This document shows, piece after piece, positions 1 through 39,472 of a DNA stretch of 39,472 bases. The stretch's first letter is position 1, and the number at the start of each line of letters is the position of its first letter. The notes beneath the pieces are model-generated. The model was not told the origin of the DNA, searched no databases, and saw only the letters and a list, made by a program, of their open reading frames with translations. The position numbers were made by a program, and so were the translations under genes. The DNA is taken from contig NZ_WPIK01000021.1 in assembly GCF_009754915.1 (NCBI RefSeq), positions 1-39,472 on the forward strand, written 5' to 3'. Source of the stretch: Mucilaginibacter arboris (GTDB taxonomy: Bacteria > Bacteroidota > Bacteroidia > Sphingobacteriales > Sphingobacteriaceae).

Positions 1-113
1 TCCATATTTATAAATATAAATAGCAATGCTTTTTTACCGGCAATAAATTATCATGCAAAATACAAAAGGAGTACCTATGTTTTTCCTGTTTGCGGGAAAA
101 TAATAATCATCCA
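1..113. other. Intergenic sequence at window start, with a degenerate repeat copy
   Basis: No gene is supported here. Positions 26-49 read ATGCTTTTTTACC followed by an AT-rich block, which matches the interspersed repeat of this window (ATGCTTCTTTTA in this orientation) with one base of the core lost. It lies downstream of the minus-strand deacetylase gene. Degenerate-copy status is inferred from similarity only. Confidence 0.4.
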
Positions 114-731
114 TCACAAACTTTTAAAAATATATCCCAACTGCTGCCAGTATTCCAATGCTTTCGGCAAAGCATATCCCAGTCGCGGCCATGCTTTCAA
201 ACTGTCGTGAAAGACTATAATAGAACCATTGCTGCTTTTATCCACTACATTTTGATAACATTTTTGGGGAGAAAGTTTAGTATCAAAATCTCCGCTTAAA
301 ACATCCCACATTACAATTTCATAGCTTTTTTTAAGGATAGCAAGTTGTGACCGTTTTGCCCTTCCGTACGGCGGACGGAAAAACTTTGCTGCAATTAACT
401 CATTACATTTTTGCGTGTTTTCCAGATATTCTTCATCTTCCGTGTCCCAGCCGCGTAAATGGTTAAAAGTATGGTTGCCAATGGTATGTCCGCCTGCTTT
501 AACAGCTTCAAAAATGTCCGGATGTTTTTGTACGTTATCGCCAATGCAAAAAAAAGTAGCTTTTGCCTGGTATTTTTCCAAAGTTTCTAATACAAATAGC
601 GTTACCTCCGGAACCGGCCCGTCATCAAAAGTTAAATAAATGGTATGTTCTTTACGGCTTTTGTTCCATATCAATCCCGGATAAAACCATTTTAACAAAA
701 CAGGTGTTTTTACCAAATAAGGCATTTTCAT
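114..731 (-). CDS. Polysaccharide deacetylase, NodB-homology domain
   Basis: This 205-residue protein has the carbohydrate esterase 4 (NodB) motifs in order: TFDDGP at residues 34-39 with the catalytic and metal-binding aspartates, the metal-binding pair GNHTFNH (His87, His91), RPPYGR at 119-124, and IIVFHD with the last catalytic His175. The family removes N- or O-acetyl groups from cell-wall or exopolysaccharide sugars using a divalent metal. The protein is short, essentially the bare domain. No clear signal peptide is visible, although the N-terminus is moderately hydrophobic (VLLKWFYPGLIW). Substrate cannot be told. The start is ATG at 731; Met3 at 725 is possible. It is divergent from gpsA, with a repeat copy in the shared upstream region. 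Confidence 0.88.
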   Translation of the reverse strand: MKMPYLVKTPVLLKWFYPGLIWNKSRKEHTIYLTFDDGPVPEVTLFVLETLEKYQAKATFFCIGDNVQKHPDIFEAVKAGGHTIGNHTFNHLRGWDTEDEEYLENTQKCNELIAAKFFRPPYGRAKRSQLAILKKSYEIVMWDVLSGDFDTKLSPQKCYQNVVDKSSNGSIIVFHDSLKAWPRLGYALPKALEYWQQLGYIFKSL

Positions 732-754
732 ATTGCCATATTAAATTCAGGAAG

Positions 755-778
755 AAAAAAGGTCGATAAAAGAAGCAT
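755..778 (+). repeat. Interspersed repeat, copy 1
   Basis: The core GATAAAAGAAGCAT is at 765-778, preceded by an A-rich rather than T-rich block. It sits between the divergent starts of the deacetylase gene and gpsA. Confidence 0.85.
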
Positions 779-831
779 CAGATATTTTCTTTTATTTGCA
801 ATACTATAAATAAAAACTACACCGGCATTTA

Positions 832-1839
832 ATGGAGCAGAATAAATTGAAAATTGCAGTTATTGGCGGCGGAAGCTGGGCAACTGCTATTATTAAAATG
901 CTGACCGATAATACTGCGCCGAAAGAGGTTTTTTGGTGGATGCGCAATGAAGAAACGTTGCAGCACATCCGTAAATTTCGGCATAATCCAAAATATTTAA
1001 GTTCGATAGCAATTTGTGTAAAACCTGAAAATTTATCTACCCAAATAAAAGAAGTGGTTGAAAAAGCAGAAGTTATTCTGTTAAACGTTCCGGCTGCTTT
1101 TTTGAAAAACGCACTTGAAGGAATTACCGCTGCAGATTTTAAAGGCAAAAAGATAATTTCTGCTATTAAAGGAATTGTGCCTGATGAAAACCAGATTGTA
1201 GGCGATTTTATTCATCAGCATTACCAGTTTCCGTTGGATCAATTCCTGGTTTTGAGCGGGCCTTGCCATGCAGAAGAAGTAGCGCTCGAAAAGCTTTCGT
1301 ACTTAACACTTGCCTCGCAGGATAAAAAACTGGCTGCCGAACTGGCTTGCTATTTTAATACGCGTTACATCAAAACCAATATTTCTGATGATATTTACGG
1401 AACAGAGTACGCAGCCGTTTTAAAAAATATTTATGCCATTGCCAGCGGCATTTGCCATGCTGTTGGTTATGGCGATAATTTTCAGGCAGTATTGATTTCT
1501 AATGCCATTCGCGAAATTAAGCGTTTTGTCGATGCTGTCCATCCAATCACTCGTGATATTAATGAATCTGCTTATTTGGGCGATTTGCTGGTTACGGGCT
1601 ATTCGCAATTTAGCCGTAACCGTACTTTTGGCAACATGATCGGGAAAGGTTATACGGTAAACTCGGCGCAGTTGGAAATGAATATGGTTGCAGAAGGTTA
1701 TTATGCTTCCAACTGCCTGCATGAAGTAAACAAAAAGTACCAGGTTGATATGCCGATCAGCAAAGCTGTTTATGCTATTTTATATCAAAAAAGAAGTCCG
1801 GTTACCGAAATGAAACAATTGGCAGAACAATTGAGTTAA
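832..1839 (+). CDS. gpsA: Glycerol-3-phosphate dehydrogenase [NAD(P)+]
   Basis: This 335-residue protein is a full-length GpsA (the E. coli enzyme is 339 residues). It interconverts dihydroxyacetone phosphate and sn-glycerol 3-phosphate, the backbone for phospholipids, in the cytosol. The Rossmann fold starts at once with IGGGSWATAI (residues 11-20). AIKGI near 111-115 and SGPCHAEEV near 142-150 are family blocks. Lys198 in AAVLKNIYAIASGI matches the catalytic lysine region, and SGICHAVGYGDN follows. The ATG at 832 gives the expected short N-terminus before the nucleotide-binding loop. A small exported-protein gene follows 26 bp downstream and may be cotranscribed. Confidence 0.95.
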   Translation: MEQNKLKIAVIGGGSWATAIIKMLTDNTAPKEVFWWMRNEETLQHIRKFRHNPKYLSSIAICVKPENLSTQIKEVVEKAEVILLNVPAAFLKNALEGITAADFKGKKIISAIKGIVPDENQIVGDFIHQHYQFPLDQFLVLSGPCHAEEVALEKLSYLTLASQDKKLAAELACYFNTRYIKTNISDDIYGTEYAAVLKNIYAIASGICHAVGYGDNFQAVLISNAIREIKRFVDAVHPITRDINESAYLGDLLVTGYSQFSRNRTFGNMIGKGYTVNSAQLEMNMVAEGYYASNCLHEVNKKYQVDMPISKAVYAILYQKRSPVTEMKQLAEQLS

Positions 1840-1865
1840 TAACAGCAATTACTAAAATTAAAGCC

Positions 1866-2162
1866 ATGAAAAAGATCAAAGCCCTATTGCTATCAGCTGC
1901 CGTGCTTTTTGCCGTTCAGTCATTTGCACAAAATACCGGAAAAGGTAAAGTTGGAACGGCCATTAACAAAGCCGGGAACAAAACAGCAGAACTTGCTGTA
2001 AAAGGCGCATCAGCTGTTGCTGATAAAAAATATGATGGAAAAGTTGGCCCGGGCGGACAAGTTATTTACATCAATAAAAATTCTAAATATTACTATGTAA
2101 ATAAAAAAGGTGCGAAAGTATATGTTTCCAAAGCAAAATTAAAAGATGCACCAACAAAATAA
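1866..2162 (+). CDS. Small exported lysine-rich protein of unknown function
   Basis: This 98-residue protein starts with a clear signal peptide (MKKIKALLLSAAVLFAVQSF, then AQ, cleavage probably after residue 21). The mature part is basic and rich in Lys, Gly, Ala and Tyr: a GTAINKAGNKTAE segment is followed by a C-terminal stretch with several Tyr and Val (VIYINKNSKYYYVNKK). I do not recognise a named family. Export to the periplasm or outside is inferred. A strong terminator follows at 2191-2224, so transcription probably ends here. Confidence 0.7.
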   Translation: MKKIKALLLSAAVLFAVQSFAQNTGKGKVGTAINKAGNKTAELAVKGASAVADKKYDGKVGPGGQVIYINKNSKYYYVNKKGAKVYVSKAKLKDAPTK

Positions 2163-2190
2163 TTAGCATCAGTTTTTTTGTAAAAAGAAG

Positions 2191-2224
2191 AATGCCCGGG
2201 CAACACTATCCGGGCATTTTTTTG
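2191..2224 (+). terminator. Rho-independent terminator after the small exported protein gene
   Basis: A perfect 9-bp stem, AATGCCCGG (2191-2199) and CCGGGCATT (2210-2218), encloses a 10-nt loop and is followed by a T run to 2224. Confidence 0.85.
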
Positions 2225-2231
2225 TTTACTA

Positions 2232-2255
2232 ATTTTTAGGTGATAAAAGAAGCAT
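2232..2255 (+). repeat. Interspersed repeat, copy 2 (prototype 24-bp form)
   Basis: It reads ATTTTTAGGT then GATAAAAGAAGCAT. The same 24 bp recur exactly at 3371-3394 and 12741-12764. It lies between the terminator at 2191 and the lipoprotein gene. This is one of only two cases where the first copy after a gene does not read ATGCTTC in the gene's sense. Confidence 0.93.
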
Positions 2256-2278
2256 TGGGTTATTAATCCCTCCAAAAC

Positions 2279-2602
2279 ATGATGAAAAATTACTTGCAAT
2301 ATATTGTTATATCGTTTTTTGTAATTGTATTTACCAGTTGCAAAAACCCGGCAGAAAAAAACAAAATTATGGGCAACTGGCGCTCGGAAGATAAAAAAAC
2401 AGGATTAAAAATTACGGCAAAAGAGTTTACGCTGGATGAGGGCGAAGACCCGATTGCAGAAAGTTATTTTGTAAAAGGCGATACCATCTTTACTTCGTAC
2501 GAAGGCGCGCAACCTTATACTAAATTTGCAGTCAAAGATTTAACAGATAAGAGTATGACACTTGTTTATCCGGATTCTACAACTGTTACTTTTGTCCGTT
2601 AA
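2279..2602 (+). CDS. Small lipoprotein, lipocalin-like
   Basis: This 107-residue protein has a hydrophobic leader ending in a lipobox (FTSCKN, Cys about residue 21), so it should be lipidated and anchored to a membrane. The mature part begins KIMGNWRSEDKKTGLKIT and continues as alternating short strands ending in SMTLVYPDSTTVTFVR. That layout, with GxW near the start, is typical of small lipocalin-like lipoproteins of Bacteroidetes; the assignment is by pattern only. Two adjacent Met codons are possible starts (2279 or 2282). It converges on the heme oxygenase gene with a 15-bp gap and no obvious hairpin. Confidence 0.75.
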   Translation: MMKNYLQYIVISFFVIVFTSCKNPAEKNKIMGNWRSEDKKTGLKITAKEFTLDEGEDPIAESYFVKGDTIFTSYEGAQPYTKFAVKDLTDKSMTLVYPDSTTVTFVR

Positions 2603-2617
2603 CTTGTATCTTAAATA

Positions 2618-3220
2618 TCACGAAATACTTTGCCCGGATAGTTGTTGCTTATTTTGCACAAGCATAAAATATTCAAACAAAGTTAAAGCACTGCGGATAC
2701 TTTGATTATATGCTGAAGCATCAACCCTTGTATTTAAAACCTGCAAGAAATTTTTCCAGTTTGTAATTAAGCTTGCGGCATAAACCTGGTAATAATGAAA
2801 GCCTAAGTTAAACTTTTGCAAATTAGCGTTAACTTTTAACTTTTTAACAATTACATTTCCGCCTAAAGTTGCACCTTCTAAAACATACATAGCGCCTAAA
2901 ACAGCGGCATTACTTCCAATTAAAATGAGGTTTTTAGAATTAAATTCCGTTTCTGGCGCATCTATATCCAGTTCTTGCAGATCTTTTAGCAACGCAGGTA
3001 ATTTAATACGGTTGTTGATGTTTAGTTCGTTTTGTAAATTCTGGTCTAAACTTTCAAATAATTGCTGTTCAAAACAAGCATGGATGATGTAATTGGTTTG
3101 CAGTATCTTTTGGTATTCTTCTGCAGATAAAGTGCCATTCATTATTTTATCTACCAGCATCAATTGTTCCAGGTCATGGTGTTGTTTACTGGTTGCTTGT
3201 TTTAAAACTTCCTGAAGCAT
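2618..3220 (-). CDS. bphO: Biliverdin-producing heme oxygenase, bacteriophytochrome-associated type
   Basis: This 200-residue protein fits the HemeO/BphO family, which opens heme to biliverdin IXalpha with release of iron and CO. The N-terminal ATSKQHHDLEQ supplies the proximal heme ligand (His14 by alignment with AT-x3-H-x3-E; His15 is adjacent). MYVLEGATLGGNVIVKKL near residues 110-130 matches the conserved distal-helix block with its LGG turn. The gene lies directly downstream of the bacteriophytochrome gene on the same strand. That is the usual bphP-bphO partnership, in which the oxygenase makes the biliverdin chromophore. The two genes are separated by 214 bp holding a 90-bp inverted repeat pair, so cotranscription is likely but not certain. 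Confidence 0.85.
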   Translation of the reverse strand: MLQEVLKQATSKQHHDLEQLMLVDKIMNGTLSAEEYQKILQTNYIIHACFEQQLFESLDQNLQNELNINNRIKLPALLKDLQELDIDAPETEFNSKNLILIGSNAAVLGAMYVLEGATLGGNVIVKKLKVNANLQKFNLGFHYYQVYAASLITNWKNFLQVLNTRVDASAYNQSIRSALTLFEYFMLVQNKQQLSGQSIS

Positions 3221-3304
3221 TTACTTAAATGAGGTTATATTGATTTTTTAATTGACCCTAAAATTAGAGAATTTGTATTTTTAATTTTTATCAGAAAAAA
3301 AACA

Positions 3305-3394
3305 ATGCTTCTTTTAGCACTATAAAATTGATGTTTAGGTTTCTCCTGCCGATAACAATTATAGAAACTTATTTTTAGGTGATAAAAGAAGCAT
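3305..3394. repeat. 90-bp inverted pair of the interspersed repeat (copies 3 and 4), element A
   Basis: The left end is ATGCTTCTTTTAGC (3305-3318) followed by TATAAAATTGAT. The right end is ATTTTTAGGT then GATAAAAGAAGCAT (3371-3394). The interior is unique apart from a weak AGGTTTC/GAAACTT dyad. Two other pairs in the window (12674-12764 and 39375-39465) have almost the same span. It sits between bphP and bphO. Confidence 0.88.
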
Positions 3395-3434
3395 GTAAAA
3401 TAAATGGAATAAAAATCAGACAAATCATGGGCCT

Positions 3435-5672
3435 TTAATTTTTAAAAGCAATGTAAAAAGTTGTTCCTATACCTAACCCGCTTTCAAACCAAATCCTGGC
3501 ATTATGTTTTTCTACAATACGTTTAACAATGGCTAAGCCAACGCCTGTTCCTTCATAATCTTTTACATTATCCATGCGTTTAAAAAGTTCAAATACACGG
3601 CTGTAATAAGTTACATCAATACCCAAACCGTTATCAGTAACAGAATAAATAGTTTCGTCATGGTTAGCTATACCTTCTACTTTTACTTTTGCCGGAACAG
3701 ACCTTGAAGAATATTTTACCGCGTTATTGATCAGATTGGTAAAAACCTGCCCGATCATTGTTTTATCGCCGGCAATATCCGGTGTTTTGCCAATTGTAAA
3801 TTCCAGGTTTTCAGGTTTTATTCCCGCAACAACTTCATCTTTAATCTCGGTTAAAAGCAATTGCATGTTAATTTTTGCCGCCTCAATATCAGCTTTGCCA
3901 AGCTGCGTATAACGTAGTATTTCTTTAATAAGCAAGTTCATTTTATCAGTGCCAGCTACTATCCTTGTCAAAATGGTTTTGGCGCTATCGTCCAGGCTTT
4001 TATTTCTTGCAAGTAAAAGTTCAGAATAGGTTTTAATGGTAGATAAAGGTGTACGTAAATCATGAGAAATGGTATAACTGAAAGTATCCAACTCCTCATA
4101 AGCCAGTTGTAGCCTGTCGTTCAACAGCCTTATTTCGTTGGCTTTGCGGTTAATGGCATCTAAAATTTCTTCCCTCATCTTAACCACCAGTAAAATTTCT
4201 TTGTTGCTCCAGCGTACCGATGTGTTTTTTACAAGCTGTGTCCAGGCTTCAAAAGATTTTCGCGGCAACAATTGCATCGAACCGTTTTCTGCTTGTTCAA
4301 CAGGTTTTTCCGGGTTTCCGGCCCAGGTAATAGCTTCAAGTTGTTCTGGTTTAAACCAAATGATCAACTCATTTAATTCCCTCGAAAGTGAACACGCCAA
4401 AATACCGCTTGCTACGTTACTGTAATTTTGTGCCGGTAAAAACAGCTCCGGAAAATTGTTTGTATAATAAATGTTGTTCTGCATATTGCTTTTTAGCCAT
4501 AGCAATATGTCTTCAATTTGTTCCTCATTGGGCGTAATGCCAATCCTGCTGATGGTATTGTTAAAAACCAGGACAGCCCCGGCGGCATTTGTAATATCTT
4601 TTATGGTAGCAGAATGACTGGTAAGCGCACCGGAAATTTCGTTATCTAACTTGATGTACTTGGACAACTCGGTGGCAGCATTGTCTAAAGCAGACAGGTT
4701 TTCGGTATTTTCTTCTTCCTGCCGGTATTCTAACGCTGATGACAGAATTTGTCCGATCAGTTTTGAAGCATCGCGGGCTTTATAACTGATAAAGCGCGGC
4801 GTATAATTATGGCAGGCAATTAACCCCCAAAGTTCTCCATGTGCCAGCAAAGAAATGCTGAAACTGGACTGAACGCCCATGTTTTTTAAATACTGGATAT
4901 GAACCGGAGAAACAGCCCTTAAAGCAGAATTACCAAGGTCTAAAGGTGTATTTTCGTCCTGAAAAGTAAGAATAGCTGAACTTGTGCTGTTTACATCGGC
5001 AATAATTCGGGTTAAATTGGTTTTATATAGTTCCCGGGCTTGTTTAGGAATATCTGATGCCGGATAATGCAAGCCTAAAAAAGGTTCTAAATCATCGTTT
5101 TTAACTTCTGCCACAACTTCGCCATGCCCGTCTTCATGAAATTTATAAAGCATTACCCGATCATAGCTGATAATTTTTTTGATTTCAAAAGCAGCATTTT
5201 TAAGTAGTGTATTTAAGTTTTTGCCGGATAATATTTCTGAAACAGATCGGCCAATCGTTTTTTGAACATCAAAATTTAAATCAGAAGTTCCAGGTTCAAA
5301 TTCTAATATCAGTTCAGTATTGGATGAAGTGAGAATGATATTATAGCTATTTTGATCAATAGTAATCTGATAAGGGTTAACCGAGTCAAAGTTTTTACTG
5401 TTGTTTGCAAGGTTTAATAAGTTGGTCAACTGATCTTTTGCGCCTGATATTTTAAGATAGCTTTCCAGCTCGTTAATAGGTTTACCAAGAAAATGTCTGG
5501 CATCTTTCTCTATAAATTCTTTAATATTTTGGCTGATGTAACTTATTACAAAAGTTTTGCTGTTAATAGCAACTAAAAATCCGTGTGCTTGTATTTTACC
5601 TGGAATATGTATGGGTTCTCTGTCGCAATTGGTCAAATCTACCTGGTATTTACTCATATCGGTTACGAACAT
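3435..5672 (-). CDS. bphP: Bacteriophytochrome sensor histidine kinase
   Basis: This 745-residue red/far-red photoreceptor kinase has the domain order PAS-GAF-PHY-HisKA-HATPase and no receiver domain. Cys16, in NCDREPIHIPGKIQAHG, is the N-terminal biliverdin-attaching cysteine of true bacteriophytochromes. The GAF domain has PASDIPKQAR (204-213) and LWGLIACHNYTPR. The PHY tongue is seen as WAGNPEKP and PRKSFEAW. The kinase H-box is SYTISHDLRTPL with phospho-acceptor His537. NLINNAVKYS, DNGLGI and GTGVGLAI are the N, G1 and G2 boxes. ATG at 5672 is used; Met6 at 5657 is an alternative. It precedes the heme oxygenase gene. With no receiver fused or adjacent, its response-regulator partner must be elsewhere. 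Confidence 0.94.
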   Translation of the reverse strand: MFVTDMSKYQVDLTNCDREPIHIPGKIQAHGFLVAINSKTFVISYISQNIKEFIEKDARHFLGKPINELESYLKISGAKDQLTNLLNLANNSKNFDSVNPYQITIDQNSYNIILTSSNTELILEFEPGTSDLNFDVQKTIGRSVSEILSGKNLNTLLKNAAFEIKKIISYDRVMLYKFHEDGHGEVVAEVKNDDLEPFLGLHYPASDIPKQARELYKTNLTRIIADVNSTSSAILTFQDENTPLDLGNSALRAVSPVHIQYLKNMGVQSSFSISLLAHGELWGLIACHNYTPRFISYKARDASKLIGQILSSALEYRQEEENTENLSALDNAATELSKYIKLDNEISGALTSHSATIKDITNAAGAVLVFNNTISRIGITPNEEQIEDILLWLKSNMQNNIYYTNNFPELFLPAQNYSNVASGILACSLSRELNELIIWFKPEQLEAITWAGNPEKPVEQAENGSMQLLPRKSFEAWTQLVKNTSVRWSNKEILLVVKMREEILDAINRKANEIRLLNDRLQLAYEELDTFSYTISHDLRTPLSTIKTYSELLLARNKSLDDSAKTILTRIVAGTDKMNLLIKEILRYTQLGKADIEAAKINMQLLLTEIKDEVVAGIKPENLEFTIGKTPDIAGDKTMIGQVFTNLINNAVKYSSRSVPAKVKVEGIANHDETIYSVTDNGLGIDVTYYSRVFELFKRMDNVKDYEGTGVGLAIVKRIVEKHNARIWFESGLGIGTTFYIAFKN

Positions 5673-5745
5673 TATAAATTCAATAGTATTATAAAGATTG
5701 CTTTTTCAATGTAAGAAGAGCTGTTTTATAGTTGAATTGAACAAT

Positions 5746-5778
5746 CAAAAATAAATTAATATTAATAGTTGCAGTACA
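5746..5778 (-). promoter_or_regulatory. Predicted Bacteroidetes-type promoter for bphP
   Basis: On the minus strand the -7 box TATTTTTG (5753-5746) fits TAnnTTTG. A TTG at 5778-5776 lies 22 nt upstream as a possible -33 element. This gives a 5' leader of roughly 65-70 nt. Confidence 0.45.
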
Positions 5779-5850
5779 ATAATCTGATTTTTGTGTGAAG
5801 ATACGTTTAAAAGATCTCGTGTTGTTTTAAAAGCGTTTACTTTTTCCGAT

Positions 5851-5874
5851 AAAAAAGGGTGTTAAAAGAAGCAT
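5851..5874 (+). repeat. Interspersed repeat, copy 5
   Basis: The core is TTAAAAGAAGCAT at 5862-5874. It lies just past the helicase terminator and reads ATGCTTCTTTTAA in the helicase sense. Confidence 0.85.
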
Positions 5875-5897
5875 TGGCAAAAGGTGTTATAAAAAGC

Positions 5898-5930
5898 AAA
5901 AAGCCTCCGGATATTTCCCGGAAGCTTTTT
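5898..5930 (-). terminator. Rho-independent terminator of the DEAD-box helicase gene
   Basis: The arms AAAAAGCCTCCGG (5898-5910) and CCGGAAGCTTTTT (5918-5930) form a 13-bp stem with one G-U type mismatch and a 7-nt loop. On the minus strand it is followed by a T-rich tract. Confidence 0.8.
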
Positions 5931-5949
5931 ATCAACTAAACTAAAACTA

Positions 5950-5973
5950 AAAACTATGCTGTAAAAACAGTAT
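5950..5973 (+). repeat. Second-motif copy TAAAAACAGTAT (a)
   Basis: TAAAAACAGTAT is at 5962-5973. It resembles the main repeat with AC-AG-T in place of GA-AG-C after TAAAA. It lies 6 bp from the helicase stop codon. Confidence 0.55.
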
Positions 5974-5978
5974 TACTG

Positions 5979-7787
5979 TTAAAATCTTTTGCGGCGTTCG
6001 CCACGGTCTTCCCGGCTTTTGCCAGAGAAATCACGGAAACCGCTTCCACTGCCGCCGCCGCTATAGCTGCGTTCGCGTCCGCCGTCGCGTCTTTCCCGGC
6101 TTCCGCCTTCTCTTCTTTGGTAAGCACCGCCACCAGAAGATCTTGGCGGACGGCTTTCGCCGCCTCCGGAATCACCGGATAATTCAATGCGTACATCGCG
6201 CCCCTGGAAGTTTGCATCCTTAAAAGCAGTAATTACTTGTTGTGCTTCTTCATTCGGAACTTCGAAGAAAGAATATACGCCTTTTACGTCTATTTTTCCA
6301 ACTGTACGGCCGCTTATTTTGCTGGTGTTACAAATGTAACCCAACAAATCTCCGCGGGTAAAATTATCTACCGAACCAAGGTTGATGAACAAACGGGTGT
6401 AACCTGCATTTGCACCACGAGGAGCGCGTTCGCTACCTTCACGTACACGGGATTCATCAGCAGAAGCATTTAAATCTGGCGCATTTTTGTAATATTCCAG
6501 GAAACGGTTAAACTCTAAAGAAGCAAAACGTTTGATGATATCTTCTTTGCTTAGTTCTTCAAATTCGGCCATAATGCGCGGAATGTACTGATCGATCTGA
6601 GAATCGATTACTTCCACATTATGTACTTTATGAACTAAACCGAATAATTGTTTTTCGCAAACATCAAAACCGGTCGGAATTTCTGCTTTTACGAATTTTT
6701 TACCGATTACGCGTTCAATCTGACGGATTTTACCAATTTCTTTTGCGTTGATGATAGCGATAGAAACACCGGTTTTTCCGGCACGGCCGGTACGGCCGCT
6801 ACGGTGCGTGTAGTTCTCAATCTCATCAGGCAAAGAATAATTGATTACGTGCGTAACGTCGCTTACATCAATACCACGGGCTGCAACATCGGTTGCAATC
6901 AGTAATTGTAAACTGCGGTCGCGATAACGTTTCATTACTTTATCGCGTTGTTGCTGCGATAAATCGCCGTGCAAAGAATCTGCATTGTAACCATCTTTAA
7001 TTAAAGATTCTGCAATTTCCTGTGTTTCAATTTTAGTACGGCAAAAAACGATACCGAAAATTTCAGGGTTAAAATCTACAATACGTTTAAAAGCAGCATA
7101 TTTATCGCGTGCTTTAACGATGTAGTATTCGTGCTCGATGTTAACATTTCCGGTATTTTTTGTGCCCATGGTAAGCTCAAAAGGATCGGTCATGTAATTT
7201 TTAGCGATACGGCGCACTTCTGTCGGCATCGTGGCCGAGAACAGCCAGGTTTTTTTCTCTTCGGGTGTGGTTGACAGGATTTCGTTAATGTCTTCCTGGA
7301 AGCCCATGTTCAGCATTTCATCTGCTTCATCCAAAACAACGTATTGAATAGCTGAAAAATCAATGGCTTTACGGCCGATGATATCCAGCATACGTCCTGG
7401 TGTAGCAACAACAATCTGCACGCCGCGTTTAATTTCGCGGAGCTGATCCATGATGCTTGAACCACCGTAAACAGCCACAACTTTAACGTTGGACATGTTT
7501 TTGGAATAACTTTTAATGTCGCTTGTAATTTGCAAACACAACTCGCGGGTTGGGCAAAGAATTAAAGCTTGAGGCTTGTTCTGATCAAAGTCAATCAGTT
7601 CTAATAACGGCAGTCCGAAGGCGGCGGTTTTTCCGGTCCCTGTTTGGGCTAATCCGACAAAATCGTTGCTGCCTGTTAACAAAACCGGAATAGATTGTTC
7701 CTGGATTGGCGTAGGATTTTCAAATCCTAAATCAGTGATGGCATTAACAATATCATGACGGATTCCCAGTTCAATAAATGGGTTCAT
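5979..7787 (-). CDS. deaD: DEAD-box ATP-dependent RNA helicase, DeaD/CsdA type
   Basis: This 602-residue protein has all the helicase motifs: Q motif GFENPTPIQEQSIP (21-34), Walker A AQTGTGKTAA (47-56), PTRELC, DEAD (153-156), SAT (184-186), and HRSGRTGRAGKTG (328-340). After the two RecA-like domains comes a DbpA-type RNA-binding domain (about 460-535; TRLFINLGSVDNFTRGDLL). A low-complexity tail rich in Arg, Gly and Ser follows to the end. The family unwinds structured RNA in ribosome assembly, mRNA decay and cold response. It is monocistronic, with a promoter at 7828-7858 and a terminator at 5898-5930. The GC-rich Gly/Arg tail produces a spurious Ala-rich antisense-looking frame that I do not call. 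Confidence 0.94.
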   Translation of the reverse strand: MNPFIELGIRHDIVNAITDLGFENPTPIQEQSIPVLLTGSNDFVGLAQTGTGKTAAFGLPLLELIDFDQNKPQALILCPTRELCLQITSDIKSYSKNMSNVKVVAVYGGSSIMDQLREIKRGVQIVVATPGRMLDIIGRKAIDFSAIQYVVLDEADEMLNMGFQEDINEILSTTPEEKKTWLFSATMPTEVRRIAKNYMTDPFELTMGTKNTGNVNIEHEYYIVKARDKYAAFKRIVDFNPEIFGIVFCRTKIETQEIAESLIKDGYNADSLHGDLSQQQRDKVMKRYRDRSLQLLIATDVAARGIDVSDVTHVINYSLPDEIENYTHRSGRTGRAGKTGVSIAIINAKEIGKIRQIERVIGKKFVKAEIPTGFDVCEKQLFGLVHKVHNVEVIDSQIDQYIPRIMAEFEELSKEDIIKRFASLEFNRFLEYYKNAPDLNASADESRVREGSERAPRGANAGYTRLFINLGSVDNFTRGDLLGYICNTSKISGRTVGKIDVKGVYSFFEVPNEEAQQVITAFKDANFQGRDVRIELSGDSGGGESRPPRSSGGGAYQRREGGSRERRDGGRERSYSGGGSGSGFRDFSGKSREDRGERRKRF

Positions 7788-7827
7788 GATGTAAATAACG
7801 AACTTAGCTACATTGCTAAATCTGCTG

Positions 7828-7858
7828 CAAAAGTAAGCTTTTTTTCCGGCATTTCAAA
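7828..7858 (-). promoter_or_regulatory. Promoter of the DEAD-box helicase gene
   Basis: On the minus strand TTTG (7858-7855) is followed after 19 nt by TACTTTTG (7835-7828). This matches the Bacteroidetes consensus TTTG-N(17-23)-TAnnTTTG and would give a leader of about 35 nt. Confidence 0.65.
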
Positions 7859-7921
7859 TACTTCTGCTATTGTGAGATTGGAGTGATAATAACCGGCTTT
7901 AGCAGGAGTTACACAATGATG

Positions 7922-7945
7922 ATTTTTATGCCTTAAAAACAGTAT
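7922..7945 (+). repeat. Second-motif copy TAAAAACAGTAT (b), with the main repeat's AT block
   Basis: ATTTTTATGCC followed by TTAAAAACAGTAT keeps the same TTTTTA-spacer-TAAAA dyad as the main repeat but ends in ACAGTAT. Its final T is the first base of the complement of the response-regulator stop codon (7945-7947). Confidence 0.6.
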
Positions 7946-8598
7946 CAGGCAGTAACCTGAAAAAGGTTATTTCTGATCGCATACAAAACCAAACCTGTCC
8001 TTGATTTGATATTTAACTTTTGAAAAAGCGATTCGCGGTAATTATCAACCGTGCGCGGACTAACAAACATCAGATCGGCAATTTCTTTATAAGTCAGTTC
8101 CGAGCAGCAATGCTTTAAGAAGTCCAGTTCTTTGCTGCTTAAATTAGGTGCAGTTTCGTGTGCAGCTACAGATCGTATTAATTTCCCCGAAACCATTTCA
8201 TTGATATATACTCCTTTTAGCATAATAATTTTGATGGCTTCCAATAAATCCCGTGGTTTTGATTCTTTCAGGATGTAACCACATGCCCCGGAACGGATCA
8301 TTTTTATAACCGCTTCATCATCTTCAAACATGCTTAAAGCAAGTACATGTATTTTCGGATAATTTGCTTTTAGCCAGCAGGTAGAAGCGTAACCATCCAT
8401 CACCGGCATATTAATATCCATCAGAATAACTTTTGGCAGGGCCTGTTTTAATAAAGCCTGTTGCATTTGCCGGCCGTTTTCTGCTTTAAAAACCACTTCC
8501 AGTTCTTCAAACTCACTCATCAGGCCAGAAACACCTTCGCGGAAAAGGGTATGGTCATCAACAATAGCGATGGGAATACGGTCAGGTTTCATATTCAT
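7945..8598 (-). CDS. LuxR/NarL-family response regulator
   Basis: This 217-residue regulator has an N-terminal receiver (about 9-125) with the acidic pair in IAIVDDH, phospho-acceptor Asp61 in VILMDINMP, the conserved Ser/Thr region LALSMFED, and Lys in GYILKES. The C-terminal LuxR helix-turn-helix (about 150-205) reads LSSKELDFLKHCCSELTYKE and then SPRTVDNYRESLFQKLNIKSR. Such proteins dimerise on phosphorylation and bind short inverted repeats upstream of targets. The ATG abuts the kinase stop (TGA then ATG), so translation is coupled. The partner is the kinase just upstream. Targets are unknown; the shared leader at 10727 and 12906 is a candidate by proximity only. Confidence 0.92.
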   Translation of the reverse strand: MNMKPDRIPIAIVDDHTLFREGVSGLMSEFEELEVVFKAENGRQMQQALLKQALPKVILMDINMPVMDGYASTCWLKANYPKIHVLALSMFEDDEAVIKMIRSGACGYILKESKPRDLLEAIKIIMLKGVYINEMVSGKLIRSVAAHETAPNLSSKELDFLKHCCSELTYKEIADLMFVSPRTVDNYRESLFQKLNIKSRTGLVLYAIRNNLFQVTA

Positions 8599-9372
8599 TC
8601 AGGGATAAGGAATACTTAACTTTATAACAGTACCAGTGCCGGGCTGGGATTGAATATGCACTTCCCCTCCCATTAATTCAGTTCTTTTACGGATGTTGTG
8701 CAAGCCCATTCCACCGTGCTTTCCCGGCGCTTCATCCATTAAAAATCCAACCCCGTTGTCTTCAACTGTCAGATGGAGGTTATTGTCCCGGCAGCCTAAT
8801 TTAATCTTTATTTGCGTAGCAAAAGCATGTTTTATCGTATTATTTAAAATTTCCTGCAGAATGCGAAAAATGAGCAGGTCTTTATCCGGGTTGCTGGCTG
8901 TAAAGTTGGTTTCTATTTGATAATCCACCTGGTACTGCCCTGCCTTTTGCAGCCATTCAATTTCATAATTTACGGCTTCGGGTAAACCGCTGCTTATCAA
9001 TTGCTCGCCCTGTAATAATTTACCTAATAAACGAAGCTCTTTAATGCAGCGGCTGTTTAGATCTAATGCCGAATTTATTTTTTGCTGTGCTTTGTCTGGG
9101 TCCTCCATCTCAATAGAATTTAACGTGAGGGAAGTTAGGCTTAACAATTGTCCAATATTATCGTGCAAGTCTGCACCGATGGTTTGCATGGTTTGTTCTT
9201 GTACTTCTAATTGGGTTTTTAGGAGCTCTTGTTGAAATTGGATTAAATCATTTTGATGTTTTCTTTTTCTATTATGATAAACAAATGCGGTATATATTAT
9301 TATGCTTATTAACAAGATAAAAAATATGCTAATTATTAGTACTAAGTTGAAAACTTCTTTTGATGTAAGCAT
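8599..9372 (-). CDS. HisKA_3-type sensor histidine kinase with one membrane helix
   Basis: This 257-residue kinase has a single N-terminal transmembrane helix (about 8-31), a short coiled stretch (QNDLIQFQQELLKTQLEVQE), and a NarX/DesK-like dimerisation domain with phospho-acceptor His70 in IGADLHDNIGQLL. The HATPase domain has DNGVGF and GMGLHNIRKRTELMGG. It has no periplasmic sensor domain, so the signal probably comes through a partner protein. ATG at 9372 is chosen, because the longer frame opens with TTG at 9393. The chosen start still overlaps the end of the upstream membrane-protein gene by 31 bp. It forms a two-component pair with the regulator that follows without a gap. Confidence 0.9.
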   Translation of the reverse strand: MLTSKEVFNLVLIISIFFILLISIIIYTAFVYHNRKRKHQNDLIQFQQELLKTQLEVQEQTMQTIGADLHDNIGQLLSLTSLTLNSIEMEDPDKAQQKINSALDLNSRCIKELRLLGKLLQGEQLISSGLPEAVNYEIEWLQKAGQYQVDYQIETNFTASNPDKDLLIFRILQEILNNTIKHAFATQIKIKLGCRDNNLHLTVEDNGVGFLMDEAPGKHGGMGLHNIRKRTELMGGEVHIQSQPGTGTVIKLSIPYP

Positions 9373-9986
9373 AATAATCCAATGCTGATACAAGAGTAAA
9401 GCACAATATTTAATGGCTTTATTATTATATCAAATAAACTCAAAGTTATGTTTGTTGTCGAATTAATAAGTGTTTGATATAATCCTGCATAAACAAATAT
9501 TCCTCCATAAAAGGTTAGAACTCCTATTGAAATCCAAAAATTTGGATATTTATATATAGGTAAATCTATACTTGTATCTAAAGTAAATAGTAAGTGCGAG
9601 TAGAGGATAAAAAGTAAAAAACCTTCAATATCAATATTCAAAGATGGAAAAGATTGAAAATTATAATAGAAAAACGAAATGATTAAACTAAGAGTTATAA
9701 AAACAGGTATAGAGTAAAGAATTGTGTTTCTTATTCTATTAAAAGTACTTGAATTTAAATAGTACATGCAAAGTAATGGATATTCTATAATACAGAACAT
9801 ATGTAAAACCCAAGAAAAGCTTTTGTTCAATTTTGTTGAAATCTCACATATTAATTCTTCTATTAACGTAGCAAACAATAAGATTGAAATATATGATATT
9901 TTTTTTTGAGTATTCTTCTTTAAAGAAAAAGCGATGATTAAGCAAGTTGAAATTAAGCAATAGTAATAAACATAATAAACATCCAT
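9342..9986 (-). CDS. Polytopic membrane protein of unknown function, linked to a two-component system
   Basis: This 214-residue protein is strongly hydrophobic, with about six or seven predicted helices (for example CLISTCLIIAFSL, ISYISILLFATLIEELI, SIPVFITLSLIISFFYY, WISIGVLTFYGGIFVYAGLY, LNIVLYSCISIGLLCL). I recognise no family. It starts directly after the stop of the upstream gene and its 3' end overlaps the kinase gene. It is therefore a likely input or partner subunit for the kinase, which lacks its own sensor domain. Base composition is visibly more AT-rich than in most neighbours, and no copy of the interspersed repeat lies inside it. Acquisition by transfer is possible. Confidence 0.72.
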   Translation of the reverse strand: MDVYYVYYYCLISTCLIIAFSLKKNTQKKISYISILLFATLIEELICEISTKLNKSFSWVLHMFCIIEYPLLCMYYLNSSTFNRIRNTILYSIPVFITLSLIISFFYYNFQSFPSLNIDIEGFLLFILYSHLLFTLDTSIDLPIYKYPNFWISIGVLTFYGGIFVYAGLYQTLINSTTNITLSLFDIIIKPLNIVLYSCISIGLLCLHQKKFST

Positions 9987-10625
9987 TTATTTAGAGTCAT
10001 TTGCCATTTTTAATAATGCGTATCTTGGATCTGTTAATTTTTTTTCCAATGATGATTCAGGAGGGTGGGCAAACTCTCCAGTTAATGACTGTGTTGTGAT
10101 TTCATCAATACCATTACTGCTGTTTTTTTTTATTGTATCCTTTTTGCGGTAATGCAAATCGTTTCCATCACAATCTACACCAACTAAAACTAAGCTTATG
10201 TGAGGGTTCTTTTTAGGTTCTCTTAGGCAAAGATAACTTCTTATCCCTTCGCATTTTGGCTGACTTAGTAATTTTAGTAGAATGTTTTTATCATATGTTA
10301 TACCATAACTAACCTTAAAAATATCAATTAGGGTAGTATCAACAAAGTCAAGGTGTTCTGCAGAAAGATTTTCTGATTTAAGATTTAAATGAGGAAATGC
10401 TTCTTCGACAAATTTAATATAATTACTAATTAAATGTACGGCTGTATCAGCATCAATAGGACGTCCATATGGTTTTTGTTTTGAATCCATATTTACACTT
10501 CTGCATTCTTCAAAAATATCTATCTCACCGTTTTCAATAGGTTCGTCTGGTTTAGTTCTATCGTATTTCATACCCCAGGTTTTCCAGGTAATACTCGTTT
10601 TTTCGGATGAAGGTTTTTTAGACAT
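9987..10625 (-). CDS. Unknown soluble protein, first gene of the four-gene signalling operon
   Basis: This 212-residue protein has no signal peptide or membrane helix. The N-terminus is charged and Lys/Ser-rich. A helical middle (about 60-130) is followed by HISLVLVGVDCDGNDLHYRK, which looks like a strand-turn-strand with acidic loops, and a polar Lys/Ser-rich end. I do not recognise a domain. Its TAA stop abuts the ATG of the membrane-protein gene, so the two are probably translationally coupled. It is AT-rich like its neighbour. A partial ATGCTTCTT (10397-10405) inside it is too short to count as a repeat copy. It is divergent from the gene at 10828. Confidence 0.7.
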   Translation of the reverse strand: MSKKPSSEKTSITWKTWGMKYDRTKPDEPIENGEIDIFEECRSVNMDSKQKPYGRPIDADTAVHLISNYIKFVEEAFPHLNLKSENLSAEHLDFVDTTLIDIFKVSYGITYDKNILLKLLSQPKCEGIRSYLCLREPKKNPHISLVLVGVDCDGNDLHYRKKDTIKKNSSNGIDEITTQSLTGEFAHPPESSLEKKLTDPRYALLKMANDSK

Positions 10626-10726
10626 GATTTGATAAATTAAGATGAAGGTTAATTTTGGAAGTTAAGATTTATATTGTAAAATTCCACAATAACTTTCTCA
10701 ATCACAACGCGTTTTAGCCTTTTTAC

Positions 10727-10827
10727 TACCGTAAAAACACCCTATTTAAAAAGGACAATCCACGCTAAGCTTTCCTGCTGCAAGGCCACAATTTTGAGAC
10801 CATCATTCACCTTAAAATCTCAAGATC
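10727..10827 (+). promoter_or_regulatory. Shared ~100-nt leader, copy X
   Basis: It begins with TACCGTAAAAACACC (10727-10741) and ends with a 6-bp hairpin, TTGAGA (10794-10799) pairing with TCTCAA (10818-10823), just before the ATG at 10828. The same 15-mer, spacing and hairpin position occur before the gene at 13009. TTTTTAC (10720-10726) and GTAAAAA (10731-10737) also form a dyad over the box, which could be an operator. Confidence 0.6.
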
Positions 10828-11796
10828 ATGAACCTCGTACGCAACCTCAATTATGCCAACCGCCTCAACCCCATCTGGCAGCAGGCCAACAACCGCGCTA
10901 ACCGTTATTTAAACAAACTGCTGGTAAAAGAAGCATTGAAAACGCTGCCTGCCATGCTGCTGTTCAAGATCAGGCGGTATCAAAAGTTTATATCGGCTAT
11001 TGTAATTGTTTTATTGGTGATGCTATTTTTAGCACATCAAAATGGTTATGCACAAGCAGATTCTACAGCCTATTACAAAAAGCTGGCTTTAGAAAATAAG
11101 CATTACCCAAAAAACAATATGCAGATAAACTTATCGTCGCTGGCTTTGCAGAACTATAATTTCAGCTACGAGCACTCTTTAAGCCGCAAAATAACTTTTA
11201 TGGCCGGCTACCGCTATATGCCTTTAAGTACCGTTGGAGATATTTCCCTGGTAAAAACAGTAGTGAACAAATATTTAAACGACCAGGACGGGCTAAAGAA
11301 CGACTTGTCAAACATCAGCACCGGCAACAAAACCTTTACCGGAGAATTCCGCTTTTACGGCGGCAAGCATCCGGGCGCACGCGGCTTTTACGCTTCTTTG
11401 TATGGCCGCTATACCAACATGCAGGTTAATTACAATTATAACTATGCCACAACTGCCCAAAAGTATGTAGTGCCCTTGCAAAGCAGTTTAAAAGGTTTTG
11501 GCGGCGGGCTGATGTTTGGATCCAAGTTCCTGATTGCTAAACGGGTTACTTTGGATTGGTATATCATCGGCGGGCATTACGGTAAGATTTCGGGGGATGG
11601 CCAAGCGGCAGTCAACCTCAGCACCATGTCATCCGCTGATAAGAACAATTTAAAATCCGACCTGGAATCCAAGTTTACCATCCAAAATAAAAACTATGTA
11701 ACCGCCACGGTAGATAACAATGGTGTAAAAACCAACACCAACGGCCCTTTTATTGGCCTCCGGGCTTTAGGTTTTAACCTGGGGATTGCTTTTTGA
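10828..11796 (+). CDS. Outer-membrane-like protein (DUF3575-type) with an odd N-terminal extension
   Basis: This 322-residue frame has two parts. Residues about 1-42 (MNLVRNLNYANRLNPIWQQA and on) are polar and basic. From Met43 there is a normal signal peptide (hydrophobic core ISAIVIVLLVMLFLA, then NGYAQA). The mature part is rich in aromatic beta-strands and glycine (MAGYRYMPLS, FYASLYGRYTNMQV, GGGLMFGSKFLI, GFNLGIAF), resembling DUF3575-type beta-barrel proteins. The ATG at 10828 is preceded by the leader shared with the gene at 13009. The internal ATG at 10954 gives a conventional exported protein. A repeat copy (10913-10936) sits in the extension just before 10954. Either the extension is a separate small peptide gene fused to a barrel gene, or 10954 is the real start. 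Confidence 0.7.
   Translation: MNLVRNLNYANRLNPIWQQANNRANRYLNKLLVKEALKTLPAMLLFKIRRYQKFISAIVIVLLVMLFLAHQNGYAQADSTAYYKKLALENKHYPKNNMQINLSSLALQNYNFSYEHSLSRKITFMAGYRYMPLSTVGDISLVKTVVNKYLNDQDGLKNDLSNISTGNKTFTGEFRFYGGKHPGARGFYASLYGRYTNMQVNYNYNYATTAQKYVVPLQSSLKGFGGGLMFGSKFLIAKRVTLDWYIIGGHYGKISGDGQAAVNLSTMSSADKNNLKSDLESKFTIQNKNYVTATVDNNGVKTNTNGPFIGLRALGFNLGIAF
10913..10936 (+). repeat. Interspersed repeat, copy 6 (inside or just before a gene)
   Basis: GGTAAAAGAAGCAT ends at 10936 and encodes Val-Lys-Glu-Ala in the extension of the 10828 frame. If translation starts at 10954 the copy is 17 bp upstream of the start codon instead. The AT block is not conserved. Confidence 0.75.
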
Positions 11797-11858
11797 CCTG
11801 TAAAAAATTCCTTGTGCTTTACCAAATACGCAAGTATGTTTTCTCTAAATATTGAATT

Positions 11859-12620
11859 ATGGAAACTTTTGATATAGATACAGTTGATGCCAAAGTTGGT
11901 TATTTAGATTATCAACTGTTTACAGGCAAGTTAGACGGATTGAACTTTAAAAGTAAAACAGTTATCAATACCATAAACCAATACTCTTTTTGTTTGGCAG
12001 AAAAAGATTTAAAGTTTAAACAAGCCTTAAAACAAGCTGATATTTTGCTGCCGGATGGGATTGGTATGGTAGCAGCAGTAAGCTGGCAAACGAATGCCTG
12101 TATCCGCAAAATTTCCGGCTCTGCCTTACATGCCCATTTATTAAACGATCTCAATCAGATCGGTGGAAGCTGTTTTTATCTCGGTTCTTGTACAGAAACC
12201 CTGCAAAAACTACAGCAACGGCTGGCTTTGGATTATCCATACGTGCAGGCAGGGTTTTATTCGCCTCCGTTTAAAGCAGCTTTTTCCAGGGAAGATAATG
12301 AAATAATGCTTACTGCAATAAACGATTTCCGGCCTGATGTTTTGTTTGTTGGCATGACTGCGCCAAAGCAGGAGATTTGGATAGCAGAAAATAAAAATGA
12401 GATCAATGTCCCACTGATATGTGCCATCGGCGCCGTGTTTGATTTTTATGCCGGAACGGTAAAACGGCCAGGCAAAGTTTGGATCAAACTTGGATTGGAA
12501 TGGCTGGGCAGATTGTTGAACGAACCCAAGCGCTTATGGAAAAGATATTTGTATTACGGGCCGGTGTTTGTGTTTTTACTGGTTAAATATAAGCTGCAAG
12601 GTTGGTTTATTTTGAATTGA
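11859..12620 (+). CDS. WecG/TagA/CpsF-family glycosyltransferase (GT26)
   Basis: This 253-residue protein matches the WecG/TagA fold family, which adds N-acetylmannosaminyl-type sugars to lipid-linked glycan intermediates at the inner face of the membrane. The family blocks are in order: LLPDGIGMVAA (the catalytic DG loop), KISGSALHAHLL, CFYLGSC, YPYVQAGFYSPPF, DVLFVGMTAPKQEIWI, CAIGAVFDFYAGTVKRPG, and the C-terminal LGLEWLGRLLNEPKRLWKRY helix that binds membrane. It stands alone without other polysaccharide genes, so its pathway is unknown. An inverted repeat pair begins 53 bp downstream. Confidence 0.9.
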   Translation: METFDIDTVDAKVGYLDYQLFTGKLDGLNFKSKTVINTINQYSFCLAEKDLKFKQALKQADILLPDGIGMVAAVSWQTNACIRKISGSALHAHLLNDLNQIGGSCFYLGSCTETLQKLQQRLALDYPYVQAGFYSPPFKAAFSREDNEIMLTAINDFRPDVLFVGMTAPKQEIWIAENKNEINVPLICAIGAVFDFYAGTVKRPGKVWIKLGLEWLGRLLNEPKRLWKRYLYYGPVFVFLLVKYKLQGWFILN

Positions 12621-12673
12621 TTTTCTCTAATTTCTTGGAACTTGTTTAAACTTATATCAGAAAAAAAATCCCG

Positions 12674-12764
12674 ATGCTTCTTTTAGCAGTATAAAATTGA
12701 TTGCCTTGCTGGCAGATACGAAAAGTAAATGGCTATGCAGATTTTTAGGTGATAAAAGAAGCAT
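12674..12764. repeat. 91-bp inverted pair of the interspersed repeat (copies 7 and 8), element B
   Basis: The left end is ATGCTTCTTTTAGC (12674-12687) followed by AGTATAAAATTGAT. The right end is the exact prototype 24-mer (12741-12764). Both ends match element A at 3305-3394, but the interiors differ. Confidence 0.88.
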
Positions 12765-12828
12765 ATCAAAATTGAAACATAATCTAAACAACTTCTTAAA
12801 GCCTAAATTTAAAGACAGTATCCAACTG

Positions 12829-12852
12829 ATGCTTCTTTTATGCACCTAAAAT
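12829..12852 (-). repeat. Interspersed repeat, copy 9
   Basis: ATGCTTCTTTTATGC then ACCTAAAAT. With copy 8 it forms a head-to-head pair spanning 12751-12842 (92 bp), so copies 7, 8 and 9 alternate in orientation at about 78-bp steps. Confidence 0.85.
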
Positions 12853-12905
12853 TGGAGTGCCTTTTTATTTCCTTCCTTTTATTTTCTGGTTTTGTTTTTT
12901 TTTAA

Positions 12906-13008
12906 TACCGTAAAAACACCTTGTAATTTAAGGTGATCCTGCGGTGAGATCTTATTCCAAGCGTAACGAGATTTGGGTTCATCAATCCACAATTTAAATC
13001 TCAAAATC
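12906..13008 (+). promoter_or_regulatory. Shared ~100-nt leader, copy Y
   Basis: TACCGTAAAAACACC (12906-12920) is identical to the box at 10727. GAGATTT (12968-12974) pairs with AAATCTC (12996-13002) just before the ATG at 13009. The box-to-ATG distance is 103 nt here and 101 nt in copy X. Sequence between the box and the hairpin is only partly conserved. Confidence 0.6.
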
Positions 13009-13221
13009 ATGGACACAAAAGAAATTTTAAACAATGCGAACAGTATCAGCCTGGAACCTGCAGCAACAGAAGGCAACCAAAGCGAACTTTGTAAAATCTG
13101 GCCAACTGCAAAACAAGCCCTGGAAATTTTACAAGGTTTAATTAAAAACCCGGCATTGAAAGTAATCATAAGTACAATTATTGCAGCCGGGGATGCGATA
13201 ATTGGAAAGGTTTGTAATTGA
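13009..13221 (+). CDS. Small peptide of unknown function (70 residues)
   Basis: The ATG at 13009 is chosen because the shared leader ends there; the frame also extends to 12973. The peptide has a polar N-terminal half, two cysteines (about residues 28 and 69) and a hydrophobic or amphipathic C-terminal part (ALKVIISTIIAAGDAIIGKV). It has no signal peptide. The look recalls small secreted or membrane-active peptides and precursor peptides, but no motif proves this. The next gene, for an exported protein, starts 38 bp downstream. Confidence 0.55.
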   Translation: MDTKEILNNANSISLEPAATEGNQSELCKIWPTAKQALEILQGLIKNPALKVIISTIIAAGDAIIGKVCN

Positions 13222-13259
13222 AGTAGATTTTTTATTAAAGCAAATTAAAACTTATCAAA

Positions 13260-13691
13260 ATGAAAAAAAGTATCATAATTTCCATTATCAGTATGGTATT
13301 GTTAATGGTAACCCTACCTCAAAGTAAAGTATTTGCTATCATTAAAGAAGCAGATTTAATTGCTGAAATGAAATATCAAGGATGGACAGTGTCGTCAAAT
13401 CGTTTTGTAGATCTAAAGGAAGGAGAGAGTTGCTCCTGGTGGTACAAGTCTTTTTTCTCTAACCATGAGTATAAGATTGTTGCATTTTCAGAAGACGATG
13501 ATGTAACTGACATAGACATAGAAGTGCAATATACTGATGGTACATCTTATCGGAAAGACGATGACAATGACGATCTCGCAGTTGTCCAATTTAATTGTTA
13601 CACAACGAAAGTATTAGGAGTTAGAATTACTAATTACGCTTCTGATTCTTATTATGCTTCAAGGTGTAAGTTTATAGTTTTTTATAGGTAA
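13260..13691 (+). CDS. Exported protein of unknown function, acidic
   Basis: This 143-residue protein has a signal peptide (MKKSIIISIISMVLLMVTLP, cleavage near VFA). The mature part has strands alternating with acidic loops: YKIVAFSEDDDVTDIDIEVQ, RKDDDNDDLAVVQF. Three cysteines (ESCSWW, FNCYTT, SRCKFI) could form a disulfide. The layout suggests a small beta-sandwich with acidic, possibly Ca-binding, loops. I recognise no family. Codon use looks more AT-rich than in the housekeeping neighbours. A near-match to the repeat (ATTAAAGAAGCAG, 13341-13353) falls in codons for Ile-Lys-Glu-Ala. A strong terminator follows. Confidence 0.65.
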   Translation: MKKSIIISIISMVLLMVTLPQSKVFAIIKEADLIAEMKYQGWTVSSNRFVDLKEGESCSWWYKSFFSNHEYKIVAFSEDDDVTDIDIEVQYTDGTSYRKDDDNDDLAVVQFNCYTTKVLGVRITNYASDSYYASRCKFIVFYR

Positions 13692-13730
13692 ATGTTTTGA
13701 TAAATTCCTTTCCTTTATTGAGGATAATTA

Positions 13731-13771
13731 GAAAAGGCAATGAAGATTATTATAATCTTCATTGCCTTTTC
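13731..13771. terminator. Bidirectional terminator between convergent genes
   Basis: A perfect palindrome with about 20-bp arms (GAAAAGGCAATGAAGATTAT at 13731-13750 and its complement to 13771) has a single central base, so a loop must open from the AT-rich centre. It can serve the 13260 gene and the minus-strand DUF4293 gene. Confidence 0.75.
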
Positions 13772-13869
13772 TATTAAGAAACATTTCTTAAATTATTATA
13801 CTGGAAAATTTAAAGGTTGATTAGCGTTAGCAGGAATATAGGTATTAGGTATGGGTACCTATATAGTAG

Positions 13870-14337
13870 CTACCTCAGTCTATCTGCAGACCGTACCAGT
13901 TTCTCATCCCTATTAATCCCACGAATAGCTAAAAAAACAAGTACAATTGCTAAAGAAGGTAAAATCATACCAATTCCGTAATTGTGTGTATTAAGTGTAA
14001 TATTACCAACAAAATCTTTAACCGTTTCTGTTAAATAAAAACTGTAACCAATAATCAGCACAATAACAATATAACAATAACTGCTTTGCTGTTTGCGGTT
14101 TTTATACAAAAAAACACCTGCTAAAGGAAGCAAGGCTGCAATAACAGTAGCAATACTTAGCCAGATAAAAGAAGAAGTTTTAGTGCGTGCACCATTAATT
14201 ATTTCGTACACACCAGTTACCATGATGCTGTCGGCGTGTCCATTCAAAATTAAATTATTAACCACCGGGAACAAAAACAGGGCGAAAAGTACCAGGCTTG
14301 CCAGCAGTAAATAAACACTTTGTATTCTTTGTATCAT
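13870..14337 (-). CDS. DUF4293-family membrane protein
   Basis: This 155-residue protein has four predicted membrane helices: SVYLLLASLVLFALFLFPVV, SFIWLSIATVIAALLPLAGV, YCYIVIVLIIGYSFYL, and IGMILPSLAIVLVFLAI. The start MIQRIQSVYLLLA and the arrangement match DUF4293, a family found in Bacteroidetes, of unknown function. A -7-like box (TATCTTTG, 14368-14361) is followed at once by repeat copy 10, so the predicted 5' untranslated leader consists largely of the repeat. Confidence 0.85.
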   Translation of the reverse strand: MIQRIQSVYLLLASLVLFALFLFPVVNNLILNGHADSIMVTGVYEIINGARTKTSSFIWLSIATVIAALLPLAGVFLYKNRKQQSSYCYIVIVLIIGYSFYLTETVKDFVGNITLNTHNYGIGMILPSLAIVLVFLAIRGINRDEKLVRSADRLR

Positions 14338-14360
14338 TTTTATTGTGCTAAAAGAAGCAT
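14337..14360 (+). repeat. Interspersed repeat, copy 10
   Basis: GCTAAAAGAAGCAT (14347-14360) is preceded by an AT block that runs into the start codon of the minus-strand DUF4293 gene. It would form the 5' leader of that gene. Confidence 0.85.
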
Positions 14361-14368
14361 CAAAGATA
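14361..14368 (-). promoter_or_regulatory. -7 box candidate for the DUF4293 gene
   Basis: TATCTTTG on the minus strand fits TAnnTTTG. No convincing -33 TTTG was found at the usual distance. Confidence 0.4.
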
Positions 14369-14417
14369 AGATAGTTTGCAAAATAATTTTCTGCAGATAA
14401 TGCTTTTCAGCTTTTCT

Positions 14418-14425
14418 TACCTTTG
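14418..14425 (+). promoter_or_regulatory. -7 box candidate for truA, very close to its start
   Basis: TACCTTTG fits TAnnTTTG and ends 2 nt before GTG 14428 (5 nt before GTG 14431). If real, the transcript has almost no leader. No clear -33 element was seen. Confidence 0.4.
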
Positions 14426-14427
14426 CT

Positions 14428-15270
14428 GTGGTGGACGAAAAACAAAGGTACTTTGCAGAACTTGCTTTTGATGGCACAAAATATCACGGCTGGCAGATCC
14501 AGCAGAATGCAGTAAGTGTGCAGGAAGTTTTTAACAAAGCTTTAGGGGTTTTGCTCCGGCAACCAATTGAAACGGTTGGCTGCGGCAGAACCGATACTGG
14601 TGTGCATGCCAGGCAGTTGTTTGCGCATTTTGATATAGGGGGAGAAGGTGCGGGGTTTGAGGCGCGAGGTGCGGGAGATGAGCGGGGAACGGGGAGCGGA
14701 GAACGTGGAGCGGTAAACCCTGAACCCTCAACTATCAGCCATCGTCTAAAAACCTCCCTCAACGCTCTTCTGCCAAAAGATATTGCCGTTAAAAACATTA
14801 TTCCTGTTGCTGCGGATGCACATGCGCGTTTTGATGCTACGCTGCGTGCTTACGAATATCATATTCATTTCGGCAAAGATCCTTTTAAGCAGAATTATAG
14901 CTGGCAACTGCGGGATTTTCCTGATCTGGAACTGATGAACCAGGCAGCAAATATCATCAAAAAATACCGCGATTTCAGTTGTTTCAGCAAAAGCAACACG
15001 CAGGTAAAAACAAATTTTTGTGTGATAAAAGAAGCATGCTGGCAGCCAAAAGAGGACGGCCTGATTTTTCATATTTCTGCCGATCGTTTTTTGCGCAATA
15101 TGGTGCGCGCCATTGTTGGAACTTTAATTGCTGTAGGCCGAAAAGAAATGGAACCCGAAGCGGTAAGAAAGATCATCGAAAGCAAGAACAGAAGCAATGC
15201 CGGCGTTTCTGTCCCAGCCTGTGGTTTATATTTAACTAAAGTAGTTTATCCGTATATTACTTCAACTTAA
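14428..15270 (+). CDS. truA: tRNA pseudouridine(38-40) synthase with a low-complexity insertion
   Basis: This 280-residue TruA converts U38-U40 in tRNA anticodon arms to pseudouridine. The opening LAFDGTKYHGWQIQ and the catalytic GCGRTDTGVHA with Asp56 are clear. Later blocks are LNALLPKDIA, ARFDATLRAYEYHI, FSCFSKS and DRFLRNMVRAIVGTL. The oddity is residues about 71-105, a Gly/Glu/Arg-rich stretch (GGEGAGFEARGAGDERGTGS) inserted where typical TruA has a much shorter connector. The DNA there (14638-14743) is GC-rich and resembles the intergenic repeat at 18.26-18.45 kb. A copy of the main repeat lies at 15014-15037. GTG start codons at 14428 and 14431 are both possible; no nearby ATG fits. 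Confidence 0.92.
   Translation: MVDEKQRYFAELAFDGTKYHGWQIQQNAVSVQEVFNKALGVLLRQPIETVGCGRTDTGVHARQLFAHFDIGGEGAGFEARGAGDERGTGSGERGAVNPEPSTISHRLKTSLNALLPKDIAVKNIIPVAADAHARFDATLRAYEYHIHFGKDPFKQNYSWQLRDFPDLELMNQAANIIKKYRDFSCFSKSNTQVKTNFCVIKEACWQPKEDGLIFHISADRFLRNMVRAIVGTLIAVGRKEMEPEAVRKIIESKNRSNAGVSVPACGLYLTKVVYPYITST
14638..14743 (+). repeat. GC-rich repeat-like insertion inside truA
   Basis: A purine-rich, GC-rich stretch with repeated GAGCGGGGA/GGAGCGG units is followed by a piece reading CTGAACCCTCAACTATCAGC. The first part resembles GGAGCGGGGAGCAGGG at 18383-18398. The second resembles the spacer at 26959-26985 (TGAACCATCAACAATTAGCC). The insertion keeps the truA frame open. Confidence 0.55.
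15014..15037 (+). repeat. Interspersed repeat, copy 11, inside truA
   Basis: ATTTTTGTGT then GATAAAAGAAGCAT, so 22 of 24 bp match the prototype including the AT block. It encodes Val-Ile-Lys-Glu-Ala-Cys in truA. Confidence 0.85.
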
Positions 15271-15319
15271 AACAATCGCAGAAAAGGACAATTTTAACTT
15301 ACAACTTACAACTCACAAC

Positions 15320-17095
15320 ATGGCGGCAGTAACCGGGAAAGCACTTGACATCAAACTACTAAGCAGGGTGCTGGAATATGTAAAGCCATATCGCAGGCAG
15401 TTTATCTGGGCGGCATTGCTTACCGTTTTAATGGCAGGTTTATCACCCATCCGGCCCTATTTCATCCAGATCACTTTGGATAAATATATCCTGAACGCAG
15501 ATTTTGATGGTTTGCTAAAGATGACCCTGCTTACGCTTGGATTATTAATTATCCAGTCGTTTGTGCAATATTTTCAAACTTATTTAACCAATGCGCTTGG
15601 CCAGTCGGTAATCCTCGATCTGCGGACAAACGTTTTTAACCACATCACCCAATTACGTTTAAAATACTTTGACCATACGCCAATTGGTGTATTGATTACC
15701 CGTTCTGTTTCTGACCTGGAAACCATTGCCGATATTTTTTCGGAGGGATTGATTTCGATTATCGGCGATATGCTGCAACTGATCGCCTTAATTGGCATTA
15801 TGCTTTACACCGATTGGCGGCTAACCTTGATCACTTTGATCCCGATGCCTTTGCTGATGTTGGCAACATATTGGTTTAAGGAAGCGATAAAAACATCTTT
15901 TCAGGAAGTGCGCACGCAGGTTTCTCACTTAAATACTTTTTTGCAGGAGCATATTTCAGGCATGAGCGTGATCCATTACTTCGCCCGGGAAGATCAGGAA
16001 ATGCGGAAATTTGTAGCCGTAAACCAGAAATACCGCGATGCCAACATCCGCTCTAACTGGTATTATTCCATTTTTTTTCCGGTTGTAGAAATTATCTCGG
16101 CCATGTCTATCGGTTTGCTCGTTTGGTACGGTTCTACCCGGATTTTGAAGGACCCTTTGCATGTTTCTCCCGGAACCATTACTGCTTTTATCCTGTATAT
16201 TAATATGGTTTTCCGGCCGATCCGTGAGCTGGCAGATAAGTTTAATACTTTACAAATGGGTATGGTTGGAGCAGACCGTATTTTTAAGGTTTTGGATACG
16301 GATGAAAAAACCATTAACAATGGCACGCTTGCTCCGGCCAACATCCGCGGCGCAATTGATTTTGACCACATCTGGTTTGCTTATAACGAGGGAAATTATG
16401 TGCTAAAAGATGTATCATTCCACATTAAACCTGGAGAAACACTGGCTTTAGTTGGTGCAACCGGAGCAGGAAAATCATCTACCATTAATATTTTAAACCG
16501 TTTTTACGAGATCAGCAAAGGAACGGTTAAGGTTGATGGCGTAAATATCCAGGATTATGAACTGGGCTTTCTGCGTTCTCAAATTGCAACGGTTATCCAG
16601 GATGTGTTTTTGTTTTCGGATACCATCGCCAATAATATCAGCTTAAATAATCCGGAAATTAGCCGCGAAAAAATAATTAATGCCGCAAAAGAAGTAGGCG
16701 CGCATGATTTTATTATGCGTTTGCCCGGAGGTTACGATTACGAAGTGATGGAACGCGGTTCTACACTTTCTGCCGGCCAGGCCCAGTTAATTTCTTTTAT
16801 CCGCGCTTTGGTTTATGATCCGAAGATTTTGGTTTTGGATGAAGCCACGGCTTCCATCGATACAGAAACCGAAGAGTTAATTCAACAGGCGATATTTAAA
16901 CTGATGAAAGGCCGTACTTCTATCGTAATTGCACACCGTTTATCCACCATTCAAAATGCGGATAAAATTATTGTTTTGGATCATGGCGAGATCAAGGAAA
17001 TGGGCAATCACCAGGAATTGCTGAAGCTGAATGGATATTATAAGCGGTTGTATGAGTTGCAGTTTAACTCTACGGGGATTGCAAAGGTTGGTTGA
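15320..17095 (+). CDS. ABC exporter half-transporter, MsbA-like (type IV fold)
   Basis: This 591-residue protein has an N-terminal six-helix exporter domain (about 1-320; YRRQFIWAALLTVLMAGL, LLTLGLLIIQSFVQYF) and a C-terminal ATPase domain. Walker A is GATGAGKS (379-386). The signature is LSAGQAQLISFIRAL, a variant of LSGGQ with Ala, followed by Walker B ILVLDEATASID and the switch His in IVIAHRLS. It should work as a homodimer or heterodimer exporting lipids, peptides or drugs; the cargo is not visible from sequence or neighbours. The ATG at 15320 is preceded by a short direct repeat, ACTTACAACTTACAACTCAC. It follows truA after 49 bp. Confidence 0.9.
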   Translation: MAAVTGKALDIKLLSRVLEYVKPYRRQFIWAALLTVLMAGLSPIRPYFIQITLDKYILNADFDGLLKMTLLTLGLLIIQSFVQYFQTYLTNALGQSVILDLRTNVFNHITQLRLKYFDHTPIGVLITRSVSDLETIADIFSEGLISIIGDMLQLIALIGIMLYTDWRLTLITLIPMPLLMLATYWFKEAIKTSFQEVRTQVSHLNTFLQEHISGMSVIHYFAREDQEMRKFVAVNQKYRDANIRSNWYYSIFFPVVEIISAMSIGLLVWYGSTRILKDPLHVSPGTITAFILYINMVFRPIRELADKFNTLQMGMVGADRIFKVLDTDEKTINNGTLAPANIRGAIDFDHIWFAYNEGNYVLKDVSFHIKPGETLALVGATGAGKSSTINILNRFYEISKGTVKVDGVNIQDYELGFLRSQIATVIQDVFLFSDTIANNISLNNPEISREKIINAAKEVGAHDFIMRLPGGYDYEVMERGSTLSAGQAQLISFIRALVYDPKILVLDEATASIDTETEELIQQAIFKLMKGRTSIVIAHRLSTIQNADKIIVLDHGEIKEMGNHQELLKLNGYYKRLYELQFNSTGIAKVG

Positions 17096-17119
17096 GAAAA
17101 AGGTATCTTTATAACATTG

Positions 17120-17143
17120 AAAATTAGCTGATAAAAGAAGCAT
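17120..17143 (+). repeat. Interspersed repeat, copy 12, sharing a base with a toxin stop codon
   Basis: AAATTAGCT then GATAAAAGAAGCAT (17130-17143). Its last T is also the last base of the minus-strand stop codon (TAA, 17145-17143), so the minus strand reads TAATGCTTCTTTTATC. Confidence 0.9.
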
Positions 17144-17592
17144 TAATGCCTTTCTAAATTATCAATAATTTGCGACACTTCTACAGAAGTTAAAACGTCA
17201 TCAAAGTTTTTTGCCTTTAATCCACGATACAATTTTAAATCGCCTGTCCAAATTTTTGCTTTTAAATAAATTGCTAAAGCAACAAATGGCGTATCTTTTG
17301 GATCAATAGATGTTAAAAGTTCTTCGGTTTGCAGTAATAATTGGGAGGGAAGTAAACGCTCATCAATAAAGGTGATTTTATTTGTTAGGATTTCTTCCAG
17401 TTCTGATAGTTGTAAAGAGGAAAGTTTACTTAGTTTTACTAATTTATCGCGATGCTTTTCTAATTCTATTTTTAAAAAACTACAGCTAAAAAGCTGTAAG
17501 TCTTTCTCACTTGATAAAAGCAGTTTACCTATCCTGCTACCAGAGTTTAATAAAGCACTAAAAACAATGTTGGTATCAACAATTATTTTCAC
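17143..17592 (-). CDS. PIN-domain toxin of a type II toxin-antitoxin module
   Basis: This 149-residue protein is a PIN-domain ribonuclease. Acidic metal-binding residues are in IIVDTNIVFSALL (Asp6), FLKIELEKH, IDPKDTPFVALAI and WTGDLKLYRGL. The length and the C-terminal WTGDLKLYRGL put it with the larger PIN_3-like toxins. It starts with GTG and overlaps the upstream antitoxin gene by 4 bp (GTGA), so it is translationally coupled. The RNA target is unknown. Its stop codon is fused to a copy of the interspersed repeat. Confidence 0.85.
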   Translation of the reverse strand: MKIIVDTNIVFSALLNSGSRIGKLLLSSEKDLQLFSCSFLKIELEKHRDKLVKLSKLSSLQLSELEEILTNKITFIDERLLPSQLLLQTEELLTSIDPKDTPFVALAIYLKAKIWTGDLKLYRGLKAKNFDDVLTSVEVSQIIDNLERH

Positions 17593-17792
17593 TTGATGAG
17601 TTTATTCCGGTTTTCCGCCCACCAATTTTTGTTTATTTCAGATGCTAATTTATCAATCTCATCTTGCTCAACTTGTACATTTGCTGTCAACTCTTTATAC
17701 CGGGCGTAGTTCAAAAAGTCTTGTAAATCTTCTTCTTTAACAGCAGGTGATAGCCGCACAATAATTTCATTTTCTGTTCTTTCAACTACCAT
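17589..17792 (-). CDS. Antitoxin partner of the PIN toxin
   Basis: This 67-residue protein, MVVERTENEIIVRLSPAVKE, begins with a strand typical of ribbon- or swapped-hairpin DNA-binding antitoxins. It ends with an acidic then Trp-rich helix (DKLASEINKNWWAENRNKLIK) suited to block the toxin. It directly precedes and overlaps the PIN gene. The exact antitoxin family is not certain. Autoregulation of the pair is expected from the type II pattern but no operator was identified. Confidence 0.78.
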   Translation of the reverse strand: MVVERTENEIIVRLSPAVKEEDLQDFLNYARYKELTANVQVEQDEIDKLASEINKNWWAENRNKLIK

Positions 17793-17878
17793 GATTAAAT
17801 TATATATCCGAAGATAATCAATTTTTGTGGTAACAATAAATAGCGGAACTTTTTGTGCAGAGCTAATGTTTGTCCTCT

Positions 17879-18160
17879 ATGCAACTAAACAAAACATTTA
17901 ACCCAGAGACCGACCGCATTATTGAAATGGCCTGGGAAGACCGTACGCCTTTTGAAGCTATCGATTTTCAGTTTAAACTTAAAGAACCAGAAGTTATTGA
18001 ATTGATGCGCCGCGAATTAAAACCACAAAGTTTTAAACGCTGGCGAAAACGGGTGCAAGGCCGGAGCACCAAACATTTGTTGCTGCGGAATGAAACCATC
18101 GGTCGTTTTAAATGCGACCGGCAAAGGCAAATTACTGCCAATAAAATCAGCAAAAGATAA
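17879..18160 (+). CDS. DUF2805 / TIGR03643 family protein
   Basis: This 93-residue protein contains the full TIGR03643 signature: TDRIIEMAWEDRTPFEAIDF, EPEVIELMRRELKPQSFKRW, RKRVQGRSTKHLLLR. The family is small, basic and helical, with unknown function; the helix-turn-helix-like layout suggests nucleic-acid binding. The ATG at 17879 is chosen, since the longer frame starts at TTG 17870. The first downstream repeat (copy 13) lies 68 bp after the stop. Confidence 0.85.
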   Translation: MQLNKTFNPETDRIIEMAWEDRTPFEAIDFQFKLKEPEVIELMRRELKPQSFKRWRKRVQGRSTKHLLLRNETIGRFKCDRQRQITANKISKR

Positions 18161-18183
18161 TAGCATTGCAAAAGCAGTTATAC

Positions 18184-18207
18184 ATACTGTTTTTACGATG
18201 AAGCGAA
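18184..18207 (-). repeat. Second-motif copy TAAAAACAGTAT (c)
   Basis: ATACTGTTTTTA (18184-18195) is the complement of TAAAAACAGTAT. It lies 33 bp before copy 13 of the main repeat. Confidence 0.55.
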
Positions 18208-18228
18208 GTATTTAAAAGCGATTGTGCA

Positions 18229-18252
18229 ATGCTTCTTTTACCCCTGTTTTTT
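18229..18252 (-). repeat. Interspersed repeat, copy 13
   Basis: ATGCTTCTTTTACC then CCTGTTTTTTTAG. The AT block here is T-rich on this strand. It is the first copy after the DUF2805 gene and reads ATGCTTC in that gene's sense. Confidence 0.85.
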
Positions 18253-18261
18253 TAGGCTGAT

Positions 18262-18450
18262 GGACGGTTGCAGGTAGGCGCTTTGCCGCGTGAGGGATTG
18301 GAAGGGTTTAGTGCGCAGCACCGGAGCGCAGCGCAGCCCTGCAAAGCCCGGCCCGAAGGGACACGCCCTGAGCATTTAAAAAGGAGCGGGGAGCAGGGAA
18401 GTCAGGAAGACCGATTAGAAAGTCGGGAAGACCGGATTGGGAAACGGAGA
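18262..18450. repeat. GC-rich intergenic repeat block with a short tandem duplication
   Basis: A GC-rich stretch contrasts sharply with AT-rich surroundings and includes GCGCAGCACCGGAGCGCAGC and CCCGGCCCGAAGGGACACGC. It ends with a tandem pair of about 21-23 bp at 18401-18421 and 18422-18444, both of the form GTCRGGAAGACCG. From memory, sequences like this recur between genes in Sphingobacteriaceae genomes; that needs a database check. It lies between repeat copies 13 and 14. Confidence 0.6.
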
Positions 18451-18473
18451 ATTTAACCCGATAAAAGAAGCAT
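18450..18473 (+). repeat. Interspersed repeat, copy 14
   Basis: AATTTAACCC then GATAAAAGAAGCAT (18460-18473), upstream of sucD. The spacer variant CCC is shared with copy 21. Confidence 0.88.
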
Positions 18474-18515
18474 GATAAAAGATGAATACGATTATCAGCT
18501 TTTGCCAAAAAAAAT

Positions 18516-18523
18516 TAGCTTTG
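18516..18523 (+). promoter_or_regulatory. -7 box candidate for sucD
   Basis: TAGCTTTG fits TAnnTTTG and ends 21 nt before the chosen ATG. The nearest TTTG (18501-18504) is too close to be a normal -33 element. Confidence 0.35.
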
Positions 18524-18544
18524 CCTTTAATAAAGAAAATAACC

Positions 18545-19423
18545 ATGAGCGTTCTCGTAAATAAAGATTCCAAAGTTATTGTCCAGGGTTTTACCGGCAA
18601 TGAAGGTACTTACCATGCATCTCAAATGATTGAATACGGAACCCAGGTTGTGGGTGGCGTTACGCCGGGCAAAGGCGGGCAATCTCATTTAGACCGTCCC
18701 GTTTTTAATACCGTAAAAGATGCAGTTGACCAAACCGGTGCCGATGTTTCGATCATTTTTGTGCCGCCAGCTTTTGCTGCGGATGCGATTATGGAAGCTG
18801 CCGAGGCCAGGATTAAAGTGATTGTGTGTATTACGGAAGGTATCCCGACGAAGGATATGATCCAGGTGAAAGAATATATTTCTGATCGTGATTGCCGTTT
18901 AATCGGTCCGAATTGTCCGGGAATTATCACTGCTGATGAAGCGAAGATTGGTATTATGCCGGGCTTTATCTTTAAAAAAGGTAATGTTGGTGTGGTTTCT
19001 AAATCCGGAACTTTAACTTACGAAGCGGTAGATCAGGTTGTAAAAGCTGGTTTAGGTATCACTACTGCCATTGGTATTGGCGGCGATCCGATTATCGGTA
19101 CACCGACTAAAGAAGCGGTTGAATTATTAATGAACGATCCGGAAACTCATGGTATCATCATGATTGGTGAAATTGGTGGCGGAATGGAAGCAGAAGCTGC
19201 CCGTTGGATCAGGGATAACGGAACAAAACCGGTTGTTGGTTTCATAGCCGGACAAACTGCGCCAGCCGGACGCCGTATGGGCCACGCCGGGGCAATTGTT
19301 GGCGGAGCGGATGATACTGCTGCAGCAAAAATGAAAATTATGACTGAATGCGGTATTCGTGTGGTAGAATCCCCAGCGGAAATTGGTGCTGCTATGGCTG
19401 AGGAACTGGCGAAGCTGGCGTAA
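18545..19423 (+). CDS. sucD: Succinyl-CoA ligase (ADP-forming), alpha subunit
   Basis: This 292-residue subunit of the TCA-cycle enzyme converts succinyl-CoA to succinate with ATP or GTP formation. The CoA-binding Rossmann part has [14 protein letters not shown] and [20 protein letters not shown] and [16 protein letters not shown] follow. The phosphohistidine is His247 in [12 protein letters not shown], and [12 protein letters not shown] is the family loop near it. The ATG at 18545 is chosen because it gives the normal [15 protein letters not shown] start; the frame runs upstream to 18482. No sucC (beta subunit) gene is adjacent, which is common in Bacteroidetes. A terminator follows at 19460-19484. 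Confidence 0.95.
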
Positions 19424-19459
19424 ATTGAAAGCGTAAAATTGATTTTTATGATATAATAC

Positions 19460-19484
19460 ATCCTGGCTTTGGCCGGGATTTTTT
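19460..19484 (+). terminator. Rho-independent terminator after sucD
   Basis: The stem is ATCCTGGC (19460-19467) with GCCGGGAT (19472-19479), allowing one wobble pair, with a 4-nt loop and a T run to 19484. Confidence 0.75.
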
Positions 19485-19525
19485 GTTTCATCTCAACTTA
19501 AATTGAAATGTTGTAAATTAGTCTT

Positions 19526-19741
19526 ATGGAAAAGCTAATTATTAATGTTCCGGAAGAGAAAAGTATTTTGGTAAAACAACTACTAAAAGAGTTAGGTGTA
19601 ACTATTCAGGAGGAAAATGTTTTCGATGGCGCTTCTTACAAACAAAAACTCCTTGATGTTTCTGTGTGGAATGAGGAAGATGTAAAGTTTTTCGAGGAGA
19701 GTAAAAATGCTCTTGAAAGTTTGAAACCGCAGCAGTGGTAG
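19526..19741 (+). CDS. Antitoxin of a VapBC-type module
   Basis: This 71-residue protein starts MEKLIINVPEEKSILVKQLL, a strand-helix opening like that of many small ribbon or helix antitoxins. It continues with an acidic helical C-terminus (WNEEDVKFFEESKNALESLK). It overlaps the following PIN toxin gene by 7 bp, which is the main evidence for its role. The exact antitoxin family is not assigned. Confidence 0.75.
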   Translation: MEKLIINVPEEKSILVKQLLKELGVTIQEENVFDGASYKQKLLDVSVWNEEDVKFFEESKNALESLKPQQW

Positions 19742-20106
19742 TTGATACAAGCATTTTTGTGCAACATTTGCGTGCGAAAGACAAATCAGCTACAACACTT
19801 TACCAACTTATCAATAGCAATAATCTTTTCATTTCTTCTGTTTCTTTGTATGAACTTTATATGGGTGCAACAACTCCAGATAAAGTAAAAGATATTGAAA
19901 GGATAATTGAAGGTCTTTCTATTCTTTCTTTTACAGGTTCCGTAGCAATTAAAGCAGCACAAATTTACCATCAGCTTAAACAAAGCAATCAACAGATTGA
20001 GTTTCGTGATATTTTTATTGCGGCTACTTGTCTTGTAAATAATTTGCCTATCGCTACTTTAAATAAGAAACTTTTTGTGAGAATTGTGGGATTGGAAGTT
20101 ATATAA
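19735..20106 (+). CDS. vapC: VapC-like PIN-domain toxin
   Basis: This 123-residue PIN-domain endoribonuclease has the first acidic site in MVVDTSIFVQHL (Asp4), a conserved Glu in SVSLYELYMGA, and the third acidic site in QIEFRDIFIAATCL, followed by LPIATLNKKLF. This size and order fit VapC, whose usual targets are tRNA or rRNA. It starts with GTG inside the antitoxin gene (7-bp overlap), indicating translational coupling. A repeat copy begins 14 bp after its stop codon. Confidence 0.85.
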   Translation: MVVDTSIFVQHLRAKDKSATTLYQLINSNNLFISSVSLYELYMGATTPDKVKDIERIIEGLSILSFTGSVAIKAAQIYHQLKQSNQQIEFRDIFIAATCLVNNLPIATLNKKLFVRIVGLEVI

Positions 20107-20120
20107 TTTGTTAAAGCCTG

Positions 20121-20144
20121 ATGCTTCTTTTATCAGCATAAAGT
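20121..20144 (-). repeat. Interspersed repeat, copy 15
   Basis: ATGCTTCTTTTATC then AGCATAAAGT. It lies just after vapC, reading ATGCTTC in the gene's sense. Confidence 0.88.
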
Positions 20145-20213
20145 CAACACCACTTATGCTTCAAACTCAAAATCAAAAATTAGCGTTAACTTATTAACAA
20201 ACCCAAAACCAAA

Positions 20214-20585
20214 ATGGAATACAATAAATTAACACCAGAAGAAGAATACGTTATCCTGCATAAAGGAACCGAAAGGCCATTTACAGGAGAATATACTAAT
20301 TTAAAAGATGCCGGAACTTATGTTTGTCGTCAATGCAATACGCCGCTTTATACTTCAGATACCAAATTTGAATCGCACTGCGGCTGGCCAAGTTTTGATG
20401 ATGAAATTCCCGGAGCAGTAAAACGCGTGCCAGATCGTGATGGCAGAAGGGTAGAAATAGTTTGCAATACTTGTGGTGCGCATTTAGGCCATGTTTTTAC
20501 CGGCGAAAGGTTTACGCCTAAAAACACCCGTCATTGTGTAAATTCTATTTCTATGAAGTTTATTCCTGCTTCGACATCAGCGTAA
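20214..20585 (+). CDS. msrB: Peptide-methionine (R)-S-oxide reductase
   Basis: This 123-residue cytosolic MsrB reduces methionine-R-sulfoxide in proteins. Zinc ligands are the two CxxC pairs, CRQC (38-41) and CNTC (84-87). [15 protein letters not shown] is the substrate-pocket block. The catalytic Cys108 lies in [13 protein letters not shown]. Its length is that of a single-domain MsrB with no MsrA fusion and no signal peptide. It stands alone between the VapBC module and the nrd genes. Confidence 0.95.
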
Positions 20586-20601
20586 TAAAATTTTTTTTTC
20601 T

Positions 20602-20619
20602 GACTCGTTAAATCGAGTC
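20602..20619. other. Short hairpin downstream of msrB
   Basis: GACTCG (20602-20607) pairs with CGAGTC (20614-20619) around a 6-nt loop. No T run follows on the plus strand, so its role as a terminator is doubtful. Confidence 0.35.
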
Positions 20620-20684
20620 GCTTAGAATGTTAATAACTTTTAAAGTGTTCAAAACTTAGTCTCAAAAAGACATTCTTTGAAGGC

Positions 20685-20692
20685 TATATTTG
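20685..20692 (+). promoter_or_regulatory. -7 box candidate ahead of the nrdB leader or small RNA
   Basis: TATATTTG is a perfect TAnnTTTG. Transcription would begin near 20697. No clear -33 TTTG was found at the usual distance. Confidence 0.45.
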
Positions 20693-20696
20693 TATC

Positions 20697-20808
20697 AAAG
20701 CGATACTAATTATCGTAGAAAGAGGCATGTTGAACAACTGCCTGTTAATAAAATCTATCAAAAATTAAAATCTGAAAAAAAGCCATTCCAGTAGGAAGGG
20801 CTTTTTTT
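20697..20808 (+). ncRNA. Candidate small RNA or attenuated leader upstream of nrdB
   Basis: About 110 nt lie between a good -7 box (20685-20692) and a strong terminator hairpin (20775-20808), with no sizeable reading frame. An internal imperfect dyad AGGCATGTTG/CAACTGCCT lies at about 20723-20743. It could be a free small RNA, or a leader whose terminator controls nrdB-nrdA. No known RNA family was recognised. Confidence 0.35.
20775..20808 (+). terminator. Terminator hairpin 40 bp upstream of nrdB
   Basis: AAAAAAAGCCATTCC (20775-20789) pairs with GGAAGGGCTTTTTTT (20794-20808) with one mismatch and a 4-nt loop, ending in seven T. It lies before nrdB rather than directly after msrB, so it ends either a small RNA or an attenuated leader. 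Confidence 0.8.
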
Positions 20809-20847
20809 CGCGGCTAATAAATATTCGATCACCAAAAAAATTAAAAA

Positions 20848-21828
20848 ATGATTGCAAATCAGGAAGATGAAGTATTGCTGCGGGAGAACAAGGACCGTTT
20901 TGTTATTCTGCCGATCAATTATCCCGCCATCTGGGAGATGTACAAAAAGCACGAAGCCAGCTTCTGGACGGCCGAGGAAATAGACCTGTCCGACGATCAG
21001 AAGTATTGGGAAGGTTTGAGTGATGGTGAGCGCCATTTCATTTCCCACGTGCTTGCTTTTTTTGCGGCCAGCGATGGTATTGTAAACGAAAACCTTGCTG
21101 TTAACTTTATGAGCGAAGTTCAGGTTCCGGAAGCACGCTGTTTTTATGGCTTCCAAATTATGATGGAAAATATTCATTCTGAAACTTATGCGCTGCTGAT
21201 CGATTCGTACATTAAAAACCCGACTGAAAAAGACCGTTTGTTCCATGCCATTGATACGGTTCCATGTGTAAAGAAAAAAGCAGAATGGGCCTTAAAATGG
21301 ATCAACAACGGTAATTTTGCACAGCGTTTGGTTGCTTTTGCAGCGGTAGAAGGTATTTTCTTTTCCGGTAGTTTCTGCTCTATTTTCTGGTTAAAAAAAC
21401 GTGGTTTAATGCCTGGTTTAACATTTAGCAACGAATTGATTTCGCGTGATGAAGGTTTGCATTGCGAGTTTGCCTGTTTGTTGTACAGCATGTTGAACAA
21501 CAAACTTTCCAAAGAAGAAGTAACGGAAATTATTGCTGATGCGGTTACCATTGAAAAAGAATTTGTAACCGATGCGCTTCCGGTAAGATTAATCGGAATG
21601 AATGCTGATTTGATGGGGCAATACATCGAATTTGTGGCCGACCGCTGGCTGGTAGAATTAGGTTATGATAAATTATATTTCGCCACCAATCCTTTTGATT
21701 TTATGGAGATGATTTCGCTGCAGGGAAAAACAAACTTTTTTGAAAAACGTGTTGGCGATTACCAAAAAAGTGGCGTGCTGAACGTGGAAGCTAAAAGTCA
21801 GGCATTCTCCATGGATGAAGATTTTTAG
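20848..21828 (+). CDS. nrdB: Class Ia ribonucleotide reductase, small (radical) subunit
   Basis: This 326-residue R2 subunit houses the di-iron/tyrosyl radical that starts nucleotide reduction. The sequence is of the eukaryote-like NrdB type. [11 protein letters not shown] and the metal-ligand helix [20 protein letters not shown] come first. [17 protein letters not shown] follows, with radical Tyr100 and ligands Glu107 and His110. [20 protein letters not shown] and [16 protein letters not shown] carry the remaining ligands. The C-terminal tail [15 protein letters not shown] is the peptide that docks on NrdA. nrdA follows after 123 bp. Confidence 0.95.
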
Positions 21829-21840
21829 ATGAAAGTAACA

Positions 21841-21936
21841 AGTAGCAAGTATTTAGTATCAAGATCACTTGCTTCAACATAAAAAATAGGCGATAAAAAC
21901 AGTATGGTTGGGTCTTGATACCTGATACGTACTACT
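21841..21936. repeat. Imperfect inverted repeat between nrdB and nrdA
   Basis: Arm 1 (21841-21866, beginning AGTAGCAAGTATTTAGTATC) matches the complement of arm 2 (21912-21936) at about 19 of 24 positions. Between the arms lies a TAAAAACAGTAT motif. It could form a large hairpin in the nrdB-nrdA transcript. Confidence 0.55.
21882..21905 (+). repeat. Second-motif copy TAAAAACAGTAT (d)
   Basis: AAAAATAGGC then GATAAAAACAGTAT. The upstream block and the GATAAAA are those of the main repeat, but the end is ACAGTAT rather than GAAGCAT. Confidence 0.6.
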
Positions 21937-21951
21937 CAATACTAAAAAACA

Positions 21952-24330
21952 ATGTTTGTAATAAAAAGAGACGGCAAAACAGAATCTGTAAAATTCGATA
22001 AAATAACAGCACGGATAGAAAAGCTTTGTTACGGCTTAAATCCTGCTTTGGTTGATCCGGTGGATGTTGCGAAAAAGGTAATTGAAGGTTTATACGATGG
22101 TGTAACTACCTCAGAATTAGATAATTTAGCGGCAGAAACAGCAGCATCTTTAACCACCAAACATCCGGATTATGCTTTGCTGGCATCGCGTATCGCGGTT
22201 TCCAATCTGCATAAAAATACCCGTAAATCTTTTTCGGATACGATGCAGAAACTGCATCAATACATCGATCGGAAAACTGGTAAAAACGCTTCTTTAATTG
22301 CTGATGATGTTTGGGAAGTGATCGAACAAAATGCAGAATTATTAGACAGCACCATTATTTACGACCGTGATTTCGGCTTTGACTATTTTGGTTTTAAAAC
22401 GCTTGAAAAATCATATTTATTAAAAATCGATGGTCAGATTGCAGAACGGCCGCAGCATTTATTTATGCGCGTTGCTGTTGGCATCCATAAACAGGATGTA
22501 GAAAGCGCTATCAAAACCTATCATTTAATGAGCGAGCGCTGGTTTACGCATGCCACGCCAACTTTGTTTAATGCCGGAACACCAAAAGCGCAAATGTCTT
22601 CATGCTTTTTGTTAACCATGCAGGATGACAGCATTGAAGGTATTTACGATACGTTAAAACAAACCGCTAAAATTTCTCAAAGCGCGGGCGGAATTGGGTT
22701 GAGCATTCATAATGTTCGTGCAACAGGTTCGTACATTAGCGGAACAAACGGAACAAGCAACGGAATTATTCCAATGCTGAAAGTTTTTAATGATACCGCA
22801 CGTTATGTAGATCAGGGCGGCGGCAAGCGTAAAGGTGCTTTCGCTATCTATTTAGAACCTTGGCATGCCGATATTTTTGATTTCCTGGATCTCCGCAAAA
22901 ACCATGGTAAAGAAGAAATGCGCGCCCGTGATTTGTTTTACGCGCTTTGGGTTTGCGATTTATTTATGAAAAGGGTAGAAGCCGACGGAAATTGGAGCTT
23001 ATTTTGCCCGCACGAAGCACCAGGTTTGCACGAATGCCACGGAGCAGAATTTGAAGCTTTGTACGAACGTTACGAAAGCGAAGGCCGTGCCCGCAAAACC
23101 ATTAAAGCACAGGAATTATGGTTTGCTATTTTAGATGCACAGGTAGAAACCGGAACGCCTTACTTGTTATATAAGGATGCAGCAAACACAAAATCAAACC
23201 AGCAAAATTTAGGAACGATTAAAAGTTCTAACCTTTGTACAGAAATTATAGAATATACTGCTGCTGATGAAGTTGCGGTTTGTAACCTGGCCTCGTTGGC
23301 TTTGCCTCGTTATGTAATTAACGGTCAGTTTGATCACGAGAAATTGTATGAAGTAACGTATCAGGTTACAATCAACTTAAATAGAATCATCGACCAAAAT
23401 TATTACCCGGTAAAAGAAGCACAAAACTCAAACCTGCGCCATCGTCCGGTTGGTTTAGGTGTTCAGGGTTTGGCGGATGCCTTTATTAAGCTTCGTTTAC
23501 CGTTCGAAAGTGCAGAAGCACAGAAACTGAATAAAGAAATCTTTGAAACGATTTATTATGCAGCCATGATGGCTTCAAAAGATCTGGCTATTACAGAAGG
23601 TGCTTACGAAACTTTCCAGGGATCGCCCTTATCAAAAGGAAAATTTCAGTTTGATTTATGGAATGTAAAACCGGATAGCGGCCGTTGGAATTGGGAAGAA
23701 TTACGTGCAGAAGTTGTAAAACATGGCGTTCGTAATTCGTTGTTGGTTGCACCGATGCCAACTGCTTCAACGTCTCAGATTTTGGGAAATAATGAATGCT
23801 TTGAACCATATACGTCCAACATTTATACACGCCGTGTTTTAAGCGGAGAATTTGTTGTGGTAAATAAGTTCCTGCTGCACGATCTGGTTGCTCTTGGATT
23901 GTGGAACAGCACGATGAAAAATAAGATCATCACTGCAAATGGTTCTATCCAGGATATTCCTGAAATTCCTGCTGATATAAAAGATTTGTACAAAACTGTT
24001 TGGGAAATCAAGATGCGTACCATTATTGATATGGCTGCAGATCGTGGCGCATATATCTGCCAGTCGCAATCTTTAAACCTGTTTGTTAATCAGCCGAATG
24101 CTTCCAAATTAACTTCCATGCATTTTTATGCCTGGAAAAAAGGTTTAAAAACCGGTATGTATTATCTGCGTACGCAAGCCGCATCACAAGCGGTTAAGTT
24201 TACGGTAGAAAACCAGGGCGGAAAAAATATGGAAGCCGTAATTCCGGAACAGATTAATCATCCGGCAGAAGAAATTCCGGCGGGTGCTTCCTGCTCAATG
24301 GAAGAAGGTTGTGTAACTTGTTCTGCATAA
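21952..24330 (+). CDS. nrdA: Class Ia ribonucleotide reductase, large (catalytic) subunit
   Basis: This 792-residue R1 subunit reduces ribonucleoside diphosphates using the radical made by NrdB. The N-terminal ATP-cone starts [20 protein letters not shown] and senses ATP/dATP. Active-site elements are [19 protein letters not shown] with the redox Cys, [10 protein letters not shown] with the thiyl Cys and Glu, and CNLASLALP. The [17 protein letters not shown] and [23 protein letters not shown] blocks follow. The C-terminal EGCVTCSA carries the CxxC pair that is re-reduced by thioredoxin. A degenerate repeat copy lies at 23399-23422. Transcription probably ends at the palindrome at 24337. Confidence 0.96.
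23399..23422 (+). repeat. Degenerate repeat copy inside nrdA
   Basis: ATTATTACCCG then GTAAAAGAAGCAC matches the CCC-type element (copy 21) at 21 of 24 positions. It encodes YYPVKEAQ. Protein-level conservation of this region of NrdA could explain part of the match. Confidence 0.4.
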
Positions 24331-24336
24331 ACAAAC

Positions 24337-24382
24337 ATTTTTAGTTGATAAAAGAAGCATGCTTCTTTTATCAACTAAAAAT
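24337..24382. terminator. Perfect 46-bp palindrome made of two repeat copies (16 and 17), likely nrdA terminator
   Basis: Two copies of the interspersed repeat meet head to head and overlap at their terminal AT: ATTTTTAGTT, GATAAAAGAAGC, then the exact complement. All 23 bases of each arm match around the centre 24359/24360. The RNA would form a long hairpin 6 bp after the nrdA stop. Confidence 0.85.
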
Positions 24383-24392
24383 AATGGCCAAC

Positions 24393-24429
24393 ACAAACGT
24401 TTCTCGTAACCGGGAAACGTTTGTTGTTT
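24393..24429 (+). terminator. Second terminator-like hairpin after nrdA
   Basis: ACAAACGTTTC (24393-24403) pairs perfectly with GAAACGTTTGT (24414-24424) around a 10-nt loop, followed by TGTTT. Confidence 0.65.
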
Positions 24430-24445
24430 ATGGCAAGTCATATTG

Positions 24446-24469
24446 ATGCTTCTTTTATCGGCATAAAAT
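24446..24469 (-). repeat. Interspersed repeat, copy 18
   Basis: ATGCTTCTTTTATC then GGCATAAAAT, upstream of the Cys-rich protein gene. Three copies thus lie within 113 bp after nrdA. Confidence 0.88.
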
Positions 24470-24504
24470 AATAATCCCTATTTTAACCTGTTTTAGAATT
24501 AGGA

Positions 24505-24720
24505 ATGGTTAAACACGAAATTATTGGTTGTGATCGCTGTGGTGCAAGAATTGAATGTAAAGCCAATTCATTTACCAAGTGCCAATGCAGCGAAGTGCAG
24601 CTAACTTTAAATGAATTGGAATATATTGGCGACCAGTACGAAGCTTGTCTTTGTGCCGGTTGTTTGAGCATATTGCAGCAGGAATATCAGGGAAATTTAG
24701 CTACGGTTGCTTATAAATAA
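24505..24720 (+). CDS. Small cysteine-rich CWC-type protein
   Basis: This 71-residue protein has cysteines in pairs: CDRC near residues 9-12, then ECKAN, KCQCSE, ACLCAGCL. The first half, C-x2-CG-x3-ECKAN followed by CQC, matches the cysteine-rich CWC family, presumed to bind zinc. A second CxCxxC cluster lies at the C-terminal end. The function of the family is unknown. It is transcribed apart from nrdA, given two hairpins between them. Confidence 0.75.
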   Translation: MVKHEIIGCDRCGARIECKANSFTKCQCSEVQLTLNELEYIGDQYEACLCAGCLSILQQEYQGNLATVAYK

Positions 24721-24820
24721 CGTGTCGGGTAAAACAACGGCGTTATTTAAATGTATTTTTAAAATGTCTTTGCTCACTTTTTTTTGTGATCAAACTAACA
24801 TAAACTTCCCAATAATTGCC

Positions 24821-24828
24821 TAATTTTG
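24821..24828 (+). promoter_or_regulatory. -7 box candidate for the acyl-ACP desaturase gene
   Basis: TAATTTTG fits TAnnTTTG and ends 23 nt before the ATG. No convincing -33 element was found at the right distance. Confidence 0.4.
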
Positions 24829-24851
24829 AACCTTAAAGCAGCAGTAGCGAA

Positions 24852-25832
24852 ATGAGATTTTTTGAAGAAAAACGAAGAGAGGTAATGCGGCATATCGAAA
24901 AATATATGCTGGAGAAAATGGACGAGTATTTAAAGCCGATAGATCAGATCTGGCAACCGAGTGACCTGCTCCCTGATTCTTCAAGAGATACCTTTTTTAA
25001 TGAGATAAAAGAACTGCAGCAAAGTGCAGAAGGCTTATCATACGATTTAGTTGCTGTATTAATTGGTGATACCATTACTGAAGAAGCGCTGCCAACTTAC
25101 GAATCATGGTTAGCAATGGTCCAGGGTGTTTCGCACAGCGAAGAAAGCGGTTGGATGAAATGGACCCGCCAATGGACGGCAGAAGAGAACCGCCACGGCG
25201 ATTTACTGAATAAATACCTTTATCTTTCCGGCCGTGTAAATATGCGGATGATGGAAATATCTACGCAATATTTAATTGCGGATGGTTTTGATATTGGTAC
25301 CGGCCACGATCCTTACCGTAACTTTATTTACACTTCTTTTCAGGAATTAGCTACCAATATTTCCCATCGCCGCGTAGCAAGTCAGGCTAAAAAAGACGGT
25401 GATACTTTGCTTTCTAAAATGTGCGGTGTAATTGCTTCTGATGAGGCACGCCATGCAAAAGCTTATATTCATTTTATCGGAAAGATATTTGAAGTAGATG
25501 CAAGCGAAGCCATGATTGCTTTTGAAGATATGATGCGTAAAAAAATTGTGATGCCAGCACATTTTTTACGGGAAATGGGATTAATGATGGGTCAGACTTA
25601 CGGCCATTTTACCGACGCTGCACAGCGTTTAGGTATTTATACAGCGGTTGATTATGTTGATATTTTAAAGCAATTAATTGTTGATTGGCAAATAGAAAGC
25701 CAGAAGGATTTAAACGAAGCCGGCGAAAAAGCACGCGATTATCTGCTGAAATTACCAGACCGTTTGTTACGCATTGCAGAACGGATGAAAAACCCGGGAC
25801 TGGAATACAAGTTTAGCTGGATAAACGGATAA
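24852..25832 (+). CDS. Soluble acyl-ACP desaturase (stearoyl-ACP 9-desaturase family)
   Basis: This 326-residue protein belongs to the soluble di-iron desaturases (FA_desaturase_2), which put a double bond into acyl chains on acyl carrier protein using O2. Both di-iron motifs are present, EENRH (111-115) and DEARH (197-201), with further Glu ligands expected near 78 and 165. The sequence is collinear with plant and actinobacterial enzymes (IGDTITEEALPTYESWL, YTSFQELATNISHRRVA). It has no membrane helix. The ATG at 24852 follows a -7 box by 23 nt. A terminator follows at 25836. Confidence 0.92.
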   Translation: MRFFEEKRREVMRHIEKYMLEKMDEYLKPIDQIWQPSDLLPDSSRDTFFNEIKELQQSAEGLSYDLVAVLIGDTITEEALPTYESWLAMVQGVSHSEESGWMKWTRQWTAEENRHGDLLNKYLYLSGRVNMRMMEISTQYLIADGFDIGTGHDPYRNFIYTSFQELATNISHRRVASQAKKDGDTLLSKMCGVIASDEARHAKAYIHFIGKIFEVDASEAMIAFEDMMRKKIVMPAHFLREMGLMMGQTYGHFTDAAQRLGIYTAVDYVDILKQLIVDWQIESQKDLNEAGEKARDYLLKLPDRLLRIAERMKNPGLEYKFSWING

Positions 25833-25835
25833 ACA

Positions 25836-25865
25836 AATAAAAGCTTCTTTTAAGAGGCTTTTATT
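25836..25865 (+). terminator. Terminator after the acyl-ACP desaturase gene
   Basis: AATAAAAGCTTC (25836-25847) pairs with GAGGCTTTTATT (25854-25865), with one wobble and a small loop. The loop side includes CTTCTTTTA, a partial echo of the main repeat. Confidence 0.7.
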
Positions 25866-25893
25866 ATGACATCAAATCCGCTTTTTAAATTGG

Positions 25894-25901
25894 TATCTTT
25901 G
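25894..25901 (+). promoter_or_regulatory. -7 box candidate 7 nt before the radical SAM gene start
   Basis: TATCTTTG fits TAnnTTTG and ends 7 nt before the ATG at 25909. The transcript would be leaderless or nearly so. No -33 element is clear. Confidence 0.4.
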
Positions 25902-25908
25902 CCAAATC

Positions 25909-26883
25909 ATGAGTAGTACGGCAGAACTTGCTTTTAATTCGGGTTTAAGAACATATAACAATTACGGTGCCTGGCTCCGAAAAAAATACAATGGCCAGCG
26001 GGTTTTTAAAGTAATTGTTGATGGCGGTTTTACCTGCCCAAACCGCGATGGCACAAAAGGTTTTGGTGGTTGTACGTATTGCAATGTAGATTCTTTTACG
26101 CCTTCCGTTTCCCGTTCTACGCCTTCTGTTCGCGAACAGGTAATTAAAGGAATGGAACGTGCCCGTACCGGAAACCGTGCTGATAAATTCATCATTTATT
26201 TTCAGCCTAATACCAACACTTATGCGCCTACACATTATCTGAAAATGATGTATGACGAGGCTTTAAGTATTGATCCTGAAAATATTGTTGGTTTATCAGT
26301 AGGAACACGACCGGATTGTATCGATGCAGAAAAAGTAGCTTTATTAGAAAGTTACACAGACCGTTTTGATGTGGATTTGGAAATGGGCATGGAATCTATT
26401 TATAACGATACGCTTGCCAAAATTAATAGAGGTTGTTCTCATGAAGAATTAATTAAAGCCCTTGAATTGGTTAAAAATTCCAAGTTAGATATTTGTGTGC
26501 ATACCATTTTTGGTTTCCCATGGGAAACTAAAGAAATGATGCTGAAATATGCTGATGAGATTAACCGTTTTCCACAAATTACCTTCGTTAAATTCCATCA
26601 TTTGCACATTGTAGAAGGTTCAATTATGGGCGTAAAATACAAACGCGAACCTTTTCCTTTATTTAGTTTGGAGGATTATACTGATTTTCTTTGCGAACTT
26701 TTGCCGCTCGTTCGCCCGGACATTGTAATCCAACGTTTATTTGGATTATCGGATTGGGATTTATTAATCGCACCAAACTGGAACCTGAAAAAATCAGAAA
26801 TACAATTTTATATTGATAAAACGATCCAGCAACGAGAAATTGTTCAGGGAAGCGAATACGAGTTTTCAGCAATCAGCCTTTAG
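25909..26883 (+). CDS. TIGR01212 (YhcC) family radical SAM protein
   Basis: This 324-residue radical SAM protein has its 4Fe-4S cluster cysteines in FTCPNRDGTKGFGGCTYCN (residues about 43-61), a spaced Cx..CxxC arrangement typical of YhcC. Later blocks are YFQPNTNTYAP, VGLSVGTRPDCID, DVDLEMGMESI, INRGCSHEE, CVHTIFGFPWETKE and FVKFHHLHIVEGS, all in family order. The reaction and substrate of this family are not established. The ATG at 25909 lies very close to a -7 box. A repeat copy starts 19 bp after the stop. Confidence 0.9.
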   Translation: MSSTAELAFNSGLRTYNNYGAWLRKKYNGQRVFKVIVDGGFTCPNRDGTKGFGGCTYCNVDSFTPSVSRSTPSVREQVIKGMERARTGNRADKFIIYFQPNTNTYAPTHYLKMMYDEALSIDPENIVGLSVGTRPDCIDAEKVALLESYTDRFDVDLEMGMESIYNDTLAKINRGCSHEELIKALELVKNSKLDICVHTIFGFPWETKEMMLKYADEINRFPQITFVKFHHLHIVEGSIMGVKYKREPFPLFSLEDYTDFLCELLPLVRPDIVIQRLFGLSDWDLLIAPNWNLKKSEIQFYIDKTIQQREIVQGSEYEFSAISL

Positions 26884-26902
26884 CTTTCCTAAACTTTTTA
26901 CA

Positions 26903-26926
26903 ATGCTTCTTTTATGGGTATAAATG
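26903..26926 (-). repeat. Interspersed repeat, copy 19
   Basis: ATGCTTCTTTTATG then GGTATAAATG. It is just downstream of the radical SAM gene and reads ATGCTTC in its sense. Confidence 0.88.
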
Positions 26927-26989
26927 TTGAAGCAAGTTGTCGTAAACTTCATATTCTCCATGAACCATCAACAATTAGCCATCAACCTC

Positions 26990-27469
26990 CTAACCTTTAT
27001 ATTTTCCAAAAAGCTCATCAATAGCTTTGGTGCGATAAGAAAAAATCTTTTTAACCTCTTTGCCAACTAAAACTTTGTTGGCTATTCTTCCCAAAACAGA
27101 ATAAGGAATAGCATAATCTAAAATATCGTGCATTTTTACGCCTCCAGGAATTTCTATAAAATGATGCTGGTGATGCCATAAAGCATAGGGACCGAAAACC
27201 TGGTTATCTACAAAATAATCATGCTCTTTTACATGTGTAATTTCCGTCATCCAGTTCATTTTGATACCAAAAACCGGCGAAACATGATACGTAATGATCA
27301 TGCCAGCATACATTTTTGTATCCTTGGTATAATTAGATGTTACCTTAAATTTCATTTCTTTTGGCGTAATCGTAGCCAAATTAAGCGGAGATGAAAAAAA
27401 ATCCCATGCTTCAGCTAAAGGAATGGGCAAATTTTGCTCAAATTCTAAATGATATGTTTTCACAAACAA
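26990..27469 (-). CDS. SRPBCC-fold ligand-binding-like protein
   Basis: This 159-residue protein fits the SRPBCC (START-like) fold. The opening strand FEQNLPIPLAEAWDFFSSPL, then TITPKEMKFKV, a run of strands (YAGMIITYHVSPVFGIKMNW), a His-rich strand ALWHHQHHFIEI, and a long C-terminal helix match small SRPBCC proteins. Ligand and role are unknown. The frame begins with TTG at 27469; a GTG two codons later (27463) is equally plausible, and no ATG is available. The gene lies 36 bp downstream of the YkuK-like gene and may be cotranscribed with it. Confidence 0.78.
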   Translation of the reverse strand: MFVKTYHLEFEQNLPIPLAEAWDFFSSPLNLATITPKEMKFKVTSNYTKDTKMYAGMIITYHVSPVFGIKMNWMTEITHVKEHDYFVDNQVFGPYALWHHQHHFIEIPGGVKMHDILDYAIPYSVLGRIANKVLVGKEVKKIFSYRTKAIDELFGKYKG

Positions 27470-27496
27470 ATCAACCGTAAACTGTGCAAAGTGTTT

Positions 27497-27520
27497 ATGC
27501 TGTTTTTACTGCACCATTTT
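27497..27520 (-). repeat. Hybrid motif at the stop codon of the YkuK-like gene
   Basis: The minus strand reads CAG TAAAAACAGCAT, in which TAA is the stop codon. The end mixes the second motif (AAAAACAG) with the CAT of the main repeat. A single hybrid copy is weak evidence on its own. Confidence 0.35.
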
Positions 27521-27979
27521 ATTGGCGCAATACGAACTGGCAAAAGCTTCAGGTTTGGCTTTAAAAACAAAACCCATACTCAAAATATAACCCATGGCTT
27601 CATGCAAAGCCTGGTTAGATTTAAACATCGGGTTAGTGTTAATATCAGCATGAACTTCCAGGTCCACATCATACAAATCCAGCAGATCACAAAGTTGGTA
27701 AGCTATATCGATAGATTTTTGTACTTCGTTTAGCATCCTTTCTTTAATGCCCATTTTTTGCGAAGTACGTTCCTGGTGAATGTACATAAAGCCGCCGCGC
27801 TGCTCGCGCAAAAAAACAATCACGGTAGCAAAATCGGTAACATTACCTTTAACCTGAGAATCTGTGCCGATACAAACTTTTAGTTTATTACCTAATTCAG
27901 TTTCGCGTTCAATGGTTTTTTCTACTTCTTCTAAGATGGGCAGTTCGAGGATTTCTCCACTAAATTTTCTCCAGGTCAT
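27506..27979 (-). CDS. RNase H-like nuclease family protein (YkuK/DUF458)
   Basis: This 157-residue protein matches the YkuK/DUF458 family, predicted to have an RNase H-like fold. The first strand carries the acidic residue in KVCIGTDSQVKG. VTDFATVIVFLRE and GGFMYIHQERTS are the next strands. DVDLEVHADINTNPMFKSN supplies further acidic residues, and a helical end (EAMGYILSMGFVFKAKP) closes the domain. Catalytic activity is a prediction for the family. The ATG is at 27979. The stop codon lies within a TAAAAACAGCAT sequence. Confidence 0.82.
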   Translation of the reverse strand: MTWRKFSGEILELPILEEVEKTIERETELGNKLKVCIGTDSQVKGNVTDFATVIVFLREQRGGFMYIHQERTSQKMGIKERMLNEVQKSIDIAYQLCDLLDLYDVDLEVHADINTNPMFKSNQALHEAMGYILSMGFVFKAKPEAFASSYCANKMVQ

Positions 27980-28099
27980 AATCGTTTTAGTTTTTAGATA
28001 TGCAACCCTGAATGAGGTTTAACGAATTTAGGTTTTATTAATTCATAAAGCAATGATTTTAAAGTAATTAAATTGTTAACAAAAGAGATGTTGTTAACA

Positions 28100-28132
28100 A
28101 AAAAGCTCAGGAGAGAACCTCCTGAGCTTTTT
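28100..28132. terminator. Bidirectional terminator downstream of the RelE/ParE toxin gene
   Basis: A perfect 14-bp stem, AAAAAGCTCAGGAG (28100-28113) and its complement (28119-28132), has a 5-nt loop. It is oriented to end the minus-strand toxin-antitoxin operon before the YkuK-like gene. Its outer end runs into repeat copy 20. Confidence 0.85.
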
Positions 28133-28149
28133 ACCGATAAAAGAAGCAT
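28126..28149 (+). repeat. Interspersed repeat, copy 20
   Basis: CTTTTTACC then GATAAAAGAAGCAT (28136-28149); the AT block is the end of the terminator stem. With copy 21 it forms direct repeats around the RelBE-type module. Confidence 0.88.
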
Positions 28150-28164
28150 TAGCTTAATCAGTAA

Positions 28165-28419
28165 TTATTCATAAACATCTTTTCTATGCCCGATAGTGAT
28201 AATATCAATAACAAGTTCTGCATCAAAAATATCGTAAATAATTCGATAGTTTCCTACTCTAATCCTATAACCAGTTCTGCCTTTTAACTTTTTATACCCT
28301 TGCGGACGAGGATTTTCTGTTAAGTTGGAAATGGCTTGTTTAATATTAGAATAAAATGGCTCCTGAATTCTTGAAAGTTCTTTAAAAGCTTGCCTGCTAA
28401 AATTTAATGTATAAGCCAT
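28165..28419 (-). CDS. RelE/ParE-superfamily toxin
   Basis: This 84-residue toxin is typical of RelE/ParE: SRQAFKELSRIQEPFYSNIK, then NPRPQGYKKLKGRTGYRIRV, then GNYRIIYDIFDAELVIDIITIGHRKDVY. The KLKG...YRIRVGNYRIIY core is characteristic, and GHRKDVY is the usual end. RelE-type members cut mRNA on the ribosome and ParE-type members poison gyrase; sequence alone does not decide. The ATG at 28419 overlaps the antitoxin stop by one base (TGATG); the frame extends one codon to a TTG. Confidence 0.88.
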   Translation of the reverse strand: MAYTLNFSRQAFKELSRIQEPFYSNIKQAISNLTENPRPQGYKKLKGRTGYRIRVGNYRIIYDIFDAELVIDIITIGHRKDVYE

Positions 28420-28634
28420 CAACCATTAGCTTTACGTTCGGCTTCGATCAATTTAAAAGCTTCTTCCATCGGTATCCTTTCGCCGGTATCATTTTTTTTA
28501 GCTTCATCGTAAAGGCGTATATCCTCTAAATCTTCAAGCTCTTCCATAATCGCATCAAATTCTTTTGCAGAAAGCACAACTAATGACCTTTCGCCATTTT
28601 CATCTTTTAAATATTGTGGATTTATTGTAAGCAT
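28419..28634 (-). CDS. Antitoxin of the RelBE/ParDE-type module (Phd/RelB-like)
   Basis: This 71-residue protein, LTINPQYLKDENGERSLVVL then SAKEFDAIMEELEDLEDIR, is the strand-helix layout of Phd/YefM-type antitoxins, followed by an acidic linker and a C-terminal toxin-binding segment (RIPMEEAFKLIEAE). It is coupled to the toxin gene through TGATG. Autorepression with the toxin is expected for the family; no operator was identified. Confidence 0.82.
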   Translation of the reverse strand: MLTINPQYLKDENGERSLVVLSAKEFDAIMEELEDLEDIRLYDEAKKNDTGERIPMEEAFKLIEAERKANG

Positions 28635-28666
28635 TATCTTTTTAATTAGGATGAAATGAAGTTCGT

Positions 28667-28690
28667 ATTTTTACCCGATAAAAGAAGCAT
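28667..28690 (+). repeat. Interspersed repeat, copy 21
   Basis: ATTTTTACCC then GATAAAAGAAGCAT (28677-28690). It lies 4 bp after the stop codon of ettA and upstream of the antitoxin gene. It differs from the core and AT block of copy 20 mainly by one inserted C. Confidence 0.9.
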
Positions 28691-28694
28691 CAAC

Positions 28695-30377
28695 CTATCC
28701 TACCAACTTCTTATACCGAATCCTTTTTGGTGCTACATCACCCAAACGTTTTTTACGGTTTTCTTCATAATCAGAATAATTTCCTTCAAAAAAGTAAACT
28801 TGTGAATTACCTTCAAAAGCGAGAATATGCGTACAAACGCGGTCTAAAAACCAACGGTCGTGGGAAATGATCACGGCACAGCCAGCAAAGTTTTCCAGCG
28901 CTTCTTCCAATGCACGTAAAGTATTTACGTCAATATCATTAGTTGGTTCATCCAGCAGCAAAACATTGCTTCCCTTTTTTAATGTGATAGCTAAGTGAAC
29001 ACGGTTGCGCTCGCCACCAGAAAGTACGCCTACTTTTTTCTGCTGATCGCCGCCGTTAAAATTAAACTTGGAAACATAAGCACGGGAATTAACCGGGCGA
29101 TTGCCTAAAAGAACAGTTTCCTGTCCGTCTGTAACGTTTTCCCAAACAGATTTATTTGGGTCGAGATCATCATGCATCTGGTCAACATAACCTAAAGCAA
29201 CCGTTTCGCCAACACGAAAAGTTCCGGCATCAGCTTCGTCCTGACCGGTAATTAAACGGAACAACGTAGTTTTACCGGCGCCGTTCGGGCCAATAATGCC
29301 AACAATTCCTGCAGGAGGAAGCGAAAAGCTCAGGTTTTCAAACAAAACTTTATTGCCAAAAGCTTTGGTTACGTTGGTTGCTTCAATCACCACATTTCCT
29401 AAACGCGGGCCCGGCGGAATAAACAGTTCCAGTTTTTCCTCTCGCTCTTTGGTTTCTTCGGATGCCAGTTTATCATAATTGGCAATCCGCGCTTTGCCTT
29501 TGGCATGTCGGCCTTTTGGTCCCATCCGTACCCATTCCAGTTCGCGCTCCAAAGTTTTCTGGCGTTTGCTTTCGGTTTTTTCTTCCTGTGCCAAACGTTT
29601 TGCTTTCTGGTCCAACCAGGAAGAATAATTCCCTTTCCATGGAATTCCTTCCCCGCGATCCAGTTCCAGGATCCATCCGGCAACATTATCTAAGAAATAA
29701 CGGTCGTGCGTTACCGCAATTACAGTTCCTTTGTACTGTTTTAAGTGCTGCTCCAGCCAATCAATAGATTCGGCATCTAAATGGTTTGTTGGTTCATCCA
29801 ATAATAAAACATCCGGTTCCTGCAGTAATAAACGGCATAATGCTACTCTTCGGCGTTCTCCTCCTGACAATGTGGCAATCTTTGCTTCCGGTTCCGGGCA
29901 ACGCAAAGCATCCATGGCGCGCTCTAATTTGGTATCCAATTCCCAGGCATTTGTGGCATCAATTTTATCCTGCAATTCTCCCTGCCGGGCCAGTAGTTTG
30001 TCCATGGCATCAGCATCCTCGTAAACTTCGGGCAAACCAAATTTTTCATTGATCTCCTCATACTCTTTCAAAATGGCTGTTGTAGCTGCAACTCCTTCTT
30101 CTACAACTTCTTTTACTGTTTTTGTTGGGTCTAATTCCGGTTCCTGGGCTAAATAGCCAACGGTATAACCCGGAGAAAACACCACATCGCCTTGATATGC
30201 CTTATCTAAACCGGCAATAATTTTCAGTACTGATGACTTTCCGGAACCATTTAACCCAATTACACCAATTTTTGCCCCGTAAAAGAAGCTTAGATAAATA
30301 TTTTTAAGGACCTGTTTTTGAGGCGGATAAATTTTATTTACGCCCGCCATAGAAAATATAATTTTTTCGTCTGCCAT
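28695..30377 (-). CDS. ettA: Energy-dependent translational throttle protein, ABC-F ATPase
   Basis: This 560-residue ABC-F protein has two ATPase domains and no membrane part. The N-terminal domain has Walker A GLNGSGKSS and signature LSGGERRRVALCRLLL with DEPTNHLDAESI. The C-terminal domain has GPNGAGKTT, LSGGERNRVHL and DEPTNDIDVNTL. The start IIFSMAGVNKIYPPQKQVLK and the linker KRLAQEEKTESKRQKTLERE, then EWVRMGPKGRHAKGKARI, are those of EttA, which binds the ribosomal E site and gates the first elongation steps according to ATP/ADP level. A near-copy of the repeat lies in its 5' region at 30268-30291. It diverges from clpC. Confidence 0.94.
   Translation of the reverse strand: MADEKIIFSMAGVNKIYPPQKQVLKNIYLSFFYGAKIGVIGLNGSGKSSVLKIIAGLDKAYQGDVVFSPGYTVGYLAQEPELDPTKTVKEVVEEGVAATTAILKEYEEINEKFGLPEVYEDADAMDKLLARQGELQDKIDATNAWELDTKLERAMDALRCPEPEAKIATLSGGERRRVALCRLLLQEPDVLLLDEPTNHLDAESIDWLEQHLKQYKGTVIAVTHDRYFLDNVAGWILELDRGEGIPWKGNYSSWLDQKAKRLAQEEKTESKRQKTLERELEWVRMGPKGRHAKGKARIANYDKLASEETKEREEKLELFIPPGPRLGNVVIEATNVTKAFGNKVLFENLSFSLPPAGIVGIIGPNGAGKTTLFRLITGQDEADAGTFRVGETVALGYVDQMHDDLDPNKSVWENVTDGQETVLLGNRPVNSRAYVSKFNFNGGDQQKKVGVLSGGERNRVHLAITLKKGSNVLLLDEPTNDIDVNTLRALEEALENFAGCAVIISHDRWFLDRVCTHILAFEGNSQVYFFEGNYSDYEENRKKRLGDVAPKRIRYKKLVG
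30268..30291 (+). repeat. Near-exact repeat copy inside ettA
   Basis: ATTTTTGCCCC then GTAAAAGAAGCTT, antisense to ettA. One core mismatch (CTT for CAT) excludes it from the exact count, but the AT block is conserved. It overlaps codons for the region IGVIGLNG and before. Confidence 0.55.
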
Positions 30378-30569
30378 TATTACTGCTTTAATTTTTTTAC
30401 AATGCTAAATTAGTCACAAAGCAGTAAAAAAGGTTATATTCGATTAATGTTATAACGAATGTTATTTAATGGCGTAATTGTTGATAAATTTATACCAGAA
30501 AGTGCAAAATCTTCGTATATAATAAACTTATTAATAGATTAGTACTTTCCTTTATTTGAAAGATATATT

Positions 30570-33110
30570 ATGGAAGCAAAATTTTCGCCCCGTGTAAAAG
30601 ATGTTATTTCATATAGCAGAGAGGAGGCATTGCGTCTCGGGCATGATTATATAGGAACAGAACACTTGTTACTGGGATTAATTCGTGATGGTGATGGCGT
30701 TGCGATAAAATTATTAAAAGGATTACAAGTGGATACTGCGCGTTTAAGGCGTGCAGTAGAAGATGCTGTTAAAGGAACTACTGGTACAACGGTAAACATT
30801 GGCAGCATTCCACTAACCAAACAGGCAGAGAAAGTGTTAAAAATCACTTATTTGGAAGCCAAGATATTTAAAAGTGACCTGATAGGAACAGAGCATCTTT
30901 TATTATCAATTTTAAGGGACGAGGACAACATTGCTTCTCAGATTTTAGCACAGTTTAATGTAAATTATGAAGTGTTTAAAGCTGAAGTTGAAACAGGCAA
31001 ACACGATGTTACCGATGAGTTGCCAGGATCATCAACAGGAGGCGATGATGATTTTAGGGATGAAGAATCATTTAGTCAACCAAAAAAAGTGTCAGACATT
31101 AAATCAAAAACACCGGTTTTAGATAATTTTGGCCGTGATTTAACCAAAGCAGCCGAAGATGGAAAGTTGGACCCAATTGTAGGCCGGGAGAAAGAGATAG
31201 AGCGTGTATCACAGATTTTATCCCGTCGGAAAAAGAACAACCCAATATTAATTGGCGAACCAGGCGTTGGTAAATCTGCCATTGCAGAAGGTTTAGCCTT
31301 ACGGATTGTACAGCGGAAAGTATCACGCGTACTGTTTAACAAACGCGTCGTTACTTTAGACCTGGCTTCCTTGGTGGCCGGAACAAAATACCGCGGGCAG
31401 TTTGAGGAGCGCATGAAAGCCGTGATGAACGAGCTGGAAAAATCTCCCGATGTAATTTTATTTATTGATGAAATTCATACCATTGTTGGTGCTGGCGGCG
31501 CTTCCGGTTCTCTGGATGCTTCCAATATGTTCAAACCAGCTTTAGCCCGTGGAGAAATCCAATGTATTGGTGCTACAACTTTAGATGAATACCGTCAGTA
31601 CATTGAAAAAGATGGCGCTTTAGACCGTCGTTTCCAGAAAGTAATGGTTGAACCGGCTACGCCTGATGAAACGATAGAAATTTTAAACCGGATTAAGGAT
31701 AAATACGAAGAGCATCATGGTGTGACTTATACAGATGAAGCAATTTTGGCTTGCGTTTCTTTAACTTCCCGTTATATTACAGACCGTTTTTTACCAGACA
31801 AAGCAATTGATGCTTTGGATGAATCCGGTTCCCGTGTTCACTTAACTAACATTCACGTTCCTCAGAATATTCTGGACATCGAACAAAAAATTGAGCAAAT
31901 TAAGCTTGAGAAAAACAAAGTAGTTCGCAGTCAGAAATACGAAGAAGCTGCAAAACTGCGTGATACAGAAAAGCATTTGCTGGAAGAACTGGAACAGGCT
32001 AAAACATCATGGGAAGCAGAAACAAAAGTTAAACGTTACACGGTAACGGAAGATAATGTTGCCGAAGTAGTTTCTATGATGACTGGCATTCCGGTTCAAC
32101 GTGTTGGACAGGCTGATAGTCAGAAATTGCTGAACATGTCTGATAAGATCAGTGATAAAATTATTGGTCAGAACGATGCAATCAAGAAATTAACCAAAGC
32201 TATCCAACGTACACGTGCGGGATTGAAAGATCCTAAAAAACCAATAGGATCATTTATTTTCTTAGGCCCGACAGGTGTTGGTAAAACAGAATTAGCAAAA
32301 GAACTTGCACGCTTTATGTTTGATACGGAAGATTCTTTGATCCAGATCGACATGAGTGAGTACATGGAGAAATTTGCGGTTTCACGTTTAGTTGGGGCGC
32401 CTCCGGGATATGTGGGTTACGAAGAAGGCGGACAATTAACTGAAAAAGTACGCCGTAAACCTTACTGTGTAGTATTGCTGGACGAGATTGAAAAAGCACA
32501 TCCGGACGTTTTTAATATCTTATTGCAAGTATTGGATGAAGGACAGTTAACCGATTCTTTAGGCCGTAAAGTAGATTTTCGGAATACAATTGTCATCATG
32601 ACTTCTAACATTGGCGCCCGCCAGTTAAAGGATTTTGGCCAGGGAGTAGGTTTTACAACTGCTGCTAAGGTTGATCAGGCTGATGCACATTCCAGAGGTG
32701 TGATAGAAAACGCTTTAAAACGCGCTTTTGCACCAGAGTTTTTAAACCGTATTGATGATGTTATTGTGTTTAATTCTTTAGGTAAAGAAGAAATCTTTAA
32801 AATTATCGATATTGAATTAAGTGCTTTGTTTGACCGTGTTCATAGCTTAGGTTATAATGTGAAATTAACACTTGCAGCTAAAGAATTTATTGCCGACAAA
32901 GGTTATGATTCTCAATTTGGTGCAAGGCCGTTAAAAAGAGCTATTCAGAAATACCTGGAAGATCCGATCGCAGAAGAAATTCTGAAAGGTGAACTCTCAG
33001 AAGGTACTTTGATGGAAGTTGATTATGATACTGAAACAAAACAAATTACCATCAATGCAAAAGCTGCAGAGGGCAACAAAACACCTGAAGAAGAACAAAC
33101 AGGCGAATAA
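30570..33110 (+). CDS. clpC: ATP-dependent Clp protease ATP-binding subunit ClpC
   Basis: This 846-residue AAA+ unfoldase works with ClpP to degrade damaged or regulated proteins. It has a double Clp N-domain (about 1-145; [34 protein letters not shown]). The first AAA module has Walker [14 protein letters not shown] near 229-236. A UVR-type coiled middle region ([20 protein letters not shown]) identifies it as ClpC rather than ClpB or ClpA. The second AAA module has [13 protein letters not shown] near 567-575 and the C-terminal sensor-2 region [19 protein letters not shown]. An acidic tail ends the protein. A bidirectional terminator separates it from fabI. Confidence 0.96.
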
Positions 33111-33131
33111 GCGTAAATAATATAATAATAG

Positions 33132-33168
33132 AAAGTCCCGGTAGTTTTGCTGCCGGGACTTTTTTTAT
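33132..33168. terminator. Terminator between convergent clpC and fabI
   Basis: AAAGTCCCGG (33132-33141) pairs with CCGGGACTTT (33153-33162), extended inward by a wobble-containing TAG/CTG. A T run follows to 33166 on the plus strand. Confidence 0.85.
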
Positions 33169-33175
33169 GTCATCA

Positions 33176-33199
33176 ATTTTTAGGTGGTAAAAGAAGCAT
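33176..33199 (+). repeat. Interspersed repeat, copy 22, sharing a base with the fabI stop codon
   Basis: ATTTTTAGGT then GGTAAAAGAAGCAT, 23 of 24 with the prototype. Its final T is the last base of the minus-strand TAA stop of fabI, exactly as at 17143. Confidence 0.92.
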
Positions 33200-34014
33200 T
33201 ACTGTTTCTCCATTTGGTCAATCACTGGTTGTGTAACACCCACATTAGAAAATCCGCCGTCGTGAAATAAGTTTTGCATAGTCACCATCTTGGTTAAATC
33301 AGAAAATAAGGTTACTGTATAATTTGCACATTGGTCTGCATCTGCATTACCCAGCGGCGACATTTTTTCAGCAAAATCAATAAAACCATTAAACCCTTTG
33401 ATACCGCCGCCAGCAGTGGTACGGGTAGGAGACTGGCTGATGGTATTGATACGGACATGTTTTTTGACACCATATTGGTAACCAAAATTACGGGCAATAC
33501 TTTCCAGCATTGCTTTAGTATCGGCCATTTCATCATAACCCGGAAAAATACGCTGGGCAGCAATATAAGTTAAAGCCACAACAGAACCCCATTCGTTAAT
33601 CATATCCTGTTTCATGGCAACTTGTAGAATACGGTGTAAAGACATGGCCGAGATATCCAAAGTTTTATGCATGAAATCATAATTAGAATTTGTATAAGGA
33701 ATGTTTTTACGAACATTCAAACTCATTCCAATAGAATGCAGGATAAAATCAACACCTCCGCCAAAATGTTCTTTAGTGCCTTCAAAAAGGTTTTCTATAT
33801 CCGCAGTAACCGTAACATCAGCAGGAATTACCGGCGCATCACATGCTTCCGCCAGTTTATTAATTTCGCCCATCCGCAAAGCAATCGGCGCATTGGTTAG
33901 CACAATTTGTGCACCTTCTTCCACACAACGTAATGCAGTTTTCCAGGCGATTGATTTTTCATCTAAAGCACCGAAAATAATGCCTTTTTTACCTTTTAAT
34001 AAATTATAAGCCAT
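33199..34014 (-). CDS. fabI: Enoyl-[acyl-carrier-protein] reductase (NADH)
   Basis: This 271-residue short-chain dehydrogenase-type enzyme catalyses the last step of each fatty-acid elongation cycle. The nucleotide-binding start GKKGIIFGALDEKSIAWKTA is the FabI form of the Rossmann loop. HSIGMS lies at about 93-98. The catalytic pair is Tyr160 and Lys167 in FPGYDEMADTKAML (Y-x6-K), with Tyr150 near. NTISQSPTRTTAGGGI and the C-terminal FHDGGFSNVGV complete the family pattern. The ATG at 34014 gives the usual short N-terminus. The stop codon is fused to a repeat copy. Confidence 0.95.
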   Translation of the reverse strand: MAYNLLKGKKGIIFGALDEKSIAWKTALRCVEEGAQIVLTNAPIALRMGEINKLAEACDAPVIPADVTVTADIENLFEGTKEHFGGGVDFILHSIGMSLNVRKNIPYTNSNYDFMHKTLDISAMSLHRILQVAMKQDMINEWGSVVALTYIAAQRIFPGYDEMADTKAMLESIARNFGYQYGVKKHVRINTISQSPTRTTAGGGIKGFNGFIDFAEKMSPLGNADADQCANYTVTLFSDLTKMVTMQNLFHDGGFSNVGVTQPVIDQMEKQ

Positions 34015-34083
34015 TTTGATTTTGTTTAGCGCCTAAAAATAGAATTATTTATCGGTAAGTTTAAAGTAGATTTAATTTCCATA

Positions 34084-35745
34084 TTAACTATTCAACAACT
34101 CTCTCGCATTTTGCAAAGCACTTTCGCCAGGTTTGCTGCCGCTTAACATTTTTGCAATTTCCAGCACACGTTCTTCTTCCGTCAGTTTTTTTATTTTGGT
34201 GGAAGGAACTTTTCCAGTATCATTTTTATAAACTAAGAAATGGGAATTGCCTTTGCTTGCAATTTGAGGAAGATGTGTTATGGTTACTACTTGTAAAAAC
34301 TGCGATAATTGCTCCATCACCAAACCAACTTTATTGGCCACTTCACCGGAAACGCCGGTATCAATCTCATCAAAAATAATAGTTGGCAAAGCGGTGTAAC
34401 GGGAAATAAGCGATTTAATACTTAACATTACGCGCGAAAGTTCTCCGCCTGAAGCTACTTTACTCATTTCAGCAGGTTGATGTCCTTTATTTGCAGAGAA
34501 CAAAAAGCGGATATGATCAATTCCGTTTTTATCAAATGCTTCTTTTACCACTATTTTATTTTCAATTTTTAAAACTGCCTGGTTCATATCTACCTCAGAC
34601 AGCGTTTTTAAAATTTGTTTTTCAATTTCCGGGATTGCTTTTTGCCGGTTTGCTGAAAGTTGAACGGCCATTTTTTGTAGTTCAGCCTTCTGCTTTTCAA
34701 GTTGATTTTGCAGGTTTTCTATGGCATCATCGCCAGATTGGATTTGGTTTAACCGGCTGGATAAATCTTCCTGAATCCGCAGTAATTCTGCATTACTGGT
34801 TACCCGATGCTTCTTTTGCAGGCTAAAAATCAAGTTTAACCGATCACTTATTTTTTCACTTCGTGCTTCATCAACTTGTGTTGCCTGCTCCATATCTTCC
34901 ACTTCGGCAACAATATCTTTTAGTTCGATGTTGATGCTGCTTAAACGCTGACTAAGTTCTCCGGCTTTCGGATTGTATTTTTCTAATGCCGTTAATAATT
35001 GTAAAGATTCTTTAAACTGGTTCAAGGCGGCCAGATCACTTTCCTGCAACAAATAATTAACGCTTAATAAGTTGCGCTTAATTTCTTCTGCATTGTTTAA
35101 AGCATATAATTCCTGCTCTAATTGTTCCTGTTCATCTTCAACCAAATTGGCTTTTTCAAGTTCATCAAACTGAAACTGTAAATAATCTTCCTCGCTTTTT
35201 GCCTTTTCACTTTCCTCAATTAATTGCTGTAACTGAGTTGATGATTTTTTATAGGTAAAAAAAGCATTGCGGTATTTTTCTAATAATTCGGGATGATTGG
35301 TAATCGAATCAACAACCAGCAATTGAAAACCAGGATCGTTAATTTCTGCTGTTGCATGCTGCGAATGAATGTCGATGAGTTTTTCGCCAAGCTGTTTTAA
35401 AGACATAAGGTTAACAGGCGTATCGTTTACAAAAGCACGGGATTTTCCATCGGCACTAATTTCTCGGCGCAAAACGGTTTCTGCTTCATAATCCAGATCG
35501 TTCTCCTCAAAATATTTTTTCAGATGAAAACCTTCAATCCTGAAAAAACCTTCGATCACACACTTTTTTTGCTGATTAAAAAAGTACTTACTTTCGGTAC
35601 GCTGGCCTAAAATAAGCGAAAGCGCACCTAAAATAATAGATTTACCAGCGCCGGTTTCGCCGGTTATGATGTTTAAACCGGCATCAAATTCGATATCCAG
35701 ATTATCAATAAGTGCATAATTATTAATCGTTAACCTACTCAGCAT
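34084..35745 (-). CDS. recN: DNA repair protein RecN
   Basis: This 553-residue SMC-like ATPase acts early in double-strand-break repair. Walker A is TGETGAGKS (28-36). Two long coiled-coil arms occupy roughly 150-400. The C-terminal head has SGGELSRVMLSIKSL (signature), TIIFDEIDTGVSG (Walker B and D-loop) and the switch region VVTITHLPQIASKG. Length matches the family. Two exact repeat copies (34536, 34807) and a degenerate one (35244) lie in the gene. They encode Val-Val-Lys-Glu-Ala-Phe and Leu-Gln-Lys-Lys-His-Arg in coiled-coil or linker regions where sequence is tolerant. Confidence 0.95.
   Translation of the reverse strand: MLSRLTINNYALIDNLDIEFDAGLNIITGETGAGKSIILGALSLILGQRTESKYFFNQQKKCVIEGFFRIEGFHLKKYFEENDLDYEAETVLRREISADGKSRAFVNDTPVNLMSLKQLGEKLIDIHSQHATAEINDPGFQLLVVDSITNHPELLEKYRNAFFTYKKSSTQLQQLIEESEKAKSEEDYLQFQFDELEKANLVEDEQEQLEQELYALNNAEEIKRNLLSVNYLLQESDLAALNQFKESLQLLTALEKYNPKAGELSQRLSSINIELKDIVAEVEDMEQATQVDEARSEKISDRLNLIFSLQKKHRVTSNAELLRIQEDLSSRLNQIQSGDDAIENLQNQLEKQKAELQKMAVQLSANRQKAIPEIEKQILKTLSEVDMNQAVLKIENKIVVKEAFDKNGIDHIRFLFSANKGHQPAEMSKVASGGELSRVMLSIKSLISRYTALPTIIFDEIDTGVSGEVANKVGLVMEQLSQFLQVVTITHLPQIASKGNSHFLVYKNDTGKVPSTKIKKLTEEERVLEIAKMLSGSKPGESALQNARELLNS
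34536..34559 (-). repeat. Interspersed repeat, copy 23, inside recN
   Basis: ATGCTTCTTTTACC then ACTATTTTAT, read in the recN sense as GTAAAAGAAGCAT (Val-Lys-Glu-Ala). Confidence 0.85.
34807..34830 (-). repeat. Interspersed repeat, copy 24, inside recN
   Basis: ATGCTTCTTTTGC then AGGCTAAAAAT. The AT block is fully conserved. The recN frame reads it as Gln-Lys-Lys-His, a different frame from copy 23. Confidence 0.85.
35244..35267 (+). repeat. Degenerate repeat copy inside recN
   Basis: ATTTTTTATA then GGTAAAAAAAGCAT. The flank and core match apart from a G-to-A change in the core. Confidence 0.5.
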
Positions 35746-35763
35746 AAATCTAAATTAAGAAAA

Positions 35764-35771
35764 CAAAATTA
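35764..35771 (-). promoter_or_regulatory. -7 box candidate for recN
   Basis: TAATTTTG on the minus strand fits TAnnTTTG, 18 nt before the ATG. No -33 element was identified. Confidence 0.35.
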
Positions 35772-35800
35772 CGGTTTCAGCTTAACTCAGGCTAAAAAAA

Positions 35801-36697
35801 TTAGTTTTTTTGTAATGCCTGATATTTGGTTCCGTTTGCAGGATCTACCGTGCTTAAAGTTTGGTAAGCCTGCTCTCTTTCCTGCGGTGTAGCTTTACTT
35901 AAAACCTGGAGCAGTTCATCACTTTTTGCTGTAAAAAAAACCTGAGGTAAAAAAGCGCCGGTTCGTTGCCGGTCAATATCTGCAATAGAAGGAAGCGCAG
36001 CAGTGATCGCTTTTAAGCCCTGATCTGCATTTGAAGCCATCACATCCAAGCCTAAACGGTGATAAGTGTAACTAAAATCGCGCAAGTTATTGTAAGCGTT
36101 GTTGCTTAAATTTTCTGCCAGCCAGTAACGGTTGTGGTTGCTGTCAAAAGCTTTCCAGCCTTTATAAGCAGAAGTTTGTGCCGCATTAACAATGCTTTGT
36201 GCATGTTCAAAATAAGGGGAACCGCCGCGTTTAGAAAACGAATCGTAATCCAAACCCACAATAATGTAAGCATAAAAAGCAAAAAACGAACTCAGGTTAC
36301 TTTGAAAAAGCTGATCGTTAAAATCCATCACCTGTCCTTCTGTATAGTTAAAATCAAAATCTTTATCGTTGATATTTAACAACGTAGAATTGTAATTAGA
36401 GCCAAAAATCGGCCTGCTGGATTGAACCTGCACTTCGGCGCTTAATGCACTTGCCCCATCCCATTGCGTAATGTTAATCACAAAATTACAATCAATTCTT
36501 TCGGCAGGCGCAATTTGGTCTGCACTCCATTTTCTGCCGTTTAAAAAATCTTTAATAGCAGTTTCCAAAGCCGTAAAAATCCTTCTGTTAGTGGTTTGGA
36601 TTTTAGGTGAAAGCACCTGTACACGTGCATTCAAATCCTGAGCCTGGGCAAATGCCGAGGAAAAAAACAGTAAAAAGAGTAAAGCCTTTAATTTCAT
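35801..36697 (-). CDS. DUF4835-family exported protein
   Basis: This 298-residue protein starts with a signal peptide (MKLKALLFLLFFSSAFAQAQ). The ATG at 36697 is chosen because it starts this signal and lies 1 bp after the coaBC stop; the frame runs 14 codons further into coaBC. The mature part (DLNARVQVLSPKIQTTNRRI, CNFVINITQWDGAS, FYAYIIVGLDYDSFSKRGG) matches DUF4835. Members of this family sit between coaBC and recN in many Bacteroidetes. Some databases link the family to type IX secretion (PorD), which I cannot confirm here. Confidence 0.85.
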   Translation of the reverse strand: MKLKALLFLLFFSSAFAQAQDLNARVQVLSPKIQTTNRRIFTALETAIKDFLNGRKWSADQIAPAERIDCNFVINITQWDGASALSAEVQVQSSRPIFGSNYNSTLLNINDKDFDFNYTEGQVMDFNDQLFQSNLSSFFAFYAYIIVGLDYDSFSKRGGSPYFEHAQSIVNAAQTSAYKGWKAFDSNHNRYWLAENLSNNAYNNLRDFSYTYHRLGLDVMASNADQGLKAITAALPSIADIDRQRTGAFLPQVFFTAKSDELLQVLSKATPQEREQAYQTLSTVDPANGTKYQALQKN

Positions 36698-36698
36698 T

Positions 36699-37895
36699 TT
36701 ATAAAAGTTCAATAATTTTTTGGCAGATATCGGCAGCAACTTCTGTTTTACTTTTCAGTCCGGTTTCTGTTTTTCGTAGCTGTTTATCTATCATCGTTAC
36801 TTTGTTTGTATCCGTTTTAAATCCGGCGCCAGCATCAGCCAGCGAGTTTAAAACGATCAGATCCAGGTTTTTTCGCTGTAGTTTATCCAAAGCATATTGT
36901 TCGCCATCGTTTGTTTCCAGCGCAAATCCAACTAAAATTTGATTATGCTTCTTTTGTGCACCTAAAGTTTGCAAAATATCTACCGTTGGTTTCAGTTCGA
37001 TAGTCAAACTAACATCTTGTTTTTTTATTTTCTGATCTGAAACAGTTTTTGGTGTAAAATCAGCAACGGCCGCATTCATCACACAAATACGTACATCCGG
37101 AAAATAAGTTAAACATTGTTCCAGCATTTCTTCGGCAGAAGTAATATTAATGCGCGTAATGCTTTTGTTTTCCGTTTCCTGCTGAGAAGGACCGGAAATT
37201 AAAGTAACCTCTGCGCCTAAATTCGCCAGCTCGTCTGCTAACTTAAATCCCATTTTCCCGGAAGAATGATTGCCGATATAACGAACAGGATCAATCGCTT
37301 CGTAAGTTGGACCTGCTGTAACCAGCACTTTTTTACCTGCTAAAAGAAGCATTTGACTAAGCGACTGCGTTAAAAAAGCTACAATATCTTTCGGTTCTGC
37401 CATTCGGCCTTCGCCAACTAAACCGCTTGCCAGTTCGCCGTAAGCTGGTTTTATCAATATGTTTTTATACTCCAGCAGTTTTTGAACGTTGTTCTGGGTT
37501 GATGGATGTTTCCACATATCCAAATCCATCGCAGGAGCAAAATAAACCGGACATTTTGCAGAAAGGTAAGTAGCCGTTAATAAATTATCGCATAAGCCAG
37601 CGGCCATTTTAGCTAAAGTATTTGCAGAAACAGGTGCAATCAGCATCAAATCTGCCCATAAACCTAATTGCACGTGGTTGTTCCATTCGCCCGTTTCGGT
37701 TTTGTAATATTGAAATAAGGCCGGACGTTTAGAAAGGGTAGAAAGTGTTAAAGGTGTGATAAATTGAGTTGCTTCCTGCGTCATTACCACTTGTACGGTT
37801 GCACCGGCTTCTACCAATAACCGGATTAAAGAAGCCGATTTATAGCTGGCAATACTTCCGCAAACACCCAGCAAAATTTTTTTACCCTTCAGCAT
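36699..37895 (-). CDS. coaBC: Bifunctional phosphopantothenoylcysteine decarboxylase / phosphopantothenate-cysteine ligase
   Basis: This 398-residue enzyme makes 4'-phosphopantetheine, the precursor of coenzyme A, in two steps. The N-terminal FMN-dependent CoaC domain (about 1-180) has GVCGSIASYKSASLIR, catalytic His74 in WNNHVQLG, APVSANTLAKMAAGLCDNL and PAMDLDMW. The C-terminal CoaB domain begins with VLVTAGPTYEAIDPVRYIGN and has SSGKMGFKLAD and KKQDVSLTIELKPT. ATG at 37895 is chosen; the frame opens two codons earlier at TTG. A -7 box (TATTTTTG) ends 3 nt before this ATG, suggesting a leaderless transcript. Two exact repeat copies lie inside the gene. Confidence 0.95.
   Translation of the reverse strand: MLKGKKILLGVCGSIASYKSASLIRLLVEAGATVQVVMTQEATQFITPLTLSTLSKRPALFQYYKTETGEWNNHVQLGLWADLMLIAPVSANTLAKMAAGLCDNLLTATYLSAKCPVYFAPAMDLDMWKHPSTQNNVQKLLEYKNILIKPAYGELASGLVGEGRMAEPKDIVAFLTQSLSQMLLLAGKKVLVTAGPTYEAIDPVRYIGNHSSGKMGFKLADELANLGAEVTLISGPSQQETENKSITRINITSAEEMLEQCLTYFPDVRICVMNAAVADFTPKTVSDQKIKKQDVSLTIELKPTVDILQTLGAQKKHNQILVGFALETNDGEQYALDKLQRKNLDLIVLNSLADAGAGFKTDTNKVTMIDKQLRKTETGLKSKTEVAADICQKIIELL
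36945..36968 (-). repeat. Interspersed repeat, copy 25, inside coaBC
   Basis: ATGCTTCTTTTGTGC then ACCTAAAGT. Except for a G in place of A it matches copy 9 through the spacer. It is read as Gln-Lys-Lys-His-Asn in the CoaB domain. Confidence 0.82.
37329..37352 (+). repeat. Interspersed repeat, copy 26, inside coaBC
   Basis: TTTTTTACCT then GCTAAAAGAAGCAT, antisense to the gene, which reads it as Met-Leu-Leu-Leu-Ala at the linker between the CoaC and CoaB domains. Confidence 0.85.
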
Positions 37896-37898
37896 GTT

Positions 37899-37906
37899 CA
37901 AAAATA
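37899..37906 (-). promoter_or_regulatory. -7 box candidate 3 nt before coaBC
   Basis: TATTTTTG then AAC then ATG on the minus strand. The rpoZ terminator lies just upstream, so coaBC needs its own promoter, which supports this site. Confidence 0.45.
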
Positions 37907-37924
37907 GCTTTTTTGCCTATAAAA

Positions 37925-37953
37925 AAAGCCCGCCTTTTAGTAAGGAGGGCTTT
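37925..37953 (-). terminator. Terminator after rpoZ
   Basis: AAAGCCCGCCTT (37925-37936) pairs with AAGGAGGGCTTT (37942-37953) with one mismatch. On the minus strand the stem is followed by seven T. Confidence 0.82.
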
Positions 37954-37972
37954 AGCAGGAGTTTATTACTGA

Positions 37973-38296
37973 TTATTCTTCTTTTGTTGGGTTCCGATAG
38001 TAAATTTTACCTTCCAGGAATTCCTGAACAGCAATCAAAGAAGGTTTTGGCATTTTTTCGTAATGCTTGCTGATCTCAATCTGCTCCCGGTTTTCAAAAA
38101 CTTCTTCTAAATTATCATTAGAAGAAGTAAACTCGGATAGCTTCTGGCTAAGTTCTTCTTTAATGTTGTTAGAGATCTGGTTTGCCCTTTTAGACATTAC
38201 CACAATCGATTCGTATATATTATCTGTTGTCTTATCCAGATCGCGCAAATCACGGGTAACCGTGCTGCTTGCTAAAACGGGTTTGTTGTTACTCAT
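37973..38296 (-). CDS. rpoZ: RNA polymerase omega subunit (RpoZ/Rpb6-like)
   Basis: This 107-residue protein matches the Bacteroidetes form of the omega subunit: STVTRDLRDLDKTTDNIYES at the start, IVVMSKRANQISNNIKEELS as the core Rpb6-like helix, and a polar C-terminus (PSLIAVQEFLEGKIYYRNP). Omega helps assemble RNA polymerase. The position directly after bamD (5-bp gap) and before coaBC is the conserved arrangement in this phylum. A terminator follows. Confidence 0.9.
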   Translation of the reverse strand: MSNNKPVLASSTVTRDLRDLDKTTDNIYESIVVMSKRANQISNNIKEELSQKLSEFTSSNDNLEEVFENREQIEISKHYEKMPKPSLIAVQEFLEGKIYYRNPTKEE

Positions 38297-38301
38297 TGTA
38301 T

Positions 38302-39210
38302 TTATGGGGTTTTAATATCTGTTTGTTGTCGGCTTTTTTCCTGTTCCAGTTGTTTTTTGTAAGCTTTCTGCTCGTTATCAATATTAGCTAAATATTTTTT
38401 AACATTTTGAATGCCCGCTTCACATTGGTGGCTAAGGGCGTCTGCTTGTTTTAAATACTGGCTTGACGGATATTTTTCTTTAAACTCGCTGTATGCGTTT
38501 ATCGCTTCCTGGTAACGTTCTTCCTGTTTGGTTTCCAAGCTGTTTTTAGCATATAGATATTGGGCTTGTATCGTTAAAAACTCCATTTCTTCGGAGTATT
38601 TAGTATCAGGGAAATCGCGCATCGAGTTTTTAAAAGCAATCACGGCTGATTTATAATCACCAATAGTTAAATATAACTTAGCATTATCGTACGATTTTGT
38701 TTCTAAACGATCGCGCAGGTTTTGTATCAATTTGCTTGCCTCAGCTACACGGCTGCTTTTTGGATATAAGTTGATAAACAATTGTAACTTATCGATAGAT
38801 TGCAAAGTATTGGTTTGATCTAAAGTTGAATTAGGCGATTCGAGGTAAGAACAATATGCTGCCATATAGCGGCATTCTTCTGCCCGTGCACTGTTAGGAT
38901 AAGTATCTGCAAAATTTTTAAAATGATAACCTGCAGAAGTGTAATCCCTCAGTTTATAATTTGCGAAGGCATAGTAATAAAACAAATCCTCAGCTTCAGA
39001 GCGGCCACGGTAACGTTGTACCAGGTCATCAAACAAGGCTAAAGCACGCGAATAATCTTTCTTATTATAGTATTTAATACCTTCCTGGTATTTTTTGGAG
39101 TAATCATTGCTTGCTTTAAGCTTCTCAAACTTGCTCTTACAGCTAAACAAACCGATACTTAATATAAATAGTAAGGTTAATATAGAAACCGTACAACGCT
39201 TTTTAAACAT
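38302..39210 (-). CDS. bamD: Outer membrane assembly lipoprotein BamD
   Basis: This 302-residue lipoprotein has a signal peptide ending in the lipobox GLFSCKSK (Cys24). It is an alpha-helical TPR protein: YQEGIKYYNKKDYSRALALF, YYYAFANYKLRDYTSAGYHF, AEECRYMAAYCSYL, and a C-terminal coiled tail rich in Gln, Lys and Glu. BamD works with BamA to insert beta-barrel proteins into the outer membrane. A good -7 box (TATATTTG) ends 4 nt before the ATG, predicting a leaderless bamD-rpoZ transcript. Confidence 0.92.
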   Translation of the reverse strand: MFKKRCTVSILTLLFILSIGLFSCKSKFEKLKASNDYSKKYQEGIKYYNKKDYSRALALFDDLVQRYRGRSEAEDLFYYYAFANYKLRDYTSAGYHFKNFADTYPNSARAEECRYMAAYCSYLESPNSTLDQTNTLQSIDKLQLFINLYPKSSRVAEASKLIQNLRDRLETKSYDNAKLYLTIGDYKSAVIAFKNSMRDFPDTKYSEEMEFLTIQAQYLYAKNSLETKQEERYQEAINAYSEFKEKYPSSQYLKQADALSHQCEAGIQNVKKYLANIDNEQKAYKKQLEQEKSRQQTDIKTP

Positions 39211-39214
39211 TCTG

Positions 39215-39245
39215 CAAATATAAGTTAATATTATAGATCAATCAA
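39215..39245 (-). promoter_or_regulatory. Promoter candidate for bamD-rpoZ, adjoining the start codon
   Basis: On the minus strand TTG (39245-39243) is followed after 20 nt by TATATTTG (39222-39215). The ATG begins 4 nt further on, so the mRNA would start at or next to the start codon. Confidence 0.5.
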
Positions 39246-39374
39246 TGTATTTATAAGCAATGTTACAAGGTATTGAAACACCAATCAAATAATTAACATT
39301 TATTAACGGATAGAAGGCTTTTCTTTATATTATATATAGTTAGTGTGCCTGCTTTACATCTGTTTAAATTACTG

Positions 39375-39465
39375 ATGCTTCTTTTATGCCAATAAAATTT
39401 GTGCTTATACTATATGTACAACCGACCTTATAGGAGGACAAATTTTTGCATGATAAAAGAAGCAT
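39375..39465. repeat. 91-bp inverted pair of the interspersed repeat (copies 27 and 28), element C
   Basis: The left end is ATGCTTCTTTTATGCC then AATAAAATTT (from 39375). The right end is ATTTTTGCAT then GATAAAAGAAGCAT (39442-39465). The span is almost the same as in elements A and B, but the interior is different. It lies upstream of bamD at the window end. Confidence 0.87.
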
Positions 39466-39472
39466 TTCCTCT

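Follow-up and report, generated by a model that had tools for sequence, protein, structure and literature searches.

The 24-bp motif rATRCT(TC/GT)TTTTAyCrscnWWWWWt, which is repeated throughout the DNA analyzed here, probably acts as a DNA uptake sequence of this genus of Sphingobacteriaceae, judging by its likeness to the uptake sequences described in other bacteria. The 12-mer ATGCTTCTTTTA is its core. Inverted pairs of the core with a span of about 90 bp are best read as the central part of an old MITE, about 155 bp long with terminal inverted repeats (TIRs) of the GRGCCTGTTTAAATTT type, that contains two inverted copies of the motif. The window, as the term is used below, is the whole stretch of 39,472 nucleotides; the genome to which it belongs is designated G000, and the two sister species of the genus are designated G001 and G002.

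Abundance and distribution of the motif

The motif was derived by aligning 193 copies from contig C1 of G000 and the window. It consists, in order, of a purine, the core, Y C R S C N, five to six A/T positions, and a final T. The A/T tract lies at +18 to +23, where G and C are scarce. The same picture was obtained with 111 copies from G001. The core is not a palindrome and has no hairpin of its own, and no Rfam family matched the window at the gathering threshold.

The window contained 26 exact copies of the core and 33 copies with at most one mismatch; shuffles of the window contained a mean of 0.84 and a maximum of 5 copies. In the whole of G000 (4.16 Mb in 83 contigs) there were 1947 exact copies, and the reversed word, used as a control, had 1 match. 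Copy counts depend on the words chosen. In 1.60 Mb of G000 the exact copies exceeded all 36 one-mismatch words together (774 versus 406), and three variants of the main form were enriched: ATACTTCTTTTA (118 copies), ATGCTGTTTTTA (141), and ATACTGTTTTTA (115). The density of the four variants was 1 per 1.39 kb (1127 copies in 1.564 Mb).

Exact copies showed no orientation bias, with 982 on the forward and 965 on the reverse strand of G000. Contig C1 had 144 copies in one orientation and 130 in the other (runs z 0.04). Contig C12 was balanced as well (133 and 130), yet its copies alternated too often (runs z 5.5), an excess that we attribute to the inverted pairs. This balance bears on an alternative explanation, in which the motif is the site of an abundant cytoplasmic DNA-binding or recombination protein (nucleoid-associated, Chi-like, or involved in segregation), is kept by selection, and has no part in DNA uptake. 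We regard this alternative as rather unlikely. Chi and KOPS sites are orientation-biased along the replichore; because the counts, taken over the whole genome and by contig, were balanced, a site of the Chi or KOPS type was rejected. The excess of perfect over one-mismatch copies also argues against a cytoplasmic protein, since the strong consensus of uptake sequences has been contrasted with the looser consensus of regulator sites (PMC1626085).

All three genomes of the genus contained the motif, the other two with 1118 and 2114 exact copies. In the rest of the family sample, 248 of 251 genomes had 0–10 exact copies each. The extended pattern was found 849 times in G000; among 394 other genomes of the phylum, a sample that left out the two sister species, 3 had one copy each and 391 had none. 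The control samples were draws from larger groups, and the relatives G001 and G002 are MAGs. This restriction to one genus in the samples is a further argument against the cytoplasmic-protein site. The idea that ATACTGTTTTTA might be an ancestral dialect present in sister genera was discarded, because in the sample this word was likewise restricted to the genus, with 332, 519, and 427 copies in the genus genomes and 0–13 in each of 108 others. A single viral contig matched the extended motif, with one copy in 7.8 kb; the match may be due to chance, or the contig may come from a phage of this genus.

The head-to-head pairs and the MITE around them

The original prediction described three inverted pairs of nearly equal span, and its coordinates were confirmed: the pairs at 3305–3394, 12674–12764, and 39375–39465 span 90, 91, and 91 bp, and the ends of all three are perfect 12-bp arms, head-to-head copies of ATGCTTCTTTTA (Table 1). 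They account for 6 of the 26 exact copies in the window. A peak of spans near 90 bp had been anticipated for the genome. In the histogram, drawn from 1,601,143 bases (38%) of G000 with copies having at most one mismatch, such a peak was seen at 83–97 bp. It comprised 73 pairs of head-to-head neighbors; in the other orientations, that range contained 6 tail-to-tail pairs, 4 forward-forward pairs, and 1 reverse-reverse pair. The 73 head-to-head pairs account for 146 of the 1180 copies; most copies of the motif thus lie outside pairs of this size. Minor head-to-head peaks occurred at 43–45 and 57–59 bp, and tail-to-tail neighbors peaked at 22–40 bp. Forward-forward neighbors had a small peak of their own, at a span of 67 bp (7 pairs).

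Table 1 Motif copies, pairs, and MITE copies in the window, with related pairs on contig C12 of G000
Feature	Position	Strand	Remarks
Motif copy, left arm of pair 1	3305..3316	+	Exact match
Motif copy, right arm of pair 1	3383..3394	-	Exact match
Motif copy, left arm of pair 2	12674..12685	+	Exact match
Motif copy, right arm of pair 2	12753..12764	-	Exact match
Third inverted pair, adjoins contig end	39375..39465	.	93-bp pair in corresponding G001 region
Degenerate MITE copy, TIRs decayed	3279..3424	.	HMM hit 3279–3424; core is pair 3305–3394
MITE copy, TIRs decayed but recognizable	12638..12795	.	HMM hit
Solo motif	767..778	-	Identical at aligned site in G001 and G002
Solo motif	2244..2255	-	Identical at aligned site in G001 and G002
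Solo motif	15026..15037	-	Identical in G001 and G002
Solo motif	20121..20132	+	ATAC variant in both sister species
Solo motif	26903..26914	+	Identical in G001 and G002
Solo motif	28679..28690	-	Identical in G001 and G002
Solo motif	34536..34547	+	Identical in G001 and G002
Variant motif ATGCTGTTTTTA	27497..27508	+	ATACTGTTTTTA in G001; same word in G002
Solo motif inside CoaBC-like gene (ORF 36699–37901, -)	37341..37352	-	Read as M-L-L-L
Tail-to-tail pair, perfect hairpin	24337..24382	.	Cores 24349–24360 and 24359–24370
Pairs with CCTCTCC..GGAGAGG hairpin	G000 C12 173693, 181684, 199172, 215292, 229371, 232368		

One explanation of the common size would be a functional unit of fixed length, about 90 bp, with a free interior, for example spaced receptor sites; such a unit would be compatible with uptake. 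The span peak is in keeping with it, as is the 93-bp pair of G001 that corresponds to the third pair of the window: it has one core mismatch, in the left arm, and its interior hardly aligns with that of the window pair (25 of 46 columns after gapping, which gives no confident alignment). The spans, however, vary over 15 bp and reach 118 bp where other repeats sit inside, and only 4 pairs of 83–97 bp were present in 400 kb of G001, so that the peak is species-dependent. Because TIRs lie outside many of the pairs and the interiors resemble each other as members of families do, the size is explained by descent. We consider a fixed unit quite improbable.

Six pairs of 111–117 bp on contig C12 of G000 contained a similar inserted hairpin (Table 1), and two more on the same contig (129048 and 237183) contained GACCTATAAGGTTTTCAAAACCTTATAGGTC. 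Both insertions are small repeats nested within MITE interiors.

The interiors of the three window pairs had been described as unrelated, which was partly right. By eye, however, many pair interiors belong, in degenerate form, to a few families, including that of 12674–12764, and dispersed homologs were found for two of the three elements among the matches listed. In a BLAST comparison of the window with G001 and G002, for which 40 first-look candidates were scored per genome, the elements at 12638..12795 and 3279..3424 had dispersed relatives in the sister species; among the matches listed, those of 3279–3422 were in both G001 and G002 and those of 12643–12799 in G002.

The same prediction proposed a composite mobile element with two inverted ends. 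An element with two inverted copies of the motif does exist; its ends, however, lie outside the motif, and it is MITE-like rather than a REPIN. TIRs of the GRGCCTGTTTAAATTT type were present outside many motif arms, and paired TIRs defined 15 elements of 149–198 bp in 2.35 Mb from the three genomes. The motif was found on 29 of the 30 arms of these elements (26 exact, 3 the ATAC variant; the remaining arm had 3 mismatches), compared with an exact motif in 1.4% of random stretches. It began 26–35 bp from the TIR end on 25 arms and 51–58 bp from it on 5. Eight of the 15 elements came from stretches of G000 chosen independently of the motif, and 15 of their 16 arms were exact; the other 7, and part of the set of 111 pairs described below, came from stretches of G002 picked through matches to the window elements, a choice that favors the motif. 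Identical 3-bp flanks (TAA, TTA, or AAA) bordered 6 of the 15 elements and the flanks of the other 9 differed; transposition therefore probably made a 3-bp target duplication, which these flanks support in part.

In the same mixed set, 111 motif pairs had spans of 83–97 bp, and 80 of their 222 flanks kept a TIR with at most 3 mismatches, compared with about 1.4% at random. Single TIR sites hardly exceeded the control (187 versus 141 with at most 2 mismatches), and therefore the case for a MITE rests on the paired TIRs, the flanks, the HMM hits, and an empty site. The empty site, which had been proposed as evidence to look for in relatives, was found in the one case examined: the element at C1:74608–74761 of G000 is absent from G001, whose sequence continues across the site with a single AAA. 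At two of the window elements the surrounding synteny is broken. Some TIR pairs were separated by more than 1 kb. The seed of the MITE HMM was 15 of 94 pairs, those with TIR-like flanks on both sides, and the HMM is thus built around the motif. In the window, the TIRs of the element at 12638..12795 are still recognizable as GAACTTGTTTAAACTT at 12638–12653 and, on the other side, CTAAACAACTTC at 12784–12795; its 3-bp flanks, TTG and TTA, are not identical.

We liken this family to the MITEs of DDE insertion sequences, presumably with TIRs and target duplications of the IS5 kind. Like them, its members are small, have TIRs, and lie scattered as degenerate copies; some are bordered by identical 3-bp flanks, and an empty site was seen in one instance. 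It differs in having two inverted copies of a motif that is found genome-wide and that stays sharp while the TIRs and the interior decay, which is the simplest reading of the copies in hand.

The original prediction likened the element to a REPIN or MITE moved by a transposase elsewhere and named a RAYT-type or other transposase gene as something to look for. On the REPIN reading, a RAYT (Y1) transposase would have mobilized the pairs. Two Y1_Tnp genes are present in G000, and a 95-bp motif pair lies about 100 bp after the stop codon of the one that encodes 171 aa. These genes are located among other repeats, however. The 181-aa RAYT-like gene (YLHYNP), at about 25.5–26.4 kb of contig C83, is flanked by copies of a repeat of the GGGATTTGCAATCCCG type, and the 171-aa gene has other repeats downstream in addition to the one motif pair. 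HUH/Y1 transposition is not known to make TIRs or duplications of the target flanks, both of which argue against it here (identical flanks in 6 of 15 copies), and the motif core is without a hairpin. As in REPIN/RAYT systems, a short word is repeated as inverted pairs that are dispersed and mostly non-coding; the non-palindromic unit, the TIRs outside the pair, and the location of most copies outside such pairs set the motif apart. With TIRs outside the pair and the Y1 genes amid other repeats, mobilization by a RAYT is disfavored, and we hold it to be very improbable. A palindromic repeat of the GGTCGGGATTTGCAATCCCGA type was seen on both sides of the RAYT-like gene on C83; the gene and this repeat probably make up a true REP/RAYT system that exists alongside the present motif. 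TnpA-REP genes of Bacteroidetes flanked by atypical structures have been described (PMC6006769).

Conservation between species and genomic position

Aligned blocks of G000 and G001 had a mean identity of 78%. Of 89 exact copies of G000 aligned in G001, 50 were identical, compared with 10.6% of random control 12-mers; BLAST blocks stop at large insertions, so that motif copies in species-specific MITEs are under-represented in these figures. Another 30 copies differed without a gap; in 29 of these the differences were limited to one or two positions, mostly 2, 5, and 6. The other 9 were gapped. In the opposite direction 50 of 72 copies were identical, 12 differed, and 10 were gapped. The largest gap, of 8 bases, lay in G000 at a site where G001 has a copy, and none was the size of a MITE. 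When all four variants were followed between G000 and G001 (146 sites), 72 sites had the same word and 37 another of the variants, so that one of the four was kept at 109 sites; 14 were gapped and 23 differed. Identity in the core was 0.90–0.98 except at the variable positions 2, 5, and 6. It was 0.79–0.94 at +18 to +24 and about 0.74 (0.58–0.87) at the other flank positions. At alignable sites, therefore, copies change mainly by substitution rather than by insertion. The bounded 24-bp footprint, strongly conserved across species, is also what the site of a cytoplasmic protein would show.

The window contained 31 copies of the four variants. In G001, 12 had the same word, 3 another variant, and 3 neither, and 13 were unaligned; the three G001 sites with neither were a one-mismatch word, a two-mismatch word, and an alignment shift with the word visible. 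The corresponding numbers for G002 were 11, 1, 3, and 16, and its three sites with neither were a one-mismatch word, a partly gapped site, and an unlike sequence. A 3.3-kb segment of the window (2594–5897) is absent from G002, in which 12 bases separate the flanks that align. The segment contains a 745-aa ORF as well as the first MITE copy. In 28 unalignable gaps between syntenic blocks, the motif was present in both species in 5, in one species only in 3 and 3, and in neither in 17 (Fisher p 0.022, on small numbers).

One copy lies within a CoaBC-like gene, presumably where a linker joins the two domains, and encodes M-L-L-L in all three members of the genus. The gene was compared with 13 other loci, 2 from the same genus and 11 from outside. 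For nine of the 11 out-of-genus relatives the alignment crossed the motif ungapped, and different residues occupied the site (K-L-P-L in two); the two most distant alignments were gapped nearby.

The position of the copies was examined with genes called mechanically, as ORFs by length alone. By this measure 86% of the sequence was coding and 14% non-coding, and 691 of the 1127 four-variant copies (61%) were non-coding, 375 were coding, and 61 lay at an edge. Tail-to-tail pairs with a span of at most 40 bp (22–40) numbered 26, of which 1 was in a predicted gene. Among the 25 outside ORFs, 24 were within 60 nt of the 3′ end of a gene, and none was between divergent genes. The example in the window forms a perfect hairpin with a fold z of −9.4, and its cores begin 18 bp past the end of a predicted gene. 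By position and predicted fold, the tail-to-tail pairs are terminator-like. Terminator-like pairs and a non-coding bias match known uptake sequences, and they weigh against the site of a cytoplasmic protein.

These data bear on the possibility that the motif is a mere part of the MITE and that the solo copies are decayed MITE remnants. The presence of the motif on nearly all arms of the TIR-defined copies fits such an origin, as do the concentration of copies in non-coding DNA and the finding that 432 of 758 exact copies were inside MITE HMM hits, a tally that includes short hits and is unfit for fractions. Many of those hits, however, are only 28–60 bp long and hold little beyond the motif and its A/T tract, and GT variants are nearly absent from them (6 of 252). 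A third of the copies, 375 of 1127, are in predicted genes; the differences between species are mostly one or two substitutions at three positions; and the CoaBC alignment runs ungapped through the motif in 9 of 11 relatives. The identity of 50 of 89 copies, against 10.6% of control 12-mers, is not expected of neutral remnants. Remnants are in our view an improbable source of the solo copies. The MITE does not account for the motif as a whole: the pairs of 83–97 bp hold 146 of 1180 copies, many copies are in genes, and copies change mainly by substitution. The part of the copies that belongs to the MITE is not independent.

Contig C1 of G001 contained no copy of any variant from 47,942 to 122,276 (about 74 kb), where about 53 would be expected from the rate in the rest of its first 400 kb. 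Pfam matches among 20 proteins scanned from this stretch included a TrwC relaxase, a TraD/TraG-type protein, ArdC, a tyrosine integrase, HsdM (a type I methylase), a KAP NTPase, and a lantibiotic dehydratase. For 5 of the 20, no Pfam family matched. The proteins at its edges (a TrkA-N protein and an EngA-like GTPase) look chromosomal, and the element is therefore smaller than the motif-free stretch. We read the region from about 50,000 to 121,000 as an integrative conjugative or mobilizable element. Because a motif that accumulates slowly would in any case be absent from recent arrivals, this stretch argues against an active transposon more than against other conserved sites.

DNA uptake as the probable function

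Uptake sequences have been described for Neisseriaceae and Pasteurellaceae (PMC1626085, PMC13020248). The USS of Pasteurellaceae has a core with downstream A/T-rich tracts, is present on both strands at nearly 1 copy per kb, has a strong consensus and a preference for non-coding DNA, forms close oppositely oriented pairs, and does not arise by insertion (PMC1626085). The motif shares all of these features. It differs from the USS in its unrelated core, in having one clear A/T tract instead of two, in occurring in another phylum where no T4P platform or secretin was found, and in being carried by MITE copies. The DUS of Neisseriaceae is a 12-mer with thousands of copies, dialect variants, and inverted pairs at terminators (PMC3630211); inverted pairs at terminators are also described in PMC1626085 and PMC13020248. 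The 12-mer core, the thousands of copies, the related variants, and the inverted terminator-like pairs are shared with the motif. Its sequence is different, and so is its flanking motif, since the Neisseria DUS is described as being without one (PMC1626085); the DUS receptor ComP is a minor pilin (PMC3630211), whereas a pilus platform and secretin were not found here. Conjugative elements of Neisseriaceae can be detected by their atypical DUS distribution (PMC7371117). Because the combination of features is that listed for USS and DUS in PMC1626085, we judged uptake to be the most likely function.

The machinery fits less simply. ComEC and DprA were each found in all three genomes of the genus; they prove little, since they were also present in 10–11 of 14 control genomes. 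The T2SS/T4P platform protein (PF00482) was found in 0 of the 3 genus genomes and in 13 of 14 controls, and the secretin (PF00263) in 0 of 3 and 6 of 14. Both known uptake-sequence systems use machinery of the T4P type. If the motif is an uptake sequence, the outer-membrane step would therefore need other proteins. The same result speaks for the site of a cytoplasmic protein, and many of the statistics obtained here could also arise from a motif kept by selection as the site of some other DNA-binding protein. Descent from the DUS or the USS was rejected, because the core differs and neither PF00482 nor PF00263 was found in the three genomes. Natural transformation in Bacteroidota is described for Riemerella, where R. 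columbina prefers its own DNA (PMC7965970), which makes uptake in this phylum plausible. The k-mer counts of that study were made for three flavobacteria; those words that are visible are A-rich, and their role in uptake was left open. Among the passages on this subject found in the open-access PMC literature, none gave a convincing uptake sequence for Bacteroidota, and PMC7965970 came nearest.

We infer the following mechanism. A putative surface or periplasmic receptor would attach to the 12-bp core, and the A/T tract, which lies downstream at a distance of about one helical turn, would be bent or opened by it; DNA bearing the motif would thereby enter preferentially. Recombination of the fragments taken up would then drive new copies, formed by point mutation, to higher frequency at tolerant places such as intergenic DNA and protein linkers, and would keep old copies sharp. 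On this reading, the old MITE family of about 155 bp bears two inverted copies near its ends; its members have decayed but have kept the motif arms, which are now seen head to head at a distance of about 90 bp, around an interior that seems free.

How uptake sequences evolve, by molecular drive or by selection, and how receptors read them are old questions. If the motif is an uptake sequence, it would be an independent case in Bacteroidota against which the generality of the design of core plus A/T tract, the use at terminators, and the drive model could be tested, and its presence in cells that seem to have neither a secretin nor a pilus platform would suggest a DNA receptor of a new kind. 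We tentatively suggest, as a doubtful but possible combination, an uptake sequence in Bacteroidota cells for which the searches gave neither a T4P platform nor a secretin, and alongside it a MITE with two copies of the signal incorporated into its ends, which would spread from cell to cell by exploiting the transformation system of its host. Any benefit to the MITE from carrying the signal is conjecture. If this were true, each copy of the MITE would be a strong uptake substrate, and the carriage of an uptake signal would be a new way of spreading for a selfish element.
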